From: Chryseobacterium bernardetii
GTDB lineage: Bacteria; Bacteroidota; Bacteroidia; Flavobacteriales; Weeksellaceae
Length of the DNA: 64,000 bases
Assembly: GCF_003815975.1 (NCBI RefSeq)
Contig: NZ_CP033932.1
Location: 4,445,501-4,509,500 of the forward strand
Direction of reading: 5' to 3'
Below are positions 1 to 64,000 of the stretch, piece after piece (the stretch's first letter is position 1; each line of letters begins with the position of its first letter). The notes beneath the pieces are model-generated. The model saw only the letters and a program-made list of their open reading frames with translations. It was not told where the DNA came from and searched no databases. The position numbers were made by a program, and so were the translations under genes.

Positions 1-227
1 TTCCCGTTTCCTACGTCTACTGTTGTCTTCTTCAGTTTATCAGCATTCGGATGCTTTTCGCAGGTTAATACTTTCCCTACAACAATTCCTTCCAGGCTGC
101 CTTTTACACTTTCGAATTTATCTATCCCTTCAACCTCAAGACCTATGTCTGTAAGGAATTCACCGATTCTTTCAGTTTTCAATTCCGTTTTTACAAAGTC
201 TTTCAGCCAGTTGTTTGATATTTTCAT
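1..227 (-). CDS. pheT: Phenylalanyl-tRNA synthetase beta subunit, N-terminal part (cut by window edge)
   Basis: The reverse strand from the ATG at 225-227 reads MKISNNWLKDFVKTELKTER and continues in frame to the left edge, giving about 75 residues. The start, a 'GLEVEGID' motif and a following 'VVGKVLTCEKHPNADKL' stretch are the hallmark N-terminus of PheT, where an OB-fold tRNA-binding domain with the HPNADKL motif begins. PheT forms the alpha2-beta2 enzyme that charges tRNA-Phe in the cytoplasm; the beta subunit carries editing and tRNA binding. Only the first tenth is visible, so completeness cannot be judged. The gene is first in its transcription direction, with a gene-free 786 bp behind it. 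Confidence 0.9.
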   Translation of the reverse strand, partial: MKISNNWLKDFVKTELKTERIGEFLTDIGLEVEGIDKFESVKGSLEGIVVGKVLTCEKHPNADKLKKTTVDVGNG

Positions 228-531
228 TTGCTTATCTATCTACTTGTTTAATTCGCCAAACAAAACACAAGGTTTCATCTGCCCTATTTTTGAAACTTTT
301 ATTTGAAATCCCGTTCAATAATTGAGTCGGTTTTTCGCGGTACAAATGTCGTGTTTTTTTGAGAAATACAGAAATTTCAGAGCGATTTTAAGAGAATTAA
401 TTTTCATTTTTTCCTGTTCCGGAGACTGAGTAAATCAATCTCTACTTTGCTTCTTCATAAAATTTAAGCAATCCATTTAAAATACACGAATAGATTGTAA
501 TTATTTCATTTGTATTAATCTCTTTTACTTA

Positions 532-690
532 TGCAGTAGATGCTAAGATTTTATAATTATACAGTATTTAAGATCACAGAAGCGTTTCACTAAAGATCAG
601 GCATTCTTTTAGGTCTCCATTTGTCTTATCACTTACTGTCTCTGCTGAATGAAATGCCCTTGCGAATGAAAATATGCTGTTTCAAAATAC
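532..690 (-). repeat. Diverged copy of the dispersed ~250 bp intergenic repeat (family A)
   Basis: This stretch contains, in order, a 'gctaagatttt' block, 'gaagcgtttcac' and 'gctgaatgaaatgccc-ttgcgaa'. The same blocks in the same order are found on the reverse complement of the tandem array at 42.3-43.0 kb. No open reading frame runs through it. It fills part of the 786 bp gap between pheT and dnaN, which otherwise shows no gene or recognisable RNA. Confidence 0.55.
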
Positions 691-751
691 TATTCCTGCA
701 AACTTAGCGTTTAAATTATAATCAGTAAGATTTTTCTATTTTTTGACGCAA

Positions 752-826
752 CATGCGCTAAGATTTTTAATTATACCGTATGATTTTTAAGAGCGTAGAA
801 GCGTTTCACTCAGCAAGGCTAAAGAA
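752..826 (-). repeat. Partial copy of intergenic repeat family A
   Basis: It starts with 'catgcgctaagattttt' and ends with 'gaagcgtttcactcagcaa'. The last 17 bases match, nearly base for base, the reverse complement of the array unit at 42.6-42.7 kb (ttgctgagtgaaacg). It lies about 215 bp from the more complete copy at 532-690 in the same orientation, so the pheT-dnaN gap may itself be a degenerate tandem array. Confidence 0.55.
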
Positions 827-835
827 AGTATTGTT

Positions 836-940
836 ACGAAAAGTTTGAAATATCTGAAGCTATTAATTAAGCAACATTTTAAATTCATCTTTGATGAAAC
901 TTAACTTTCCTTAAAATCTTCATTTTTCTTAACGGTTTAA
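836..940. repeat. Dispersed intergenic repeat, family B, copy 1
   Basis: About 105 bp that match 4919-5040: both begin 'acgaaaa-tttgaa', then carry 'agctatt-attaa', a shared 15-base core 'attcatctttgatga', and end in 'tttttcttaa-ggtt'. Neither copy is coding. Both sit in gene-free stretches downstream of an ORF end. Confidence 0.5.
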
Positions 941-1013
941 TATCCTGATTAGAAAAGGTTAGAAATAAAAAAAGCCGGATTACTCCAGCTTCTTTTTATT
1001 TGTTATTTTACTA

Positions 1014-2144
1014 TTACAACCCGATTACCGGCATTGATAACATTAAGATATTTTCGTTTTCTTCCAGCCCGTCAAGCGGCTCAATAATTCCCGGTCTGTT
1101 TGGCTGAGACATTTTCATTGTGATATCGTCAGATCCTAGGATTGTCAACATTTCCGTTAAGAATTTAGAACTGAATCCGATATTGATATCTTCTCCGTTG
1201 TAGTCACAAGGGATCTGCATATCTGCTTTGTTCGCATATTCCGTATCTTCTGCATGAAGGTGAAGAATATTTCCTGAAAGCTTGAATCTTACCTGGTTGG
1301 TAGATTTGTTAGACATGATCGATGCTCTCTTGATAGCTCCTAGTAAGAGATTTCTGTTGATGGTTAATACATTCGGATTTTCTTTAGGAATTACCGCCGT
1401 ATAGTTTGGATACTTACCATCAATCAGTCTACAGATCCAGATATGCTTACCAAAAGTAAACTTGGCCATATTCTCATTGAAGTCGATCTTCACGTCTTCA
1501 TTGGAGCTTGCCAGAATATTTTTGAAGATATTCAAAGGTTTCTTAGGCATGATAAATTCCATTGGTTCAGCATTCATCAGGTCTGCTCTTTTGTAAACAA
1601 CAAGCCTGTGAGAGTCTGTAGAAACGAAATTGGTTTCATTTTCCCCAAACTGGAATAATACTCCTGTCATTACCGGACGAAGAGAATCATTACTGGTGGC
1701 AAATAATGTATTGGTTAAAGCTTCAGACAATACTCCAGCCGGCATTACTACACTTTGGGAAGCGTCAAATTCCGGTAATTCAGGATAGTCATCAGCGTTA
1801 TCTAATGCTACTGCGAAATTATCTTTTTCATCTAAAATCTCAAGCTGGCTTCCAGTTCCTTCAGCATTGTCCTTTACAACAAATGTTAAAGGCTGTTCTC
1901 CATATGTCTTGATAAAATCCTGAAAAATTTTAGCAGGAACAGCAAATTTACCTGAATCATCAGACTTTACTTCCAGGGAAGTTACAAGAGTTGTCTCGCC
2001 GTCAGATGCTGTAATGGTAACATTATTTCCGTCTAATTCAAAAAGATAGTTTTCTAAAATCGGTCTCGATTGAGAGCTTGATATTACGCCACTTACAGTT
2101 TGCAACGCCTTCTGCAGTTCACCACTTGAAATAATAAATTTCAT
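1014..2144 (-). CDS. dnaN: DNA polymerase III subunit beta (sliding clamp)
   Basis: The product is the 376-residue processivity clamp that encircles DNA as a dimer and tethers DNA polymerase III and many repair enzymes. Length is usual for bacterial DnaN (365-380 residues). Three repeated clamp folds can be followed: residues 1-120 beginning MKFIISSGELQKALQTV, about 125-245, and 246-376 ending in the typical C-terminal 'ILMLSMPVIGL', close to the M-P-x-R/I-L ending that lines the partner-binding cleft. It is not next to dnaA or recF here (recF is 48 kb away), which is common in Flavobacteriia. A Bacteroidota -7 element (TATATTTG on the minus strand, 2167-2174) lies 23 bp upstream of the start. 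Confidence 0.97.
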   Translation of the reverse strand: MKFIISSGELQKALQTVSGVISSSQSRPILENYLFELDGNNVTITASDGETTLVTSLEVKSDDSGKFAVPAKIFQDFIKTYGEQPLTFVVKDNAEGTGSQLEILDEKDNFAVALDNADDYPELPEFDASQSVVMPAGVLSEALTNTLFATSNDSLRPVMTGVLFQFGENETNFVSTDSHRLVVYKRADLMNAEPMEFIMPKKPLNIFKNILASSNEDVKIDFNENMAKFTFGKHIWICRLIDGKYPNYTAVIPKENPNVLTINRNLLLGAIKRASIMSNKSTNQVRFKLSGNILHLHAEDTEYANKADMQIPCDYNGEDINIGFSSKFLTEMLTILGSDDITMKMSQPNRPGIIEPLDGLEENENILMLSMPVIGL

Positions 2145-2166
2145 AGATTTATAAAATAAGTTTCTA

Positions 2167-2197
2167 CAAATATAATAAATACATACAATAAAGAAAA
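2167..2197 (-). promoter_or_regulatory. Candidate promoter of dnaN
   Basis: On the minus strand TATATTTG (2174-2167) fits the Bacteroidota -7 consensus TAnnTTTG. A TTTC lies 18 bases upstream in place of the -33 TTTG, so spacing and -33 are imperfect. It sits just upstream of the dnaN start. Confidence 0.4.
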
Positions 2198-2367
2198 GAA
2201 TATTCCTGACGAGTTTTTAACAAAGATCGTCAATGGTGTTTCAGACCCGATATTACGTTCTGGTTTCCATAGCTGTATATTTTTGCACTAAAATATTGAC
2301 CGCCGGATATATTAATCTTAATATTCCAAATATAGCAGATTAACCGCAACAATCAAAATACAAAAAC

Positions 2368-2375
2368 TATCTTTG
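2368..2375 (+). promoter_or_regulatory. Candidate -7 promoter element of dgkA
   Basis: TATCTTTG matches TAnnTTTG exactly and lies 20 bp before the ATG at 2395. No TTTG is seen at the -33 position, so only half of the promoter is convincing. Confidence 0.4.
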
Positions 2376-2394
2376 TTGAAAAAAATAAAACAAC

Positions 2395-2748
2395 ATGCAA
2401 AAACCACCGATTCATAAAAGTTTTTTAAATGCTTTCCGGGGTGTTTTGGCAATGCTAAAAACAGAAAGGAATTTTCAGATTGAGATTCTGGCCTCCCTTC
2501 TCAATCTGTTCCTTATTTTTTATCTAAAACTTACTTCTACAGATGCTGCTCTTATTCTCATGGCTTCTGCCGCTGTTTTAAGCGCAGAAATTTTCAATAC
2601 CGCCATTGAAAAGATATGTGACATCATTCAGCCTGATTTTGATGAAAGAATAGGTTTTATTAAAGATATTGCTGCCGGAGCAGTTGTACTTATAGCCATT
2701 GCCTCTGCAGTTATTGGAGTTCTTGTGTATTGGAAGTATTTTTTTTGA
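2395..2748 (+). CDS. dgkA: Diacylglycerol kinase family protein (probable undecaprenol kinase)
   Basis: This 117-residue integral membrane kinase phosphorylates a lipid alcohol with ATP: diacylglycerol in Proteobacteria, undecaprenol in Gram-positives. The family signature is present: a glutamate in 'TERNFQIE' (about 24-31), the active-site stretch 'AEIFNTAIE' (64-72) and 'KDIAAGAVVL' (90-99). Three membrane helices are predicted by eye, at about 33-50, 52-68 and 91-115. Length is usual. It is monocistronic, followed by hairpins and a convergent gene. Which lipid is used cannot be read from the sequence; recycling of undecaprenol for cell-wall synthesis is an inference. Confidence 0.9.
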   Translation: MQKPPIHKSFLNAFRGVLAMLKTERNFQIEILASLLNLFLIFYLKLTSTDAALILMASAAVLSAEIFNTAIEKICDIIQPDFDERIGFIKDIAAGAVVLIAIASAVIGVLVYWKYFF

Positions 2749-2757
2749 CCACCCTGT

Positions 2758-2792
2758 CAAATCTATGATTTGAGCCCCCTCCGTAGGAGGGG
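2758..2792. terminator. Paired hairpins between dgkA and the convergent gene
   Basis: Two adjacent hairpins: CAAATC-tat-GATTTG (about 2758-2772) and CCCCTCC-gta-GGAGGGG (2776-2792). Neither has a proper T-run directly after it, so they could be a small dispersed hairpin element rather than a true intrinsic terminator. Confidence 0.4.
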
Positions 2793-2851
2793 AATATCAC
2801 GTCTTCAACTGATTTTTTGTTAATTAAGATAGTTTTTATTTTTTATTACCC

Positions 2852-3310
2852 TTATTTTACAGCAATTAAAATATCTACCTCTGCATCGGAAGGATACTGT
2901 GCTTTTTCGCCGTATATCTCAAAATCAGCAGTGAAGGTTCTTCCCAAATCCATGTTCCAGATTTTAAGCCATTCATTAATAACCAGACCTTCTGCCAAGT
3001 TTCCTTTTACTGTAAATTTTACATAATCTCCACCATCAAAAGATTTCCCAGCCATTCCTTCCGGAATATTCTCCAGACTTTCTACTTTGCATCCTAATAG
3101 TGTAGTATATGGCTTTGTATGGTCTTTTTCATACTCCGTATAAATGGAATAAATAGTATTATCTATTTTATTAGGAATATTATTCAACAGATTTTCTTTC
3201 ATAAATTTTTCCCATAATACAGGAATATCCTTTGCTGCCTGTTCATTTTCATTGGTTGTTCTTACTTCAATTCCGATCACCTTAAAAGGTTCCACTTTTA
3301 CGTTATTCAT
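2852..3310 (-). CDS. GyrI-like / AraC effector-binding domain protein
   Basis: A 152-residue stand-alone protein of the GyrI-like small-molecule-binding fold. The start MNNVKVEPFKVIGIEVRT is the usual first strand, 'LWEKFMKENLLNNIPNKI' the following helix, and 'YTTLLGCKVESLENIPEGM' the repeat of the SHS2-type motif; the C-terminus 'EIYGEKAQYPSDAEVDILIAVK' with a conserved Glu and Asp is typical of the family. Such proteins bind hydrophobic drugs or, as SbmC/GyrI, affect DNA gyrase. There is no DNA-binding domain attached. It converges on dgkA and has no clear operon partner. The ligand is unknown. Confidence 0.85.
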   Translation of the reverse strand: MNNVKVEPFKVIGIEVRTTNENEQAAKDIPVLWEKFMKENLLNNIPNKIDNTIYSIYTEYEKDHTKPYTTLLGCKVESLENIPEGMAGKSFDGGDYVKFTVKGNLAEGLVINEWLKIWNMDLGRTFTADFEIYGEKAQYPSDAEVDILIAVK

Positions 3311-3438
3311 TTCTTGATTTTTTGTTGTAGGTCAAAGATAGATGGCAGTTGTGACAACTGTTTGTCAGGAGGTTTTTAGACACCTGATGATTGATAGATG
3401 ATAATATTTCAAATTATAATAATGGTTATTTTTATGTT

Positions 3439-3492
3439 TTGGCTAAAGCCAATGGATAGGTTTTAAATATAAAAACGGGCTAAAGCCCGTTT
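3439..3492. repeat. Two short inverted repeats with a 'ggctaaagcc' core
   Basis: TTGGCT-aa-AGCCAA (3439-3452) and AAACGGGCT-aa-AGCCCGTTT (3473-3492) follow each other with the same loop and overlapping stem sequence. They lie in the gap upstream of the GyrI-like gene and downstream of the peptide gene terminator. They look like a small dispersed palindromic element; the second is long enough to act as a terminator. Confidence 0.5.
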
Positions 3493-3509
3493 CTATTGAT
3501 GGTATGGTT

Positions 3510-3552
3510 TTAAATAAAACGTTTCTGAAAATTAATAATTTTCAGAAACGTT
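3510..3552 (-). terminator. Strong terminator of the leader-peptide gene
   Basis: AACGTTTCTGAAAATT (3518-3533), a 3-base loop and the exact inverse (3537-3552) form a 16 bp perfect stem. On the minus strand it is followed by TTTTATTT. It begins 24 bp after the stop codon of the 62-residue peptide gene. Confidence 0.8.
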
Positions 3553-3575
3553 CTGTTCATTAAATTATTTTTAAT

Positions 3576-3764
3576 TTATAAAGGACAATAAGCATCCCAT
3601 GCTGCCCCCGTCATACATCCGTCATATTTTGGACAATAGTAGTAATAGGGTGAAGTGCTGCAATTTCCATTTTCATCTTTGGGATAAATAATCATAGGTG
3701 GGTTTACTCCTCCTCCTTTTACTGTTTTTAACTCTTGCCTTTTAATTCTTTTTAGATTTTTCAT
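3576..3764 (-). CDS. Double-glycine-leader peptide (bacteriocin-like)
   Basis: From the ATG at 3762-3764 the product is 62 residues: MKNLKRIKRQELKTVKGGG followed by a short Pro/Tyr/Cys-rich core with three cysteines (NGNCSTS, YYYYCPKYDGC and the C-terminal AYCPL region, four in all counting the last). The basic leader ending in GG(G) is the pattern of Bacteroidota bacteriocin-like peptides processed by a C39-peptidase ABC transporter. The upstream in-frame ATG would add a hydrophobic 16-residue tail before the leader and is less likely. No transporter or modification enzyme is next to it. Whether it is an antimicrobial, a signal or something else is not known. Confidence 0.7.
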   Translation of the reverse strand: MKNLKRIKRQELKTVKGGGVNPPMIIYPKDENGNCSTSPYYYYCPKYDGCMTGAAWDAYCPL

Positions 3765-3832
3765 AGTAATTTTTTTGTAGCTTAAAACTACTAAATAAAA
3801 TTCACTCACCAAAGATAAAATGAGGGACTGAC

Positions 3833-4165
3833 TTATTTTCCAACATAAATAAACCCTTTGTTTCCGGATTTAAAAACGGTTTCTATTCTTTGATAGTCAT
3901 CTACTTCGTATTCATCGGCCTGAAGAATTTCTGCTTCTGTCACTTCAAACAGCACGCCTTCTATTTCATCATCAGCATTTCCTGAGAACTCCAGAACGGG
4001 ATGGTATTTCTGACCGCTCTTTCTTAGAACTTCCGGATCTGTAATTTCAAGCATATTCAGTTTGTATCCTGATAAAACATCTTTTTTTCCCTGCAAAATG
4101 CGTCCGAAAGTTTCCAGCTGAACCTGCTCTTTCTGTAAGGTTCCGTAAGAGAATAAATAAGGCAT
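3833..4165 (-). CDS. AIG2-like gamma-glutamylcyclotransferase family protein
   Basis: A 110-residue protein with the family's substrate-loop motif 'YLFSYGTLQ' at residues 3-11 and a C-terminal 'GFIYVGK' strand. The conserved acidic residue expected as catalytic base is probably the Glu in 'DDEIEGVLFEV' (about 66-76). Family members release 5-oxoproline from gamma-glutamyl amines or dipeptides; the exact substrate here is not predictable. Its start codon overlaps the stop codon of the SGNH hydrolase gene by one base (TAATG), so the two are translated from one message. Confidence 0.85.
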   Translation of the reverse strand: MPYLFSYGTLQKEQVQLETFGRILQGKKDVLSGYKLNMLEITDPEVLRKSGQKYHPVLEFSGNADDEIEGVLFEVTEAEILQADEYEVDDYQRIETVFKSGNKGFIYVGK

Positions 4166-4794
4166 TATAAATATTTTTCAATGATTGGAACTGCAATTTC
4201 GGCCATCATTCCATAACCTTTCTCATTGGGATGAACACCGTCTGCAGAAAGCAGGATCTCTTTATCTTCAAACAATGCCGAATGAAAATCAATATACCCT
4301 AAAGAGTAATCTGCTGCAATACTCTTAAGAATATCATTATAAGCAACCACTTCTTCATTTGATCTTAATTTTCCTGAACTAACCACCACCCCGTCTATAT
4401 TTTTGGAAACAGGAAGAATACTTACCAGGTAGATATCTTTGGAAAACTGTTGGGCATGCTGAATAGCTGTGATAATATTATGTCTGAATTTTTCAGGTTC
4501 CACTACCCGCACTCCTTCTTTGACGGCAAGATCATTGGCTCCATAGCTTATAAAGACCAAATTTCCATCGGCTGAATTTCTTGCTTCCAATTCTACAGGC
4601 ATTCGTTTCAATAATCCTTCTGTTGTTTCGCCGCCAATTCCCAAATTGAATAAGATCAGCTCATCACCATTTCCTTCATGGAATTTCTGTAGGGCATATC
4701 TCTTTAAAATATCCACCCAACCTCCAAAAACGCCATCATATTCTCCATAGGTTATACTGTCTCCAAAGAACAGTCCATATACTATTTTCTTCAT
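4165..4794 (-). CDS. SGNH/GDSL-family hydrolase (esterase or lipase-like)
   Basis: The 209-residue protein shows all blocks of the SGNH fold: block I 'FFGDSITYG' with the nucleophile Ser at about 13, block II Gly in 'NLGIGGETT', block III Asn in 'SYGANDLAV', and block V 'SADGVHPNEKGY' with the Asp-x-x-His pair. No signal peptide is evident, so it is probably cytoplasmic, acting on acyl esters such as lysophospholipid or acetylated sugar. It forms an overlapping two-gene unit with the AIG2-like gene downstream. Substrate is not identifiable from sequence. Confidence 0.88.
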   Translation of the reverse strand: MKKIVYGLFFGDSITYGEYDGVFGGWVDILKRYALQKFHEGNGDELILFNLGIGGETTEGLLKRMPVELEARNSADGNLVFISYGANDLAVKEGVRVVEPEKFRHNIITAIQHAQQFSKDIYLVSILPVSKNIDGVVVSSGKLRSNEEVVAYNDILKSIAADYSLGYIDFHSALFEDKEILLSADGVHPNEKGYGMMAEIAVPIIEKYL

Positions 4795-4918
4795 TCAATT
4801 GATTCTTTTGTTTATTGATTTTGCTTCTTGTCCAAAGCTTACAAATATTTTTCAAAGTAAGATAAAAATCTGCTAAATCAGCCTAATCTGCGAGATTTTT
4901 TTAATTTAAAATTGTAGT

Positions 4919-5040
4919 ACGAAAATTTTGAACCATTAAGCATTTTTAATGATTAAGAAGTGTTAAGAGAACAGCTAAAGCTATTGATTAAACAGCATTC
5001 TGAATTCATCTTTGATGAACCTTAGTTTTTCTTAATGGTT
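4919..5040. repeat. Dispersed intergenic repeat, family B, copy 2
   Basis: It matches the copy at 836-940 through 'gaaaa-tttgaa', 'agctattgattaa' and the exact 'attcatctttgatga' core. It carries a further ~20 bp insertion ('gattaagaagtgttaagag'). It occupies most of the 382 bp gap between the SGNH hydrolase and the barstar-like gene; nothing else is seen there. Confidence 0.5.
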
Positions 5041-5176
5041 AATTATATTTTTTCGACGCAAAGGTTTATTATAGAGACCTTATATTTTTTAGGAAGCTAA
5101 GGTAGAATCAACAAGTTGATTGAATGAAATTGGGTAGAAAACTTTGAAATTATTGTAAATTTTCTACTCATTACTC

Positions 5177-5557
5177 TCAATCCAAGATCAGTGTAATATT
5201 GGTATGCGATTCGATAATTTCTATAAGAATATCAAACAGTGTCTGCCCTTTCCCGTCTATTAGATCATTTAATTTTTGTTGAGCCAATTCTACATTAAAA
5301 GGTTTTCCCTGTTTGATCTTATTTTCGTAGAATTCTTGGGTGGCGATGAGCCCTAAATCTTCTTTTGACTTTTGTGATTCTTTCCAAACGATTTCAACTT
5401 CTTCCTGGTTTTCAAAAACTCCGAAGCCACCGTAAAGAATATCATCAAAACCATCTAAGGTTCCTACTTTCCAATCTGTATCTTTCATCAATGTCCTGGA
5501 AACTTCTTCGTAGAAACCGTTTAAAGATGAAAAATGACCGCCATGGATGACGATCAT
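5177..5557 (-). CDS. Barstar-like ribonuclease-inhibitor family protein
   Basis: From ATG 5555-5557 the product is 126 residues, beginning MIVIHGGHFSSLNGFYEEV. The motif 'DWKVGTLDGFDDILYGGFG' (about 28-46) is the barstar signature: a conserved Trp, then L-D-x-x-x-D-x-L-x-G at the inhibitor's nuclease-binding helix. Barstar binds and blocks barnase-type RNases. The longer start (ATG 5590) would overlap purL, so the internal start 13 bp after the purL stop is preferred. No barnase-like nuclease is nearby; many barstar-fold proteins act as immunity proteins for unlinked toxins. Target unknown. Confidence 0.75.
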   Translation of the reverse strand: MIVIHGGHFSSLNGFYEEVSRTLMKDTDWKVGTLDGFDDILYGGFGVFENQEEVEIVWKESQKSKEDLGLIATQEFYENKIKQGKPFNVELAQQKLNDLIDGKGQTLFDILIEIIESHTNITLILD

Positions 5558-5570
5558 TTTTCTTGTATTG

Positions 5571-8500
5571 TTATTTGAAGTATTCAACACCGTTTTTGAA
5601 TATGTTGTGATAATTCGCGGTTGGTATGTTTCTCATGAGACCTTCCGTAAATCTTTCCGGGTGTCCCATTCTTCCGTAGATCTTTCCACATGGGCTGGTA
5701 ACTCCTTCAATTCCGAATAATGAATTGTTCGGGTTGAATGGCATTCCGTGGGCAATGTTTCCATCGAAATCGATGTACTGCGTTGCGATCTGTCCGTTTT
5801 CATACAACTTCTTGATTTCTTCTTCCGAAGCCATGAAACGTCCTTCTCCGTGAGAAATCGGAATAGTGAAGGTCTGACCTTTCATTCCTTTTAACCATGG
5901 GCTTTCATCATTCACTACTTTTACAGTGACCATCTGAGAGATGTGTCTTCTGATGGCGTTGTAAGCCAATGTTGGAGAGTTTTCATCAAGATCCTTGATT
6001 CTTCCGTATGGTAATAATCCGGATTTAACTAAAGCCTGGAACCCGTTACAGATCCCGATAATCATACCGTCTCTGTCTAATAATTCGTGAACTGCATTTC
6101 TCATTTTTTCGTTCTTTAAAACGTTGACAATGAATTTTGCAGAACCATCCGGCTCATCACCCGCTGAGAAACCTCCTGAAAAGGCTAGAATCTGAGAGGT
6201 TCTGATCTCTTCTACCCACGCATCAATGCTTTCATCTAATAATTGGTGACTGATGTTAATTAAAGGTAAACTGCTTACTACAGCGCCTTCTTTCTGGAAT
6301 GCATTTAAAGTGTCATACTCACAGTTTGTTCCCGGGAACACTGGTGCAAATACTTTAGGCTGTGCAATTCCGTGTTTTTTGATGATGATATTTCTTGGAT
6401 TGATTGAGTTTGATTTTTCGTCAATTTCAACCGTAATCTTTTCTTTTTCTACTGTCGGGAAAAGGTTTTCGAAGGTGCCTGTGTATGCAGATTCGAGAAC
6501 TGTGATACGGGTTTCAAGATTGTTGATCTTTAAAAGTCCCGAATCTTTTACTTCTCCAATTAACTGTAGAGATATATTGCTTAGCTCTTCTTTAGCCTCA
6601 ATGATTAAGCTACCGATATTTTTAGCTAATAAAATGGTTTCATCAGCATTAACTTCAGCTCCCAATCTGTTTCCGAAACTCATTTTTGCCAATGCTACGG
6701 CTACTCCACCATCTTTTACTGTTTTTACAGAAACGATTTTTCCTGATTTGATGTTTTCGAAGATGAATTCGTAAATCTCTTTTAAAGCATCATAGTTTGG
6801 AAGGCCATTTTCCTGAGCGATATGGTTGAAGAAATATACTTTGTTTCCTGTTGCTTTAAATTCCGGAGAAATGATATTTTGTTTTTCCCCGTTTGCGCAT
6901 GCAAAAGAAATCAATGTTGGCGGAACATTCAGATCCTGATAGGTTCCACTCATGGAATCTTTACCACCAATAGCGGCTAAGCCAAGGTTGATCTGTGCAT
7001 CATAAGCACCCAGAAGGGAAGCTAATGGTTTACCCCATTTTTCAGGAGCCTGACCTAGCTTTTCAAAATATTCCTGGAAGCTTAATCTGATGTTTTTATA
7101 ATCACCTCCCATGGCAACAACCTTCGCTACACTTTCTACTACGGCATAAGATGCTCCCAATAATGAGTTTTGTTTTGAGATTTCAGCATCAAATCCCCAG
7201 CTTGCAAGGGAAACAGTTTTGATATCTTTTGCGCCTAAGATCGGTAGTGTCTGTACACTTCCTTCCATCAGGGTTTGCTGGTATTTCCCACCTAAAGGCA
7301 TCGCTACAGTTGTTCCTCCTACGGAAGAGTCAAACATTTCCAATAGCCCTTTCTGGGAAGCTACATTTTTATCTTGTAGGGTATTCAGGAAGTTTTCTTC
7401 GTTGAAAGCCTTAGTTTCTGCTTTTACGTCTTCAAGGTGATTGATCTTTACCTCCTGAGATTTTGAACATCCGTTCGTATCCAGAAATGCTCTTGAAAGG
7501 TCAACAATTTTATCTCCTTTCCAGAACATCTGCATTCTTCCTGAGTCTGTTACTTTTGCTACCTCTACTGCTACAATGTTTTCAGCTTCACAGAATTTGA
7601 TGAATTTTTCTTTGTCTTCCGGATCTACCACAACGGCCATTCTTTCCTGAGATTCGGAAATAGCGAGTTCTGTACCGTTAAGTCCTTCATATTTTAATGG
7701 CAATACATCAAGGTTTACTTCCAAAGAATCTGCAATTTCACCAATCGCTACAGAAACTCCTCCTGCTCCGAAGTCATTTGATTTTTTGATCAGCTTCGTT
7801 ACTTCAGGATTTCTGAATAATCTCTGGATTTTACGCTCTTCTACGGCATTACCTTTCTGAACTTCAGAACTCATGGTATGGATAGAGGTTTCGTCCTGTT
7901 CTTTTGAACTTCCGCTTGCGCCTCCTACTCCATCGCGGCCTGTTGCTCCTCCTAAGATAATGATAGAATCTCCGTTTGCCGGCTTTTCACGTCTTACCCA
8001 ATCTACAGGAACGGCTCCGGTAACAAAACCTACTTCCATTCTTTTGGCTTTGTAGCCTTCATCATAGATTTCGGAAACCATAGTGGTAGCAAGACCAATC
8101 TGGTTACCATAAGATGAATATCCGTTTGCGGCCTGTTTTGTAATGGTTTTCTGAGGTAATTTACCCGGTAATGTTTTGTCTACAGGTTCCAAAACGTCTG
8201 CTGCACCGGTTAACCTCATCGCCTGGAATACGAATGATCTTCCGGATAAAGGGTCTCTGATTGCTCCTCCCAAACAAGTGGAAGCTCCTCCGAAAGGTTC
8301 AATTTCTGTTGGGTGGTTGTGTGTTTCGTTTTTGAATAATAAATACCAGGGTTCTTTTTTACCGTCGTATTCTGCTTCAATCTGGATGGTACATGCGTTG
8401 ATCTCATCAGAAATCACAAGGTTATCCAGATTTCCGGTTTTATGGAAATATTTACCGCATACTGTTGCCAGATCCATTAAAGAGATCGGTTTCAGCTCAC

Positions 8501-9266
8501 GGCCTAAGAATTTTCTTTTTTCGATATAGTCATTGAAAATAGTTTCCAATGTGTGTTTGAATTTTCCTTCAAACTGAATATCTGACAGTTCTGTTTCGAA
8601 AGTTGTGTGACGACAGTGATCGCTCCAGTAGGTGTCTAATACTTTCAGTTCGGTTTCTGTAGGGTTTCTTTGTTCGGTTTTAAAGTATTCCTGAATAAAT
8701 TTAAGATCATCTAATCCTAATGCAAAACCATGATTGTTATAGAAGTTTTCAAGTTCAGCATCGTTGAAACTGATGAAATTTTCGTGGATCAATACTTTTG
8801 AAGGGGCTTCATCAGCAGGAATATCCAGTACAGACAGGTCTTTTTCCTGAGATTCCACTTTGTTGATCAAAAGATCTTTGATCTTCACCAAATCAGCTTC
8901 TGAAACTCCTGTAAACTCGATCAGTTTTCCACTTCTTACTTTTGATTTTTCATTCTCTGTTAATAAAGCGATACATTGTTGCGCAGAGTCTGCTCTCTGG
9001 TCGTACTGACCAGGCAGGAACTCCATTCCGAAGTGGATGCTTTTTGCAGGGTTTTCTGTATGTAAAATATCAGTTACAGGATCTACAAAAGTATTATTCA
9101 CTACTTTCTCAAATTCCCCGTCGTTCAAATTGAAAATGTCATACACGTTGTAGACTTTCACACTTTGAATTGCCGGAACAACTGCTTTTACTTCATCAAA
9201 AATTTTTGGACTTTCAACATCGAAAATTCCTCTTTTTTCTACGAAAATTCTTTTGTTATTAGACAT
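5571..9266 (-). CDS. purL: Phosphoribosylformylglycinamidine synthase (FGAM synthetase, large form)
   Basis: The 1231-residue enzyme catalyses step four of de novo purine synthesis, turning FGAR, glutamine and ATP into FGAM. It is the single-chain form known from Proteobacteria, and of similar length. Order: N-terminal PurS-like region (1-150), linker with 'SDHCRHTTFE' (about 215-224), two AIRS-type ATP-binding halves ('FKNETHNHPTEIEPF' near 310; 'GGKDSMSGTY' near 770) and a C-terminal class I glutamine amidotransferase with 'FPGTNCEYDT', nucleophile Cys in 'IIGICNGFQAL' and His/Glu in 'GHPERF'. The barstar-like gene follows 13 bp after the stop. No PurR or riboswitch signal was recognised upstream; a CAAATTTA at 9407-9414 could be a distant -7 element. 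Confidence 0.98.
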   Translation of the reverse strand: MSNNKRIFVEKRGIFDVESPKIFDEVKAVVPAIQSVKVYNVYDIFNLNDGEFEKVVNNTFVDPVTDILHTENPAKSIHFGMEFLPGQYDQRADSAQQCIALLTENEKSKVRSGKLIEFTGVSEADLVKIKDLLINKVESQEKDLSVLDIPADEAPSKVLIHENFISFNDAELENFYNNHGFALGLDDLKFIQEYFKTEQRNPTETELKVLDTYWSDHCRHTTFETELSDIQFEGKFKHTLETIFNDYIEKRKFLGRELKPISLMDLATVCGKYFHKTGNLDNLVISDEINACTIQIEAEYDGKKEPWYLLFKNETHNHPTEIEPFGGASTCLGGAIRDPLSGRSFVFQAMRLTGAADVLEPVDKTLPGKLPQKTITKQAANGYSSYGNQIGLATTMVSEIYDEGYKAKRMEVGFVTGAVPVDWVRREKPANGDSIIILGGATGRDGVGGASGSSKEQDETSIHTMSSEVQKGNAVEERKIQRLFRNPEVTKLIKKSNDFGAGGVSVAIGEIADSLEVNLDVLPLKYEGLNGTELAISESQERMAVVVDPEDKEKFIKFCEAENIVAVEVAKVTDSGRMQMFWKGDKIVDLSRAFLDTNGCSKSQEVKINHLEDVKAETKAFNEENFLNTLQDKNVASQKGLLEMFDSSVGGTTVAMPLGGKYQQTLMEGSVQTLPILGAKDIKTVSLASWGFDAEISKQNSLLGASYAVVESVAKVVAMGGDYKNIRLSFQEYFEKLGQAPEKWGKPLASLLGAYDAQINLGLAAIGGKDSMSGTYQDLNVPPTLISFACANGEKQNIISPEFKATGNKVYFFNHIAQENGLPNYDALKEIYEFIFENIKSGKIVSVKTVKDGGVAVALAKMSFGNRLGAEVNADETILLAKNIGSLIIEAKEELSNISLQLIGEVKDSGLLKINNLETRITVLESAYTGTFENLFPTVEKEKITVEIDEKSNSINPRNIIIKKHGIAQPKVFAPVFPGTNCEYDTLNAFQKEGAVVSSLPLINISHQLLDESIDAWVEEIRTSQILAFSGGFSAGDEPDGSAKFIVNVLKNEKMRNAVHELLDRDGMIIGICNGFQALVKSGLLPYGRIKDLDENSPTLAYNAIRRHISQMVTVKVVNDESPWLKGMKGQTFTIPISHGEGRFMASEEEIKKLYENGQIATQYIDFDGNIAHGMPFNPNNSLFGIEGVTSPCGKIYGRMGHPERFTEGLMRNIPTANYHNIFKNGVEYFK

Positions 9267-9447
9267 TAGATGTCAGATTTTATTTAATATTAGATTTATT
9301 TTTCTTTTACCTTTCTGAGTTCAGCCTACAACACCCGGTTATTATTTACTTCTTCGCCTGTGCTGCCTGATTTTTGGGGTTATCATCCACCCTACATTAT
9401 TGAGTACAAATTTACTCTTTTTACTTTCTTTAGCCTCAATCTTTTTC

Positions 9448-10875
9448 CTATAATGTAAACACAAGATTATTGTCTTTAGAGCCATCATTATTGGATGCAT
9501 TTTTAGAAGCCCCAATCCATTCTTCTTTATTCAATACAAATTTAAAAGAATAAGGCTTCCCTTTTTCAAATCGAGAAACAGGAACCTCCAATTCATAAAG
9601 GTTTTTATCCTTTTTTATCATTTGATATTCTTTATTTTCAGGATCCCAGTTATTAAAACTTCCTGCTACAGAAACTGTATTGATAAGATTTCCGTTCAGA
9701 TTTTTCGGATGGGTGTAAGAGAAAACAATTTTATCTCCTTTTACGGAATACCCATATACCTGCTTTTTATCTGAAGTTGAAATAAGATCGGCTATTAAAC
9801 TGTCCGTCCCATTATAAAGTGCGGTAAATGTTTCAGGCCCGTTGATATTCACAATCATACAGATCCCGATATTCAGTTCAGGAAATACGGTAAACAGGCT
9901 ATTTATGCCGTAGGATCCGCCATGTTTAAATCCTCTTTTACCATGTTGGGTAATCCAGTATTTATCCCAAAAATATCCATACCAGCCTTCTTTGCTATTG
10001 TTAATGTTTCTTTGGGATTCCTGTACTATTTTATCTTGCGGATTCAGTTCTTCTTTTAAGAATTTCACCATATCACCCATTGTAGATTCAGTTTTTGAAC
10101 CACCTGAGCCCCATAAAAGGCTTTGTGAAACAGGCATCAGACGATAATTTTCATGATATCCGTTGGCCTGGGCTTCATTTTTTCCCAGTTCAAGTTTGGT
10201 ATGGTTCATTCCAGCTTTTGAAAAGATATTTTCTTTCAAAAGGGTTTCATAGCTTTTCCCGTAAATATTTTCGAGCATAAGACCGGCCAATTCAAGGCTT
10301 AAATTGCTGTATTTATATTCTTTACCGGGCTCTGTATTTAATGTAACAGTGGCCAGATCCTTTTTAAAGTCTTCTTTTGTATACCCTTTGTTGAGCTTCT
10401 CATAAAGAAAAGGGGTTTCATCCGTCATATTTTTCCTTAATTCATCATCATTAGGAAGATTTCTTGGGAGTGCTGTTTCGTAAGAAATCAGGTTCCTTAT
10501 TTTTATAGGGATACCATTATATTCTAAATTAGGATAAGATCCTTTAAGGTATTTACGCACATCATCATCAAGATTTACTTTCCCTTCCAGAACTGCCTGT
10601 GCCAATAGCTGACCTGTAAAAAGCTTGGTAACGGAAGCTATGGCAAAATAAGTATCATCGTTTGCTTTATTTCCTTTTCCCTTATCAATCTCTCCATAGT
10701 GTTTGGTGTAGATTTTTCCATCTTTAATAATTCCAACGGAAACAGAGTATGCTTTGGACTCTTTGGCCACCTTCTGGGCAGCTGCATCTATGATTGAGTA
10801 GACTTTTTTCTCACTTTGTGCATGATGCTTCGCAAATGCCAATGCAAAGATGAATACAAGTATATTTTTTCTCAT
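9448..10875 (-). CDS. Serine beta-lactamase-like hydrolase with C-terminal AMPK/glycogen-binding-like domain
   Basis: The 475-residue exported protein (signal peptide 1-19, cleaved after HHAQ) belongs to the class C beta-lactamase / DD-peptidase-like family. Catalytic motifs are visible: SVTK at 81-84 (nucleophile Ser81, Lys84), YSN at 189-191 and HGGS at 318-321 in place of KTG. From about residue 375 a second domain follows, with 'VSVAGSFNNWDP' near 403 and 'YSFKFVLNKEEWI', the pattern of an AMPK/CBM48-type early-set domain. Such proteins can be esterases, peptidases or D-aminoacyl hydrolases; true beta-lactamase activity is not implied. It is 15 bp downstream of the WG-repeat gene and likely cotranscribed. 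Confidence 0.85.
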   Translation of the reverse strand: MRKNILVFIFALAFAKHHAQSEKKVYSIIDAAAQKVAKESKAYSVSVGIIKDGKIYTKHYGEIDKGKGNKANDDTYFAIASVTKLFTGQLLAQAVLEGKVNLDDDVRKYLKGSYPNLEYNGIPIKIRNLISYETALPRNLPNDDELRKNMTDETPFLYEKLNKGYTKEDFKKDLATVTLNTEPGKEYKYSNLSLELAGLMLENIYGKSYETLLKENIFSKAGMNHTKLELGKNEAQANGYHENYRLMPVSQSLLWGSGGSKTESTMGDMVKFLKEELNPQDKIVQESQRNINNSKEGWYGYFWDKYWITQHGKRGFKHGGSYGINSLFTVFPELNIGICMIVNINGPETFTALYNGTDSLIADLISTSDKKQVYGYSVKGDKIVFSYTHPKNLNGNLINTVSVAGSFNNWDPENKEYQMIKKDKNLYELEVPVSRFEKGKPYSFKFVLNKEEWIGASKNASNNDGSKDNNLVFTL

Positions 10876-10890
10876 TAGGTTTAATTCTGG

Positions 10891-11856
10891 TTATTTTTTG
10901 AATTTATTAGGGTTATCAGGATGTTCTTTCTGATATTGTTCTGCTTCTTTTATTTCATTTCTCAGCCACTCTTCAAAAGGAACTTTTTGCTCGTTATATG
11001 ATTTTATAGTATAAACGTTCTTAGCATCTTCTGAAACCAGGAATTTAAAGCGATAGAGCATTCCCAGATCATGCTTTGTGTAATCATAAGTATTTACCTG
11101 ATAATAGGGAAAATTTTCTTTGGGCCTTTCTACAATTTCAAAATACAGCTTCTTTTCTTTTTCTGGGATTTTATTGTAAACATTTACATAATAAAGGTCT
11201 GCCAACAGTTTATTTTGCTGATCAAAGAACCGGAGAATATTTTTTTCTTTTTCATTGTATTGAAAAGGATATGGATAATATTTCCCGACAATTTTCACAT
11301 CCTTATCAGAATATTTGGTAAGCGGTGGCACCGTTTCTCCTTTGGTATTCATCATTCCCCATTTCTCACCAGACACTTTTATATACCCGTCCTCATCATT
11401 CCTTTTACACCCATCACAAAATGAAGCATAACCATATGTAAAATGGTCAACAAAATCATGTTTGGGTTCAATTACTGTTTTTCCGTTTCTATCCACAAAA
11501 CCTATCTTTCCGTTTTTAACGAAACGTCTCAGTCCTTCTACAAAATAGTCAGGGCCGTTATCATATAGGAATGGAGTATAAAGGAAGTTGCCTTTTCTGT
11601 CATAGACATATCCCCAGGTATGCTTCTGAGGCTTTGCACCTTTTTTCTCGCCGTCAAAGAGAATGGTTTCACCCTCTACAACTTCTCCATCTTCAAGGTC
11701 TGAGTAAATTTTAAATTGTGCAGGAATGACTATTTCTCCTTTCTGGTTTTTTACGCCTACTAAGGATTCTTTGGTTTTAAAATATCTTAAAACTTCTTTC
11801 TCCTGAGAGAAAGCAAGTACGGGGATTATTGAAATGAGTAAAAGGACTTTGTTCAT
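10891..11856 (-). CDS. Exported WG-repeat protein
   Basis: A 321-residue protein with a signal peptide (MNKVLLLISIIPVLAFSQ). Degenerate WG repeats follow: 'LVGVKNQKGEIVIPAQF' (32-48), 'WGYVYDRKGNFLY' (81-93), 'KIGFVDRNGKTVIEPKH' (117-133) and 'KWGMMNTKGETVPP' (164-177). WG repeats form beta-propeller-like surfaces of unknown ligand. The C-terminal 120 residues are charged and not recognised. It precedes the serine hydrolase gene by 15 bp, suggesting a shared envelope role, but function is unknown. Confidence 0.8.
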   Translation of the reverse strand: MNKVLLLISIIPVLAFSQEKEVLRYFKTKESLVGVKNQKGEIVIPAQFKIYSDLEDGEVVEGETILFDGEKKGAKPQKHTWGYVYDRKGNFLYTPFLYDNGPDYFVEGLRRFVKNGKIGFVDRNGKTVIEPKHDFVDHFTYGYASFCDGCKRNDEDGYIKVSGEKWGMMNTKGETVPPLTKYSDKDVKIVGKYYPYPFQYNEKEKNILRFFDQQNKLLADLYYVNVYNKIPEKEKKLYFEIVERPKENFPYYQVNTYDYTKHDLGMLYRFKFLVSEDAKNVYTIKSYNEQKVPFEEWLRNEIKEAEQYQKEHPDNPNKFKK

Positions 11857-11870
11857 GGTTGGATTTAAAA

Positions 11871-11897
11871 TAAAAAATGCAGCCCAAAAGGCTGCAT
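11871..11897 (-). terminator. Intrinsic terminator of purB
   Basis: ATGCAGCC (11877-11884) and GGCTGCAT (11890-11897) form a perfect 8 bp stem with a 5-base loop. On the minus strand the stem is followed by TTTTTTA. It lies directly after the purB stop and before the WG-repeat gene start. Confidence 0.85.
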
Positions 11898-11902
11898 ATT
11901 AT

Positions 11903-13330
11903 TTATACTTTAAGATCAGCTTCTAATCCTATTAAATCTTTATTCTGGTCTATAATCGGCTGCACTTCGTTCTTGACAAATTCTTCGGTCTGAATTGGTG
12001 CAAACCCGATAAAGTTTTTCGGATCTAAAACTTCTTTTAATTTTGATTTATCTAATTTTAAAGAATCATCGTTTAGGATTCTTTCGATCAGGTCATTTTC
12101 TTTTCCTTCTTCCTTCACTTTCTTGGAAGCTTCCATAGAATGCACTCTGATTACTTCGTGAATTTCCTGGCGGTCACCACCTGCTTTCACTTCTTCCATG
12201 ATGATATATTCTGTTGCCATGAAAGGAAGCTCTTCTTCAATATGTTTGTTGATTCTGTTTGGATAAACTACAATTCCGTTCATGATGTTGTTCCAGATCA
12301 ATAGAATTGCATCAACGGCTAAGAATGCCTGAGGAATGGTTAATCTCTTGTTGGCAGAGTCATCCAATGTTCTCTCGAACCATTGTGTAGAAGCTACCAT
12401 TGCGGAACTTGTTGTAAGAGACATTACATATTTTGCCAATGCCCCGATTCTTTCGCTTCTCATTGGGTTACGCTTGTATGCCATAGCGGATGAACCGATC
12501 TGGTTTTTCTCGAATGGTTCTTCAATTTCCTTAAGGTTCTGAAGTAAACGTAAATCGTTAGTGAATTTATGAGCTGACTGAGCGATATTTCCTAATAATG
12601 CTACTACTTTAGCATCAATTTTTCTATCGTAAGTCTGTCCGGAAACTCCGAAAACTTTTTCGAATCCGAATCTTTTTGAAAGTTCTTTATCTAAGTGCTT
12701 TACCTTAGAATAATCTCCGTTGAAAAGTTCTAGGAAACTTGCAGCAGTTCCTGTAGTTCCTTTTACGCCTCTGAAACGAAGGGTCTCAAGGAAGAAATCC
12801 AATTCTTCGATATCAAGAACCAAACTCTGTAACCAAAGCGTTGCTCTTTTTCCTACTGTTGTTAACTGTGCGGGTTGGAAGTGTGTAAATCCTAATGTGG
12901 GAAGGTCTTTGTACTGAATCGCAAAATCTGCTAAGTTTTTCATTACGTTCACCAACTTTTTCTTCAGGATTAAAAGTCCGTCACGGATCTGAATTAAGTC
13001 TGTATTATCTCCTACAAAAGCTGAAGTAGCTCCCAAGTGAATAATTCCTTTTGCTGAAGGTGCTACATCACCATAAGTGTGAACGTGAGCCATTACATCA
13101 TGACGGAATTTTTTTTCATACTCTGCTGCTTTATCAAAATCGATATTTTCAGCGTTAGCTTTTAGTTCAGCGATCTGCTCGTCTGTAATTTCAAGGCCTA
13201 AGTCTTTTTCGATCTCTGCTAAAGCGATCCAAAGCTTTCTCCAGGTACGGAATTTGTTATTATGTGAGAAATTAAACAACATTTCTTCACTGGAATAGCG
13301 CTCTTCCAATGGATTTTTGTAGGAATTCAT
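11903..13330 (-). CDS. purB: Adenylosuccinate lyase
   Basis: The 475-residue enzyme acts twice in purine synthesis, splitting fumarate from SAICAR and from adenylosuccinate. The fumarase/aspartase superfamily signature 'GSSAMAYKRNPMRSE' (about 287-301) carries the mobile-loop catalytic serine; 'TSAFVGDNTDL' (near 104) and 'GFTHFQPAQLTTVGKRA' (near 147-163) are the other two conserved regions. Length fits the family's longer, eukaryote-like branch. It stands alone between a terminator and a gene-poor 440 bp stretch. A plausible promoter lies 25-55 bp upstream. Confidence 0.97.
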   Translation of the reverse strand: MNSYKNPLEERYSSEEMLFNFSHNNKFRTWRKLWIALAEIEKDLGLEITDEQIAELKANAENIDFDKAAEYEKKFRHDVMAHVHTYGDVAPSAKGIIHLGATSAFVGDNTDLIQIRDGLLILKKKLVNVMKNLADFAIQYKDLPTLGFTHFQPAQLTTVGKRATLWLQSLVLDIEELDFFLETLRFRGVKGTTGTAASFLELFNGDYSKVKHLDKELSKRFGFEKVFGVSGQTYDRKIDAKVVALLGNIAQSAHKFTNDLRLLQNLKEIEEPFEKNQIGSSAMAYKRNPMRSERIGALAKYVMSLTTSSAMVASTQWFERTLDDSANKRLTIPQAFLAVDAILLIWNNIMNGIVVYPNRINKHIEEELPFMATEYIIMEEVKAGGDRQEIHEVIRVHSMEASKKVKEEGKENDLIERILNDDSLKLDKSKLKEVLDPKNFIGFAPIQTEEFVKNEVQPIIDQNKDLIGLEADLKV

Positions 13331-13354
13331 TCGTTCTTTTACTTTTTAGATGTA

Positions 13355-13385
13355 CAAAAATACGGTTTTTCAGTGAGAGATGAAA
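13355..13385 (-). promoter_or_regulatory. Candidate promoter of purB
   Basis: Read on the minus strand: TTTC, 19 bases, TATTTTTG. The -7 element fits TAnnTTTG; the -33 differs from TTTG in one base; the spacing is the usual 19. The purB ATG follows 25 bp later. The rest of the gap up to 13720 shows no gene. Confidence 0.5.
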
Positions 13386-13721
13386 ATTCTGGTTTTATGA
13401 TTTTTGTGGAGGTTAAATGATGAAATTTTGAATATCTTTATTTATTGGATCGTGTTTCTGAATTATTATTAATATTTACATCAATTAATATAGTGTTTTT
13501 ATAGGCTCAAAGTCTGGAGACTATAGTACCCTCAATAGTTTCAAATCACTTTGACATGATTTAATATGTTTTTTTTAAGATATGAGCATATTTTCAATCC
13601 ATAATTTGTTCTCAGTTTTCTCTTACAAAGCTAGCATAGCACAACGACAGAACCTGTCGTATTATAAACAGGTCGCACGGTATAAGGCAAGATAATTGAT
13701 ATAAAAAAATATAATCTCGAA

Positions 13722-13748
13722 CAAAAACCACCCTTTTCGGGTGGCTTT
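13722..13748 (-). terminator. Terminator of the 137-residue secreted protein gene
   Basis: CCACCC-ttttc-GGGTGG forms a 6 bp GC stem just below the stop codon at 13770. On the minus strand it is followed by TTTTTG. Confidence 0.8.
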
Positions 13749-13769
13749 ATGATTGGTGAAAATTTTCTC

Positions 13770-14183
13770 TTACTGATAAATGACTACATCATCTTTTTTA
13801 ATTTGGTAGCCCGTTTTTTTGTATGGAACCAAAACATAAGTTTCTTTAATATGGCTTCCGCTTTTCCAGACCTTTGCTTTACCTTCTTTATCCAGGATAA
13901 TACTTTTGGCTGCTCCTTCCGGAATAAAAACTTCAGCCCGCTTCATGTCTTTACTAAAAATAACTGCCGTCATGGTAGTATAGCTTTTATCTGAGCCTAC
14001 TTCCTTTAATTTGATTTTCTGATCAAAAACCCGCACACAGCTATTTCTGATTTGTGAATAGGTATAACCTGCGGAGCCTATGCAGCCATGAACATCTCTG
14101 TCTCCTCCCAAAACCGGAGTTTTCTGTTGGGCAAAAACTAAAGATCCAAGGAACATCATGCTAAATAAAATTGGTTTTTTCAT
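13770..14183 (-). CDS. Small secreted protein, paralogue 1 of 2 (GCIGSAGYTYS motif)
   Basis: A 137-residue protein with signal peptide MKKPILFSMMFLGSLVFAQ. The mature part carries 'GGDRDVHGCIGSAGYTYSQI' then 'SCVRVFDQKIKLKEV', so two cysteines are spaced to form one disulphide. It is closely similar along its full length to the neighbour at 14404-14793. I recognise the GCxGSAGYxxS pattern as recurring in Bacteroidota and enteric periplasmic proteins but cannot attach a function. It has its own terminator, so the pair are separate units. Confidence 0.75.
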   Translation of the reverse strand: MKKPILFSMMFLGSLVFAQQKTPVLGGDRDVHGCIGSAGYTYSQIRNSCVRVFDQKIKLKEVGSDKSYTTMTAVIFSKDMKRAEVFIPEGAAKSIILDKEGKAKVWKSGSHIKETYVLVPYKKTGYQIKKDDVVIYQ

Positions 14184-14353
14184 ATTTTAATTATTAAGTT
14201 TTCAGTAGGGTAAAGTATTTGGAAAATAAAGATATTAATTTCATTCCTAGTTACAAAAATATAATTCACTGAACAATTATTTATTTTATTATTCCGGTTC
14301 TGTCTACCCCACTGAAAGGCCTGGCACAATTTATTTCCTATAGTTTGTATCCA

Positions 14354-14385
14354 CAAAAAAAGCCACTCTTACGAGTGACTTTATC
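14354..14385 (-). terminator. Terminator of the 129-residue paralogue
   Basis: GCCACTC (14362-14368) and GAGTGAC (14373-14379) pair with one wobble. On the minus strand the hairpin is followed by TTTTTTTG. It lies 19 bp beyond the stop codon. Confidence 0.75.
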
Positions 14386-14403
14386 TTTCTTTGAAAACCG
14401 ATC

Positions 14404-14793
14404 TTACTGATAGATTACAACATTATCCTTTTTAAGCTGAAAACCGTTTTTTTTGTAAGGAGACAGTACATAACCATCTTTTTTCCAAACTTTTGCTTTT
14501 CCTGCTCTGGTAAGAATTATGCTTCTGCTTTCTCCATCTTTTACAAAAACTTCAGCATTCTTTTTGTCTTTGCTGAAAATAACGGCTGCAATATAATCTC
14601 CTTTTGTAGCAACCTCTTTTAATTTGATCTTTTGTTCAAAAGTTCTAACACAGTCTTTCTTGATCTGTGAATAAGTATATCCAGCCGAACCGATACATCC
14701 GTGAGCATCTTTATCGCCACCCAATACCGGTGTTTGTTGTGCAAATGCTAAAGTACCAAGGAACATTGCGCTCAATAAAATCGTTTTTTTCAT
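14404..14793 (-). CDS. Small secreted protein, paralogue 2 of 2 (GCIGSAGYTYS motif)
   Basis: A 129-residue protein with signal peptide MKKTILLSAMFLGTLAFAQ. It shares 'HGCIGSAGYTYSQIK', 'FEQKIKLKEV', 'AAVIFSKD', 'AEVF', 'SIIL', 'GKAKVWK' and the C-terminal 'KKDNVVIYQ' with the gene at 13770-14183. This is a tandem duplication; the main difference is eight fewer residues in two loops. Secreted or periplasmic; function unknown. Lying next to the glycan-utilisation operon is probably coincidence because both copies have terminators. Confidence 0.75.
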   Translation of the reverse strand: MKKTILLSAMFLGTLAFAQQTPVLGGDKDAHGCIGSAGYTYSQIKKDCVRTFEQKIKLKEVATKGDYIAAVIFSKDKKNAEVFVKDGESRSIILTRAGKAKVWKKDGYVLSPYKKNGFQLKKDNVVIYQ

Positions 14794-14883
14794 GTTGTTG
14801 TATTATTATAATTGTGCAGGATATTATTAAAAATCATGCCAAAAAATCATAAAACACATCACTGTGAAAAAAAATATTACTTT

Positions 14884-17211
14884 TTACTTGGTCCAGTTGA
14901 TCTTTGAGTGCTTCACCTCATCAGAGCTAGTTCCGATCATGATATCAAATTCTCCTGACTCCCAGTCGTATTTCAAATCTCCGTTGTAGAATTTCAGGCT
15001 TTCCGGGGTGATATCAAAGGTTACTTTTTTAGATTCTCCTTTTTTCAGGAATATTTTCTGGAAGCCTTTCAGTTCTTTTACTGGTCTTGTAATACTTCCC
15101 ACCATATCCCTGATATATAACTGAACAACTTCTGCCCCGTCATAATTCCCTGAATTGGTTACCGTTACAGAAGCCTGAACGGTCTGGTTTCCTTTCGGAT
15201 TGGCGTTGGATATACTGATATCTGAATAGTTAAACCTTGTATAACTCAATCCATATCCAAATGCATACAGCGGAGTGTTGCATTCATCCATATAATTGGA
15301 ACGGAATCTTTGGTATTCGCATTTATCCGTCAGTTTCTGATCCAGCGGGCGTCCGGTATTTTTAGCATTGTAGTAAATAGGAACCTGTCCAAGGCTTCTT
15401 GGGAAAGTCATCGGAAGTTTTCCTGATGGATTTACTTTTCCGAAAATAACATCAGCTATTGCATTTCCTGCTTCTGATCCTGGGAACCATGCATTAAGGA
15501 TTGCATCTGGCATATCTTTTACATTCGTTAATGCCAATGGACGACCTGTGAAAAGAATCATTGCGATTGGCTTTCCTGTCTTTTTCAATTCATTTAAAAG
15601 GTCAACCTGAGACTGTGGAATGGTTATCTCTGATCTTGATGAAGATTCCCCGCTCATTTCTGCAGATTCCCCAATAGCTAAAACAATAACGTCAGCTTTA
15701 TTGGCAACATCCACTGCTTCTTTTAACAGTTCTTCTTTTGAACGGCTGTCTCTATCAGTTTTCTTTCCGTGAGCGGCATAAATTTCTTCCAGTTTTGCAT
15801 CATAATCAATGTTGGCTCCTTTTGCGGAAAGGAATTTTACGTCTTTACCATAATTTGCCTGAAGCCCCTGCATTAAATTCACTGAAGCACTATGCTTTGT
15901 AGCCACACTCCATGTTCCGGCCATGTTCATTGAATTGTTTACCAATGGACCGATTACAGCAACTGTCCCTGATTTTTTTAAAGGTAATACCTGATTTTCA
16001 TTTTTCAGTAAAACCATTGACTGTGCAGCAACGCTTCTTGCAATATTGCGGTTTTCCAGATTATATACTTCTTTAGCGGCCAGTTTTGCATCCCCATGCT
16101 TGTATGGATTATCAAAAAGACCTAAATCATATTTTGCTTCCAGAATTCTTCTTGCTGCCATATCAATCTCGGCCTGGGTAACTTTTCCTTCGGATAATGA
16201 TTTTTTTAAAGTGGTTAAAAAGCCCTCTCCTACCATGTCCATATCAACACCGGCTTTTAAAGCCAATGCAGAAACCTGCTGAAGATCTCCCATACCATGA
16301 TCCACCATTTCATTGATTCCGGTATAATCCGTCACTACAAATCCTTTAAATTTCCACTGATTTCTCAATACTTCGGTCTGAAGCCACCTGTTTCCTGTTG
16401 CAGGAACCCCGTCCACTTCATTGAAAGAGGCCATTACTGAAGCTACCCCAGCATCTACAGCTGCTTTATAAGGTGGAAAATATTCATTGAACATTCTTAC
16501 ATGGCTCATATCAACAGTGTTATAATCTCTTCCTGATTCACCGGCTCCATACAGGGCAAAATGTTTAACACAAGCTAATATATTGGTACCGTTGGCCAGG
16601 TCTTTCCCCTGATATCCATATACCATATTTTTTGAGATCTCGCTTCCTAAATACGGATCTTCTCCTGAGCCTTCGGAAACTCTTCCCCATCTTGGTTCAC
16701 GGGAAATGTCCACCATTGGCGAAAATGTCCAGTTGATTCCATCGAAAGCGGCTTCTCTTGCGGCCACTCTTGCAGACTGCTGTACCAGGTTCATATCCCA
16801 TGAAGCGGCTAAACCTAACGGAATGGGAAAGGTGGTTTCATAGCCGTGAATAACATCCATTCCGAAGATCATCGGAATTTTCAGACGACTTTTTTCAACA
16901 GCTACTTTCTGAACGGCTTTAATTTTATCTGCCCCTTTTATATTGAATAATCCGCCTACTAATCCCTGTTCTACTTTTTTCCCGATATCTGAACTCTGTG
17001 CCATCCCGGTAGTAAAATCTCCGGAAGTGGGAAGGTTCATCTGGCCGATTTTTTCATCTAAGGTCATTTTAGATAAAAGATTGTCTACAAAGGCTTTCTT
17101 CCTGGCCTGATATTGTGCAGTCTGGTAAGACTGTACAGGCTTATCCACCATTTCCTGAGCGGAAAACACTGGCGAAAGCGCCAGGGTTGCTAGTACAATT
17201 AACTTTTTCAT
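14884..17211 (-). CDS. bglX: GH3 beta-glucosidase, periplasmic
   Basis: The 775-residue exported enzyme (signal peptide 1-18) is a family 3 glycoside hydrolase of the BglX type. The (beta/alpha)8 domain contains 'GMDVIHGYETTFPIPLG' (117-133), 'KHF' (216-218) and the nucleophile Asp295 in 'FVVTDYTGI'. The second domain carries the 'GESAEMSGESSSRSEI' loop that supplies the acid/base, and a fibronectin III-like domain ends the protein ('YDWESGEFDIMIG'). It releases glucose from the non-reducing end of beta-glucosides. Last gene of the SusC/SusD operon; with a GH144 enzyme upstream, beta-1,2-glucooligosaccharides (sophorose series) are the likely substrate, as characterised for a B. thetaiotaomicron GH3 enzyme. 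That specificity is inference. Confidence 0.93.
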   Translation of the reverse strand: MKKLIVLATLALSPVFSAQEMVDKPVQSYQTAQYQARKKAFVDNLLSKMTLDEKIGQMNLPTSGDFTTGMAQSSDIGKKVEQGLVGGLFNIKGADKIKAVQKVAVEKSRLKIPMIFGMDVIHGYETTFPIPLGLAASWDMNLVQQSARVAAREAAFDGINWTFSPMVDISREPRWGRVSEGSGEDPYLGSEISKNMVYGYQGKDLANGTNILACVKHFALYGAGESGRDYNTVDMSHVRMFNEYFPPYKAAVDAGVASVMASFNEVDGVPATGNRWLQTEVLRNQWKFKGFVVTDYTGINEMVDHGMGDLQQVSALALKAGVDMDMVGEGFLTTLKKSLSEGKVTQAEIDMAARRILEAKYDLGLFDNPYKHGDAKLAAKEVYNLENRNIARSVAAQSMVLLKNENQVLPLKKSGTVAVIGPLVNNSMNMAGTWSVATKHSASVNLMQGLQANYGKDVKFLSAKGANIDYDAKLEEIYAAHGKKTDRDSRSKEELLKEAVDVANKADVIVLAIGESAEMSGESSSRSEITIPQSQVDLLNELKKTGKPIAMILFTGRPLALTNVKDMPDAILNAWFPGSEAGNAIADVIFGKVNPSGKLPMTFPRSLGQVPIYYNAKNTGRPLDQKLTDKCEYQRFRSNYMDECNTPLYAFGYGLSYTRFNYSDISISNANPKGNQTVQASVTVTNSGNYDGAEVVQLYIRDMVGSITRPVKELKGFQKIFLKKGESKKVTFDITPESLKFYNGDLKYDWESGEFDIMIGTSSDEVKHSKINWTK

Positions 17212-17285
17212 AAATCTATCTTCTTATATTATTGTTTTGATTTTATAGGGTCTTCTTTCGTATACACGAAATTTGTATTTCCAGT

Positions 17286-17987
17286 TTATTTATCTTTCTT
17301 TTTAGACAGCATCCATTCGTATAATTGTGGATTTGAGTAAGCAGAATCCCATGAATTATGGTTATCATTAGGGAAAATTACCAATTCTGCGGCCGGATTC
17401 ACCGGATGGAGTTTCTGATAAAATTTAAAGGCATTTTCAGGTAATACAATATCATCCATTCCACCATGGAATATTTTCATATTCAAATCTTTAAACTGTT
17501 GAATATTAGCAGTCATTACCTGATCTGTAGGTGCGCAGACTGAAGCTACTGCCGCAAACATTTCAGGATGTTCCATAGCCAGCTTTAAAGTACCCCAGCC
17601 TCCCATAGAAAGCCCCGTAAGGTAAATTCTGGAAGCATCAATTTTATATTTCTTCTGAATTTCTTTGATCAGATGATATACTGTTACGGTATCCCACCAA
17701 CTGCCTGCCGGGCATTGCGGAGCTAAAATAGCCACCGGTTCTTTAATCAGGTTCTTATAAGTGAACGGGCTGTGTGCTTTTACGAGCTCAAGATTATTTC
17801 CTCTTTCTCCTGAACCATGAAGAAAAACGATCAACGGAACGTCTCCTTTTGTATTCTTAGGATAATCCAATATATAGGACATTTTCTCCTGGCGTTTAAC
17901 TTCTTTATTCAGTTCTGCTTTAATTTCCTGGGCATTAAGCTGTAAGGAAAACGGCAATAATAATAGGGGAAGATGTTTTAATTTCAT
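17286..17987 (-). CDS. Exported alpha/beta hydrolase (prolyl-oligopeptidase / carboxylesterase-like)
   Basis: A 233-residue protein with signal peptide MKLKHLPLLLLPFSLQLNAQ. The catalytic triad is visible: Ser127 in 'GLSMGG', Asp178 or 179 in 'HGGMDDIV', His210 in 'DNHNSW'; the oxyanion strand is 'FLHGSGERG'. This is the dienelactone-hydrolase/phospholipase-carboxylesterase branch, often annotated as prolyl oligopeptidase family and frequently found in glycan operons as a deacylating esterase. It lies between the GH144 and GH3 genes on the same strand, suggesting removal of ester decorations from the glucan (bacterial cyclic glucans can be succinylated). That role is inference. Confidence 0.85.
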   Translation of the reverse strand: MKLKHLPLLLLPFSLQLNAQEIKAELNKEVKRQEKMSYILDYPKNTKGDVPLIVFLHGSGERGNNLELVKAHSPFTYKNLIKEPVAILAPQCPAGSWWDTVTVYHLIKEIQKKYKIDASRIYLTGLSMGGWGTLKLAMEHPEMFAAVASVCAPTDQVMTANIQQFKDLNMKIFHGGMDDIVLPENAFKFYQKLHPVNPAAELVIFPNDNHNSWDSAYSNPQLYEWMLSKKKDK

Positions 17988-18163
17988 AATGCTATCAGGT
18001 TTTGGCTAATGCCTGTGGACTTGGTTTTTACTTTCTGCTGAATTTTTGTTTCTCTCACAGATCGTTCAGATTGAGCAGATTATTATATTTGAACAATTAT
18101 ACTTATCAGCAAGCTTTATTTTTATATTGATTGAAACTGTTTTTGTGAAACTATTCCAATCAA

Positions 18164-19555
18164 TTACTTTATTCCATATTTTGAGGACTGAAAACTCAGT
18201 TTTTTTAATCCCTGTTGAATTTCGGGAGCATTCATAAACAGCTTCCAAAGAAAGCCGGTTCTGTAATTTTCAATCATTGGTGCTATTGTTCCCTGATCGA
18301 TGGCAAGGTATCTTGGTGTGAACCAATTGTTATAATTGATGGATGTTGCATCATAAGGTCCTGCAGATCCAATGAACTCAGGCTTTTGTGTGTATATAAA
18401 CCTAAGAAAATTCATGGATTCTTTTGGGGTATACGGGAAACTGCTCAAAGCAGCTGTAGGGGTAATCACTCCATTGTCATTACCCGGCATGTGGGCGGTA
18501 TAGCCTGTACTTCCATCTTCATTTCTTGTGTATCCTGCTGTTAGCCCCCAATAGTTCGGGCCATAACCTTTCCATTGTTTCGGGTTTTCAACGCAGTATT
18601 TATAATCAATAAGGGTTTGATTTTTATTAATATCGAAATAGTTTTTCACCAGTTTATCCGATAACCCTGTAGGATCAAGCCCGATGTATGAATATTGGGC
18701 CCAGAAAAGCGGCCCGCCGTATTCTTCGGCATAGTTATGTTTTACATACAGAGGTAATCCGTATTTTGTTTTGTCTGTAAGGTAGGTTCCGTTTCTGGTC
18801 CAGCCTTTATAATAAGTTTCGGCATCTATGGAATAGGTAGGTGAAGATGCAGCAAGGATATAAGTGATCAGACATTCATTATAGCCTTCTAACGGAAAAT
18901 TCATTTCCCATTGGTATTCCGGTGACCAGTGCCAGTACAATACTTTTTCCCCGCCTTTGGTATACCAGTTCCACTGAATTCCTTTCCAAAGTTCATCACA
19001 TTTTGCTGCCAGAGCTTTTTCTTCTGTATTTCCGTTTTTAAAGTATTCACGCACCATTAATATTCCTGAAGTAAGGAATGCTGTTTCTACGAGGTCTCCA
19101 CCATTATCTTTCTTTCCGAAAGGAACTGTTTTTCCGGTTTCACCATTGATCCAGTGTGACCATGCACCTTTGTGACGATCGGCCTTAGCAAGGAAATCCA
19201 TCATATGGGTCAGCCTTTTTACAGCTTCTTTTCTTGGAATGAATCCTCTTTCTACTCCTACCAGTAAAGTTGCCAGTCCAAACCCTGAGCCTCCCGTTGT
19301 AATAACGTGTTTATCATTATCAGGATAAATATCATCTTCATGATAACGTTCTCTTCCCAAGAACGAATTGGGTTCTGCATAGTCCCAAAAATATTTCAAT
19401 GCATCTTTCTGCACTTTATCCATCAGCTGTTCATCCGTAATGGTACTTTTAACTCCATTATTTTTTACGGTTTCCGGTTTTGGAGCCTGAGCATTTTTAC
19501 AGGAATAGGCAAAGAATAAAGAAGTTACGGCAATTGACAATAGGGTCCTTTTCAT
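18164..19555 (-). CDS. GH144-type endo-beta-1,2-glucanase (glucoamylase-like domain lipoprotein)
   Basis: The 463-residue protein has a lipoprotein signal (cleavage before Cys19 in 'FAYSC'), then a conserved (alpha/alpha)6-barrel domain annotated as 'glycoamylase-like', which contains the founding GH144 enzymes, the endo-beta-1,2-glucanases of Chitinophaga. Acidic residues in 'GGDLVETAFL' and 'EGYNECLITY' sit where that family keeps its essential carboxylates. Aromatic-rich motifs 'YWHWSPEYQWEMNFPLEGY' and 'GYGPNYWGLTAGY' line the cleft. It would cut beta-1,2-glucan into sophoro-oligosaccharides at the cell surface or in the periplasm. First enzyme gene after SusD; a hairpin separates it from SusD. 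Specificity is inferred from family and neighbours. Confidence 0.82.
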   Translation of the reverse strand: MKRTLLSIAVTSLFFAYSCKNAQAPKPETVKNNGVKSTITDEQLMDKVQKDALKYFWDYAEPNSFLGRERYHEDDIYPDNDKHVITTGGSGFGLATLLVGVERGFIPRKEAVKRLTHMMDFLAKADRHKGAWSHWINGETGKTVPFGKKDNGGDLVETAFLTSGILMVREYFKNGNTEEKALAAKCDELWKGIQWNWYTKGGEKVLYWHWSPEYQWEMNFPLEGYNECLITYILAASSPTYSIDAETYYKGWTRNGTYLTDKTKYGLPLYVKHNYAEEYGGPLFWAQYSYIGLDPTGLSDKLVKNYFDINKNQTLIDYKYCVENPKQWKGYGPNYWGLTAGYTRNEDGSTGYTAHMPGNDNGVITPTAALSSFPYTPKESMNFLRFIYTQKPEFIGSAGPYDATSINYNNWFTPRYLAIDQGTIAPMIENYRTGFLWKLFMNAPEIQQGLKKLSFQSSKYGIK

Positions 19556-19575
19556 TGGTATCTGTTTACTGGTTA

Positions 19576-19606
19576 TAAAATTAGAGGAGAATTTTCACTC
19601 TCCTCT
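19576..19606 (-). terminator. Hairpin between susD-like and GH144 genes (probable attenuating terminator)
   Basis: AGAGGAGA (19583-19590) and TCTCCTCT (19599-19606) form a perfect 8 bp stem with an 8-base loop, followed on the minus strand by AATTTTAT. It starts 17 bp after the SusD stop. The weak T-run suggests partial read-through, giving more SusC/D than enzymes. Confidence 0.6.
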
Positions 19607-19622
19607 AGTTTATGGTTGTTTG

Positions 19623-21098
19623 TTAATATCCTGGGTTTTGCTGAGACAGTCCTCCTGCTTCCATAATGAAATCCTGAGGAAGTGGGAATAATTCATGCTT
19701 TCCAACGATGAATTTTTTTCCTCCATCTGCAGCCATTGCAGCTTGTGCCTGACCTGTTCTTACAAGATCAAACCATCTGTCGTGCTCGAAAGCCAGCTCT
19801 AATCTTCTTTCTTTCCATATTGCAACTCTTACATCTGCTTGTGAAGTAGCTGCAGTTGGTGCTATATTAGCTCTTTTTCTTACCTCGTTCAGTAACGGAA
19901 TAGCATCACTGGTTTGCCCCAGTTCATTAAGAGCTTCTGCTTTAATTAATAAGACTTCTGCATATCTTAAATAACGGATATTGGTATCTGTAGCATCTTT
20001 ATCATAAAATGCTGATGAATATGCTTTATAATTGTAATATTTATTCTCTACAGTTGCAGGAACTTTTCTTCCATCATATAGTGTCATATCTCTATGAATG
20101 ATAGTAGCGTCTCTTCTTATAGAATCTCCTTCTGCTGTATAAGCATCATAAAGTCCCTGGGTTGGTGTTGCAAATCCCCAGCCCCATCCTCCGGAACCTC
20201 TGGCACCCTGTACCTTACTGTATTGCTGTATCGCCCTGCCTGCATCACTTCCCGATCCCTGAATTTCAAAGATAGACTCGGCATTATTTTCTCCTGAAAC
20301 TTTATAGATATCAATAAAATTAGGTGTCAATGAATACCCAGTAACCAGATTACACTGTTCAACAGCCAACTGCCATTTTTTCTGGTAAAGATATACTTTA
20401 GCCAATAATGCATGAGCTGCTCCTACTGAAGCTCTCCCTACATCTGTGGAGCCATAAGCAGATTTAGGAGGCAATGCTTCTATGGCATCTTTTAAATCTT
20501 TCTCAATAAATGCATATATTTCGTCCTTAGAAACTCTTGTAAGCTGCATTTTCTTATCATCTTCATTTCCAAGAACAGGAACGCGGTCTATTAAAGGAAC
20601 GCCTCCAAAAGACCTTACGAGTGTAAAGTACATAAATGCTCTAAGAAATTTCGCTTCGCCTAATAACCTTTTACGTAATTCCGGGCTTGCTTTATCAAGT
20701 TGCGGAATATATTTTAAAGCTTCATTACATCTATTAATTCCTTGATAGTTAGAAGCAAATAGTTCTTTAAAAGAAGGAGTTGTAGCAGTAATATTCAAAG
20801 CATCCAGAATATCTTTATCAGATCCGTTGTCTCCTGCTGTGGATCCTTTATCTGCATCATCTGAAATGATGGAAGTTACCCCAATCCATGCAAAAGTACT
20901 CATATTCCAATCTAAAAACTTCGCATAGATGGAATTAACAAAGTAAGTAGCTCCATTGTTGTTATTAAATTTCTCAAGGTCATTAATCGTCATCGATTCA
21001 GAAGGTGATACATCAATAAAATCATCACTACAGCTCTGAACAGCTGTTACAGAACCTAATAACATTAAAGAAATTAACAGTATCTTATTTTTTTTCAT
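19623..21098 (-). CDS. SusD-family outer-membrane glycan-binding lipoprotein
   Basis: The 491-residue lipoprotein (Cys23 in 'AVQSC') is a RagB/SusD protein. The N-terminal SusD-like segment (about 25-220) has 'NQGINRCNEAL'-type helix pairs ('NYQGINRCNEALKYI'), and the C-terminal RagB/SusD part ends with 'WKERRLELAFEHDRWFDLVRTG' and 'LFPLPQDFI', the family's signature tail. It caps the SusC transporter at the cell surface and captures oligosaccharide. It starts 4 bp after the SusC stop, so the two are translated together. Ligand inferred as beta-1,2-glucan from downstream enzymes. Confidence 0.93.
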   Translation of the reverse strand: MKKNKILLISLMLLGSVTAVQSCSDDFIDVSPSESMTINDLEKFNNNNGATYFVNSIYAKFLDWNMSTFAWIGVTSIISDDADKGSTAGDNGSDKDILDALNITATTPSFKELFASNYQGINRCNEALKYIPQLDKASPELRKRLLGEAKFLRAFMYFTLVRSFGGVPLIDRVPVLGNEDDKKMQLTRVSKDEIYAFIEKDLKDAIEALPPKSAYGSTDVGRASVGAAHALLAKVYLYQKKWQLAVEQCNLVTGYSLTPNFIDIYKVSGENNAESIFEIQGSGSDAGRAIQQYSKVQGARGSGGWGWGFATPTQGLYDAYTAEGDSIRRDATIIHRDMTLYDGRKVPATVENKYYNYKAYSSAFYDKDATDTNIRYLRYAEVLLIKAEALNELGQTSDAIPLLNEVRKRANIAPTAATSQADVRVAIWKERRLELAFEHDRWFDLVRTGQAQAAMAADGGKKFIVGKHELFPLPQDFIMEAGGLSQQNPGY

Positions 21099-21102
21099 TT
21101 TT

Positions 21103-23940
21103 CTAAAAGTTTACATTTACACCGAATACAAAAGATCTTAAAGTAGGATAGGCATTCAATTCTACCCCTGCCATTTTATAAGGATCTCCTTCTGTTTTTG
21201 CATCTGTAGGATTATATCCTGATAATTCTGTGGAATATCCTGTATATTTCTGCCATATTAACGGATTGATGGCACTTACGTAGAATTTCACAGATTTTAC
21301 ATAGTCTACAACATTTTTGATGGTATATCCAATTGAGATATTATTGATTCTAAAGAAATCTCCGGACTCAAGAAAGTATGTTGAAGCGATTGGAATTTCT
21401 GTAGAAGGAGCCGGATTTCCTGCATTTGTATTGGCAGGAGTCCAATAATTACCTGCTACTGAAGCTTCTATATTTGTACTGGTTGATCTCTGAGCTTTTT
21501 TACCATTATAAACTTTAAACCCAAATGCCCCATAACCGTTTGCCGCAAAATCCCAGTTTTTATAGCTTAAAGAAACATTAATTCCTAAGGTTGATTTTGG
21601 AATATAAGAATCGAAATATTTTCTGTCTCCTGCATCAGCACGTCCTGTAACGCCATTTCCATTAAGATCTTTATATTTCATATTTCCATTGGCATCAAGC
21701 CCATCATATTCCCATAAATAAAAACTTCCCAACGCCTGTCCTACCGTAGAACCATTAAAAAGCTTTGTCCATTGCCCGTTGCCAAGATCACCTCCTGATA
21801 ACTGAGCAATATTTTTCTGTGTATCTACCCTGGTAAGTTTATTCTGGTTATAAGAGTAATTAGCTCCCAAAGAATACGACCAGTTTTCTCCAACTTTATC
21901 AGCCCAGTTTAATGAAAACTCCAACCCTCTGTTTCTTACAGCACCTACATGAGAATAATATGTATCCGACTGCCCTGACGTGATATAATTAGTAATTCCC
22001 AGAATAAGATTGTTTGTTTCTCTGTTATAGGCATCAATGCTACCTGTTAATCTTTTATTAAACATTCCAAAATCTAATCCTGCAGAAGTTTCTTCAGTAA
22101 CTTCCCAGCCTAGAACCGGGTCAAAACCTTTATTTACTGTAATACCATTACTTACAGGATTGGCATTTCCGAACCCATAATTGTAAGCTGTTCCAGAGCT
22201 TAAAGGAAGGTAATTTAAAGGTACTCTTTGATTTCCAAGTTTACCCCAACCTCCTCTTAATTTCAATAGATCAAAGAAACTGTCTTTCATAAAATCTTCT
22301 TCAGTAATCACCCATCCTGCCCCAAATGATGGGAAAGTACCCCATTTTTGGCCGGCTGCAAACTGTGAGGAACCATCACGTCTTATTGTTGCACTTAACA
22401 AATAACGGTTCATTAGTTTATACTGAGCTCTGGCAAAATAAGAAACCGTTGTATTCCTGTCATATTTTACAGAATTAAGTGTCTGAACATTATTCACATA
22501 ATTAGTATCCTTGATATTCCAATAGTTCTGATCATTTAAAAGCAGATTCTTTCTTTTAACAATCAGTTGGTCAATACCATTTCTTACCGTAGTTTCCGTA
22601 CCTATGGTTGCTTCAAGGTCATGAACTCCGAACTTTTTATTATAGGTCAGGTAATTTGTTAAAGACCAGTTATAGTAATCTTCTCTTGTATTTTCCAGTG
22701 TATTGTATGGATTTGTATTTGAGAAGCCACTTGCTACTCTCGTTGGATCTTCTGAAAGCCATATTGCAACTTCATCTCTAAAGTTATAAGCTTTATAATT
22801 AGAATATTCACCATTAAACTGTGAGGTGAATTTTAATCCTTTAAGAATATCTATATCTAATTTCAATCCACCTTGCAGTAGGGTATTTTTATTCTGTTCA
22901 TTATTAAGCAGTAATTGGCTAACCGGGTTGGTTACATCATTAAACTTATTCCCTGAATAATCTACAATACCCGTAGTTGTATTTACATAAGGCATCCCAA
23001 ATTGACCTGAAGGATAGTAAACCGGAACCATTGGGGACTGTTTATACGCTGTAGTAAAGGCATTAAACGGTTTTGGAGTAGTTTTGGTAAAAGCTACACT
23101 AAAATTCTGCTGTAATGTAATTCCTTTCGCAATTTTGAATTCATTATTAGATCTAATGGTAGCTCTGTTATAATCTGTTCCTCTCAAGATAGATTGTTCA
23201 TCATAATTACTTAAGCTAAAGAAATATTTTACAGTTTCTGAAGATCCTGAAACAGAAAGGTTATGTTGATTATAAACTCCTGTTCTTGTAATTTCTTTGA
23301 ACCAATCCGTGTTCACTGGCTGATTTGTAGAAAACCTATTCATTCCAAGTGCTGTATTATTATACGCTGCGAACTCAGAAGCATTCGCCATCTTAACAGT
23401 CTTTAAAGGAGTTCTCACTCCTACCAGCCCATCATAGGAAACACTTAGTTTTCCTTTTCCTGTTTTGGTTGTAATAATAATAACCCCATTTGCAGCCCTA
23501 TTTCCATAGATGGCCAAGGCAGCAGCATCTTTAAGAATATCATAGGTAAGAATATCATTAGAATTGATATTATTGATATTTTCAAGGAACATTCCATCAA
23601 CCACATATAATGGTGATCTTCCTCCAGTTACCGTTCCTAGCCCCCTGATTAATACAGATGGTGTAGATCCAGGCATATCAGAAGCGGTAATCTGCACCCC
23701 TGCTGCTTTCCCCTGAATAGCCTGGGAGGCATTCAAAACTTTGGTTTTGGTTACTTCTTCTGCACTGATGGAGCTGATGGATGTTGTATTATCCACTTTC
23801 TTACGGCTACCATATCCGATCATGACTACCTCGTCAATCTTCTGAACTTTGGCAGAATCTTTTGTAACCTGTGCATTCACGTTCATCCCGAAGTATAAAA
23901 CAGCGATGAGACATGGATACTTTAAATTACTTTGTTTCAT
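21103..23940 (-). CDS. SusC-family TonB-dependent outer-membrane transporter
   Basis: The 945-residue beta-barrel imports oligosaccharides with TonB energy. After the signal peptide (1-23) the sequence goes at once to the TonB box/plug entry 'KIDEVVMIGYGSRKK', followed by the plug with 'ASQAIQGKAAGVQIT', 'SVLIRGLGTVTGGRSPLYVVDG' and 'RAANGVIIITTKTGKGK', then a 22-strand barrel to the C-terminal 'LRSFVFGVNVNF'. The usual N-terminal carboxypeptidase-D-like regulatory domain of SusC is missing, which explains the short length. It heads the operon; the 300 bp upstream is A/T-rich, with a CAAAAATA (minus TATTTTTG) at 24024-24031 as possible -7. No regulator gene (SusR, hybrid two-component, anti-sigma) is adjacent. 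Confidence 0.95.
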   Translation of the reverse strand: MKQSNLKYPCLIAVLYFGMNVNAQVTKDSAKVQKIDEVVMIGYGSRKKVDNTTSISSISAEEVTKTKVLNASQAIQGKAAGVQITASDMPGSTPSVLIRGLGTVTGGRSPLYVVDGMFLENINNINSNDILTYDILKDAAALAIYGNRAANGVIIITTKTGKGKLSVSYDGLVGVRTPLKTVKMANASEFAAYNNTALGMNRFSTNQPVNTDWFKEITRTGVYNQHNLSVSGSSETVKYFFSLSNYDEQSILRGTDYNRATIRSNNEFKIAKGITLQQNFSVAFTKTTPKPFNAFTTAYKQSPMVPVYYPSGQFGMPYVNTTTGIVDYSGNKFNDVTNPVSQLLLNNEQNKNTLLQGGLKLDIDILKGLKFTSQFNGEYSNYKAYNFRDEVAIWLSEDPTRVASGFSNTNPYNTLENTREDYYNWSLTNYLTYNKKFGVHDLEATIGTETTVRNGIDQLIVKRKNLLLNDQNYWNIKDTNYVNNVQTLNSVKYDRNTTVSYFARAQYKLMNRYLLSATIRRDGSSQFAAGQKWGTFPSFGAGWVITEEDFMKDSFFDLLKLRGGWGKLGNQRVPLNYLPLSSGTAYNYGFGNANPVSNGITVNKGFDPVLGWEVTEETSAGLDFGMFNKRLTGSIDAYNRETNNLILGITNYITSGQSDTYYSHVGAVRNRGLEFSLNWADKVGENWSYSLGANYSYNQNKLTRVDTQKNIAQLSGGDLGNGQWTKLFNGSTVGQALGSFYLWEYDGLDANGNMKYKDLNGNGVTGRADAGDRKYFDSYIPKSTLGINVSLSYKNWDFAANGYGAFGFKVYNGKKAQRSTSTNIEASVAGNYWTPANTNAGNPAPSTEIPIASTYFLESGDFFRINNISIGYTIKNVVDYVKSVKFYVSAINPLIWQKYTGYSTELSGYNPTDAKTEGDPYKMAGVELNAYPTLRSFVFGVNVNF

Positions 23941-24224
23941 ATAGTTTCAATTTTATTCGTACAATCAGATTTTCAACATTGTCTCATTTTGAAGCATTCA
24001 ATTTCTCAAATGAAGACATTAGTCAAAAATAGAAAAAAAAGCGAAACTTGTTAATATATCTTAAAAATTCAGAAAATAATATATTTCATTAAATAAAATA
24101 ACTTAAAAAACCATTTATTTAAGATTTAAAATCAAAATAAACACCAATTAAATATTATATTGATAACACCAAAATCACATTTTCAATCCAAAAAATCACC
24201 AAATAATTCACTAATCATTAATAT

Positions 24225-24255
24225 TTTGTTAAATAAAGAATAGTATTTACCTTTG
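24225..24255 (+). promoter_or_regulatory. Canonical Bacteroidota promoter of the DUF4197 gene
   Basis: TTTG at 24225-24228, a 19-base spacer, and TACCTTTG at 24248-24255 match TTTG-N19-TAnnTTTG without a mismatch. Transcription would start near 24262, 27 bp before the ATG at 24289. This shows that the longer start at 24253 lies inside the promoter and is not used. Confidence 0.8.
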
Positions 24256-24288
24256 GTGCAGTTTTTGAGAAAAGCAATTAAAAGATCA

Positions 24289-24960
24289 ATGAAAAAATAT
24301 ATCATTGCAGCGGCTCTTATAATTGGAACCGGTGCTGTTATTACCACCACTGTACAATCTTGTACAACCTTGGCCACTTCGGATATGGGCCTTTCGATTA
24401 TTAAAAGAATGTTACTCAATGGTATTGATAAAGGAATGGGCGTTTATACCAATAAAGAAGCCTTTTTACAAAACAACATGGTAGACAAGGCTCTTCCTAA
24501 ACAACTCAGGGAAATAAACTCTATGCTGGAAAAAATTGCACCGTCACTGGTGGCTAAAGAAAGAGATTATATTGCCCAGGCTGCTGCCTATACTGTAAAT
24601 ACATCGAGACCTATCCTACAGGGTGCTGTAAACAGTTTAAACGCTCAGGATGTAACCCGGATTATTGAAGGTACCACTGCTACACAAATCCTAAAGGAGA
24701 AAACATCTCAACAGCTTATTGCCGCAATCGCTCCGAAAGTGGATGAAAAACTGAATGAATATGGCATTGTAAAAACCATCAACACTGCTTTGGCAGGAAG
24801 CAATTTCCTGGGCAACCTTCTGGGAGGAAACACCAATACAGTAAACGCAGGCGGATTGAGCCAGCTGGCATCTGAACAACTGGTAGCCGGACTCTTCAAC
24901 ATCATTGAAGATTACGAACATCAGAACTCCAAGTCCCTTCTAGGACCATTTGGAAAATAG
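24289..24960 (+). CDS. DUF4197 lipoprotein
   Basis: From ATG 24289 the product is 223 residues: MKKYIIAAALIIGTGAVITT, then 'VQSC' as lipobox (Cys25). The DUF4197 body follows with 'KRMLLNGIDKGMGVY', 'LPKQLREINSMLEKIAPSLVAKERDYIAQAA' and a C-terminal 'ASEQLVAGLFNIIEDYE' helix. DUF4197 proteins are predicted helical periplasmic lipoproteins of unknown function, widespread in Bacteroidota and Proteobacteria. The start is fixed by the perfect promoter upstream. It is followed 35 bp later by the DUF493 gene on the same strand. Confidence 0.88.
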   Translation: MKKYIIAAALIIGTGAVITTTVQSCTTLATSDMGLSIIKRMLLNGIDKGMGVYTNKEAFLQNNMVDKALPKQLREINSMLEKIAPSLVAKERDYIAQAAAYTVNTSRPILQGAVNSLNAQDVTRIIEGTTATQILKEKTSQQLIAAIAPKVDEKLNEYGIVKTINTALAGSNFLGNLLGGNTNTVNAGGLSQLASEQLVAGLFNIIEDYEHQNSKSLLGPFGK

Positions 24961-24995
24961 GAAAAATTTCGTTATATTTATATATTATATTAGAA

Positions 24996-25307
24996 TTGCA
25001 GATGGATATATTACAAGGAAATCAACACGCAAATCCTGAAGATTTTTATAACTCTTTACAGGAAAAACTGGAGGGTCATCATGATTTTCCCGAGGATTAT
25101 TTATTTAAATTTATTATTCCTACGGACGAAGCAAAACTTACTGAAATTTACAAAGTTTTTGATGGCATCAAATTTACATTGGGAAACCGCGAAAGCAAAA
25201 ATGGAAAATACACCGCCTGCAACATTAATGCATTTGTATTAGATGCAAACCAGGTAGTGAATATTTATAAAGAAGTAGCAAAAATAGAAGGCGTTATTCT
25301 ATTGTAG
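24996..25307 (+). CDS. DUF493 family protein (YbeD-like)
   Basis: A 103-residue cytoplasmic protein with the ferredoxin-like DUF493 fold: 'PEDFYNSLQEKLEGHHDFPEDYLFKFIIP' strand-helix at 15-43, 'LGNRESKNGKYTACNINAFV' at 63-82 and the C-terminal 'VNIYKEVAKIEGVILL'. The E. coli relative YbeD sits by lipB; no role has been settled. The start may be the second Met (25002). It follows the DUF4197 gene on the same strand and ends at a strong terminator. Confidence 0.82.
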   Translation: MQMDILQGNQHANPEDFYNSLQEKLEGHHDFPEDYLFKFIIPTDEAKLTEIYKVFDGIKFTLGNRESKNGKYTACNINAFVLDANQVVNIYKEVAKIEGVILL

Positions 25308-25310
25308 AAT

Positions 25311-25345
25311 AAAAAGGCTGTCATTTTCTGGCAGCCTTTTTATTG
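25311..25345 (+). terminator. Terminator of the DUF4197-DUF493 unit
   Basis: AAAAAGGCTG (25311-25320) pairs with CAGCCTTTTT (25332-25341), directly after the stop codon, ending in a T-run. Confidence 0.88.
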
Positions 25346-25380
25346 GAGTATAGAAAGAGAGTTATATTACCTTCTTTAAC

Positions 25381-25423
25381 AAAAAAACTGCGGCTGTTTC
25401 TTCGAAACAGCCGCAGTTTTTTT
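25381..25423. terminator. Very stable bidirectional terminator
   Basis: A 20 bp perfect inverted repeat (25381-25400 against 25404-25423) with a three-base loop. The stem core is CTGCGGCTGTTTC and both ends are runs of seven A or T, so it works on either strand. It lies 12 bp before the stop of the convergent ArsC-like gene. Confidence 0.93.
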
Positions 25424-25434
25424 ATATTTATTTA

Positions 25435-25785
25435 TTATTTCTCAATAAAAAACTTTACATTCTCAATAGGTCTTCCCAACATGGCTACCGAGCCTTTTAC
25501 CAGGATAGGTCTCTGGATCAGGGAAGGATTTTCAGCGAGAATCTTTATCCATTCTTCTTCTGAATAATTTTTATCTGCATAGTTTTCAGTGTACAGCTTA
25601 TCTGTCTTCCGAATGATATGAAAAACACTCTGATTAAGCTTTTTCAAAACAGTCTTAATTTCCATAACACTCAGTGGATCTTCAATGATATTAATGATCT
25701 CAAAAGCCACTCCGTTTTCATCAAGATACTCTAATACGGCATTTGATTTTGAACAGTTTCCGTTATGTAAAACCTTCACTAGCAT
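25435..25785 (-). CDS. arsC: ArsC-family reductase (arsenate reductase-like)
   Basis: The 116-residue protein has the thioredoxin-fold start 'LVKVLHNGNCSKSNAVLEYL', where Cys11 is the catalytic cysteine, and 'SLIQRPILVKG' (about 88-98), carrying the Arg-Pro pair that binds arsenate in glutaredoxin-dependent ArsC. The second Arg is in 'MLGRPIENV'. Length matches E. coli-type ArsC (about 115-140). There are no arsB or arsR genes nearby, so it may be a YffB/Spx-like relative with another role. The gene is monocistronic, read against the DUF493 gene with a strong terminator between. Confidence 0.75.
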   Translation of the reverse strand: MLVKVLHNGNCSKSNAVLEYLDENGVAFEIINIIEDPLSVMEIKTVLKKLNQSVFHIIRKTDKLYTENYADKNYSEEEWIKILAENPSLIQRPILVKGSVAMLGRPIENVKFFIEK

Positions 25786-25873
25786 TTCTGATTATTTTTA
25801 TAATTTACACTTGCTCTTAACAAATTTAGCAAGAATTCAATGGATGTTGTCTTAATATTCTGGTAAAAATTTG

Positions 25874-26488
25874 TTAAAACAAGCCGTGTAATTCGGTTTC
25901 AATTTTTTCCAGGATTAATCCGAAATCTTCTGGTTTTTCTACGAAATCAAGATCATCTACCTCAATAATCAATAATTTTCCTTCTGTATAGTTGGAAATC
26001 CATTTTTCATATTTCTGATTAAGCTTTGAAAGGTATTCAATGCTGATAGATGCTTCATATTCACGTCCTCTTTTGTAAATTTTCTTTACAAGGTTGGGAA
26101 CGTCTGATTTCAGATAGATTAAAAGATCCGGTGCAGAAACAAAGGATTTCATCAGGTCAAAAACAGATGAATAATTATTGAAGTCCCTGTCCGAAAGAAG
26201 ATTCATATCATTTAAGTTTTCTGCAAAAATGTGAGCATCTTCATAAATAGTACGGTCCTGAATAATATTTTTACCACTTTCTCTAATCTCTTTTACCTGT
26301 CGGAATCTGCTTCCCAGAAAATACACCTGCAGTGCAAAGCTCCATTTACTCATATCTGAATAAAAATCTTCAAGATAAGGGTTGTGGTCTACGTCCTCAA
26401 ACTGTGCATCCCATCCGTAATGCTTGGAAAGCATTGTGGTTAAAGTTGTTTTTCCTGCTCCAATGTTTCCTGTAACTGCAATATGCAT
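25874..26488 (-). CDS. Deoxynucleoside kinase
   Basis: The 204-residue cytoplasmic enzyme phosphorylates deoxynucleosides for salvage. Walker A is 'GNIGAGKTT' (7-15); 'EDVDHNPYLEDFY' (32-44) and 'IIQDRTIYEDAHIFAENL' (75-92), with its D-R-T/S motif, are typical of the dNK/dGK/dCK family, and 'KRGREYEASISIEYL' (138-152) is the LID arginine region. Length and motifs match bacterial deoxyadenosine/deoxyguanosine kinases; base preference is not predictable. A gene for a secreted propeller-like protein lies directly upstream in the same direction, 23 bp away. Confidence 0.9.
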   Translation of the reverse strand: MHIAVTGNIGAGKTTLTTMLSKHYGWDAQFEDVDHNPYLEDFYSDMSKWSFALQVYFLGSRFRQVKEIRESGKNIIQDRTIYEDAHIFAENLNDMNLLSDRDFNNYSSVFDLMKSFVSAPDLLIYLKSDVPNLVKKIYKRGREYEASISIEYLSKLNQKYEKWISNYTEGKLLIIEVDDLDFVEKPEDFGLILEKIETELHGLF

Positions 26489-26511
26489 ATTCTTTTTCCT
26501 TGTATTTACTG

Positions 26512-27519
26512 TTAATTGATAAGCTTTTCTACGCCTGCAGCCTGAACTTCGGAAGTCTGTTCAATCAACTGTTCCAATGTATTGTCAGATGGTTTCTTTT
26601 CCGCCTCTGTTCCTTTGGACTTGTCTTCAATATTTTCTAAAGGTTTCCCGCTAGACTGTTCTATATTCTGAAGTTCGATTTTCTGTTGTTCCTGCTGTCT
26701 GGCTTTCTTTACTTTTTCAAGGCTGTAAAGATAAAGCTTGTTCCCTTTGATTTCAAAATAAGAAAGGATGTTTTTATCCACAATTTGTGCTTCCGGATCA
26801 TCAAAAACAGGACTCATTCCTTTTTCGGGAACATATTTTAAGATTGAATTGTTGGCAATAACCAAAATGGCATCATTCTCTCTCCTGAACCGTTTTCCGT
26901 TCTCCACCGGAGCTTCAAACAGTTTTTCAAACTTCAGGTTATAAATTCTGATATGCTTTTTGGTAAGAACATACACTTTGGTTTCATACACCAGTAAATC
27001 CATCAGATCTTCGAAACTAATATCAAAAGGAAATGAGTTGATGGTAGTATCATTTCTGAAGTTATATTGAATAAGGCGCTTTGTACTATCATCTAATAAC
27101 CATAGCTGCTGTAAATCTTCGGCATAGGCCATTCTGATAAACCCAAATTTCTGTTTAAAATCTATTCTTTGGATTTCATTCATATTCTGGTCTACAAATT
27201 TCATTTCCTGAGCGTTTTCAGAAAACAAAGGAACATACAGAGGGTTTTGTACCGTCTGTACTTTATAGGGAACGGTAAGCATCATTTTCCCGATCTGTTT
27301 CCCTAAAGAATCATACTTTGTAAAGCTAAAGTCCTTATTTTTATAGATGTACAGATTTCCGTAATCGTCGGCAAGCATATCTTTGGCTTCTTTCAGCTTC
27401 AAAGTATCCAAAGGAAGAACATTCTGTGCCGCAGAGGTACAGAAGATAAAAATGCATATCAGGTAGATTAATCTCAAAATTCTTTTACTAAGATAGCGCT
27501 CCTCACGGAGCGCTACCAA
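26512..27519 (-). CDS. Exported protein of unknown function, propeller-like, with charged tail
   Basis: Not recognised as a named family. The frame is open from a TTG at 27517-27519, giving 335 residues. A second TTG at 27475-27477 would give MRLIYLICIFIFCTSAAQ, a clean signal peptide, and is the more natural start. The middle (about 40-255) is built of short strand pairs ('DDYGNLYIYK', 'QLWLLDDSTKRLIQYN', 'KVYVLTKKHIRIYNL'), as in beta-propellers. The last 80 residues are Gln/Glu/Lys-rich and probably disordered. A perfect hairpin (27495-27514) lies over the upstream start. It is placed between the glutaminyl cyclase lipoprotein and the deoxynucleoside kinase. Confidence 0.65.
   Translation of the reverse strand: MVALREERYLSKRILRLIYLICIFIFCTSAAQNVLPLDTLKLKEAKDMLADDYGNLYIYKNKDFSFTKYDSLGKQIGKMMLTVPYKVQTVQNPLYVPLFSENAQEMKFVDQNMNEIQRIDFKQKFGFIRMAYAEDLQQLWLLDDSTKRLIQYNFRNDTTINSFPFDISFEDLMDLLVYETKVYVLTKKHIRIYNLKFEKLFEAPVENGKRFRRENDAILVIANNSILKYVPEKGMSPVFDDPEAQIVDKNILSYFEIKGNKLYLYSLEKVKKARQQEQQKIELQNIEQSSGKPLENIEDKSKGTEAEKKPSDNTLEQLIEQTSEVQAAGVEKLIN
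27495..27514. repeat. Perfect inverted repeat at the 5' end of the propeller-like gene
   Basis: AGCGCTCC-tcac-GGAGCGCT forms an 8 bp GC-rich stem. It covers the first codons if translation begins at 27519, or lies 18 bp upstream if it begins at 27477. It has no T-run on the minus strand, so it is not a standard terminator. Confidence 0.6.
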
Positions 27520-27565
27520 TTTACATATTTATTTTATTCGGACAGAAATTGTTATGAAACTTTTC

Positions 27566-28588
27566 TTATTTAATAGCAACTTCATAAATCTTTGGCCAGT
27601 TCTTCCCTGTTACCAGCATATTTTCTCCTTTAAAAGCAATTCCGTTCAGAACATCATCCGTTCCTTTGGTATTCTGTTTTGCAATTTCAGTGAAATCAAA
27701 TGTCCCTACAACTTCTCCTGTGGCAGGATTAATTTTCAGGATAATTGGCTTCTGCCATACATTAGCATACAGGAATCCGTTGTGGTACTCCAGTTCGTTT
27801 AACTGATCGTATGCCTGTGAACTTCCTGCTACTGCAATATATTTAATCAGTTTTGAAGGATCTTTAGGATCAAGGAAATATAATAATTTACTTCCGTCTG
27901 ATGCAATCAGGTTTTTCCCGTCATAAGTTAATCCCCAACCTTCACCTAATACGTTTGGATAGGCAAATTCTGAAAGCAATTTAAGGGAATTTTTATCATA
28001 AATATATCCTTTTTTGCTTTGCCATGTTAACTGATATACTTTATCACCAACAATAGTACTTCCTTCTGAAAAATCTTCCGGAGCCTGCTTGGTAGAGGCC
28101 AGTGGTGTAGTGGTTCCTAAGGTATATTTTAAAATCTGTGAAGATCCGTTCTGCCCGTCGCTTTCATAAATGGTATTTCCCTCTGCCTGGAATCCCTGCA
28201 CGAAATTTTTAGGATCGTGAGGATATTCTGCTACAATCTGGTAAGCAATATTCTTTTCAGGATTTTTTGCAAATACATTGATGGTTGCATCCTGGTTCAA
28301 TACTTCTCCCCCTTTTGTTTTGATATTGAAAGTAACGGCATTATCTCCTAAAGTAAAAAACTTCGGATCAATGGTTAAATCTGATGTTTCTTTATCTCCA
28401 AAGCTGATGGTTACGCTTTCTGCATTTTCTGTTACTTCTTTCGGAAGCTGAAGTTTGTCACCGAAATGATATCCTTTTGCTTCCATAGAATTATTATAGG
28501 TGTTTAATGTATCCAGAATCTCTTTATCTTTATTACAAGATGCCAGTAATAGAATTGCTGCGAAACCCGCTATTATATTTTTTTTCAT
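27566..28588 (-). CDS. Glutaminyl-peptide cyclotransferase lipoprotein
   Basis: The 340-residue lipoprotein (Cys18 in 'LLASC') has two parts. An N-terminal region of about 90 residues resembles a beta-sandwich spacer. The C-terminal part (about 110-340) is the five-bladed propeller glutamine cyclotransferase domain, with 'PHDPKNFVQGFQAEGNTIYESDGQNGSS', 'GDKVYQLTWQSKKGYIYD', 'GEGWGLTYDGKNLIASDGS' and 'LNELEYHNGFLYANVW'. Plant-type QC enzymes convert N-terminal Gln into pyroglutamate. In Bacteroidota many T9SS and Sec-exported proteins expose N-terminal Gln after signal cleavage (the A-Q or S-Q ends seen in this window), which makes this a plausible envelope processing enzyme. Confidence 0.88.
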   Translation of the reverse strand: MKKNIIAGFAAILLLASCNKDKEILDTLNTYNNSMEAKGYHFGDKLQLPKEVTENAESVTISFGDKETSDLTIDPKFFTLGDNAVTFNIKTKGGEVLNQDATINVFAKNPEKNIAYQIVAEYPHDPKNFVQGFQAEGNTIYESDGQNGSSQILKYTLGTTTPLASTKQAPEDFSEGSTIVGDKVYQLTWQSKKGYIYDKNSLKLLSEFAYPNVLGEGWGLTYDGKNLIASDGSKLLYFLDPKDPSKLIKYIAVAGSSQAYDQLNELEYHNGFLYANVWQKPIILKINPATGEVVGTFDFTEIAKQNTKGTDDVLNGIAFKGENMLVTGKNWPKIYEVAIK

Positions 28589-28623
28589 TGACTTTCTAAA
28601 TATTTCCCCAAAAATAGCAAATT

Positions 28624-29007
28624 TTATTCCGTATTGCCAATATTATCCACAGGTTCACCAAATTGTAGGACATATCCGTTGTTATCATACACTGCAAATT
28701 CCCTCATTCCCCATTGAAATGTCTCTATCTCATAACAGATTCCGGCTTTTGTTTTAAGGTTTTCCCATAATTCATCCACATTATTTACATTAAAATAAAA
28801 TGATCCCGTAAAACCAATCGTTACAGGATTTTCATGCCTATTAGGCAAAGTAAACATTATATAAACATCATCTTTTCTAAGGGAAGCCCAATGCCATTCA
28901 TCATTTCTGCTTAGTAATTCAAAGCCGAGAATATGAATATAAAACCCTATGGTTTCATCTAAGTTCTCAGTCCAAAGCATCGGCCTAAGGCCTGTAAATC
29001 TGCTCAT
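28624..29007 (-). CDS. VOC (glyoxalase/bleomycin-resistance) family protein
   Basis: A 127-residue single VOC unit: 'LRPMLWTENLDETIGFYIHILGFEL' (7-31) starts the fold, 'MFTLPNRHENP' and 'GSFYFNVNNVDELWENL' follow, and 'YDNNGYVLQFGEP' closes it with a Glu/Gln-type metal-ligand position. Substrate unknown. Its ATG overlaps the stop of the acetyltransferase gene by four bases (ATGA), so both come from one message. Confidence 0.82.
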   Translation of the reverse strand: MSRFTGLRPMLWTENLDETIGFYIHILGFELLSRNDEWHWASLRKDDVYIMFTLPNRHENPVTIGFTGSFYFNVNNVDELWENLKTKAGICYEIETFQWGMREFAVYDNNGYVLQFGEPVDNIGNTE

Positions 29008-29513
29008 GATTCCTGTTGTTCAAAAGTATTCCTGCGAATCTTCATATTGATTGAAACCCAGGTTTCATCATCAATTTTCACTTCGTTCTTTACCTCCGGA
29101 TCAATAGCAAATCCTACTTTTTTATAGCATTCAACAGCTCCGGTATTCCAATCATATACATTCAGTTCTGCAAGTTCTCTGTTGAAATTGCTGAATCCGT
29201 ATTTCAGGAGTTCCTTCATTACTTTTTTTCCATAGCCTTTTCCACGGTTATTCTCATCCCAGATCAGAATCCTGCCCAACAGAAATGTTTTCTCTTTTAA
29301 AAAAATCTGAGCGTGCCCGATTGTCTTCTGATTCCCGATATCAACTATTTTGAATAGTGTTCTGTTTTCATCAGACAAATCTCTTTCCAACTGATCCTGA
29401 GTCAAAGGAAAATGATACATAGGCCCGGCAAACTGCAACAGGGACCTTCTATCTTTAATGTTTGAAATTAATGCAGGCGCATCGTCAATATGAAAAGGCT
29501 GTAATACGATCAT
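29004..29513 (-). CDS. GNAT-family N-acetyltransferase
   Basis: The 169-residue protein shows the acetyl-CoA-binding motif A 'NNRGKGYGKKVMKELLKYGF' (about 87-106) and motif B 'AELNVYDWNTGAVECYKKVGF' (113-133), as in RimJ/RimL-type acetyltransferases. It could acetylate a protein N-terminus, an antibiotic or a small amine; nothing in the context says which. The VOC gene is translationally coupled to it. Upstream lies only a truncated SRPBCC gene. Confidence 0.85.
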   Translation of the reverse strand: MIVLQPFHIDDAPALISNIKDRRSLLQFAGPMYHFPLTQDQLERDLSDENRTLFKIVDIGNQKTIGHAQIFLKEKTFLLGRILIWDENNRGKGYGKKVMKELLKYGFSNFNRELAELNVYDWNTGAVECYKKVGFAIDPEVKNEVKIDDETWVSINMKIRRNTFEQQES

Positions 29514-29517
29514 TCTT

Positions 29518-29756
29518 TTATTTTTCTAAATATTCTTTTAAACTTTGCCCAACAATTGAGTTCCAGCCGCCTGTAAAATTTTCTCTTGAAAATCCTTCTC
29601 CCAAATCTTTAAAGTTATCAATATCTTCATGGGTCAGCTTTATTAAAGTTCCTCCATTTTCAGGCTGCAGTTCCCATATAACAGTTGTTTTCTGATCTGA
29701 AAAATCAGGATAAGACCAGGTATGTTTTATTTTTACTTTATTGTAAAAACAGTGTA
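29518..29756 (-). pseudogene. C-terminal fragment of an AHSA1/SRPBCC-family gene
   Basis: The minus strand is open in one frame up to a stop at 29518-29520 and encodes, without a start codon, 'KHTWSYPDFSDQ', 'TVIWELQPENGGTLIKLTHE' and 'FTGGWNSIVGQSLKEYLEK'. That is the second half of an AHSA1 (activator of Hsp90-like) START-fold protein, including its terminal G-W-x-x-x-L helix. The first 70-80 residues are missing: the frame meets the antiporter gene, which ends at 29757. No Met with a plausible ribosome site precedes it. I read it as a decayed remnant left by a deletion that joined it to the antiporter. Confidence 0.75.
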
Positions 29757-31370
29757 TTATCCATGTGAGAATCCGGTGATTTTTGCTTCATCAAAATCCA
29801 GCTGCATTTCGATGGTTCTCATCACGTGATCGTCAAATATTTTCTCTTTTTTCATTCTGTGCAGTTCATTTCTCTGAGCCTGGATGATCTGGCGCAGTAC
29901 ATCTTTATTCTGATTGATTGCTGTAACATAATCTCCGGTAGAGGCCATACACTGGGCCTTATCTGCCATCAGCATCATTTCGTTTTCCAGTTTATGTTTC
30001 TGATGACGAACAAGGCTGTTAGATACTGCCAGCTCTGAAAAATCATTCTCAAGTTTATGTAAAGCCGTTTCTTTAAGTTTTCGCATCAGGATCACTTCCT
30101 GCTTTTCTTCCGGTAATTCACTTCCGGCATCCTGAATATTCAGCAATTTCAAAATTGGGGCAAGCAATAATCCCTGACCAACCAGGGTAATTAATATAAT
30201 AACGAAAGTGACAAATAAAATAATGTTCCTATGTGGAAATGCTTCTCCATTAGGTAAAAAGGCAGGAATGGACAGCGCTGCTGCCAGAGAAACAACTCCT
30301 CTCATCGCAGCGAAACTGATGATAAATGGTTCACGCCAATCCGGTTTCGGAACTTTTAGTCTTAATTCTTTGGAGCAGAGTCTTGGGAAATACATCAAAG
30401 CGTAGCTGTAGACAATTCTTGTTCCGATAATAGCTCCGCCAATCACCACACTGTAGAAAATTCCTTCTGAAATTGTATAATCTGTAAGACCTTCCACTAC
30501 AATTGGCAATTCAAGACCAATAAGGATAAAAATAATGGTATTCATCAGGAATATCAACACACTCCAGACATTTCCGGACTGTATCCTTGAGGTATGACTC
30601 AGATAACAATGGGAATTGTAAGACATCAGTAATCCTCCCGCAACCACTGCTAATACTCCTGAAAAATGGAAGTGTTCTGCTCCTACATACATAATATAAG
30701 GAACAATCAGAGTAATCACAGTATCGATATTGGAGTTGGTAGGAATAATCCTCAACAGTGCTCCAAACAGAAAGCCTACCGCCACTCCAACAGCAATTCC
30801 TCCGATCGCCATGGTAAAGAAATCCTGAACGGCATCCTTCCAGATAAACTGTCCTGAAATAACGGCTGCCAAAGCAAATTTAAAGACAATTAAGCTGGAC
30901 GCATCATTAATCAGGCTTTCTCCTTCCAGGATATTGGTGATCTTTTTAGGAATTTTCATATGCTTCAGTACTGAAGTAGCAGCTACGGCATCCGGCGGAG
31001 AATTTACTCCTCCCAAAAGAAATCCCATTGCCACGGTGAGTCCGGGAATAATAGAAGATGAAAGATAAGCAACAACTATTGATGTTAAAAACACCAGGCC
31101 GAAAGCCATGGAAAAGATCTGTTTTCTCCATTTATGAAAATCCTGCCACGAGGTAAACCATGCAGCTTCAAATAAAATAGGGGGAAGAAAGATAAGGAAA
31201 ACAAGATCAGGCTCTATTTCTATACGCGGCATTCCCGGAACGAAGCTTATCAGCAACCCTGCAATAACAAGGAAGATAGGATAAGCTACTTTCAGCTTCT
31301 GCCCGATCATTACCAATATCATTACAGACAGTAAGACTACAATGGATATTATAACATAACTGTGAATCAT
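29757..31370 (-). CDS. CPA1-family Na+/H+ antiporter
   Basis: The 537-residue inner-membrane protein exchanges Na+ (or K+) for protons. About 12 hydrophobic helices occupy residues 1-410. Family motifs include 'FLPPILFEAAWF' (59-70), 'LLGGVNSPPDAVAATSVL' (118-135), where the ion-binding N/S-P-P-D-A motif of CPA1 lies, 'EGESLINDASSLIVFK' (148-163, with the N-D pair of the transport site) and 'FAAMRGVVSLAAALSIP' (347-363). A cytoplasmic tail of about 120 charged residues follows. No partner gene is evident; it likely handles pH and sodium homeostasis. Confidence 0.92.
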   Translation of the reverse strand: MIHSYVIISIVVLLSVMILVMIGQKLKVAYPIFLVIAGLLISFVPGMPRIEIEPDLVFLIFLPPILFEAAWFTSWQDFHKWRKQIFSMAFGLVFLTSIVVAYLSSSIIPGLTVAMGFLLGGVNSPPDAVAATSVLKHMKIPKKITNILEGESLINDASSLIVFKFALAAVISGQFIWKDAVQDFFTMAIGGIAVGVAVGFLFGALLRIIPTNSNIDTVITLIVPYIMYVGAEHFHFSGVLAVVAGGLLMSYNSHCYLSHTSRIQSGNVWSVLIFLMNTIIFILIGLELPIVVEGLTDYTISEGIFYSVVIGGAIIGTRIVYSYALMYFPRLCSKELRLKVPKPDWREPFIISFAAMRGVVSLAAALSIPAFLPNGEAFPHRNIILFVTFVIILITLVGQGLLLAPILKLLNIQDAGSELPEEKQEVILMRKLKETALHKLENDFSELAVSNSLVRHQKHKLENEMMLMADKAQCMASTGDYVTAINQNKDVLRQIIQAQRNELHRMKKEKIFDDHVMRTIEMQLDFDEAKITGFSHG

Positions 31371-31505
31371 CTCGATTTAGTTTTTTTAAGTATTATTTTT
31401 TTGTTATTAAACTGGAAAAGCTAACTGATGTGGCTTGCTGTTTATTAACCTACAAGTTTTTTATCTCACGCAAATTTAACTTCAGCTATTTCCCAATCGC
31501 TTAAA

Positions 31506-32510
31506 TTAAAGTACAATATTGTTTTTTGGAGTAATTGCCGGTGGAAGATCAGTTTCATCCAGCATATCTCTCATATCTATTTCAATGGTCCGGCTGATTT
31601 GGGTAATAGGTACATCATTGGCACTTCCTTCAAAAGGATTTACTGATGCCTCTCCTACACTGTCTAAAGTATGAAAGCACCATGTTACCAGTAAGGAGAA
31701 GGGAATATTGAACCAAATTGTCCATCCTTCTACCATGGAGCCTTCTCCCAGTTTATCAAATTCTTTCAACAATCCGAAAGGAACAAATACAATGAATAAC
31801 AACAAAAGATAGGTTGTAATGGATGAAAAGTTCCTTGGATAAGGAAAGTTTTTAATTCTCTCTGCCTTTCCCTGGCTGTCAGTAAATTTCACCAGCTGCT
31901 GATTGATCTGTGCCCATTGAAAGTCATTGATCTCTCCCTTTTCATATGCTTCAGACAAGTCTTTGCTTTGTCTTGCCATCAATTGTGTTGCCCTGTTTTT
32001 CTTGGTCAGAATATATTGCAGTTCTGTTTCTGAAAGGTATTTTTTCAGTTCATCATCCAGCTTTGAAAGCCTTTCCGGAATATCATATTTTTTAGCATAC
32101 TCATCAAACTGAGCAGTTCCTGTATTTTCCCATATCCTGGGTTCTCTAAGCTGAAATCTTAGTGCCGTAAGCCATGCATAATGACGAAGGAACATTTCTT
32201 TTACTTTATCCGGGTCTTTACCATGAAGAGAATCTCTTACAATATATCCAAAGCTGCGGCTGTCATTAATAATGGCTCCGTAAATCTGCCTTGCTTCCCA
32301 GAGCCTGCTGTAACTGGCATTATTCTTAAATCCTACGATAAAAGCAACTGCAGTCCCCATGATAGCGATAGGCTGCCAGGGTACGGAAAGGAATTTCCAG
32401 CCTAAAAAATATAAAACAGTAGGTATAGCTGCCAATACCAGCAGAGCATAGATACTGCGTCTTGTCCAATTGACAAATTCGCGTGCTCCAAATCTTTTTC
32501 CTGAATGCAT
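31506..32510 (-). CDS. Bestrophin-family anion channel
   Basis: The 334-residue membrane protein belongs to the bacterial bestrophin (RFP-TM, formerly UPF0187) family. Features: 'GWKFLSVPWQPIAIMGTAVAFIVGFKNNASYSRLWEARQ' helix 2 with the conserved F-x-N-x-x-S-Y-x-R-W-E-A-R motif (about 60-74), a paired C-terminal transmembrane region 'YLLLLFIVFVPFGLL' and 'IWFNIPFSLLVTWCFHTLDSVGEASVNPFEGSANDVPI' (the E-x-P-F-x-x-x-x-N-D-x-P signature). Prokaryotic homologues are pentameric cation or anion channels. Followed by the antiporter gene in the same direction with a 135 bp gap. Confidence 0.9.
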   Translation of the reverse strand: MHSGKRFGAREFVNWTRRSIYALLVLAAIPTVLYFLGWKFLSVPWQPIAIMGTAVAFIVGFKNNASYSRLWEARQIYGAIINDSRSFGYIVRDSLHGKDPDKVKEMFLRHYAWLTALRFQLREPRIWENTGTAQFDEYAKKYDIPERLSKLDDELKKYLSETELQYILTKKNRATQLMARQSKDLSEAYEKGEINDFQWAQINQQLVKFTDSQGKAERIKNFPYPRNFSSITTYLLLLFIVFVPFGLLKEFDKLGEGSMVEGWTIWFNIPFSLLVTWCFHTLDSVGEASVNPFEGSANDVPITQISRTIEIDMRDMLDETDLPPAITPKNNIVL

Positions 32511-32591
32511 TATGTGTTGTTTTTTGTGTTAGTTATAATCGATATTTTTAATAAAATTTTTCATCAGTGCATTCATCATAACAGGTTATTA

Positions 32592-33275
32592 TCAGTTTTT
32601 GGTAAACGGTATATTGTTATAAAAACCAATCTGGATTTGTCCTCTGTTCCTGTTTTCCTGAATCTGATTCATATATCCGGCTTCAATTCTCATGTTTTTA
32701 TTAATCACATAACCTAAAGCTCCATATACCCTGTTTCTATCAAAAACAGGACTATTGAAATGGAGGAAGATCTCATTATATACGGATGCATACAATGTTT
32801 TCGGCAACATTTCTTTTTGAGTGATGGGGATATTTAATCCTAACATATAACGGAACCTCATCCTGAAATCGTCTTCCAGAAAACGTTCTTCCAAACGATA
32901 GCGATGCTGGAGGTTAAAACGTCCGAATTTCTGCTTGGTAATATACTGCTGGAAAATTCTGTGCTCTATATTTTCCTTTTTCTCTCCGTTTACATAAGGC
33001 TGGCTAAGGATAAATCCATATCCTAACAAGACGTTATTATTATTTTCTGTCAGATCATATCCAATCCCGGTACGGATGAGAAGCTGCTCCAGATCTCCAA
33101 TGGCATCAAAATTTCTGTACTGAACTTCATTGTGCCAGTTTAATTTCTTACTGATCTTATTATTCCCAAAATACATATACCAGGCACCCAGATCATTTTT
33201 CTGTGCCCATGTCAGAACTGAACCTAAACTTAATACCGCGAATGCCAACTTCGTAAAAACCTTTCTCATGCTCAT
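32592..33275 (-). CDS. DUF2490 outer-membrane barrel-like protein
   Basis: A 227-residue protein with a signal peptide (MSMRKVFTKLAFAVLSLGSVLTWAQ). The rest alternates amphipathic strands: 'DLGAWYMYFGNNKISKKLNWHNEVQYR', 'LLIRTGIGYDLT', 'NVLLGYGFI', 'EHRIFQQYITKQKFGRFNLQHRYRLEERF' and a C-terminal 'RGQIQIGFYNNIPF'. This is the DUF2490 pattern, a presumed 10-12-strand barrel of unknown function common in Bacteroidota. It starts 82 bp upstream of the bestrophin gene on the same strand. Confidence 0.85.
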   Translation of the reverse strand: MSMRKVFTKLAFAVLSLGSVLTWAQKNDLGAWYMYFGNNKISKKLNWHNEVQYRNFDAIGDLEQLLIRTGIGYDLTENNNNVLLGYGFILSQPYVNGEKKENIEHRIFQQYITKQKFGRFNLQHRYRLEERFLEDDFRMRFRYMLGLNIPITQKEMLPKTLYASVYNEIFLHFNSPVFDRNRVYGALGYVINKNMRIEAGYMNQIQENRNRGQIQIGFYNNIPFTKN

Positions 33276-33411
33276 TAATTACTATTATCTATCGTTATTA
33301 ACAAAATTAATATTTTAAATCAATAATAGCAAACGATATTTTTGTGATTAATGTGAACCAAAGGCTATAGTAAGAAACTTTAAACCTGACATATATCCAA
33401 TTTCTCCAGTC

Positions 33412-33804
33412 TCAATCGGGAATCTGCTCTACCAGGATCTCATGTTTACCAGAATCGAAATAAGTACAGGTCATTGTATCAAGGTTCATATTCCAGCCTT
33501 CTACTCCATTTTCTGCACAGTCATTACAGAAAGTATAATAATCTGTATCTCCTTGCTGATGAAGTTTTAATTTAGATTTGAAATTGTCAAGATTGGTTTT
33601 TTCAGAAATAATAAGCGGACCATATTTACTTCCGGTATGAACTGATTGATGGTCTCTGCTGAAATAGCTTGTATTTCCGTCAGAAACATAAGTTGTATAG
33701 TGAGAAACACCCAAACTTTTTATAGCCTGAATGTACTGAGGGAAATCTGCCCCACTTTTTACTTTCTGGTGTGCTGCTGAAATATCTTCAATTGTAAATT
33801 CCAT
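33412..33804 (-). CDS. DUF1398 family protein
   Basis: A 130-residue cytoplasmic protein with 'AHQKVKSGADFPQYIQAIKSLGVSHYTTYVSDGNTSYF' (11-48) and 'FCNDCAENGVEGWNMNLDTMTCTYFD' (92-117), which is the DUF1398 (YcgX-like) pattern. Homologues are often labelled phage envelope protein without support. Monocistronic between the DUF2490 gene and the two-component operon. Function unknown. Confidence 0.8.
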   Translation of the reverse strand: MEFTIEDISAAHQKVKSGADFPQYIQAIKSLGVSHYTTYVSDGNTSYFSRDHQSVHTGSKYGPLIISEKTNLDNFKSKLKLHQQGDTDYYTFCNDCAENGVEGWNMNLDTMTCTYFDSGKHEILVEQIPD

Positions 33805-33878
33805 CTTTTCTATTTTCTTTCGGTTAGTCTTTTATTTCAAAATAAAGACTAATTTAATGAGAAAATATCAATAAAAAA

Positions 33879-34568
33879 TCAATCGAACCTGTCTTTCAGA
33901 TAATTGGTATCTATCATTTTACTTTCAATGGCATACACCACCAGGCCAGCTGTATTTTTAGATCCTGTTTTCAAAAGAAGGCTATTACGGTGCCCTTCAA
34001 CGGTTCTCGAACTGATAAAAAGCCTGTCTGCAATTTCAGGAGTGCTGTATTGTTGACAGATCAGTTCCAACACTTCTTTCTCTCTTTTAGAAATATGATT
34101 GGCATCAAAGATACTGGAGATCTTCTTCTTGGGCTCAGTAAGATTCTGGTGCAAAGCCTCCATTACTTCGTTATTATAATAAAACCCTTTTTGATGTACT
34201 TCCCTAATGGCATTAAGCAATTCTGAAGGACTTGAATTTTTTTTCAAAAAGGAACACGCCCCAGACTGGATCATATTGACAATAAAAGCTTTTGTATTAT
34301 AGCTGGTGAGAGCTATAATTTTGATCTGAGGATATTTGATATGGATTTGTTTGGTTGCTTCCACTCCGTTAATTTCCGGCATATTGAGATCCATCAGTAT
34401 AATATCCGGTAACTCTTCAAGAGAGACAAAAGCATCAAGCAATTCTCTTCCATTGCTGAAATCCCGTACCAGCATAATATCTTTTTCTCTCTGTATTAAC
34501 AATGAAATCCCCTGGCGAAACAGGGCTTCGTCATCTACGATCATCAGGCGAATGGTGTCTTTTTCCAT
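33879..34568 (-). CDS. NarL/FixJ-type response regulator
   Basis: The 229-residue DNA-binding regulator has a receiver domain (5-120) with acidic pocket Asp12-Asp13, phospho-acceptor Asp60 in 'IILMDLNMPEING', the Thr/Ser in 'IIALTSYN' and Lys in 'CSFLKKNSSP'. A LuxR-type helix-turn-helix follows (about 158-220, 'SKREKEVLELICQQYSTPEIADRLFISSRTVEGHRNSLL'). The cognate histidine kinase gene precedes it by 12 bp. Target genes are unknown; the neighbouring membrane protein gene is a candidate partner. Confidence 0.93.
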   Translation of the reverse strand: MEKDTIRLMIVDDEALFRQGISLLIQREKDIMLVRDFSNGRELLDAFVSLEELPDIILMDLNMPEINGVEATKQIHIKYPQIKIIALTSYNTKAFIVNMIQSGACSFLKKNSSPSELLNAIREVHQKGFYYNNEVMEALHQNLTEPKKKISSIFDANHISKREKEVLELICQQYSTPEIADRLFISSRTVEGHRNSLLLKTGSKNTAGLVVYAIESKMIDTNYLKDRFD

Positions 34569-34580
34569 CTTATAATTGAA

Positions 34581-35357
34581 TTAAAATGTAAATTCTATAG
34601 TAATTCCTTTCCTGGTTTCGCTTTCTATCTTCAATGTACCATTGATAAGTTCTACTCTGCTTCTTATGTTCCGTAATCCCAATCCTCCTTTCAGAACGTC
34701 TTCATTGAGATTGAATCCTTTACCATTATCCTTATAGATACATGTATTTTTTCCATCCTTTCCTTTAAATATGATATCAATATGAGTACTTTCCCCGTGT
34801 TTTATAGAATTATTAATTAATTCCTGAAGTATCCTAAAGATATGCAAATTTTTTTCATCCTCAGCTTTTGCAAAATAAAGGCTGTTGGCATAAGAGATCT
34901 GTACGGCTTTAGACATGTTAATTTCTGAGCACAATGCATCTATGGCTGCATGTAACCCAAATTTCTCAAGAATGGGAGGAAGCAGGTCATGTGAGATCTG
35001 CCTGGCGCTTTCTGCTGTGGTATTTACCAGACTGATAATTTTGTTTTTCAGTTCACTATATTCCTCTCTCGTTAAATTATCAAAATCCAACAGATGGATA
35101 TTTAAAGAGACTACACTTAATTTTGAACTGATATCATCATGGAGATCCTGGGCAATCCGTAATCGTTCTTTTTCCTGGGAACTGATAATGGCATGGGTAA
35201 GGTCTTTCTCATACCTGAGTTCCAGTTCTTTTTTCTGAAGAAGGTTTTTCGTTATTTTTTTATTTGAAAAATAATAGAATATGACCAGCGTAACTGCCAG
35301 CAGGGTAAAAGCCAGAAAGGTATAGACTATAGTGGAAATAATTGTATTTTCATTCAT
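34581..35357 (-). CDS. Sensor histidine kinase (HisKA_3 type)
   Basis: A 258-residue kinase with one N-terminal transmembrane helix (7-30) and no periplasmic sensor domain. The dimerisation segment 'EKERLRIAQDLHDDISSKLS' carries the phospho-acceptor His73. The ATPase domain shows the N box 'LQELINNSIKHGE' (about 186-198), G1 'DNGKGFNL' and G2 'GGLGLRNIRSR'. With so little outside the membrane the signal must come from the membrane or another protein, and the 210-residue membrane protein encoded just upstream is the natural candidate. It is followed by its regulator in the same operon. Confidence 0.93.
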   Translation of the reverse strand: MNENTIISTIVYTFLAFTLLAVTLVIFYYFSNKKITKNLLQKKELELRYEKDLTHAIISSQEKERLRIAQDLHDDISSKLSVVSLNIHLLDFDNLTREEYSELKNKIISLVNTTAESARQISHDLLPPILEKFGLHAAIDALCSEINMSKAVQISYANSLYFAKAEDEKNLHIFRILQELINNSIKHGESTHIDIIFKGKDGKNTCIYKDNGKGFNLNEDVLKGGLGLRNIRSRVELINGTLKIESETRKGITIEFTF

Positions 35358-35378
35358 GTTGTAAGGTCATAACAGTTG

Positions 35379-36011
35379 TTACACATTTTTTCTGCGGGAA
35401 AAGAAATACTCTGCAAAAATAAAAAGCTGATACACGATAAACATCACCACATTAAAAACCCAGATTTCTTTGTGAAGATTGGTATTCATTACTGTATACA
35501 GATTTCCGGATAAGAAGATTACGGTACTGCTTATCAGATACAGCAGAAGCCCAAGGCTTATATAATTGTATTTTTTTTCAGTATCCAATATATTGTATAA
35601 ATGAAACAGGGCCAAAATAATAAGAGAATAGGAAGTGACAAATATTTCAAATAAATTGAATACATAATATTTCTCCGGATCTATTATATACTGCACGATC
35701 AGAACCGTAGGAATCATTATTAAAAGGAATCGTGCTATATTTTTTTGATATTTTTCAGTTAAAATTTCATGGAAAAAAAGTCCCAGCAACACAAACTGAA
35801 TAATCAGATAATAATGAGAAAAAAACAAATTATTGATCTTCTGATAATTCAATACATAAAATACGATTTCACAAATTAATATCCATGCCAGATAGCTTAT
35901 AAAAAATGTATAGGCTCTTCCTGAATGAAAAAAGCCTACACAGTATACTGCCAGATTGATCAGCAGAATGCCCTTTCCAATTAATGACAATATTTCAATC
36001 CAATGATCCAA
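35379..36011 (-). CDS. Integral membrane protein of the two-component operon (unknown family)
   Basis: A 210-residue, strongly hydrophobic protein with six or seven helices by eye (about 10-27, 32-52, 64-84, 92-110, 118-138, 147-167, 176-200) and a basic C-terminus 'EYFFSRRKNV'. I do not recognise a named family. It lies 21 bp upstream of the minimal histidine kinase on the same strand, and similar unnamed 6-7 helix proteins often precede such kinases in Flavobacteriia. An input or scaffold role is inference. Confidence 0.65.
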   Translation of the reverse strand: MDHWIEILSLIGKGILLINLAVYCVGFFHSGRAYTFFISYLAWILICEIVFYVLNYQKINNLFFSHYYLIIQFVLLGLFFHEILTEKYQKNIARFLLIMIPTVLIVQYIIDPEKYYVFNLFEIFVTSYSLIILALFHLYNILDTEKKYNYISLGLLLYLISSTVIFLSGNLYTVMNTNLHKEIWVFNVVMFIVYQLFIFAEYFFSRRKNV

Positions 36012-36028
36012 TGATCTTCAGTTTTAGA

Positions 36029-36355
36029 TTACTGCTCCCACCATACTACTTTTGAGCATACGCTTGGGCATGGTGTCGTCATATCATAAATATAATCTCC
36101 GTTACTGTAATCCACAATATCATTTCCGTCGTCATCTACTCCTACCAGAAGAAATTTAAATACTCCTTCGTCATTAATTGCGTTGTAACCCCGGTAATTT
36201 TTAAACCCTTTATCATTATAAAAAATGTCAAACGCATCTTTTGAAGGAATCATGTGCGCTTTTATTTCAACCCCTGAAGTTAATTCTTTTAGCTGCCATC
36301 TCTTGGTCCATCTGATGGCATCTTCTAATGATACGGCATTTTTAGGTAATTCCAT
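36029..36355 (-). CDS. Hypothetical protein, 108 residues
   Basis: Not recognised. A soluble, slightly acidic protein with no signal peptide. 'SLEDAIRWTKRWQLKE' (10-25) looks like a helix, 'RGYNAINDEGVFKFLLVGVDDDGNDIVDY' (54-82) like a strand pair with an acidic loop, and the C-terminus has two cysteines close to tryptophans ('TTPCPSVCSKVVWWEQ'). The N-terminal 'AVSLEDAIRWTKRW' recurs in my memory in Bacteroidota hypothetical proteins, but no function is attached. It ends 17 bp before the membrane-protein gene starts. Confidence 0.55.
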   Translation of the reverse strand: MELPKNAVSLEDAIRWTKRWQLKELTSGVEIKAHMIPSKDAFDIFYNDKGFKNYRGYNAINDEGVFKFLLVGVDDDGNDIVDYSNGDYIYDMTTPCPSVCSKVVWWEQ

Positions 36356-36494
36356 AGTTATTGGTTTTAAATGTTATAGGTTTTGTACAAAATGAAGTTA
36401 TGAAAAAAACAAATTATATGGTCAAAATAAACTTATTTTATTTCAATCGTAACAATCTCATTTGTCTTTTTCAAAAATAAAGCAATATGAATAA

Positions 36495-36692
36495 TCAAAA
36501 GCGCGTATTTCTACCTGTTTTACAATTCAGATTTTAATACGCTGTTTCCACCTATATGACCAATCCGGAAAACTTGTAAAATCAAAAGAAGTTGTCAGAG
36601 GTGAAAATAAGATTGATATCAGCGAACTTCCTGATGGAGCTTACCTGATGAAAACCGAATCAGAAAGCTATAAAATCATTAAAAAGAATTAA
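36495..36692 (+). pseudogene. Orphan type IX secretion C-terminal sorting domain (gene remnant)
   Basis: One plus-strand frame, open from 36495 but lacking a usable start codon, ends with 'LYDQSGKLVKSKEVVRGENK', 'DISELPDGAYLMKTES' and 'SYKIIKKN' before the TAA at 36690-36692. That is a textbook type A T9SS sorting domain (G-K-L-V-K, L-P-x-G-x-Y, K-I-I-K-x end), normally the last 70-80 residues of a large secreted protein. The cargo domain is gone, and a short ATG-initiated frame (36487) stops after 16 codons. A terminator follows at once, as behind an intact gene. Confidence 0.75.
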
Positions 36693-36726
36693 TCTTATTC
36701 GATAGAAACAATTACAGCAGATATTG

Positions 36727-36765
36727 AAAAAACCGGCAGAAATCTGCCGGTTCTTTTATTTTTTG
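36727..36765 (+). terminator. Terminator behind the T9SS-tail remnant
   Basis: AACCGGCAGA (36731-36740) and TCTGCCGGTT (36743-36752) form a perfect 10 bp stem followed by CTTTTATTTTTT. The next 110 bp hold nothing further. Confidence 0.85.
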
Positions 36766-36883
36766 AAAATCAGTTTCTAGAGATACTATTATATTTACAA
36801 GTACTTTTTAACATTTAAGCCATTAAGTCAAAATCTTTAATGCTGAAAACCTGTAGGTTTCATTGGGATCACTACCAGTGTTA

Positions 36884-37255
36884 TTATCTATGCTGATCGA
36901 TCAGGATCATATTTCCATCCGGATCTTTCAGATAGATATGCTCCGGTCCTGAAGTGGTTTCGTCAGCTTCCTTATCAATCTCTACTCCACCCTCCTTTAA
37001 ACGTTTCTGAATTTCACGTACATCGTCAAAAGATTCCAGATTTTGGGCATTCTCGTCCCATCCCGGATTAAAGGTCAGCATATTCCTATCAAACATAGCC
37101 TGAAACAGACCTATCAAAGTAGTTCCGTTTTTCATGATCAGATAATTTTGTTCTGTAGCTCCAGCCATAACAGCAAACCCCAGTTTTTCATAAAAATCTT
37201 TGGATTTCTGAAGATCTTTTACACTTAGGCTGATTGAAAATGCTCCTAATTTCAT
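36884..37255 (-). CDS. VOC (glyoxalase-like) family protein
   Basis: A 123-residue protein with the paired beta-alpha-beta-beta-beta units of the VOC fold: 'FSISLSVKDLQKSKDFYEKLGFAV' (6-29) and 'PEHIYLKDPDGNMILIDQHR' (104-123), where the D-P-D-G-N turn is characteristic. Metal ligands cannot be assigned with confidence. Substrate unknown. Not related closely to the other VOC gene at 28.6 kb. Downstream of the DUF1569 and hypothetical genes in the same direction. Confidence 0.83.
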   Translation of the reverse strand: MKLGAFSISLSVKDLQKSKDFYEKLGFAVMAGATEQNYLIMKNGTTLIGLFQAMFDRNMLTFNPGWDENAQNLESFDDVREIQKRLKEGGVEIDKEADETTSGPEHIYLKDPDGNMILIDQHR

Positions 37256-37284
37256 ATGTTTTTAATGGTGAAGATTTTTTAGAA

Positions 37285-37755
37285 TTATTGATTTTTCAGG
37301 TGCGTTTTGAAAGTCAAGCTTCCGTCATAACTTTTCCAGTCACCGATCAGTTCAATATATTGCCCCTCAACTTTCTCTGTTTTCCTGTTCCATTTAAAAT
37401 TATAGACAAATCGTCCTTTAAAAATTCCAGAATGCTTTCCCTTATTCTCTTCCGCCAGTTCGTATTCTCCAAATACGGTTCCCTGCTTTTTAGCATCCTT
37501 ATACTTTGAAATGGTTATGGTTCCTTCAAATTTGGCATAATGGGTATCTACAAGAGAATATCCTGAAACAAAATATTCCTGGTCATTCTTTTTATTCTGT
37601 TCAGAAATATTGATTTTAAGCTTCAGTTCCTGTCCTTTATTTCCAATGGTTCCAATATAAGGCTTACTGTTGTTCAGCCAAGTATTTGAAATATCAGGCA
37701 TCTGCGCCAACATGCAATTGGCTGCCAGAATGAAGAGCAATAAAAGTTTTTTCAT
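37285..37755 (-). CDS. Small exported protein of unknown function
   Basis: A 156-residue protein with a signal peptide (MKKLLLLFILAANCMLAQ). The mature part is strand-rich: 'KPYIGTIGNKGQELKLKINISEQ', 'YFVSGYSLVDTHYAKFEGTITIS', 'GTVFGEYELAEENKGKHSGIFKGRFVYNF' and 'QYIELIGDWKSYDGSLTFKTHL'. This looks like a beta-barrel or lipocalin-like single domain but no family is recognised. It begins 10 bp after the DUF1569 gene and precedes the VOC gene by 29 bp, so the three are likely one operon. Confidence 0.6.
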   Translation of the reverse strand: MKKLLLLFILAANCMLAQMPDISNTWLNNSKPYIGTIGNKGQELKLKINISEQNKKNDQEYFVSGYSLVDTHYAKFEGTITISKYKDAKKQGTVFGEYELAEENKGKHSGIFKGRFVYNFKWNRKTEKVEGQYIELIGDWKSYDGSLTFKTHLKNQ

Positions 37756-37765
37756 ATTGTGATTT

Positions 37766-38221
37766 TTAAACTCCGAACTGAGCTAAGTGGTGGTTCAAAT
37801 GTTTTGCAAACATATTGTTCCACTCGTGGGCCTTTAATTTTCCGAAGGAGAAAGATTCTTTACCATCGAAAGCCTCTGCTCCCAATTGCTGGGTTTTTTG
37901 GATAAAACCGATCAGTCTTCTTTTTTCTTCTTCAAAATTTTTTCTTCCCGATATTAAAAACTGAGGAGCTGTAGGGGAATCTTTAGGATAAGCTTTTTCA
38001 CCCACCACTTTAGGTTTTACAAAAGTCTTCAAAATAAACTTTGCAATAGATCCAGGCTTTTTATGCTTTTCCGGCTCATATACCATTTCATATGTAATAC
38101 AGCAGTGTGCCAGCATCTGATCCACTGTCATTTTCCCCCATAAACCATGCGTATCTTCCACCAGCCTGTTTATCCTGTCAATATAGTTTTGAGCGTCTTT
38201 TGCGTCAAATACATTTTCCAT
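37766..38221 (-). CDS. DUF1569 / DinB-like protein
   Basis: A 151-residue four-helix-bundle protein. 'GKMTVDQMLAHCCITYEMVYEP' (about 30-51) supplies the first conserved His and 'NNMFAKHLNHHLAQFGV' (135-151) the last two, matching the metal-binding triad of the DinB/YfiT-like superfamily and DUF1569 in particular. Such proteins are putative thiol-dependent transferases or hydrolases. First gene of a probable three-gene unit with the exported protein and VOC protein. Confidence 0.8.
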   Translation of the reverse strand: MENVFDAKDAQNYIDRINRLVEDTHGLWGKMTVDQMLAHCCITYEMVYEPEKHKKPGSIAKFILKTFVKPKVVGEKAYPKDSPTAPQFLISGRKNFEEEKRRLIGFIQKTQQLGAEAFDGKESFSFGKLKAHEWNNMFAKHLNHHLAQFGV

Positions 38222-38317
38222 ATACGATCTGTTTTTACTACAGACAAATATATCAGTTTTTTTGTTTGATTTTTATGGTGGGAGAATTTTTTGTTGGGGG
38301 CTCAGGTTTGATATAAT

Positions 38318-39526
38318 TTATTCAGGTTCTTCTTCAGAAACATTATCCACAGTAATTTCCTGCGGAGCAGCCTTCTTAAAAATAAACCAAAGCTTAATTT
38401 TCAAAGCAACCCATCCTATGATGGCATAAACAACTAAAAGAATACTTAAGTGTTTCAGGTATGGAAAAGTAAGTTCTACTGATCCTTTCTGAATTAAAAG
38501 AATTTTAAAAGCCTGTAAAAACGGAGTTAATGGGATAATGTTGGCAATAAACTGAACAAATGCCGGCATTGCACTTAAAGGCCACGTAAATCCACTGATG
38601 ATAAATGCCGGTGATGCAATGACCATAAGAATCTGTGTTGCCTTCAGAGCATCCGGGATCAATATACTGATGAATACTCCGAGGAATGATACCGAACCCA
38701 CAAAAACAGCTGTCAGAAGGATAAAATTAAGTATCCCTTCCGGCATCGGAACCCTGAAGATCATGTGCATGAAGTAGTAAATACTTACAATAAGGATAGA
38801 AAATATCCAGATTGGAATTACCTTAATCAGCATGGTTGGGAACGCCCATTTCTTCATTTTCACATATTCTTTTACAAAAGATCCTCTTTGGAATTCTGCT
38901 GCAAAACTTACCGCCATTGCCAGTAAAATAACCTGCTGCAGAACTACAGCCAACATCGCCGGCCACATAAAGATCAGGTAGTTCCCGGTAGTATTGAACA
39001 GGGTGATATAATTGGCTTTGAAGGGTTCATATTGTGTAGCAGCTTTTGCTGCAGGCATTCCGGCTTTCTGTAACGCTTTGATAGATGCTCCGGCAGAGAA
39101 TGTCCCTATGGTAAGCTGAAGCGCTTTGGAAGCAAAATTGGCTGTTAAAACGTTTCCTGTATTGATGTAGACATTCAGTTCAGGATATTTCTTCTGAAGC
39201 ATGTCGCCTTCAAAACGGGATGGAATAATCACCACTGCTGCTGCTTCATGCCGGATTACTTCATCTTTTATACTCCGAGGCTCCTGGATATATCTGATGA
39301 TCTTAATACTCTTATTATCATCCAACATTTCTGTTAACTGGTTAGACAAAGGAGTATTATCCCTGTCTACTACCAATACAGGAGTATTTTCAACTTTTCC
39401 GCTTTGGTAAACAAACCCCAGCAATGTGGCATAAAAGACCGGTGCCACAAAAAACACTGTTCTTAAGGTTGAATTGCTGATAAAAAGCTTGAATTCGCGT
39501 TTTAAAAGGCGGAAAAATTCTTTCAT
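38318..39526 (-). CDS. ABC-2 type multidrug exporter permease (YhhJ/YbhR-like)
   Basis: A 402-residue inner-membrane permease. One helix near 20-38 is followed by a long periplasmic domain (about 40-180), then a cluster of five helices (185-375), the ABC-2 topology. 'VVDRDNTPLSNQLTEML' and 'SRFEGDMLQKKYPELNVYINTGN' are typical of the extracytoplasmic part, 'PFLQAFKILLIQKGS' of the C-terminal side. It is the last gene of a unit with the HlyD and TolC genes. No ATP-binding subunit is encoded in the operon, so the ATPase must come from elsewhere. Confidence 0.9.
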   Translation of the reverse strand: MKEFFRLLKREFKLFISNSTLRTVFFVAPVFYATLLGFVYQSGKVENTPVLVVDRDNTPLSNQLTEMLDDNKSIKIIRYIQEPRSIKDEVIRHEAAAVVIIPSRFEGDMLQKKYPELNVYINTGNVLTANFASKALQLTIGTFSAGASIKALQKAGMPAAKAATQYEPFKANYITLFNTTGNYLIFMWPAMLAVVLQQVILLAMAVSFAAEFQRGSFVKEYVKMKKWAFPTMLIKVIPIWIFSILIVSIYYFMHMIFRVPMPEGILNFILLTAVFVGSVSFLGVFISILIPDALKATQILMVIASPAFIISGFTWPLSAMPAFVQFIANIIPLTPFLQAFKILLIQKGSVELTFPYLKHLSILLVVYAIIGWVALKIKLWFIFKKAAPQEITVDNVSEEEPE

Positions 39527-39602
39527 CTGTATAATTTAATATTTAAGCAACCAGACGGAATACTCTATGTACTGAGGATAGCCGCCCTGTTTCATTTCGT
39601 TA

Positions 39603-40562
39603 TTATTTCAGGATCACATTGGCATTTACCAAAAGGCTTTTAGCCTTATTCATGTCCGTTGGTTTTACTTTAATTTCGTAGATGGCATCCTGTAGTTGAT
39701 AATCAGGGTAAGCTGTGGTAATATCTGCATATCTCGTCAGTTGCTTGATGTAAACAATAGTTCCCTGCAGGTTTTCTTTGTTGTAAACTACCTGCATATT
39801 CACATTCTGGCCTTTTTTATATTTTGCAATGGCACTTTCAGGAACGGTGAATCTGAAGTAAGTACTTTCAGGAATATATCCGTTGAACAAAGCAAATCCT
39901 GCTGTGGCTAACTCACCAGTATTTAAGCTGATGGTTTCAATTTCCATATCATTGGTCGCGATGATATATCTTTCTGAATAAGCTACATTGGCTTCCTGTA
40001 ATGCTCCTTTTGCCTGGGAAGCCTGCCCTGCTGCCATTTCCACTTTTTCAAAACGGGTTCCCCTGTTCACATCATCCAATTCTGCCACTACAGCATCATA
40101 CTGGGCTTTTGCTCCCTGAAGCTTGGCATATACTTCATCGTGCGCCTGTGGAGACATCAAGCTGTCCCGGAACATATTATTGGCTCTCCTGTAGGACTTC
40201 TGTGCAAACTCATATTGTTCTTTCAGTCCTTTATATTTGGCCTGAAGCTGTTTTAACTGATCGGGTGTAGCCCCGTTTTTAGCCATCTGTTCCTGAGCTG
40301 TTGCAGCATTTACTGCTCCCTGAGCCTGAGCAATTTTTGCAGAAACTTCAGGTACATCAAGCTGAGCCAGGGTATCTCCCTTTTTTACCGTCTGCCCTTC
40401 GGAAACGTATATTTTTAAAATCCTTCCGGTTACTTTTGGAGCAAATGAAATAACCTCTTTTTTGGTCTTCCCTTCAGGTTCTTTTATTTTTTCGTTTTTC
40501 TTATCACAACTTCCCAGTAAAAACAGAGAAGCAAAGACTATAGCTATATTTTTATGCATCAT
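39603..40562 (-). CDS. HlyD-family periplasmic adaptor lipoprotein of the exporter
   Basis: A 319-residue membrane-fusion protein with a lipobox ('LLGSC', Cys19). Half-lipoyl motifs 'GRILKIYVSEGQTVKKGDTLAQLDVPE' (49-75) and 'IETISLNTGELATAGFALF' flank a coiled-coil hairpin (about 80-185, rich in Ala/Gln/Lys). A beta-barrel region with 'FTVPESAIAKYKKGQNVNMQV' closes the protein. It bridges the inner-membrane permease and the TolC-like channel. It lies 8 bp after the TolC gene and 76 bp before the permease gene. Confidence 0.92.
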   Translation of the reverse strand: MMHKNIAIVFASLFLLGSCDKKNEKIKEPEGKTKKEVISFAPKVTGRILKIYVSEGQTVKKGDTLAQLDVPEVSAKIAQAQGAVNAATAQEQMAKNGATPDQLKQLQAKYKGLKEQYEFAQKSYRRANNMFRDSLMSPQAHDEVYAKLQGAKAQYDAVVAELDDVNRGTRFEKVEMAAGQASQAKGALQEANVAYSERYIIATNDMEIETISLNTGELATAGFALFNGYIPESTYFRFTVPESAIAKYKKGQNVNMQVVYNKENLQGTIVYIKQLTRYADITTAYPDYQLQDAIYEIKVKPTDMNKAKSLLVNANVILK

Positions 40563-40570
40563 TTTAATTT

Positions 40571-41989
40571 TTATGGGATTAAATAAAATTTGGTAATGTC
40601 CAGTTCCTGAGTAGACCTCATCAGTTCTATTCCTGCTCTTCTCTGGTTGAAAACTGCATTCTGATATTCCAGTTCTGCTGCTTCAAGATCATTTTCTGCA
40701 TCAATAAGCTGGGATGATTTACTCATTCCGTATCTGAATTCTTTTTCAGCCTGCACCAATGCATTTTTGGCCAATTCTTTTTCTTTAGCTTTTAAAGTGA
40801 TCTGTGCCGTAGCAATATCATAATTGGTCTGGTTATTGGCCAGATTCAATGATAATTTTTTCAATGCATCTTCTTTCTGATTCTGCAGGACCTCTTTACC
40901 AACCTTAGCGGTTTCTTCAGCATGTTTTCCTTCTTTCCCGTCAAAAATATCCCATTTAAAGCCTACTCCGGCTGTGATCAAAGGAAAAATATTTATATTA
41001 TTAGGGCTCCAATTCAGTTTTTTCCCTTCATATCCAAGTAACGGAACAGCAGGCACTACGTTTTCAGAGCTTTTGATACGGTTTCCGTACAATCCGATAT
41101 AGTATGCTGATGCCATCAACTGAACTTTTGGGATCATCCAGGTTTTTTCTGCCCTGATTTTATAGTCTGCAGCAGCAATTCCATGCTCAAGGGCACGAAC
41201 TTCAGCTCTCTGCTCTATTCCTTTTTCTGCAGCAAGAAGCTCTACAGGAGATAATACCGGATCTATCAATCTAAGACGTTCCCTGTTGATTCCTGTTAAA
41301 ATATAAAGCTGGGTAAGAAGCAGTTCTTTTTTTCCTTCATATTCCACTACTTTTGCATTTAAAGTAGCCTGGGCCAGTTCAATTTTCTTATGATCGTAAG
41401 GAGTAATAAGACCATATCCCAATGCTTTGTCTGCTGTTTTTTTGTTGATATCCAGCCTTTTTTTACTTTCATCCAACACTTTTTTCGACTGATGAATGAG
41501 TGCCAACTGGTCATATGCTTTAGAAATTGTGGCTACCACTTCATCTTTTGTTTTTTCCAACAGAATATCTTCAGACTTCTTTTTTTCTTCTACTGCTTTT
41601 TTCAGGTATTTAACTTTTCCTCCTGAATACAAAAGCATTTTGGCATCTGCTTTAGCAACGCCTGAGAATCCTGATACATTGAAGTTATTATTAAATGTTC
41701 CTTCGGGAATATTGATAAAAGGGGCCAGATTAATTTCGGGTGACGTAAGTCTTGCTGTTCCGTTAAGGTAACCTGCTTTACCGCTTACTTCCAAAGTGGG
41801 AAGAAAGATATCTTTCAACTTGTGTTCATCAAGATCGGTAAGTTTGTTTTGGGTAATCTGCATTTTCAGGTTCGAATCCCGAACCATTGCACTATCCAGA
41901 AGTTCTTTAAAATCCGGCGCAGACTGTGCCCAGCCAAAAGCAGGAAAAGCAAAAAAACTAAACGTAAAAATCAATAAATTGTTTTTCAT
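40571..41989 (-). CDS. TolC-family outer-membrane channel of the exporter
   Basis: A 472-residue protein with a signal peptide (1-21, cleaved after WAQ). Two long repeats of paired helices (about 40-230 and 260-460) match OEP/TolC, including 'LDLQ'-like heptads, 'GLITPYDHKKIELAQATLNAKVVEYEGKKELLLTQLYILTGI' in the first half and 'YGMSKSSQLIDAENDLEAAELEYQNAVFNQRRAGIELMRSTQEL' in the second. It forms the exit duct of the tripartite pump. First gene of the operon; a CAAATATA (minus TATATTTG) at 42005-42012 may be its -7 promoter element. Confidence 0.92.
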   Translation of the reverse strand: MKNNLLIFTFSFFAFPAFGWAQSAPDFKELLDSAMVRDSNLKMQITQNKLTDLDEHKLKDIFLPTLEVSGKAGYLNGTARLTSPEINLAPFINIPEGTFNNNFNVSGFSGVAKADAKMLLYSGGKVKYLKKAVEEKKKSEDILLEKTKDEVVATISKAYDQLALIHQSKKVLDESKKRLDINKKTADKALGYGLITPYDHKKIELAQATLNAKVVEYEGKKELLLTQLYILTGINRERLRLIDPVLSPVELLAAEKGIEQRAEVRALEHGIAAADYKIRAEKTWMIPKVQLMASAYYIGLYGNRIKSSENVVPAVPLLGYEGKKLNWSPNNINIFPLITAGVGFKWDIFDGKEGKHAEETAKVGKEVLQNQKEDALKKLSLNLANNQTNYDIATAQITLKAKEKELAKNALVQAEKEFRYGMSKSSQLIDAENDLEAAELEYQNAVFNQRRAGIELMRSTQELDITKFYLIP

Positions 41990-42300
41990 GGTTTATGTTT
42001 ATAACAAATATAATGCAAAAAATATTAAAATCTTCAATGATAATTCAACAAAACAGTGAATTTAAAATAAGTTTAAAATGTGTTTAAACATAAAAGTCTT
42101 TAAAATAATGTCTTATCAAAACCGTTTAAAAGTTAATTAAAAACTAAAAAAAATTGAAAAAAATTTTAACTCCACTTTTATCTCTCTTCTTTTAAGACCT
42201 TTTTTGTAGAAAACAAAGGCTATTAAGAGTTCTTAGTTAAAAATTCAAATAGATAAAACAGAACAATATTACTATTAATATGAGTTCGCATTCATGTAAT

Positions 42301-42960
42301 TCTAATTCTTTTAACGCAGGGATTACAAAAGGTTTTAACCAAAATGGAAAATATTTTCGGTCGCAAAGGCATTTCATTTAGCCAAGACTATTATTATTTT
42401 GATTCATTACTGAGTGAAACGTCTTTGCGGCCTTAAAAAATGAAGATTTCAGAAAAAACTTAGCAGGCATTGCGTTATAAAAAAGACTTCCTAGATAAGA
42501 ATTAAAGATAATATCAGTAAATATTATTAATCTGGGGTTTTGGTGAAGAAAACACTGATTCTTTAACGCAGGGATCACAAAAGGTTTTAACCAAAATGGA
42601 AAATATTTTTGTTCGCAAAGGCATTTCATTTAGCCAAGACTATTACTATTTTGATTCATTGCTGAGTGAAACGCCTTGTGGCTTAAAAAATGAAGATTTC
42701 AGAAAAAACTTAGCGGGCATTGCGTTATAAAAAAGACTTCCTAGATAAGAATTAAAGATAATATCAGTAAATATTATTAATCTGGGATTTTAGTGAAGAA
42801 AACACTGATTCTTTAACGCTGGGATCACAAAAGGGTTTAACCAAAATGGAAAATATTTTCGTTCGCAGAGGCATTTCATTCAGCTAAGATATTTACTGCT
42901 TCACTACTGAACGAAACACCCTAGCAATCTTAAAAAAATATGACCCATCCTGAAAAGACC
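42301..42960 (+). repeat. Tandem array of ~250 bp non-coding repeats (family A), about 2.6 units
   Basis: Three units begin with 'taacgc-gggat-acaaaagg-tttaaccaaaatgga' at 42312, 42564 and 42814, a period of 252 then 250 bp. Units 1 and 2 are nearly identical throughout; unit 3 keeps the first 90 bp closely and then drifts ('cactactgaacgaaacacc') and ends near 42960. Each unit carries 'aaaggcatttcattta', 'gctgagtgaaacg-ctt', 'aacttagc-ggcattgcgttat'. No frame is plausible as a gene. Diverged copies lie in opposite orientation at 532-690 and 752-826. The remaining stretch 41990-42300 shows only A/T-rich DNA. Confidence 0.85.
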
Positions 42961-43006
42961 TTGCGATTTATTGCGTTAAAATAATGTTATAAAAACATAT
43001 AAAAGC

Positions 43007-43038
43007 GAAAACTCCCCACATCACTGTGAGGAGTTTTC
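43007..43038 (-). terminator. Terminator of the macroglobulin-ecotin operon
   Basis: GAAAACTCC (43007-43015) and GGAGTTTTC (43030-43038) pair, with an inner CAC/GTG helix in the loop. It lies 24 bp beyond the ecotin stop. On the minus strand the closing stem arm ends in TTTTC. Confidence 0.75.
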
Positions 43039-43061
43039 TGTTTATAATAAGCTTGCAAATT

Positions 43062-43550
43062 TTATTTCTGAACTGCTTTTTTCATTCCATTATCAGGTCT
43101 TAAAACCCTGTAACGAACTTCTATATCTTTTGGTACATAGAATACCAATGGCAGCTTACTGTTGTATCTTACGATTTCCGGCTTAAGGGTAACAAATTTC
43201 TTAGAAAGCTTCTGTCCCGGGCAAGCCATCAATGTTCCTGCTGTTTCCCCTTTTGATTCTACTTCATAATAGTTGTATCCCCATCCCTGAAGATCCTGGC
43301 TTTTCATTTCTCCCATTAAAGAGTAATTGTTGCAGTCTAACATTTTTTCAGCCCCTACAAAAACTTCCACTTTTAAATCATTTTCGTTTTTGGCAACCGG
43401 AAGCTGTATATATACCTGTTTGTAACCTTCTTTAGCTTTTGGGAACATTTCAATCTGTAGTTTTTCAAACTTTTCTGCCTTCTTTTGAGCGAAAGCGCTT
43501 ACTCCAGCCATCAATACCAATCCCGTAATTAAAGTTTTTGAAAATTTCAT
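43062..43550 (-). CDS. eco: Ecotin, periplasmic serine-protease inhibitor
   Basis: The 162-residue protein has a signal peptide (MKFSKTLITGLVLMAGVSAFAQ) and matches ecotin along its length: 'EMFPKAKEGYKQVYIQLP' (about 34-51), 'KVEVFVGAEKMLDCNNYSLMGEM' with the first disulphide Cys, the reactive-site loop 'GTLMACPGQKLSKKFVTL' (P1 Met followed by A and the second Cys), and 'RYNSKLPLVFYVPKDIEVRYRVL' (the dimerisation strand region). Ecotin dimers block trypsin-, chymotrypsin- and elastase-like proteases and protect bacteria from host or competitor enzymes. It follows the macroglobulin gene after 43 bp, so the two are probably one operon of protease inhibitors. Confidence 0.93.
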   Translation of the reverse strand: MKFSKTLITGLVLMAGVSAFAQKKAEKFEKLQIEMFPKAKEGYKQVYIQLPVAKNENDLKVEVFVGAEKMLDCNNYSLMGEMKSQDLQGWGYNYYEVESKGETAGTLMACPGQKLSKKFVTLKPEIVRYNSKLPLVFYVPKDIEVRYRVLRPDNGMKKAVQK

Positions 43551-43593
43551 TTTATTTGGTTTTAAATTTTACGTATTTCCTAATAGCCAAAAA

Positions 43594-46500
43594 TCATTCC
43601 AAAATCTGAATTCCTGTTCCTTTTGTATGGGCATTCATCTGTGGAGCATAGTAGTTCTGCATTGTAGTAATGCCATTTGAGAACTTTCCGGATGCATTGG
43701 CAACCACATCATATTCAAACACATATTTGCCTTTTGGCATATATTGAATATAGAAATTTGTGGACGCATCTTTAGTAGATTGATAATATCCTAAATTATT
43801 TTTCCACTGGTATCCTGATAAGGCATCAAGAGGCTCAAATCCTGCAGCACGCATATCTTTAATATGAATGAATTCCATTGCTCTGTCTGTATTCAGGATC
43901 ATTCTTACGGTTACTTTATCTCCTACTTTTAAAGGTGTTTCCGGTGAGATCTTCTGAAGTTCTTCTCCGTTTACCGTTTTTACCTTTTTATACAGTTCCT
44001 TGGTTACGGAAATATAATTTTCGGATGATTTGATTTTATCCAGGTCTTCATAATACTGCCAGAATAACCCTCCCTGAACAATTCCAGGTCCTGGTTTGGT
44101 TACCGTAACGGTTCCAAGGTTTTTATCGATAGCATCCGTTTTCACTGTTGATTTCACATATCCTGTGGCCTGAGTCTGAGGAACGATGTCTTTTCCACCC
44201 CAAACGATTGTTGCTTTGTCACTTTCAGCACCTGTCCATGATTTTCCTGAATTCAGGATGGTAAAGATCACTTCAGCAGTTCCTCTTGAACTTCCCCATG
44301 AGTTCACTTCTTTCTGCGTTACCAGCCAGATCTTCATATCTTCTATAAAATTGGTATCATTTGCTTTTAGCGTATTAAAGGCTTCCAATGCTCCTGCATG
44401 ATTCACTACTTTAGAACTGAACCAGCCCCAGTCATTCAGGTTTTGTTTCCAGTATACGCCTTGTGTTTTGGTATCTGTTGAAGTTTCTTTAAGGTAATTC
44501 ATCAACTTATCAGATACGTCTTTCACTCCGTAATCATTCATCAGTAAAGCGGCACGGTGAAGTCCAAAGAAAGTAAAATCGGTAATTTTTGCTGTTTTTG
44601 CTTTCTGTTTCACTAAAGCTTTCAAAGCGGCTCCTTTTCCTTTTAAAGGATACTGTTTCTCCCAGTAATTTCTGGTATCCAAATAATCAAGAACCCAATT
44701 GCTCCACACATTTTCTTTCTTAGTATCTGCATATTTACTGATCTCGTTATCTACATACTGAATCAGTTTTGCTACCAAAGCATTCTGTCCTGCACTCTGA
44801 TACTCCGCTGCATTATCTTTTAACCATAGATTGATCTTTCCAAGGTTTTTAAGAATGTACAATGAAGTACCATAAGAACTTGGATATCCTGCATACCACG
44901 AGAATCCGCCATCAGGATTTTGTAATTTGCTGAAATCATCCCAATTCTGGTTAATTGAATTTCTCATGGTGTTAACATCAAACAGAAGAGCCAGTTTTTG
45001 CATCTGCTCAACCTCATTTTTACTTTCCAGTACCCAAGGGGTTTCATCCAATAATAACTGTTTCAGTTCCTGATTTTTTTCAAGGTTGGAATTTAATAAT
45101 CCTTTACCCTGGTACTCATCAAACACCGTTTTCATTTTAGGATTTGCTTTGAAGATCTCAGAAGCCAATACATCTGCAAACCATTTGTTGAAAACCACAT
45201 CCGCAGAACTGTTCTGGTCGTTTTTCAGACTTGGAAGGGCAAACATAATTTCCCAGATCGGATTAGTGGTTAATTCCAATGTATTGGAAACATTAGAAGC
45301 CGTGGTTGAAGTATTGTTTTTAAGGTTATCCAACACAAAAGTCTTCGTTTCTCCTTCTTTTACAAAGACAGGTACTGCATCAGTTACCAACATTCTGTTT
45401 GGCAATATGGCAACGGCCTGCTGCTCTCCATCAGAATAAGATCCTGCTTTTGCTACTACTTTTAAAATGATAGAGAATACATTATCCGGAACTTTTAATT
45501 TCCAGGTTAACGCTCCGTTTCCGTTTTCATCTAGGTCAAAATTCTGTGTTCCTGAAGTAATTCCGAATTTTGAAGAGATGTTTTCATTGGTGAAAGCATC
45601 TAAAATCTGTAATTCGGCAGAACCATTCATTTTTTTATTGGTAAGATTGGATAGTTTGGACTGTAAGTTCAGCTCATCCCCTTCTCTTAAGAATCTCGGA
45701 TAGTTTGGAGTAACTGAGAATTCTTTCTGCGTTACCACTTCTTTTTCCAGGGTAGCCGCTCTTGCATCTTTTGTATGAGCAAGGAACATTAATTTCCATT
45801 TGGTCAAAGCTTCCGGAGAAGTGAATTCAAAATTAACGTTTCCTTCTGCATCAGTTTTCAGATCCGGATAGAAGAATGCGGTTTCATTTAAATTCTGACG
45901 TACCGGAACTTTTTCCAGCTTCTCTGTAGATTGCTCTACAGCACCTGCAGCAGATGCTACATCCATAGCCTGCATGTCTTCTTTTGCTATAGGAGCTGCT
46001 GGGGCAGCCATTTTTGCACTCTTAGCTCTATAGCTAACAACTTCCATAGCAACTGCATTCTTAGGTTTAGGACAACCATTATATTCCGGTAACCCCGGAA
46101 CAGTAGGGCAAGCATCATCTTTATCAGCAACACCATCTCCATCACGATCAAATCCATCAATACCAAATCTGCCATCAAACCAGTTAAAGTTGGGTACTGA
46201 CACATAATTTCCATTATAATATTTCAATCGTTTCTGATAACTTTTCTGTAACAGATACTCTCTAACGTCATAAGAACTGATAATATTGAACGGCATATAT
46301 AATTTATCCCATCCATAGGTATTTACAGCAAACTGGTCCAGAGACATATCATACATATTCGCCAATACTTCTGCATTTACTTTCTCTTTATCATTTCCGG
46401 TAACTTTTACGGTCCATTTTTCTTTTGAATTCGGTTCCAGTTTATCCCTGAAAGTAACGGTCTCAATCTTTAAAGGCTTTTCTGTATCCCTGATCTTTAA

Positions 46501-49500
46501 GGCAGCTGTTTCAGTCTGCACATCGTTAAATGCTACTAACTGGAACTGAAGATTCAGTTCAGAGACGCTTTTATCTTTTGGAATCTCTGCTGTGTATTCA
46601 AGGATTCCTTTTTTCAGCTGGTGAGTTTCTGTAATCGTTTTACCGGAACCATCCTGAACAAAGACATTCACCAATGCATCAGGAATGGCAGAATATACAT
46701 ACACTTTCGCTTTTTCACCTCTTACCGTTTCATTCTTTGGTGCAATTACCGTTAAGAATGTCTTCTGATCAGGTTTAAGGGAATTTTTATCCCAAACACT
46801 GAAATATTGAGCTGCTTTAATAGTGTCTTTCCCTTCAATATTGAAGAGCTCCAACTGATAATCTCCTGCTTCCAGTTTTCCTAAATCCAAATCGGAGAAC
46901 TGAGTATCTGACGACGGCTGTTGCTGTCTTTCAACAACAACTTTTTCTGTTTTCCAGTTTTTAATCTCATCATTTTTATCAAATAAATCATGTGGGAATT
47001 TGCTGATAAATTCCGTCTTTGAGTAGGTTGGAAGATTCTGAACTTCTGCTTTAAAATTATCTCTGAAAATTCTGTCCGGAGCAGCCAGCTTGGATAATTT
47101 AACCTGATATGCTTTTTTAAGAACCTGTTCGTTATAGTTCTTAGTTTCTACTTTTAATTTTGCATTTTCATCACTGAATATATTCTTGATTTCATCAGCT
47201 TTGATATAGTGAGAAACTGAAGCTACCTTCAGATCTGTATTGGCTGACTGGGTTTCTCCATTGATATCGGTAACCGAAGCATTAATCTGATAGTTATCAA
47301 TCTGAATTCCTTCCAGTTTTTCGTCTTTCTTAAGGTCCAGACGAATCACAAACTCTCCTCTTTCATTGGTTTTAGCTTCTCCTAAAATTGAGTTTTCATT
47401 ATCGTTCCCTCTTGGATACCACCAGAAATATCTCCAGCGGATATTTTGCTTTTTGATCTCGTAATTTACTGTGGTATTGCTTAAAGCCACTCCGGAGAAC
47501 ATCATGGCCTTTCCTTTCATTTCTATAGTTTGTCCGTACTTATATTCATCTTTTACCGGTTCAAAAGTAACTTCAAACTTCGGTCTTTTGTATTCTTCAA
47601 CCCTGATATCTTTGTAACCCTCACTATCTCCATCCGTATTCAGATAAAAAGTCCCGTTCAGTTTTCCTTTTGGCAGCATAAAACTGCCATGGTAAGATCC
47701 AAATTCATTGGTGGTAAAGCTTTGTGAAGAAACTTCCTGGTTATTGGCATCCATCAGCGTGATTTTCTGCTTTAATCCTGAAGTTACAGATTCCGTTTCA
47801 TTATTTAAACGGGTATTTACTACTTTAAAATAAACCATCTGTCCGGGTCTGTAGATAGCTCTGTCTGTAAAAATTTGTGCTTTGGAACGGACTTCTTTAT
47901 TAGGGTTATAGGCTTCACGTTCATTATTTCCATATACCTTCATGATCTGGAAATCATTAGTTTTAGGCTGTTGAATCAGATACGTTCTGTAGTATTCTTT
48001 ATTAGCAGTTGCAGGGAATTTGAAAACTCCTTTATCATTGGTTTTCCCTTCAATTTTATTGATGGAATTGTTGTTTACAAATTCATAAAAACTAAGGTTT
48101 TCATTGGCTACGGGTTTTCCATTCTCGCTATTCACTAATTTCAGGTCGTCTGAAAGTGAACCTTTAAGGGATTTGGACTGATAAATGATCTTGTTTCCTG
48201 AAACCAGGAAATAGAAGTTCTTTTCAGGATCATTATCTTTTGTATCTGTTCCGGCTACTGAATATTCTGCCACATACACTCCGGAAGGAAGCGGTTTAAT
48301 TTCCAGTGAAGTTTTATGAAGCTGATAATCTTTCGGGTCTGTAAGCTGATACGTTTCTTTTCTTACCAGGCTCTTTTTTACATTACTGAAATATTTATCA
48401 GCGTAAGAGTTCTGCATATATTTTATCAGGGATAAAAAGTCTTCTTTTACTTCATAAATACTGATAGAAAATTCTGAAACATTCTTAGACTCGGCAATAA
48501 AATGAATCGGCAGATTATTCTGGGTCTGCTTCTCATATTTGATGCTGAGCACAGGATTGATAATTTGGTTTTCCTTGTTCTTAATGTTTTCAATAAAAGG
48601 AGATTCAGGATATTCCTTTTTAGCCTGAGCCGCAACAGCAATAGCCTCCTTTGCTTTATTTTTCATTATCAACTCATCCATGATATCTTCCATGATGACC
48701 ACTTTATAATCACCTTGTACATCAGATTTAGCTAATTTCTGAAGCTGTTCAAGTTTATCTTTGCACGAGTTGAAATTACAGTTATCCAGCAGCTTATCCT
48801 TCATGAAATACAGCTTGGGATTCCCGCTATTCTGGGCAATCAATTCATCAAAAATAGAATTAATAGACTTTCTGTTTTCTGTAAGCTCATTCTTGGTAAA
48901 AATATTATTCTCAGATAGAAAGGTTATCTTTTTAATACCATACCAGTCATACAGGCTTGGGAAATAAGCAATATCTTTTGTATCTGAAAACAGGTCTTTA
49001 TATTTTATCAGTGAAGCTTTCTTCATGTCCTGTTTCTGCAGATCTAGCTCCTGATAACTTTTGGTCAAATAGTTTTTGAAATCAAGTTTCGTCCAGGTCT
49101 CAATCTGCGCAAGGTCCTGTGTATTGGTATTGGTTCTTCCGTTGATCTTCCAGTAATTCTGGTTGTAATAATCCAGGAAAAAACCGTTCAGCAGAACTTT
49201 ATATACGAGTTTCTCTTCTCCTTTCAGTTTTCCTTCCGCATCCTGAAGTTTTTTAAAGAATTTTGAAGCCGCATTATTCTGATCGTCGTCTACGGTTTGG
49301 TTTACAATACTGAACTCTGCTTTCAGAGAACGGATTAACTGAATGGTATTATTTTCTTTCATAGCCTGGTTTTCCATGTCTAAAATAATGGGCAGATTAG
49401 ATTTATAAGCTCCCTTCTGGCTGTTTTCTGCTATTTTTTTCCACTGGTCATCATAATATTTCTGCGCGATAACCGGTGAAAAGCCCAATGATAGCAACGA

Positions 49501-49530
49501 AAGCATAAATATCTTGGAAAATCTTTTCAT
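43594..49530 (-). CDS. Large alpha-2-macroglobulin-family protease trap
   Basis: From ATG 49528-49530 the product is 1978 residues with signal peptide MKRFSKIFMLSLLSLGFSPV. It lacks a lipobox. Domains in order: a unique N-terminal helical region (about 25-330), macroglobulin beta-sandwiches including 'QIFTDRAIYRPGQMVYFKVVN' (MG2 signature), 'EEYKRPKFEVTF', an inserted thrombospondin type 3-like calcium loop ('DRDGDGVADKDDACP' near residue 1125), the A2M core 'AFFYPDLKTDAEGNVNFEFTSPEALTKW' (about 1215-1240) and a terpenoid-cyclase-like toroid (about 1430-1750) with 'NPDGGFSWYAGYPSSYGTSLYIL'. The thioester CxEQ motif is not seen. The longer start at 49593 would add 21 non-signal residues and is rejected. 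Confidence 0.93.
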   Translation of the reverse strand: MKRFSKIFMLSLLSLGFSPVIAQKYYDDQWKKIAENSQKGAYKSNLPIILDMENQAMKENNTIQLIRSLKAEFSIVNQTVDDDQNNAASKFFKKLQDAEGKLKGEEKLVYKVLLNGFFLDYYNQNYWKINGRTNTNTQDLAQIETWTKLDFKNYLTKSYQELDLQKQDMKKASLIKYKDLFSDTKDIAYFPSLYDWYGIKKITFLSENNIFTKNELTENRKSINSIFDELIAQNSGNPKLYFMKDKLLDNCNFNSCKDKLEQLQKLAKSDVQGDYKVVIMEDIMDELIMKNKAKEAIAVAAQAKKEYPESPFIENIKNKENQIINPVLSIKYEKQTQNNLPIHFIAESKNVSEFSISIYEVKEDFLSLIKYMQNSYADKYFSNVKKSLVRKETYQLTDPKDYQLHKTSLEIKPLPSGVYVAEYSVAGTDTKDNDPEKNFYFLVSGNKIIYQSKSLKGSLSDDLKLVNSENGKPVANENLSFYEFVNNNSINKIEGKTNDKGVFKFPATANKEYYRTYLIQQPKTNDFQIMKVYGNNEREAYNPNKEVRSKAQIFTDRAIYRPGQMVYFKVVNTRLNNETESVTSGLKQKITLMDANNQEVSSQSFTTNEFGSYHGSFMLPKGKLNGTFYLNTDGDSEGYKDIRVEEYKRPKFEVTFEPVKDEYKYGQTIEMKGKAMMFSGVALSNTTVNYEIKKQNIRWRYFWWYPRGNDNENSILGEAKTNERGEFVIRLDLKKDEKLEGIQIDNYQINASVTDINGETQSANTDLKVASVSHYIKADEIKNIFSDENAKLKVETKNYNEQVLKKAYQVKLSKLAAPDRIFRDNFKAEVQNLPTYSKTEFISKFPHDLFDKNDEIKNWKTEKVVVERQQQPSSDTQFSDLDLGKLEAGDYQLELFNIEGKDTIKAAQYFSVWDKNSLKPDQKTFLTVIAPKNETVRGEKAKVYVYSAIPDALVNVFVQDGSGKTITETHQLKKGILEYTAEIPKDKSVSELNLQFQLVAFNDVQTETAALKIRDTEKPLKIETVTFRDKLEPNSKEKWTVKVTGNDKEKVNAEVLANMYDMSLDQFAVNTYGWDKLYMPFNIISSYDVREYLLQKSYQKRLKYYNGNYVSVPNFNWFDGRFGIDGFDRDGDGVADKDDACPTVPGLPEYNGCPKPKNAVAMEVVSYRAKSAKMAAPAAPIAKEDMQAMDVASAAGAVEQSTEKLEKVPVRQNLNETAFFYPDLKTDAEGNVNFEFTSPEALTKWKLMFLAHTKDARAATLEKEVVTQKEFSVTPNYPRFLREGDELNLQSKLSNLTNKKMNGSAELQILDAFTNENISSKFGITSGTQNFDLDENGNGALTWKLKVPDNVFSIILKVVAKAGSYSDGEQQAVAILPNRMLVTDAVPVFVKEGETKTFVLDNLKNNTSTTASNVSNTLELTTNPIWEIMFALPSLKNDQNSSADVVFNKWFADVLASEIFKANPKMKTVFDEYQGKGLLNSNLEKNQELKQLLLDETPWVLESKNEVEQMQKLALLFDVNTMRNSINQNWDDFSKLQNPDGGFSWYAGYPSSYGTSLYILKNLGKINLWLKDNAAEYQSAGQNALVAKLIQYVDNEISKYADTKKENVWSNWVLDYLDTRNYWEKQYPLKGKGAALKALVKQKAKTAKITDFTFFGLHRAALLMNDYGVKDVSDKLMNYLKETSTDTKTQGVYWKQNLNDWGWFSSKVVNHAGALEAFNTLKANDTNFIEDMKIWLVTQKEVNSWGSSRGTAEVIFTILNSGKSWTGAESDKATIVWGGKDIVPQTQATGYVKSTVKTDAIDKNLGTVTVTKPGPGIVQGGLFWQYYEDLDKIKSSENYISVTKELYKKVKTVNGEELQKISPETPLKVGDKVTVRMILNTDRAMEFIHIKDMRAAGFEPLDALSGYQWKNNLGYYQSTKDASTNFYIQYMPKGKYVFEYDVVANASGKFSNGITTMQNYYAPQMNAHTKGTGIQILE

Positions 49531-49548
49531 ATATATTAATTTTGATAA

Positions 49549-50304
49549 ATGAACATTATAAAAATACTGAAAAAAACGGTCATAGACAGTCAAATTTATG
49601 TCTCCTTAATGGGAACTCTTTTTGCAGTATTTTTCATGAAAGAGCAAAACACATTCCGTTTCCCTACTATTTTGCTTATTTTCATCACGTATTTCAGCGG
49701 GTATATTTACACTAAGTACCAGTATACTAAATATTTTTTCAGAATCCTGGTCCTGAATGCTGTTGCCGGGATTGCCTGTGCATTTTTAATCATCCATAAT
49801 CATAATGAAGTAAGATTACTGAAATGGTTTATTATTGTTGTATTGGGACTGCTGTACAACAGCTTTTTTCTGGATGTTTATATCCGTAAAATTCCTTTAC
49901 TGAAAGTATTTTATGTAGGATTGGTATGGGCATTGGTGAACTGCTGGCTCACCCTTCCGGAATTCAGCCTGCCTATTTTCCTTATCAGTTTCTTTTATAT
50001 CACGGCATTGGTTCTCCCGTTTGACATCCGGGACATGAACAGCGATACTGTAAAGACTTTTCCTATGATGATTGGTGTTCAGAATACAAAATATATTGCA
50101 TATGGACTGGTCTTCATCAGCACTCTTATTGGAATCTTTTATCTGAAGCCACTGTACGCTGCCGCATTTTTTCTGTCCGGTATCATTACTTATATTTTGA
50201 TTTATTTCTCTGAAAACAAAAGAGATGACGCGTATTTTTCATTCGGAGTGGAAACCTGTTCTGCACTTCCTTTTTTATTTTTACTAATAATGGAGTATTT
50301 TTGA
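49549..50304 (+). CDS. UbiA-like integral membrane protein
   Basis: A 251-residue protein with about eight hydrophobic helices. 'LPFDIRDMNSDTVKTFPMMIGVQNTKYIAYGL' (155-186) matches the second aspartate-rich motif of UbiA-type prenyltransferases (D-x-x-D-x-x-x-D). The first motif is replaced by 'LYNSFFLDVYIRKIPLLKVFYVGLVWALV' (102-130), in which the usual N-D-x-x-D is not intact. It may be a degenerate prenyltransferase or have another role. It is divergent from the macroglobulin with only 18 bp between the starts, and recF follows 3 bp after its stop, so it is likely in one operon with recF and the DciA-like gene. Confidence 0.7.
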   Translation: MNIIKILKKTVIDSQIYVSLMGTLFAVFFMKEQNTFRFPTILLIFITYFSGYIYTKYQYTKYFFRILVLNAVAGIACAFLIIHNHNEVRLLKWFIIVVLGLLYNSFFLDVYIRKIPLLKVFYVGLVWALVNCWLTLPEFSLPIFLISFFYITALVLPFDIRDMNSDTVKTFPMMIGVQNTKYIAYGLVFISTLIGIFYLKPLYAAAFFLSGIITYILIYFSENKRDDAYFSFGVETCSALPFLFLLIMEYF

Positions 50305-50307
50305 CGA

Positions 50308-51387
50308 ATGATTATCAAGAAGCTTTCCCTATATAATTTCAAAAACCATTCTGAGAAAAAGTTTGAATTTTCGCCCCAAATCAACTGTTTTGTAGGCAAT
50401 AATGGTGTAGGCAAAACCAATATCCTGGATGCTTTGCATTATTTATCTGTAGGTAAAAGCTTTTTAGGAAATACGGACCTGAACAACATTAAAAACGAGG
50501 AAGATTTCTTCACGATTGATGCTGAAATTCAGAATGATGACGGTGAAGACAATATCAGAATTACCCAGCCAAAAGAAGCAAAGAAGGTGATTAAAAAGAA
50601 TGATAAAAGCTACGACAGACTTGCCGATCATATAGGATATCTTCCCAGTGTAATGATTTCCCCTTACGATTCTAACCTCATTTCCGATTCCGGGGAGAGC
50701 AGAAGAAAGTTTCTGGATGCCATGATCTCCCAAACGGATTCTGAGTATCTTTTTGATCTGATCCAATACCAGAAAACCATTCAGCAGAGAAATGCCTTGC
50801 TGAAATATTTTGCTAAAAACAGAATCTGGGATAAAGAATCGCTGGAAATTTATGATGACCCGATTACAAAATTCGGAACCAAAATCTTTAATAAAAGAAA
50901 GGTATTTGTAGAGCAGTTAAATCCTATTGTGCAGAATTTCTACCAGATTATTTCGGGTGGAAAAGAAACCGTTTCTGTTATCTATGAATCTCATCTGCTG
51001 GAAAATAATTTTGAGGAACTTTTAAAGGAAAGCCTTGAAAAAGACCGTATGCTGACATATACTTCAAAAGGCATTCATAAGGATGATCTTCTTTTTGAAA
51101 TGGATCATGTTCTGATTAAAAAAATAGGATCTCAGGGACAGCAGAAGTCTTTCCTGATTTCTTTAAAGCTTGCTCAGATGAGTTTAGTAAAGGAACTGAC
51201 CAAAAAGACCCCTATCCTTTTGCTGGATGACATCTTTGATAAGCTTGATGATACCAGGGTTTCGCAATTAATTGAATTGGTAAACCGTGAAAGCTTCGGA
51301 CAGATTTTCATTACAGATACTCACAGGGAGCGAACAGAAAGTGTAGTGAAAAAGATTAATGAAGAAAGTGTTATTTTTGATATATAA
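50308..51387 (+). CDS. recF: DNA recombination/repair ATPase RecF
   Basis: The 359-residue protein is an SMC-like ATPase that loads RecA at gaps together with RecO and RecR. Walker A 'VGNNGVGKTN' (about 31-40), the signature motif 'GSQGQQKSFLISLKLAQ' (272-288) and Walker B 'PILLLDDIFDKLDD' (300-313) followed by the 'ITDTHRER' switch are complete. Length is usual. It overlaps neither neighbour: 3 bp behind the UbiA-like gene and 15 bp before the DciA-like gene. RecF is away from dnaN and dnaA. Confidence 0.97.
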   Translation: MIIKKLSLYNFKNHSEKKFEFSPQINCFVGNNGVGKTNILDALHYLSVGKSFLGNTDLNNIKNEEDFFTIDAEIQNDDGEDNIRITQPKEAKKVIKKNDKSYDRLADHIGYLPSVMISPYDSNLISDSGESRRKFLDAMISQTDSEYLFDLIQYQKTIQQRNALLKYFAKNRIWDKESLEIYDDPITKFGTKIFNKRKVFVEQLNPIVQNFYQIISGGKETVSVIYESHLLENNFEELLKESLEKDRMLTYTSKGIHKDDLLFEMDHVLIKKIGSQGQQKSFLISLKLAQMSLVKELTKKTPILLLDDIFDKLDDTRVSQLIELVNRESFGQIFITDTHRERTESVVKKINEESVIFDI

Positions 51388-51402
51388 CCCCGCAACCCGG
51401 CT

Positions 51403-51696
51403 ATGAAAAGGAAAAAACGCGAATATCAGTCTTCAGAACTTGTAAAGTCATTTGCAAGAATCTATGGCTTTGAAGATAAACTTGTGGCTTTTGATATTAA
51501 AGATTTTCTTGAAGATTATCTTGACCAGAGCTTATTCAATGAAATCAGAAGTGTGAATATTGAAAATAAATGTATTATCATTAAAATAGATTCTCCCCTA
51601 CTGAAAAATGATTTCAAAATGCGTAAAAGTTTCTATCTGAAGAAGTTTCAGGATAAGTTTGGTGAGGATAAGTTTGACGACCTGCAGATTTTGTAA
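51403..51696 (+). CDS. DUF721 / DciA-like protein
   Basis: A 97-residue basic protein with 'LVKSFARIYGFEDKLVAFDIKDFLEDYL' (13-40), 'NEIRSVNIENKCIIIKIDSPLLKNDFKMRKSFYLKKFQDKFG' (46-87). This is the DUF721 fold, related to DciA, the loader of the replicative helicase in most bacteria. It is encoded just behind recF, the common position of DUF721 genes in Bacteroidota and Actinobacteria. A helicase-loading role is inference. Confidence 0.85.
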   Translation: MKRKKREYQSSELVKSFARIYGFEDKLVAFDIKDFLEDYLDQSLFNEIRSVNIENKCIIIKIDSPLLKNDFKMRKSFYLKKFQDKFGEDKFDDLQIL

Positions 51697-51805
51697 GGTT
51701 TCCGCTATCCATCAATATTACAGAAAATTTAATTGAAAAAGAATTGAGTATATTTCAAAATTAAGTGATACATTTAAAGTACATAAAATATAAATCATAT
51801 TTACC

Positions 51806-51969
51806 ATGAAAAAAGTACTTACACAAAAGAAATTATCAAGAGAAAACTTAAAAAAATTCAAGGAGCAGGACAAATGGTATGCTGTGCTTTATCCTGTGCA
51901 GATCTTACAACATGCGCTTTTTGGGAAGAATTGCCAGCAGAATGCCCAGATCTACCTTACTGTATATAA
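51806..51969 (+). pseudogene. Frameshifted Cys-rich double-glycine-type leader peptide gene
   Basis: The ATG at 51806 opens a leader 'MKKVLTQKKLSRENLKKFK' that then runs into an unlikely tail. Shifting the frame at 'ttcaaggagcagg' (about 51857-51870), as if one A were lost from 'aaagga', gives 'GAGQMVCCALSCADLTTC' and 'AFWEELPAECPDLPYCI' ending at TAA 51967-51969. That product has a leader ending in Gly-Ala-Gly and a core with six cysteines, typical of Bacteroidota bacteriocin-like peptides. So it is either a recently inactivated gene or a single-base sequence error. A terminator follows. Confidence 0.7.
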
Positions 51970-51991
51970 TCAACATCACTAGATATTATAG

Positions 51992-52019
51992 AAAATGCTA
52001 CCAAATGGTAGCATTTTTA
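51992..52019. terminator. Bidirectional terminator between the peptide gene and the Gcr-type gene
   Basis: AAAATGCTACCA (51992-52003), a two-base loop and the inverse TGGTAGCATTTT form a perfect 12 bp stem with T-runs on both strands. It ends just before the stop of the convergent 677-residue gene. Confidence 0.88.
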
Positions 52020-52021
52020 TT

Positions 52022-54055
52022 TTATGAATGTTCCTCAGATTTATTAGAAATTGTACTGCTCATCAGATCATCAGCTTTTTTATCCAATCCTGAACTTAAT
52101 GGAAGGAAGAATTTTAACGGATGCTTCACAAAATACCTGAAGATCTCTTTATAGATCTCACTTACCTGCCCGAAGTTCATCTTTCTTGATCTGAATGCCA
52201 GGAACATGGATAAGCTGAAACTTACCAGGAAGTTGAAGAACCCGATTAAGAAGACCGTTATAAAGGAGATCCAGAATGTATAGGAATCTACGGAGAAATC
52301 TTTTCCATAAAGTCCTAACGCAAAGTTTCCTGCAGCAAAGGTAATGTGCCTGATGTCAAGGTCAAGGCCGAAGAACAATCCTACAGGTGCGGTAGCTCCA
52401 AGGAAAACCCCGAACCAGAAATTGGATACAATTCCCGGCCAGTTCTTAGCATAATATTTTGATAATCCTTTTGCAAATTTCTTTCCGAAAAAGCTTCTGA
52501 TAGAAAGGTTTTTAGCAATTCTTTCCGGGATCTGGTAGAATACGGAATTATTTCCGATATTCCCTGAAATAATTCCTGAAATGAAAAGGTAGAAACCAGC
52601 GATACTGGCGTGAAGTATTGCTTTGGATTTGAAAGGATCAAGGTCTTTTAACAGTTTATCTGATCTTTCAACCGCGAGATTTTGTGAAAAGAATACATCC
52701 AGCCCATAGATAATGGCAAGCGCAACCGGAAACGCCAGTAAAACGTTTCCTACAAAGGCAATAAACTGACTCCGGAAAAGCTTGGAAACAAGATGGGCAA
52801 ATTCCGTATTATTTCTTTGGCTGTTTCCTTCTTCAGACAATACCTTGGTCATCGTGGCAGCAGTCATTGCCGGCTGTTTTGTAGCCAGTGTGAATCCCAT
52901 CAGATAGATCATCACAAACCCCATCGCATAGTTCATAGAATACAAAAATGCATGTGAAAAATCACTTCCGGGGATATATCCGTACAGCATTTTCAGGACG
53001 CAGAGTGCACCTACGATAATTCCACCGCCACTCGCTTTGTAGAACATGGTCATATATTCTTTTCTGGTGGAAGTAATATAGTGGGTTCCTGTTTCTGCGG
53101 TGTGATTGGTAATCAGGTGGGAAATAAGTCTTGTACTATCATTAATCAGATCTGCAATATTATTTTTGTGAGATTTATAGCTCAGAATATTGAAGATCAG
53201 CTGTTTTGATTTTACCAGAACATCTTCTTCATTATCAATAATCAATAAATGTACAATCTCGTAAATCCTATCAGTCTGCTGACGAATTTTCAGCAACGAT
53301 TGGTTAATTTTTCCTGAAATTCCATATTTCGCCGAATTTTTAAAGGCTATATTCACAAATTCCAGACATTGCTCTGCATAGATTTTAATCTGCTTATACC
53401 TGCTGTCTTTAGAATGCAGCTGTAACTCAGGATCATTAACCAGGTCATCTGCTAAGGCTTCCAATTCATTCTGTAACGCTAAAAACGGATTGGAAAGATT
53501 CCTGTATTGAGGAGCCATTCTTACCACTTCCACTTCCATTGCCATTCCTGTTACCCTCCATGAAAGGATATTCATAGAAAAGATCAGTTCCTTTTTTACA
53601 TTCGGTTTAATGATAAAGTCTGCCGCTCCGATAAGTGCTAAAAATTCATCAATCTCATTTTCAGGAAGATTGTGCAGGTATTTTAAGTCTGTTTTGGGTC
53701 TAAGGCTTACATTATCAATCATATACCACACTGTCTTCTCATTTTCTACAGGCGGCAGAACCTTATTCAAGATTCTTTTTTTAAGTTCCGGGAAGAAGGC
53801 GTTTTCAGAAAGGATATTAGCCTCCGTTAATGACAGGTTGAAGGGCCTTCCTTTAAAAATATTATGAATGTAATATTTAAAGTTTTCCGTAAATTTCGGA
53901 TTGCTTTTGAGAAAATTAAGCACATCTGTAAAGTCTGCCCTTTTCACACTATCTAACAGCTCTGCAAAGGGCTCCAAAGAGAGGGTTTCGTTCTTAAAAG
54001 AAAAGTATTTTTTAAGAACTGACTCAAAATTTGTGCTGGAATTAAAGAATTTCAT
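52022..54055 (-). CDS. Gcr-type 'site-specific recombinase' family membrane protein
   Basis: The 677-residue protein belongs to the family named after gonococcal Gcr. The N-terminal 330 residues are soluble and helical; from about 345 on there are six or seven membrane helices ('GGGIIVGALCVLKMLYGYIPG', 'MNYAMGFVMIYLMGFTLATKQPAMTAATM', 'AFVGNVLLAFPVALAIIYGLDVFF', 'GFYLFISGIISGNIGN', 'FWISFITVFLIGFFNFLVSFSLSMFLAF'). No recombinase catalytic motif is present, so the family name is misleading; it is better viewed as a membrane protein of unknown function. It overlaps no gene and is followed by mtgA upstream, 13 bp away, on the same strand. Confidence 0.85.
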   Translation of the reverse strand: MKFFNSSTNFESVLKKYFSFKNETLSLEPFAELLDSVKRADFTDVLNFLKSNPKFTENFKYYIHNIFKGRPFNLSLTEANILSENAFFPELKKRILNKVLPPVENEKTVWYMIDNVSLRPKTDLKYLHNLPENEIDEFLALIGAADFIIKPNVKKELIFSMNILSWRVTGMAMEVEVVRMAPQYRNLSNPFLALQNELEALADDLVNDPELQLHSKDSRYKQIKIYAEQCLEFVNIAFKNSAKYGISGKINQSLLKIRQQTDRIYEIVHLLIIDNEEDVLVKSKQLIFNILSYKSHKNNIADLINDSTRLISHLITNHTAETGTHYITSTRKEYMTMFYKASGGGIIVGALCVLKMLYGYIPGSDFSHAFLYSMNYAMGFVMIYLMGFTLATKQPAMTAATMTKVLSEEGNSQRNNTEFAHLVSKLFRSQFIAFVGNVLLAFPVALAIIYGLDVFFSQNLAVERSDKLLKDLDPFKSKAILHASIAGFYLFISGIISGNIGNNSVFYQIPERIAKNLSIRSFFGKKFAKGLSKYYAKNWPGIVSNFWFGVFLGATAPVGLFFGLDLDIRHITFAAGNFALGLYGKDFSVDSYTFWISFITVFLIGFFNFLVSFSLSMFLAFRSRKMNFGQVSEIYKEIFRYFVKHPLKFFLPLSSGLDKKADDLMSSTISNKSEEHS

Positions 54056-54068
54056 TAGTACAAAGATA

Positions 54069-54713
54069 CTATTTCAAACTTACATTCCTCATCTGTCTCA
54101 TAATCCAATTGTGTTTCTTTCTTAAATAAGGGGATGGATTCTTTGGATCATATTTCTTTGGATTCGGCAGTACAGCAGCAATCCAGGCAGCATCTGATGC
54201 AGTGAGATCCTTGGATGATTTACCGAAATAATATTGTGCTGCTGCTTCTACTCCAAATACTCCCTGTCCCATTTCAATGGAATTCAGGTATCTTTCAAGG
54301 ATAATGTCTTTGCTCCATACTTTTTCAATAATGAAGGTATAGACTGCTTCAAGGCCTTTTCTTACCCAGCTTCTGCCCTGCCAAAGAAAGACATTTTTTG
54401 CTGTCTGCTGGGAAATGGTACTTCCTCCTCTGATTTTTTTCCCTTTTTCGTTATACTTCATCGCTTTTTCAATGGCTGTATAATCGAAACCATTATGATC
54501 AAAGAATTTCTGGTCTTCTGAAGCAATCACTGCTTTTTTTACATTATTTCCCATTTCATCATAGGAAATATAGTCTCTGTGCAATTTTCCATACTCAAAA
54601 AGGCCTCCAATCTGAGTAAGGGTAATGGGTGGATTAAAAAATCTTCCCCAAATGATAAAAACTACGTTCAGAACAAGAACGATGAAAATAAACTGTTTAA
54701 TTCTTTTCCACAT
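54069..54713 (-). CDS. mtgA: Monofunctional biosynthetic peptidoglycan transglycosylase
   Basis: Starting at ATG 54711-54713 the protein has 214 residues: MWKRIKQFIFIVLVLNVVFI as membrane anchor, then a GT51 domain with 'VIASEDQKFFDHNGFD' (catalytic Glu in E-D-Q-x-F), 'IRGGSTISQQTAKNVFL' and 'RKGLEAVYTFIIEKVWSKDIILERYLNSIEMG' motifs, in family order. It polymerises lipid II into glycan strands without a transpeptidase domain. The alternative ATG at 54746 adds a short hydrophobic tail and is less likely. The gene follows a substrate-binding lipoprotein on the same strand. Confidence 0.94.
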   Translation of the reverse strand: MWKRIKQFIFIVLVLNVVFIIWGRFFNPPITLTQIGGLFEYGKLHRDYISYDEMGNNVKKAVIASEDQKFFDHNGFDYTAIEKAMKYNEKGKKIRGGSTISQQTAKNVFLWQGRSWVRKGLEAVYTFIIEKVWSKDIILERYLNSIEMGQGVFGVEAAAQYYFGKSSKDLTASDAAWIAAVLPNPKKYDPKNPSPYLRKKHNWIMRQMRNVSLK

Positions 54714-54756
54714 AACTTTATAAAAAGGAAAGGCAAAAATAAGCAAATAGTCCGAT

Positions 54757-55803
54757 TTACTGCAATTCTTTCATATAAGTAAGCTGATAATCCGGTAAAA
54801 GTTCAGGATGGAAGATTTTAATATAATCTTTAAGGATAAGATCCGCTCTCACAACTCCACTTTCGAAGAAGTCATTCGCCTTCTGTCTCTCTCTTCCAGC
54901 CATTGTGTATAACTTTCCTTTATTGAATACATCAAGCTTTCCGTAGAAAGGGTTCATTCCCAACATTTCTTTTTTTGAAGTATGATTTCCGGCATTTACC
55001 CAGTACTGAACGCCATTGGTCTTTGCGAATACCTCTTCAAAACTCATGGTCAGAGCTTTTTCATCCTTATTATCTTTCATAATATAAGTAGCGTTGGCAT
55101 CAGCAATATAATGAGCAACTGAAGTGTTTCCACCCGGAAGATACCATACATCACCATACATCTCATTAGCCAGTACAAGTGGTTTTTCTTTTGCTGTTAA
55201 TGCAAGTTTCTTCAGATCATTATAATTTTTCTCCACTTCCCGGTATCTGGCTTCGGCTTCTTTTTCTTTTCCGAAAAGTTCTCCGAACAATTTGATGTAA
55301 GCCGTTTTCTGCAAAGGCTGCTGTTCCATATATTCATCCAGGAATATCACCTGAATCCCATTGTTCTTCAATAGCTGATAAGCGTTATCAAAACTTGCAA
55401 TATAGTTGGTGAAAATAGCATCCGGTTTCATAGAAATAATTTTCTCCACATCATACTTCTGATCGCTTCCCACATTCTGAATTTTCCCTTCTTTAATCAG
55501 ATTCTGTATCTTGTCCGAATAAATATATTCCGGGCTTGACACACCAATGATTAAGTTTTCTGCTCCAAGCTCTGAAATATACCCTGCCATACTGGCATTA
55601 AGGAGGATGATTTTCTTAAACGGAGTTTGATTTTGCGTGAAATTATAAGTGAAATTTCCCGATTTCAGCTCCAAACTTCCGTCTTGCTCCTTATATTGGG
55701 TGCGGTTTGAGATATTTGTCCAATCTGAGGACGAAATTTTTGTTTCTCTTTTACAGGCAATTAGCGAAAATACCGTAAATAAAAGTAAAATTTTCTGTTT
55801 CAT
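54757..55803 (-). CDS. ABC transporter substrate-binding lipoprotein (BtuF/FhuD type)
   Basis: A 348-residue lipoprotein (Cys17 in 'SLIAC') of the cluster A/type III binding-protein family. 'KKIILLNASMAGYISELGAENLIIGVSSPEYIYSD' (about 62-97) and 'VGSDQKYDVEKIISMKPDAIFTNY' (111-134) form the first lobe, the long linking helix follows, and 'PLVLANEMYGDVWYLPGGNTSVAHYIADANATYI' (about 203-236) starts the second. Such proteins bind cobalamin or ferric siderophores for an FecCD-type importer. No permease or ATPase is adjacent. It is divergent from the tRNA-Arg gene. Confidence 0.88.
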   Translation of the reverse strand: MKQKILLLFTVFSLIACKRETKISSSDWTNISNRTQYKEQDGSLELKSGNFTYNFTQNQTPFKKIILLNASMAGYISELGAENLIIGVSSPEYIYSDKIQNLIKEGKIQNVGSDQKYDVEKIISMKPDAIFTNYIASFDNAYQLLKNNGIQVIFLDEYMEQQPLQKTAYIKLFGELFGKEKEAEARYREVEKNYNDLKKLALTAKEKPLVLANEMYGDVWYLPGGNTSVAHYIADANATYIMKDNKDEKALTMSFEEVFAKTNGVQYWVNAGNHTSKKEMLGMNPFYGKLDVFNKGKLYTMAGRERQKANDFFESGVVRADLILKDYIKIFHPELLPDYQLTYMKELQ

Positions 55804-55804
55804 G

Positions 55805-55835
55805 TTTCAAAGAACGGAAAAAAGTGGTATATTTG
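55805..55835 (+). promoter_or_regulatory. Promoter of the tRNA-Arg gene
   Basis: TTTC, 19 bases, TATATTTG: the -7 element is a full match to TAnnTTTG, spacing is canonical, and the -33 has one mismatch. Transcription would start about 20 bp before the tRNA. Confidence 0.6.
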
Positions 55836-55862
55836 CAACCGTTAAACAACAAGATAACAAAC

Positions 55863-55936
55863 GGGCTCGTGGCGCAACTGAATAGCGCATCTGATTACGG
55901 CTCAGAAGGTTACAGGTTTGAATCCTGTCGAGCTCA
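55863..55936 (+). tRNA. tRNA-Arg (anticodon ACG)
   Basis: The 74-base cloverleaf can be folded by hand: acceptor stem GGGCTCG/CGAGCTC (one G-U pair) with discriminator A, anticodon arm TCTGA-TTACGGC-TCAGA with anticodon ACG, and T arm with 'GTTTGAATC'. CCA is not encoded. ACG is read as ICG after A34 deamination and decodes CGU/CGC/CGA. The 3' half serves as the integration site of the mobile element: the recombinase gene on the other strand ends inside it. Confidence 0.95.
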
Positions 55937-55940
55937 CAAG
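55902..55940. other. Probable left attachment region (tRNA 3' end) of the mobile element
   Basis: The 3' half of tRNA-Arg, from the anticodon arm through 'gagctcacaag', marks the boundary between core genes on the left and recombinase, SRAP and defence genes on the right. A direct repeat of this segment should mark the right end. I scanned from 57.4 to 64.0 kb for the 'tttgaatcctgtcgagctca' core and did not see it, so the right end lies outside the window. Confidence 0.6.
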
Positions 55941-57473
55941 ACGGGGGTTTAAATTTTTCGAATTTAAATCCCCTTTTTTTTGCTTAGATAACTCCTTCCT
56001 AATCAGGAAGATACTATCAACAAAAGAGTTGATTTTGCTAGTTTGAAAATCGCTTCCATCAAAAATTATCTTTTCAGGGTATATCAAACTTACAATTGCG
56101 CGCTTGTCTATAGGGCTAGCATTTATATACCTCTCTGAAATATTTCCAACAATTTTTAGTGCTTTGCTAATTTTATCTTCTACCCCTTCTTTTTGTTCTG
56201 ACTTTACCAGTAGGCTAAGTTTATATTCAAGGTCATCCAGTTCTCCTTTATATCTATTTTTAATATCCCTAAAATCCTCTTCATCAATTTTGTCGGACAG
56301 GTACATATCCCGCGCCTTACTAATTCTATCATTTAATTCACTAATTCTGCTCTTAAGAGTACTACGTTCACCATCAAAATTCTCAGAAGTAGACTTTGTA
56401 TTTTTTACGATTATCTTCTTTAATATTTCTAGTATTCCTGTCGGAAAATCATATTTGGAAAGCTCTTCTTTAAAAAGTTTGTTAACTTTATCAGAATGGT
56501 GTCTAAATCCACAGGCTGTGGTACAATGATAATAGTAATAATGTTTTGTATGCCCCTTTGAACTACTCGCCGTCAGATTCTTTCCGCAATTTGGACAAAG
56601 CAGAAGACCACGCAGAGGATATCTTTCTTCATTGATTATCCTTCCTCCTGGCAATCTGAGATCCTTTGTACCTTTCTTTTTCAGGACATGCTGAACCTTT
56701 AAAAACAACTCCTCCGAAATTAATGCCTCATGTTTACCCGGCACAATGTCCTCCTCTTCATTTTTATAAGCACGCACATATATTTTACCACAATAAGTAA
56801 CATTCCTCAGTGCAACCATAAAAGCATTACTAGAAATATTTTTACCCTCTCTCTTATTCATTTCCACTCTCACCTTTGCGGTTGGGAGATGGCCTTTTGC
56901 CACTTGTTCAAAAGCCCAGATTATATTCGAAGCTTCTGGTTGTTTAACGGCAACATACTTTCTTCCATCCTCAGTACACTTGTTTACATAACCGTAAGGG
57001 GCTATTCCCATCAACCGCCCCTCCTTAATTGCACGTCGCATTCCATTGGTCACGTTTAGAGCTCTCCTATCATTCTCAACTTCAGGTGTTGACAAGTAAA
57101 TAGCCAAGAGCACTTTATTTTCGGGTATACTTAGATCCAATGGCTGTTCAATCGCCTGAGGTAATATATTATTTTTTTTAAGGTGTCCAATCATTTGGTA
57201 GGCTTCGGAGGTATTCCTGCTGAATCTGTCCCATTTAGTAAACAAAATTAAGCGCTCCTCGCGATATCCGCGGCTCCTTTTGAAGCTTTGTAGATAATTT
57301 TTCCACTCGGGCCGATCAAAACTTTTCGCAGAATGGTCTTCGAAAATTACTCTGTCGATCGTAATAGCTAGCCTATCACAATGAAGACGCAAACGCTCTT
57401 CCTGGTCCCTCTGCGAGTACCCCTTATCTGCCTGTTCGTCTGTCGATACTCGGATATATAAATCTGCGATCAT
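55902..57473 (-). CDS. Large serine recombinase/integrase of the tRNA-Arg element
   Basis: The 523-residue integrase starts with the resolvase domain 'MIADLYIRVSTDEQADKGYS' (Arg8 and nucleophile Ser10), then 'LILFTKWDRFSRN' (75-87, catalytic Arg pair), the recombinase DNA-binding domain ('GIAPYGYVN', 'YCGKIYVRAYKNEEE'), a zinc ribbon 'LLCPNCGKNLTASS...HCTTACGFRH' (about 290-325) and a coiled-coil (360-450). Its last about 12 codons ('RLVSSTGFKPVTF') are antisense to the tRNA-Arg 3' half, and the preceding ones cover the tRNA terminator. The C-terminus is therefore partly dictated by the attachment site. A 76-residue companion gene lies 113 bp upstream. Confidence 0.93.
   Translation of the reverse strand: MIADLYIRVSTDEQADKGYSQRDQEERLRLHCDRLAITIDRVIFEDHSAKSFDRPEWKNYLQSFKRSRGYREERLILFTKWDRFSRNTSEAYQMIGHLKKNNILPQAIEQPLDLSIPENKVLLAIYLSTPEVENDRRALNVTNGMRRAIKEGRLMGIAPYGYVNKCTEDGRKYVAVKQPEASNIIWAFEQVAKGHLPTAKVRVEMNKREGKNISSNAFMVALRNVTYCGKIYVRAYKNEEEDIVPGKHEALISEELFLKVQHVLKKKGTKDLRLPGGRIINEERYPLRGLLLCPNCGKNLTASSSKGHTKHYYYYHCTTACGFRHHSDKVNKLFKEELSKYDFPTGILEILKKIIVKNTKSTSENFDGERSTLKSRISELNDRISKARDMYLSDKIDEEDFRDIKNRYKGELDDLEYKLSLLVKSEQKEGVEDKISKALKIVGNISERYINASPIDKRAIVSLIYPEKIIFDGSDFQTSKINSFVDSIFLIRKELSKQKKGDLNSKNLNPRLVSSTGFKPVTF
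55943..55981 (+). terminator. Terminator of tRNA-Arg
   Basis: GGGG-TTTAAATT pairs with AATTTAAA-CCCC (one mismatch), followed by eight T. It begins 7 bp after the tRNA and lies inside the 3' coding end of the recombinase gene on the other strand. Confidence 0.82.
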
Positions 57474-57586
57474 AATTCAGTTATTTAATTTGGTAATGAA
57501 ATTAGAATTGCCAACATGAGAATAGCAACCGTCTGATCCTTAAAAATTTACTAGAAAATCTAATTACACAAAATTACAAAAAACTT

Positions 57587-57817
57587 TTAATCGGGAGAGA
57601 ATATTTCCTTGATGGTGATCCTTGCCAATAGATGCAAAAACTCCATGATTTTTATTGCTTCCGCTTCATCAACATCAATACCTGCCTCTTTTAGCATTAT
57701 CATTGACTGTTCAATGGGCAACTCATCTAATTTCATAAGGTGGTCAAGTCCAATATCTTTCAAATTTGAACCATTCCCACTATAGCTGCTTCCATTTCTT
57801 CTTTTTTTTGTAGCCAT
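57587..57817 (-). CDS. Small recombinase-associated protein, 76 residues
   Basis: An unnamed protein: a basic, Gly/Ser-rich N-terminus (MATKKRRNGSSYSGNGSN) then an acidic helical part 'LKDIGLDHLMKLDELPIEQSMIMLKEAGIDVDEAEAIKIMEFLHLLARITIKEIF'. It is encoded directly upstream of the serine recombinase on the same strand, 113 bp apart. Small proteins with the 'EAGIDVxxxEAxxIMEFLxxLA' helix accompany recombinases in Bacteroidota elements, as I recall. It might be a directionality or control factor, but there is no direct evidence. Confidence 0.65.
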   Translation of the reverse strand: MATKKRRNGSSYSGNGSNLKDIGLDHLMKLDELPIEQSMIMLKEAGIDVDEAEAIKIMEFLHLLARITIKEIFSPD

Positions 57818-57992
57818 TCTGCATAATTATTTTCGGAATCGAAAAATTACCAACATTGCATGGCCAACATCTAAATCAGTGTAAAACTTACCTTAAATAA
57901 CCTAAACTTTCCTAATAATCTCTGTATAATGCAAAAGCATCGTTTGTATTAATTATCGCCAAGAATTGCTAAATTTATATAGGCGAATAGTA

Positions 57993-58247
57993 ATGTTATA
58001 TAAAATGGGGAATGTGTTCGAGAACAGTAAGTTTGAAATCGAGGTCAATGGCTTAAAAGTTGTTGTAATTGAACACACTTTAAGGGATCAGCAAATTTTT
58101 CGTCTCGTTTTTGACGATAATAGAGCTCCCTTGGTTATAACCTCAGCCAGAACGTGGGCAGGTGAAGTCTGGACAAGTATTCCACAAGGAAGACAGAAAG
58201 AGGCGGAGCTATTCGGTAAAGAAATTAGTGAACATTTAAAAACTTAA
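57993..58247 (+). CDS. Hypothetical protein encoded with the SRAP gene
   Basis: Not recognised. From ATG 57993 (with AGGCGA seven bases ahead) it has 84 residues; ATG 58005 is an equally possible start, and the longer 57966 start is less likely. Content: 'FEIEVNGLKVVVIEHTLRDQQIFRLVFDDNRAPLVITSAR' (strand-rich) then 'GEVWTSIPQGRQKEAELFGKEISEHL' (helical). No membrane or signal segment. It ends four bases before the SRAP start, so the two are cotranslated, and a shared DNA-damage or host-takeover role is plausible. Confidence 0.65.
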   Translation: MLYKMGNVFENSKFEIEVNGLKVVVIEHTLRDQQIFRLVFDDNRAPLVITSARTWAGEVWTSIPQGRQKEAELFGKEISEHLKT

Positions 58248-58251
58248 TCAT

Positions 58252-59082
58252 ATGTGTTATTACAATGGACAACGGGTATCTAGAGATGAATTCATTCGCT
58301 TGATGGATCTGGAAAAAGCAGTAATGAATTATGATTTTTTAGATCAAGAAATACACGAAGGCTTTAATTACGGAAATATTGCTGTTTTACGCCCAACGGA
58401 AGATAAATGCAATTTCGATATCGTCCAAATGGAATGGGGATTTATCCCTTCTTATACAAAAAACAGAGAAGATGTTAAGAAAATGCGTTTTGGCTATAAA
58501 GATGGGAACGGAAAATGGCACCAGGCTTACACAACATTAAATGCAAAAGGTGAAGAGCTGCTTATGAAGGATGAAAATACAGGTCGTGAAAAAATGTTTA
58601 GGAAAGCGGCGCTGGAAAGAAGATGTTTAATACTGTCTAGTGAATTTTATGAGTGGAGACATCTTTACCGTCTAAACAAGAGAACTAATCAACCGCTCAA
58701 AACAGCAGATAAATATCCTTATCACATCGGTCTCAAAAACAAGGATTATTTTTTTATTGCTGCAATCTGGCAAAATTGGACTGATAAGGACACAGGAGAA
58801 ACGGTGGATACCGTGGCTCTTGTAACGACAGAAGCAAATCCTCTAATGAGACAAATTCACAACTCTAAAAATCGTATGCCTACTATGTTGCCAGATGAAC
58901 TTGCATGGGAATGGATGATGCAAGATCTTAGTGAAGAACGAATCACGGAACTTGCAACCTATCAGATCAACACTTCTGAAATGGAAGCATATACAATTGA
59001 AAAAGATTTCAGAACGACTGGAACGCCGACAAAAGCATTTGTATATGCGGATGTTCCTGAACTTACATATGAGGTAAATTGA
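58252..59082 (+). CDS. SRAP domain protein (YedK/HMCES-like abasic-site shield)
   Basis: The 276-residue protein has the SRAP catalytic set: Cys2 (exposed after Met removal, forms the thiazolidine crosslink with abasic sites), Asn97 in 'TTLNAKGE', Glu131 in 'SSEFYEWRH' and His203 in 'QIHNSKNRMPTML'. Also typical are 'MEWGFIPSYT' (60-69) and 'CLILSSEFYEW'. SRAP proteins protect abasic sites in single-stranded DNA and may act in SOS-linked repair. Compared with E. coli YedK (222 residues) it has an insertion at about 68-120 and a longer tail. It is carried on the mobile element with its small partner upstream. Confidence 0.92.
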   Translation: MCYYNGQRVSRDEFIRLMDLEKAVMNYDFLDQEIHEGFNYGNIAVLRPTEDKCNFDIVQMEWGFIPSYTKNREDVKKMRFGYKDGNGKWHQAYTTLNAKGEELLMKDENTGREKMFRKAALERRCLILSSEFYEWRHLYRLNKRTNQPLKTADKYPYHIGLKNKDYFFIAAIWQNWTDKDTGETVDTVALVTTEANPLMRQIHNSKNRMPTMLPDELAWEWMMQDLSEERITELATYQINTSEMEAYTIEKDFRTTGTPTKAFVYADVPELTYEVN

Positions 59083-59157
59083 ATAATGTTCAATTTTCTA
59101 TCTTAAAACTTCTAAAAAATAGTGGAGAGAGAGGAATATTTTAAAGTTCCTCTCCTC

Positions 59158-62100
59158 CTACCCATATTCAATGACCGAACTAAATCTCTGATCATTTTTA
59201 TAAGGATGAGTTTTAAAGAATTCCTCCCGCCTTTCATTGGTTTTAAAACGAACTTCACGTTCTCCCCATACCGTATAAACAAATTTTGATCTAGTTTCAG
59301 CAAGAAACTGGTCAAACAAGTCTTTTCTGAAATAAACAAAGCTATCGTTATTGTTAAAATCTTCAGCATTATTTAAGTGGATAGCCGCTAATTTTCCATC
59401 CTGGTCAAATAGGTCAAATGTCTGTGCCTCACTTATAAGTCCCAGATGATTCACAATTTCCTTTGCTAAAACTGAGATATGACCTGCATCATTAACCGGA
59501 CTGTGATAACTTTCCCAATTGTAATCCATTACTGGTATTAATACTTCAAATTCTTTATTTACATTAACTTCGACTTCAATTTCCTCTGGTAAATTTGATT
59601 CGGTGAAGTCATCAGACCAAATTAAGTTTTGATAATAACCAGGTTCATCCTTCTTGATCTTCACTTTCCTAATTTCAAGATCAAATCGTAAATCACCATA
59701 ATTACTGTAGGTAGCTTCATCAATATTATACAATTCGCCAGCGAAGCAATAATAATTTTCACTTTTATCCGGAATTTGAATTTGAGAAAAATTTTGACCT
59801 TTTAATAATTTAATGACTTCATCATATTGCGAGTCTTCGATAACCATTCCTCGAACTACGAGATAGCTATTTCGCTCTGTGGAAATCTCCTCCTGTACAA
59901 TAAAGCCATCCAAGCAAACCCAAGGACCTGGGTTTCCATTAATCTCATCGATCTCCAAATAACCATCAAATATAGGCGTTCCTCCGTTTTCATACCATTC
60001 GTTTAAAGGTGTTGACCTGTCTCCCAATAAATCATTTTTAAAAAAAGGTTCGTTTGCTGTCTTCTTAGGAAAGCTGGGATCGATATTTGCATCAGAAAGT
60101 CGAAACCTGTCCCAATCCTTATCTAACAAACCAAGGTCTGCCCGTAATCCAGCATTTTCAAAATAAGCGATCCATGAATATTTTTTTCCATACCGCTCGA
60201 CTTTGGCTTGTCTACTTCTGTTACTATTGTAATAATTATCGTTTCCTAAAGCAGTTTCGACTGCACCGAACATATCTGTATTCCAGCCCAAATCATATAT
60301 CCTCCAATATATTTGTTTTCTTACCTTAATTTTTTCTTCAGGATTGGAATATGCATGACCTCCATTGACTATCCGTCCTAATGTATAATTGCTAAAATCC
60401 ATTTGCATTGGTCGATCATAGCCATAATCGTTTTCTCCATAATCGAATTCTTGTAATGCTCTTATTCCTCCAAAAGTGTATGGTGGTCGAATATTCAGCT
60501 GCTGTTCTGTATTTAATAAAGTAGGATGATGAATTAAGCCAATTTCTATAACTCGTCTTGCGTAGTCTCTGGCTAGAATATGCGTAGTTCCAAATCTTGC
60601 ATCTTTGGCAAAGATTAGGTCGTATAAGGATTTACAAAATACAGGTAGCACGTTATTTCGGAAGTGTTCTCCCGCTATAGAGTTATATTGAGCCATCACA
60701 ATACCATAAGATGCTGCCAGTGTGCGCTCCCAGATATATGGGTCATTGTATCCCAACGATTCCTCCACTAAAGCGATGAATTCCTCTGGAAACTTCCTGC
60801 CATAAAAATATAGTGCTCTTGTGACCTGATCACGTAAGGCTCGATCGGTACTTGTTAAAAACCAGACTATTGCTTTCGAAACTAATTTTTGCTTTCTTAG
60901 TATTATGTCCGATTCATGGCTGATGTTACGGCATTGATTTTCAAATTCGGAAATAAACTGCTCCAATTGATAGCTGTTCTTCCTTACGTATTCCGTCCAG
61001 GTAATATCACGCTCATTCATCTTTAATCTGGCTAGAATTGTGCTCAGGAAAATCGCATTGAGCGGGTGGTTTACATCGCCCATCGTTTTAAAAGAGAGAT
61101 CAAAAAGGATTTCTTTATTTTCATTATTTATCATGAAAACTTTAGCAACTAAATCAATATCACTTGTTTTTACCAGCCGACCAGGCAATACAAAAAGTGA
61201 TTGGAAAGATTTATCAAAGACAAAATCCGAAAAATCAGCCAGGTCTGCCACTCTGGTTTTCAGGAATCGTGGCAGATAATTATAAATCTTAGAATCCGCA
61301 AGCTTAACTAGCCAGTCACTTCGTAATAATTGATGAAATGTGCTATTTTTTAGCTGTGGCAGCAGCAAACATAGTGCAGCTATGACATCTTCGAAAAGGG
61401 GATGTTGACCTTCTGGAAGAAACACCTGTCCAATAAATTTTTTGCTTTTAAAAAATGAAAGATCTGCATTATTGGTAATTAAATTTTCAGCAATCATATA
61501 GCCTGCAAGGACATCGTATGTAAAGCTTATATATTCAGTTTCACTTCTAATATCCCGATTTATCACAAGACCTTCATCAAGAAGTATATCAGCCTTTGAT
61601 TTATCTTTCTCATAATTATCATTTTCGTCAATTAAGGCATAAAAATCCCCTACCGGCAGCTCCCGCAGATTATTTACCCAAAGATAATTAGACAATTTTT
61701 TTAGGGATTCAGAAATAAAATTCTCATTGCTTCTAAGGATCGGCTTATTTCTGGTTACTTTCCTGTTGATCTGCGTCAAATACTCATTAAAAATATCGTA
61801 AGATGACTCCTCTTCAATGTTTACCGCAATTTCACCAGAATGCTTCCAGTTAGGATTCTTTATTTCGCAAAATATTTTAAGAAAGATTGGGTCGCCAAAT
61901 TTATCAATCGAAGCAAAAAATAAATCCGACTTCAGTTTATATTTCTTGAAATATTTTTGAACCGCTTCATGAATAGTTTCGGAATCGCGGAATCCATCTA
62001 TATTATGAAATTCAGGTTTATAAGTGTCGTCCCATATCCTATCAGCATATGAACCTCGACAGGTGGTAATTATAGCGACATTCTTTGTCTGTTTAATCTT

Positions 62101-63492
62101 TGCAATAAATCCTTGTAGATGGTTCCTCCAGATAGGTGAAAAAAGCCTATTGGAAACCGTTTCATTCAGACCATCTATAACAATAGGAATCCTTACTTTA
62201 TGGATTGACCCATAAACTTCCAAAGCATTTAAAAGGTCATCAAATGAATATTCTTGCGGTATATCTAGAATTTTACGCACTGTATCGCTGATACTGGTCT
62301 CATCAGTAAATTTATCACCTGTCAAAAATATTACTGGTTTCGACTCTTTAATTCTGTTAAATGCAATATCAGTGGATATATGTGTTTTACCTTTGGCTGC
62401 ATCACCTATAAAATGCAGCTGCCTCTGGTTTCCATGAAAATAATTTCTAAAAAAACGTCCGAAGTCTTGTGAAAAATTTGACATTAAGGATGTGATATTC
62501 TGCGACTCCCTAGATGCCCTTGATGTTTCATCAAAATCAAATTCATCAAGTTTAGTATGGAAAGCGATCCACTTCGATCGTAAATCCTCGGTACTGAATA
62601 GCGCTAGTTTTTCAGGTTCACACTTTTTAAAGCATTCATCAACAAAGTCAATTTTACCAACAGTCTGTTTTACAAGATCTTCAAATTCATGACAAGCTGA
62701 AAAAAAATCTCTTCTCAGAGCTTCCTCCGCGGGGCTGATCATGGTAGTGTTATGAAAGTTGTGTAGTTCCTTGCCTACCTGATTGGCTACCTGCAGGAGA
62801 TCACTTTTAAGCTTTCCCGTCAGGTTAGTATAGTTTGGATCAAGTACTACACAATCTATTATGGATTTTGTGAACTGATCAATAGCATGCAATTCAGGAT
62901 CGTATTTATCCTTTACCTTCTCAAAATTTTCAAAAAACTTTGTTGTAAACCAACCCTGATTTAGTTCAAGTTCCCCAAAAAAGAAACTACGTACACCTTC
63001 GTTTTTAGGTTCTTTTAAGAATGCAATAATTTTTGATTCTCCCCAAAATTCCAGAGAGATTGCACGACCAACAGGAATTTTTTTCGGTAGTTCATCATCG
63101 AACCAATTCTTCTCGCCTTTACTGAATTTTCCCGCTTTCGAAGTACTTTCCGTTGTAAGATCAGTTTTAAGGCAAACAAAATATTTCGTTAAATTTCCAT
63201 GATTCCTAATTGCTGTCTCAAAGGAATTTGAAATAGCTAAGTCTCTATTAGCAATACTTAATCTTCCTGTATCACCAAAAAATTTACATTGCCAGCCCCA
63301 TCTTTCGCCAGAATGATGATCGAGATAAAATTCTACCCCACCGTCTCCTCCGCTCCCGTCAATCGCCGTAAATGTTCCTAAATGTCCATATTCTTTGATT
63401 GCCAGCTGGTAACATAGGTGCTCGAAACACTGCGTGGCCTTCCCATTATAGGGCTTAAGTCTGTTGAAGTCAACTTTATCAATTGTAATCAT
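59158..63492 (-). CDS. Mrr-like nuclease fused to a STAND NTPase, probable Avs-type anti-phage defence protein
   Basis: From ATG 63490-63492 the product has 1444 residues. Residues 15-110 form a PD-(D/E)XK nuclease of the Mrr kind: Glu24 in 'CFEHLCYQL', 'GSGGDGGVEF' (Asp50, Glu54) and 'WQCKFF' (Gln68, Lys70). A helical linker (180-350) leads to a P-loop NTPase: Walker A 'GDAAKGKTH' (363-371), Walker B 'IPIVIDGLNE' (435-444), and 'NVAIITTCRGSY' as sensor. The remaining 900 residues are helical-repeat-like up to about 1100, then strand-rich. Nuclease-STAND-sensor is the order of Avs proteins, which detect phage proteins and then cut DNA. The alternative start at 63525 adds residues before the nuclease and is unlikely. 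Confidence 0.85.
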   Translation of the reverse strand: MITIDKVDFNRLKPYNGKATQCFEHLCYQLAIKEYGHLGTFTAIDGSGGDGGVEFYLDHHSGERWGWQCKFFGDTGRLSIANRDLAISNSFETAIRNHGNLTKYFVCLKTDLTTESTSKAGKFSKGEKNWFDDELPKKIPVGRAISLEFWGESKIIAFLKEPKNEGVRSFFFGELELNQGWFTTKFFENFEKVKDKYDPELHAIDQFTKSIIDCVVLDPNYTNLTGKLKSDLLQVANQVGKELHNFHNTTMISPAEEALRRDFFSACHEFEDLVKQTVGKIDFVDECFKKCEPEKLALFSTEDLRSKWIAFHTKLDEFDFDETSRASRESQNITSLMSNFSQDFGRFFRNYFHGNQRQLHFIGDAAKGKTHISTDIAFNRIKESKPVIFLTGDKFTDETSISDTVRKILDIPQEYSFDDLLNALEVYGSIHKVRIPIVIDGLNETVSNRLFSPIWRNHLQGFIAKIKQTKNVAIITTCRGSYADRIWDDTYKPEFHNIDGFRDSETIHEAVQKYFKKYKLKSDLFFASIDKFGDPIFLKIFCEIKNPNWKHSGEIAVNIEEESSYDIFNEYLTQINRKVTRNKPILRSNENFISESLKKLSNYLWVNNLRELPVGDFYALIDENDNYEKDKSKADILLDEGLVINRDIRSETEYISFTYDVLAGYMIAENLITNNADLSFFKSKKFIGQVFLPEGQHPLFEDVIAALCLLLPQLKNSTFHQLLRSDWLVKLADSKIYNYLPRFLKTRVADLADFSDFVFDKSFQSLFVLPGRLVKTSDIDLVAKVFMINNENKEILFDLSFKTMGDVNHPLNAIFLSTILARLKMNERDITWTEYVRKNSYQLEQFISEFENQCRNISHESDIILRKQKLVSKAIVWFLTSTDRALRDQVTRALYFYGRKFPEEFIALVEESLGYNDPYIWERTLAASYGIVMAQYNSIAGEHFRNNVLPVFCKSLYDLIFAKDARFGTTHILARDYARRVIEIGLIHHPTLLNTEQQLNIRPPYTFGGIRALQEFDYGENDYGYDRPMQMDFSNYTLGRIVNGGHAYSNPEEKIKVRKQIYWRIYDLGWNTDMFGAVETALGNDNYYNSNRSRQAKVERYGKKYSWIAYFENAGLRADLGLLDKDWDRFRLSDANIDPSFPKKTANEPFFKNDLLGDRSTPLNEWYENGGTPIFDGYLEIDEINGNPGPWVCLDGFIVQEEISTERNSYLVVRGMVIEDSQYDEVIKLLKGQNFSQIQIPDKSENYYCFAGELYNIDEATYSNYGDLRFDLEIRKVKIKKDEPGYYQNLIWSDDFTESNLPEEIEVEVNVNKEFEVLIPVMDYNWESYHSPVNDAGHISVLAKEIVNHLGLISEAQTFDLFDQDGKLAAIHLNNAEDFNNNDSFVYFRKDLFDQFLAETRSKFVYTVWGEREVRFKTNERREEFFKTHPYKNDQRFSSVIEYG

Positions 63493-63805
63493 AAATTTAA
63501 TAATATGGGTTTGCCAGCAACACAAGAAAAGTACTTTTGTTTTTTCTGTAACCTCCTTAATTAAGAACTATTTATCAACTCACAATGAAATTAAGCATCT
63601 TATTTGGCAAATTTATGCCATAATCAAATAGTATACTTTGACTCTTAAATAGGTTAAAATTGCATGATGCAGAAATTTACATTTATTTTGTTAATATTCC
63701 AATAATCAATTTGTGTTGAGATCACAAATTTTATGATAATACGCGTCATGCACACAATCTTGTGGCTCTAAAATCGACTTAGGGATTTGGCTAGCGATAG
63801 TTACT

Positions 63806-64000
63806 TCACAGCAATTCACCGTAAAAATTATTATCAACTCTGTATGTATGATTTAATTTATCCTTTTCACACCGGCCTATCATCGTTCCATCTTCTTGCG
63901 TATATAAAAATACTTTACTGCTACAACCTCTTTTTATGCAGTTTATAGACCTCTTATTAATCGTAAAGTTCCATGTTGAGTTTCGTTTGATTGTCAAATG
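63806..64000 (-). CDS. Possible small protein, open at the window edge
   Basis: The frame is open from a stop at 63806 to the right edge. The nearest start is TTG at 63995-63997, giving 63 residues with 'NKRSINCIKRGCSSKVFLY' and 'GTMIGRCEKDKLNHTYRVDNNF'. Three cysteines and many basic residues are unlike a random frame in A/T-rich DNA, but no family is recognised. It could be the end of a larger gene. The 280 bp between it and the Mrr-STAND gene shows no gene. Confidence 0.35.
   Translation of the reverse strand, partial: HLTIKRNSTWNFTINKRSINCIKRGCSSKVFLYTQEDGTMIGRCEKDKLNHTYRVDNNFYGELL

Follow-up and report, generated by a model that had tools for sequence, protein, structure and literature searches.

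A divergent Avs2-type gene for a probable anti-phage sensor in a tRNA-Arg-integrated mobile element of Chryseobacterium bernardetii

Genomic location and mobile element

The window analysed here, a stretch of 64,000 nucleotides of the Chryseobacterium bernardetii genome (contig NZ_CP033932.1, positions 4,445,501 to 4,509,500), harbours on its minus strand an avs2-like gene (59158–63492), which according to ORF analysis, PADLOC and profile-profile comparison encodes a nuclease, a STAND NTPase and a C-terminal sensor in a single polypeptide. The gene is carried in a mobile element integrated at a gene for tRNA-Arg (acg; 55863–55937, plus strand), which marks the left edge of the element. A large serine recombinase gene (55902–57473, minus strand) reaches with its 3' end 36 bases into the tRNA gene, and two backbone genes on the plus strand code for a 93-aa protein (57966–58247) and an SRAP (YedK/HMCES-like) protein (58252–59082). 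The tRNA-Arg flank was matched in all 59 genomes searched (own genome included; in G038 over a part only). Similarity to the window's genome ends at 55937–55943 in 23 of 29 loci of other genomes, one of which (L088) has an extra short piece in the recombinase, and continues in the other six. Recombinases of the same family overlap the same tRNA end, by 33–41 bases, in at least 16 of 58 other genomes, and a 98–99 % identical recombinase is present in four other genomes (G010, G205, G042 and G250), across whose elements the 93-aa and SRAP proteins are 93–99 % identical. Further proteins of 484 aa and 285–292 aa (94–97 % identical) were found in the three genomes whose stretch reaches them. A 12-mer scan covering 122 kb detected no second copy of the tRNA region. 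When the sequences that follow the tRNA in two relatives were compared with the own genome, one produced only weak scattered matches and the other none. The gene order shared with G010 extends to ~83,976 (numbering of the extended window) and resumes from 92,554 after a gap, which holds extra genes in the window's genome; the sequence from 92,554 onwards may represent the chromosome.

The element possesses exchangeable slots, which together with the tRNA-Arg edge and the serine recombinase bear out the mobile location proposed in the initial annotation. Slot 1 is occupied in the window's genome by the present avs2-like gene and in G010 and G205 by a gene for another Avs2-like protein of 1424 aa (97.5 % identical between both genomes; 22.6–23.7 % identical to the present protein over the first ~480 residues) plus further genes, those of G010 including a NACHT protein and a PolyA-polymerase-like protein (Pfam). 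The same slot contains four genes in G042 and G250 (95–99 % identical between both), one of them coding for an ADP-ribosyltransferase/glycohydrolase protein (Pfam, on G042). Slot 2 holds Avs1a and Avs1b in the window's genome and a bSEFIR protein in G042, G010 and G250, the three other genomes whose stretch extends that far (PDLC03957, 6e-97, tested on G042; those of G010 and G250 98.7–99.0 % identical to it). This exchange of cassettes between near-identical elements supports a role of the gene in defence as well as exchange by recombination. The locus thus shows Avs2-type sensors moving as interchangeable cassettes within an element integrated at a tRNA gene, and the presence of different sensors in one slot of near-identical elements offers a natural comparison for which phage proteins are sensed.

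Gene product and conserved residues

The ORF at 59158–63492 encodes 1444 aa from its ATG without internal stop codons; an alternative TTG start 33 bases upstream would yield 1455 aa. All parts of the product locate on the minus strand. Residues 1 to ~173 (62974–63492) form an N-terminal PD-(D/E)XK (Mrr-like) nuclease with E24, E54 and Q68-x-K70, followed by a linker predicted to be chiefly helical (residues ~174–344; 62460–62973). The STAND NTPase core (residues ~345–600; 61693–62459), delimited by alignments and sequence/profile searches, contains Walker A (GDAAKGKT, residues 363–370; 62383–62406) and Walker B (IVIDGLNE, residues 437–444; 62161–62184) motifs. The fusion of an Mrr-type nuclease to a STAND NTPase, claimed in the initial annotation, was thus confirmed on an intact ORF. 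Pfam contributed nothing useful for the 1444-aa protein (top match IstB_IS21, E 0.08).

Structure models were prepared for two pieces, residues 1–345 and 600–1444. Predicted model and fold search delimit a chiefly helical section of the C-terminal half (residues ~601–1179; 59956–61692), the model being chiefly helical from residue 600 to ~1120, and a strand-rich C-terminal domain (residues ~1180–1444; 59161–59955), which lies within the range matched by Avs3 and is covered by pieces of the Avs2 profiles. The C-terminal third had been described as strand-rich from about residue 1100, a character retained by the model, in which it begins only at ~1180.

Conservation was assessed in an alignment of 109 rows, i.e. 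the present protein and those 108 of 120 listed homologues with at least 1330 aa; the underlying search scored the 7993 candidates that had the most words in common with the query, and 120 of 229 homologues were listed, among which the best named relative (P0002) is 85 % identical. Glu54, Lys369 and Glu444 are conserved in all 109 rows, Asp440 in 108, Gln68 in 108 (one gap), Glu24 in 107 (two gaps) and Lys70 in 107 (one Arg, one gap). All residues named in the initial annotation occur at their given positions, and near-invariance extends to each of them except Asp50, where 85 Asp, 18 Gly and six gaps are found. Conservation of the nuclease motif in homologues, which that annotation had made decisive for its reading, was therefore established. 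Since position 50 varies and Glu54 is invariant, Glu54 is likely the catalytic acid of the nuclease, acting with Glu24 and Lys70.

A second, overlapping set was derived from a genome scan, which demanded one of two peptide patterns (one being WGWQ[CA]K[FY][FY]) and yielded 200 relatives; 78 loci of these were kept. Near-full matches were present in 56 of these, and removal of L017 and L036 (stops or frame break) left 54 loci, or 55 rows with the query. Glu24, Glu54, Gln68, Lys369, Asp440 and Glu444 are each conserved in 55 of 55 rows, and position 70 is Lys in 50 and Arg in five; as the search pattern covers Gln68 and Lys70, their conservation in this set is partly built in, and the 109-row alignment provides the fairer count. 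Judged from these alignments, the 1444-aa protein is real and constrained, chance being excluded.

Assignment to Avs2

All six PADLOC Avs2 models match the protein (best 541.6 bits, E 1.2e-162), the match of PDLC02162 spanning residues 7–1423. The NCBIfam Avs2 model NF041813 scored 348.8 bits (E 7.6e-104), which is below its equivalog cut-off of 1000 bits, and the protein was therefore filed as divergent Avs2-type rather than as an NF041813 equivalog. The comparison with Avs profiles that the initial annotation had proposed thus returned Avs2 only, albeit, for NF041813, under the cut-off. In alignment A1 (30 rows: 29 of the 120 listed homologues plus the query) all six PADLOC Avs2 models and NF041813 match every row, the best E for NF041813 being 7.5e-126. 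The sole strong match in a sequence search of the PDB was the Avs2 entry 9o4e; a profile of residues 1–345 yielded only chance-like matches among the 60 listed of 65.

Profile-profile alignment (hhalign) of A1 with a profile of eight Avs2 proteins extended over 1291 columns (5–1391 of 1449; probability 100, E 7e-121), and the C-terminal half gave E 1.9e-71. These eight comprise seven proteins from the window's genus, one of which (L141) falls below NCBI's cut-off, and the annotated avs2 product of Rhodothermus marinus. Equivalents of K369, D440 and E444 exist in all eight and likewise in each of the 11 Avs2-like proteins included in the tree alignment described below; those of E24, E54, Q68 and K70 occur in five of the eight, L135, L136 and L141 being different. 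By these comparisons the Mrr-like nuclease is not a constant of Avs2 but one of at least two effectors found there. The placement in the Avs family made by the initial annotation is upheld, and its reservation that no named subtype clearly applies can be dropped in view of PADLOC (6/6), hhalign and 9o4e: on sequence grounds the protein is of a divergent Avs2 type (AVAST type 2-like), the product of a single gene and a probable anti-phage sensor, a kind of system already known. Avs2-type sensors consequently extend past what NCBI's Avs2 model names.

Distribution and phylogeny

A quick unrooted tree (59 rows, residues 355–1011, SH-aLRT only) was built from Avs2-like rows only. It combined the query and 27 of the 120 listed proteins with 20 loci out of the 54 and with 11 Avs2-like sequences from the genus or a named plasmid. 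The query and 48 rows were separated from nine canonical or near-canonical Avs2 rows (SH-aLRT 99 and 98). The rows L130 and L144 have very long branches; L144, which comes from the window's genus, branches on the query's side, and L130 joins neither group. Named loci on that side belong to Bacteroidota, Cyanobacteriota, Bacillota, Pseudomonadota, Verrucomicrobiota, Planctomycetota, Nitrospirota, Thermodesulfobacteriota and Rhodothermota. In this tree the query falls in a cross-phylum clade beside canonical Avs2, as an unusually divergent branch.

In 26 of the 78 loci the Avs2-like gene is preceded, on its own strand, by genes for a radical-SAM protein (PF04055) and a DUF6375 protein (PF19902), both families having been checked on L054 and L077; the radical-SAM protein shows a weak partial match to PADLOC prokaryotic viperins. 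The gap between the DUF6375 and Avs2-like ORFs amounts to 2–30 bases in 23 of 25 measurable loci, with starts chosen automatically. All 15 locus rows of a 16-row tree branch are among these 26 loci. In the genus of L066 (Acinetobacter bouvetii), DUF6375 occurs in three of 149 genomes, one being that of L066 itself, and in the other two a radical-SAM gene likewise lies upstream and an Avs2-like gene downstream. A literature search retrieved no mention of DUF6375 and a single paper, a rumen survey, that names both radical SAM and AVAST. The three genes possibly constitute a three-gene variant, and this branch would be a testable new variant; the window's gene is devoid of both partners. HsdM- and HsdS-family ORFs were each observed in 10 of the 78 loci (11 loci together) and HsdR-family ORFs in seven (families tested on L007 and L026). 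A reading that makes the clade, spread over Bacteroidota and a wide range of further phyla, an Avs type in its own right with its own set of triggers, one branch depending on obligate radical-SAM and DUF6375 partners as a three-gene system gated by chemical modification or a small product, is considered unlikely.

Relatives of the window's genome seldom carry the gene: any match was obtained in only seven of 196 others, with best pieces 24–27 % and short further pieces up to 41 % identical. The Avs2 model matches 36 of 173 genomes of the genus (own included), six of them above the cut-off. Among 72,556 plasmid records 76 match, three of these with at least 80 % of the query covered; among 50,697 phage records there were two matches, both partial. 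This rarity, and a literature search that met no phage test for the clade, would suit a passenger on the element, a STAND regulator or nuclease that plays no part in defence. Such a reading is nevertheless highly improbable given the patchy distribution, the swaps with other cassettes (some being defence genes), the proximity of Avs1a/b and the conserved nuclease active site.

Proposed mechanism and trigger

The protein is best read, with a probability of about 0.8, as an Avs2-type sensor of a divergent clade, in which a phage packaging protein would trigger oligomerisation, indiscriminate DNA cutting and a phage arrest costly to the cell. Trigger, oligomerisation, DNA cutting and abortive outcome are modelled here on characterised Avs proteins. 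By this analogy, the protein would be inactive at rest. Upon infection, its helical and strand-rich C-terminal region would bind a DNA-packaging protein of the phage, the large terminase subunit being the likeliest candidate, whereupon the nucleotide-bound STAND NTPase would oligomerise and gather the N-terminal Mrr-like nucleases. The assembled nucleases would then cut DNA indiscriminately, halting the phage at the expense of the cell.

The large terminase subunit is a somewhat favoured candidate for the trigger. The C-terminal part has as its best fold match, in the predicted model, the terminase-bound sensor of Avs3 (8dgc), so that richness in strands is no argument for an unusual trigger, as which it had been taken in the initial annotation. 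The notion that the C-terminus is unlike known sensors was likewise rejected: the region is colinear with Avs2, and the model of residues 600–1444 resembles the Avs3 sensor most closely. The Avs2 entry 9o4e is absent from the fold-search matches, an absence that carries no weight. Recognition of a portal, Ksap1-like or other phage protein by the same machine is a tentative alternative of lesser probability. It draws on reports that KpAvs2 also senses Ksap1 (PMC12931631, PMC12724215) and that the lambda portal activates the response of an Alcaligenes Avs2 (PMC13141931), as well as on the distance of the clade from canonical Avs2 in the tree; against it stand the nearest sensor fold, which is that of a terminase-bound protein, and the much weaker match of the C-terminal part to the portal sensor Avs4 (Foldseek rank 46, E 0.15).

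Comparison with known systems

Avs4 (PDB 8dgf, phage portal-bound), to which the initial annotation had likened the protein, resembles it in the predicted fold of the nuclease piece, for which 8dgf is the nearest match, and weak Avs4 matches exist among the A1 rows (NCBIfam 2/30, PADLOC 1/30). Even so, membership in Avs4, and thus portal sensing of this type, can hardly apply: the Avs4 models of PADLOC and NCBIfam did not match the query at E values up to 1, only Avs2 models did so among those for Avs proteins, and both the NTPase and the sensor region align colinearly with Avs2. With Avs3 (PDB 8dgc, phage terminase-bound) the query shares the predicted sensor fold, but neither a sequence match in the PDB search nor a match to a PADLOC Avs3 model was obtained.

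Avs2 (PADLOC PDLC02161–02166, NCBIfam NF041813, PDB 9o4e) has the same near end-to-end colinear architecture in a single gene. The query differs from it as a sister group in the unrooted tree and by its score (348.8 versus 1000 bits), and its best matches among Avs2-like proteins of the same genus are 22–27 % identical. A closer counterpart is the full-length relative at L005 in the genome of Tenacibaculum larymnensis LAR25 (56 % identical). The LAR25 paper lists one avs2A, named by annotation as an AVAST type II STAND ATPase (PMC10013915), which is presumably the gene at L005; a member of the clade thus seems to have been filed as Avs2 already.

Gene neighbourhoods of the Avs2-like relatives

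Among the 78 loci retained from the genome scan for relatives of the Avs2-like gene, 26 carry a radical-SAM gene and a DUF6375 gene immediately 5' of it (L039, L042, L044, L046, L047, L050-L057, L059, L061, L065-L068, L072-L074 and L076-L079). Two additional DUF6375 loci, from a search covering one genus, both displayed the identical gene order. The three genes may form a three-gene defence operon. Genes for type I restriction-modification were also observed close to the Avs2-like gene (L007, L023, L024, L026, L029, L037, L045, L046, L062, L063 and L076); in L023, HsdM-family and HsdS-family ORFs flank it on either side.

Mobile element and adjacent regions

The end of the serine recombinase gene overlaps the tRNA-Arg gene (window 55902-55937). 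A comparison with 58 further genomes of the genus showed this overlap in at least 16 of them. From 55902 to about 83976 (numbering continued past the right end of the window), the element backbone is near-identical to those of four other genomes (G010, G205, G042 and G250). Cassettes are swapped in two slots of this backbone, bSEFIR and an ART/ARG-type protein being among them.

The gene at 63806-64942, extending beyond the window end, encodes a 378-aa protein. Each of the five relatives compared has a homologue of it (43-97 % identity); the family search yielded only a weak DUF4153 match. On inspection by eye, the protein's GDGGKDGYV stretch looks nuclease-like, and membrane helices are likely.

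Right of the window, a phage-baseplate/VgrG-like gene and a DUF4280-Ntox15 protein (L081:12103-16949) likely represent a contractile-injection (T6SS-type) effector region. Also right of the window are the genes for Avs1b (trypsin-NACHT; L080:6806-12052) and Avs1a (metallo-beta-lactamase fold; L080:12049-13305), together spanning 69305-75804 in window-extended numbering. Avs1a/Avs1b constitute a second AVAST system, occupying the second slot of the element.
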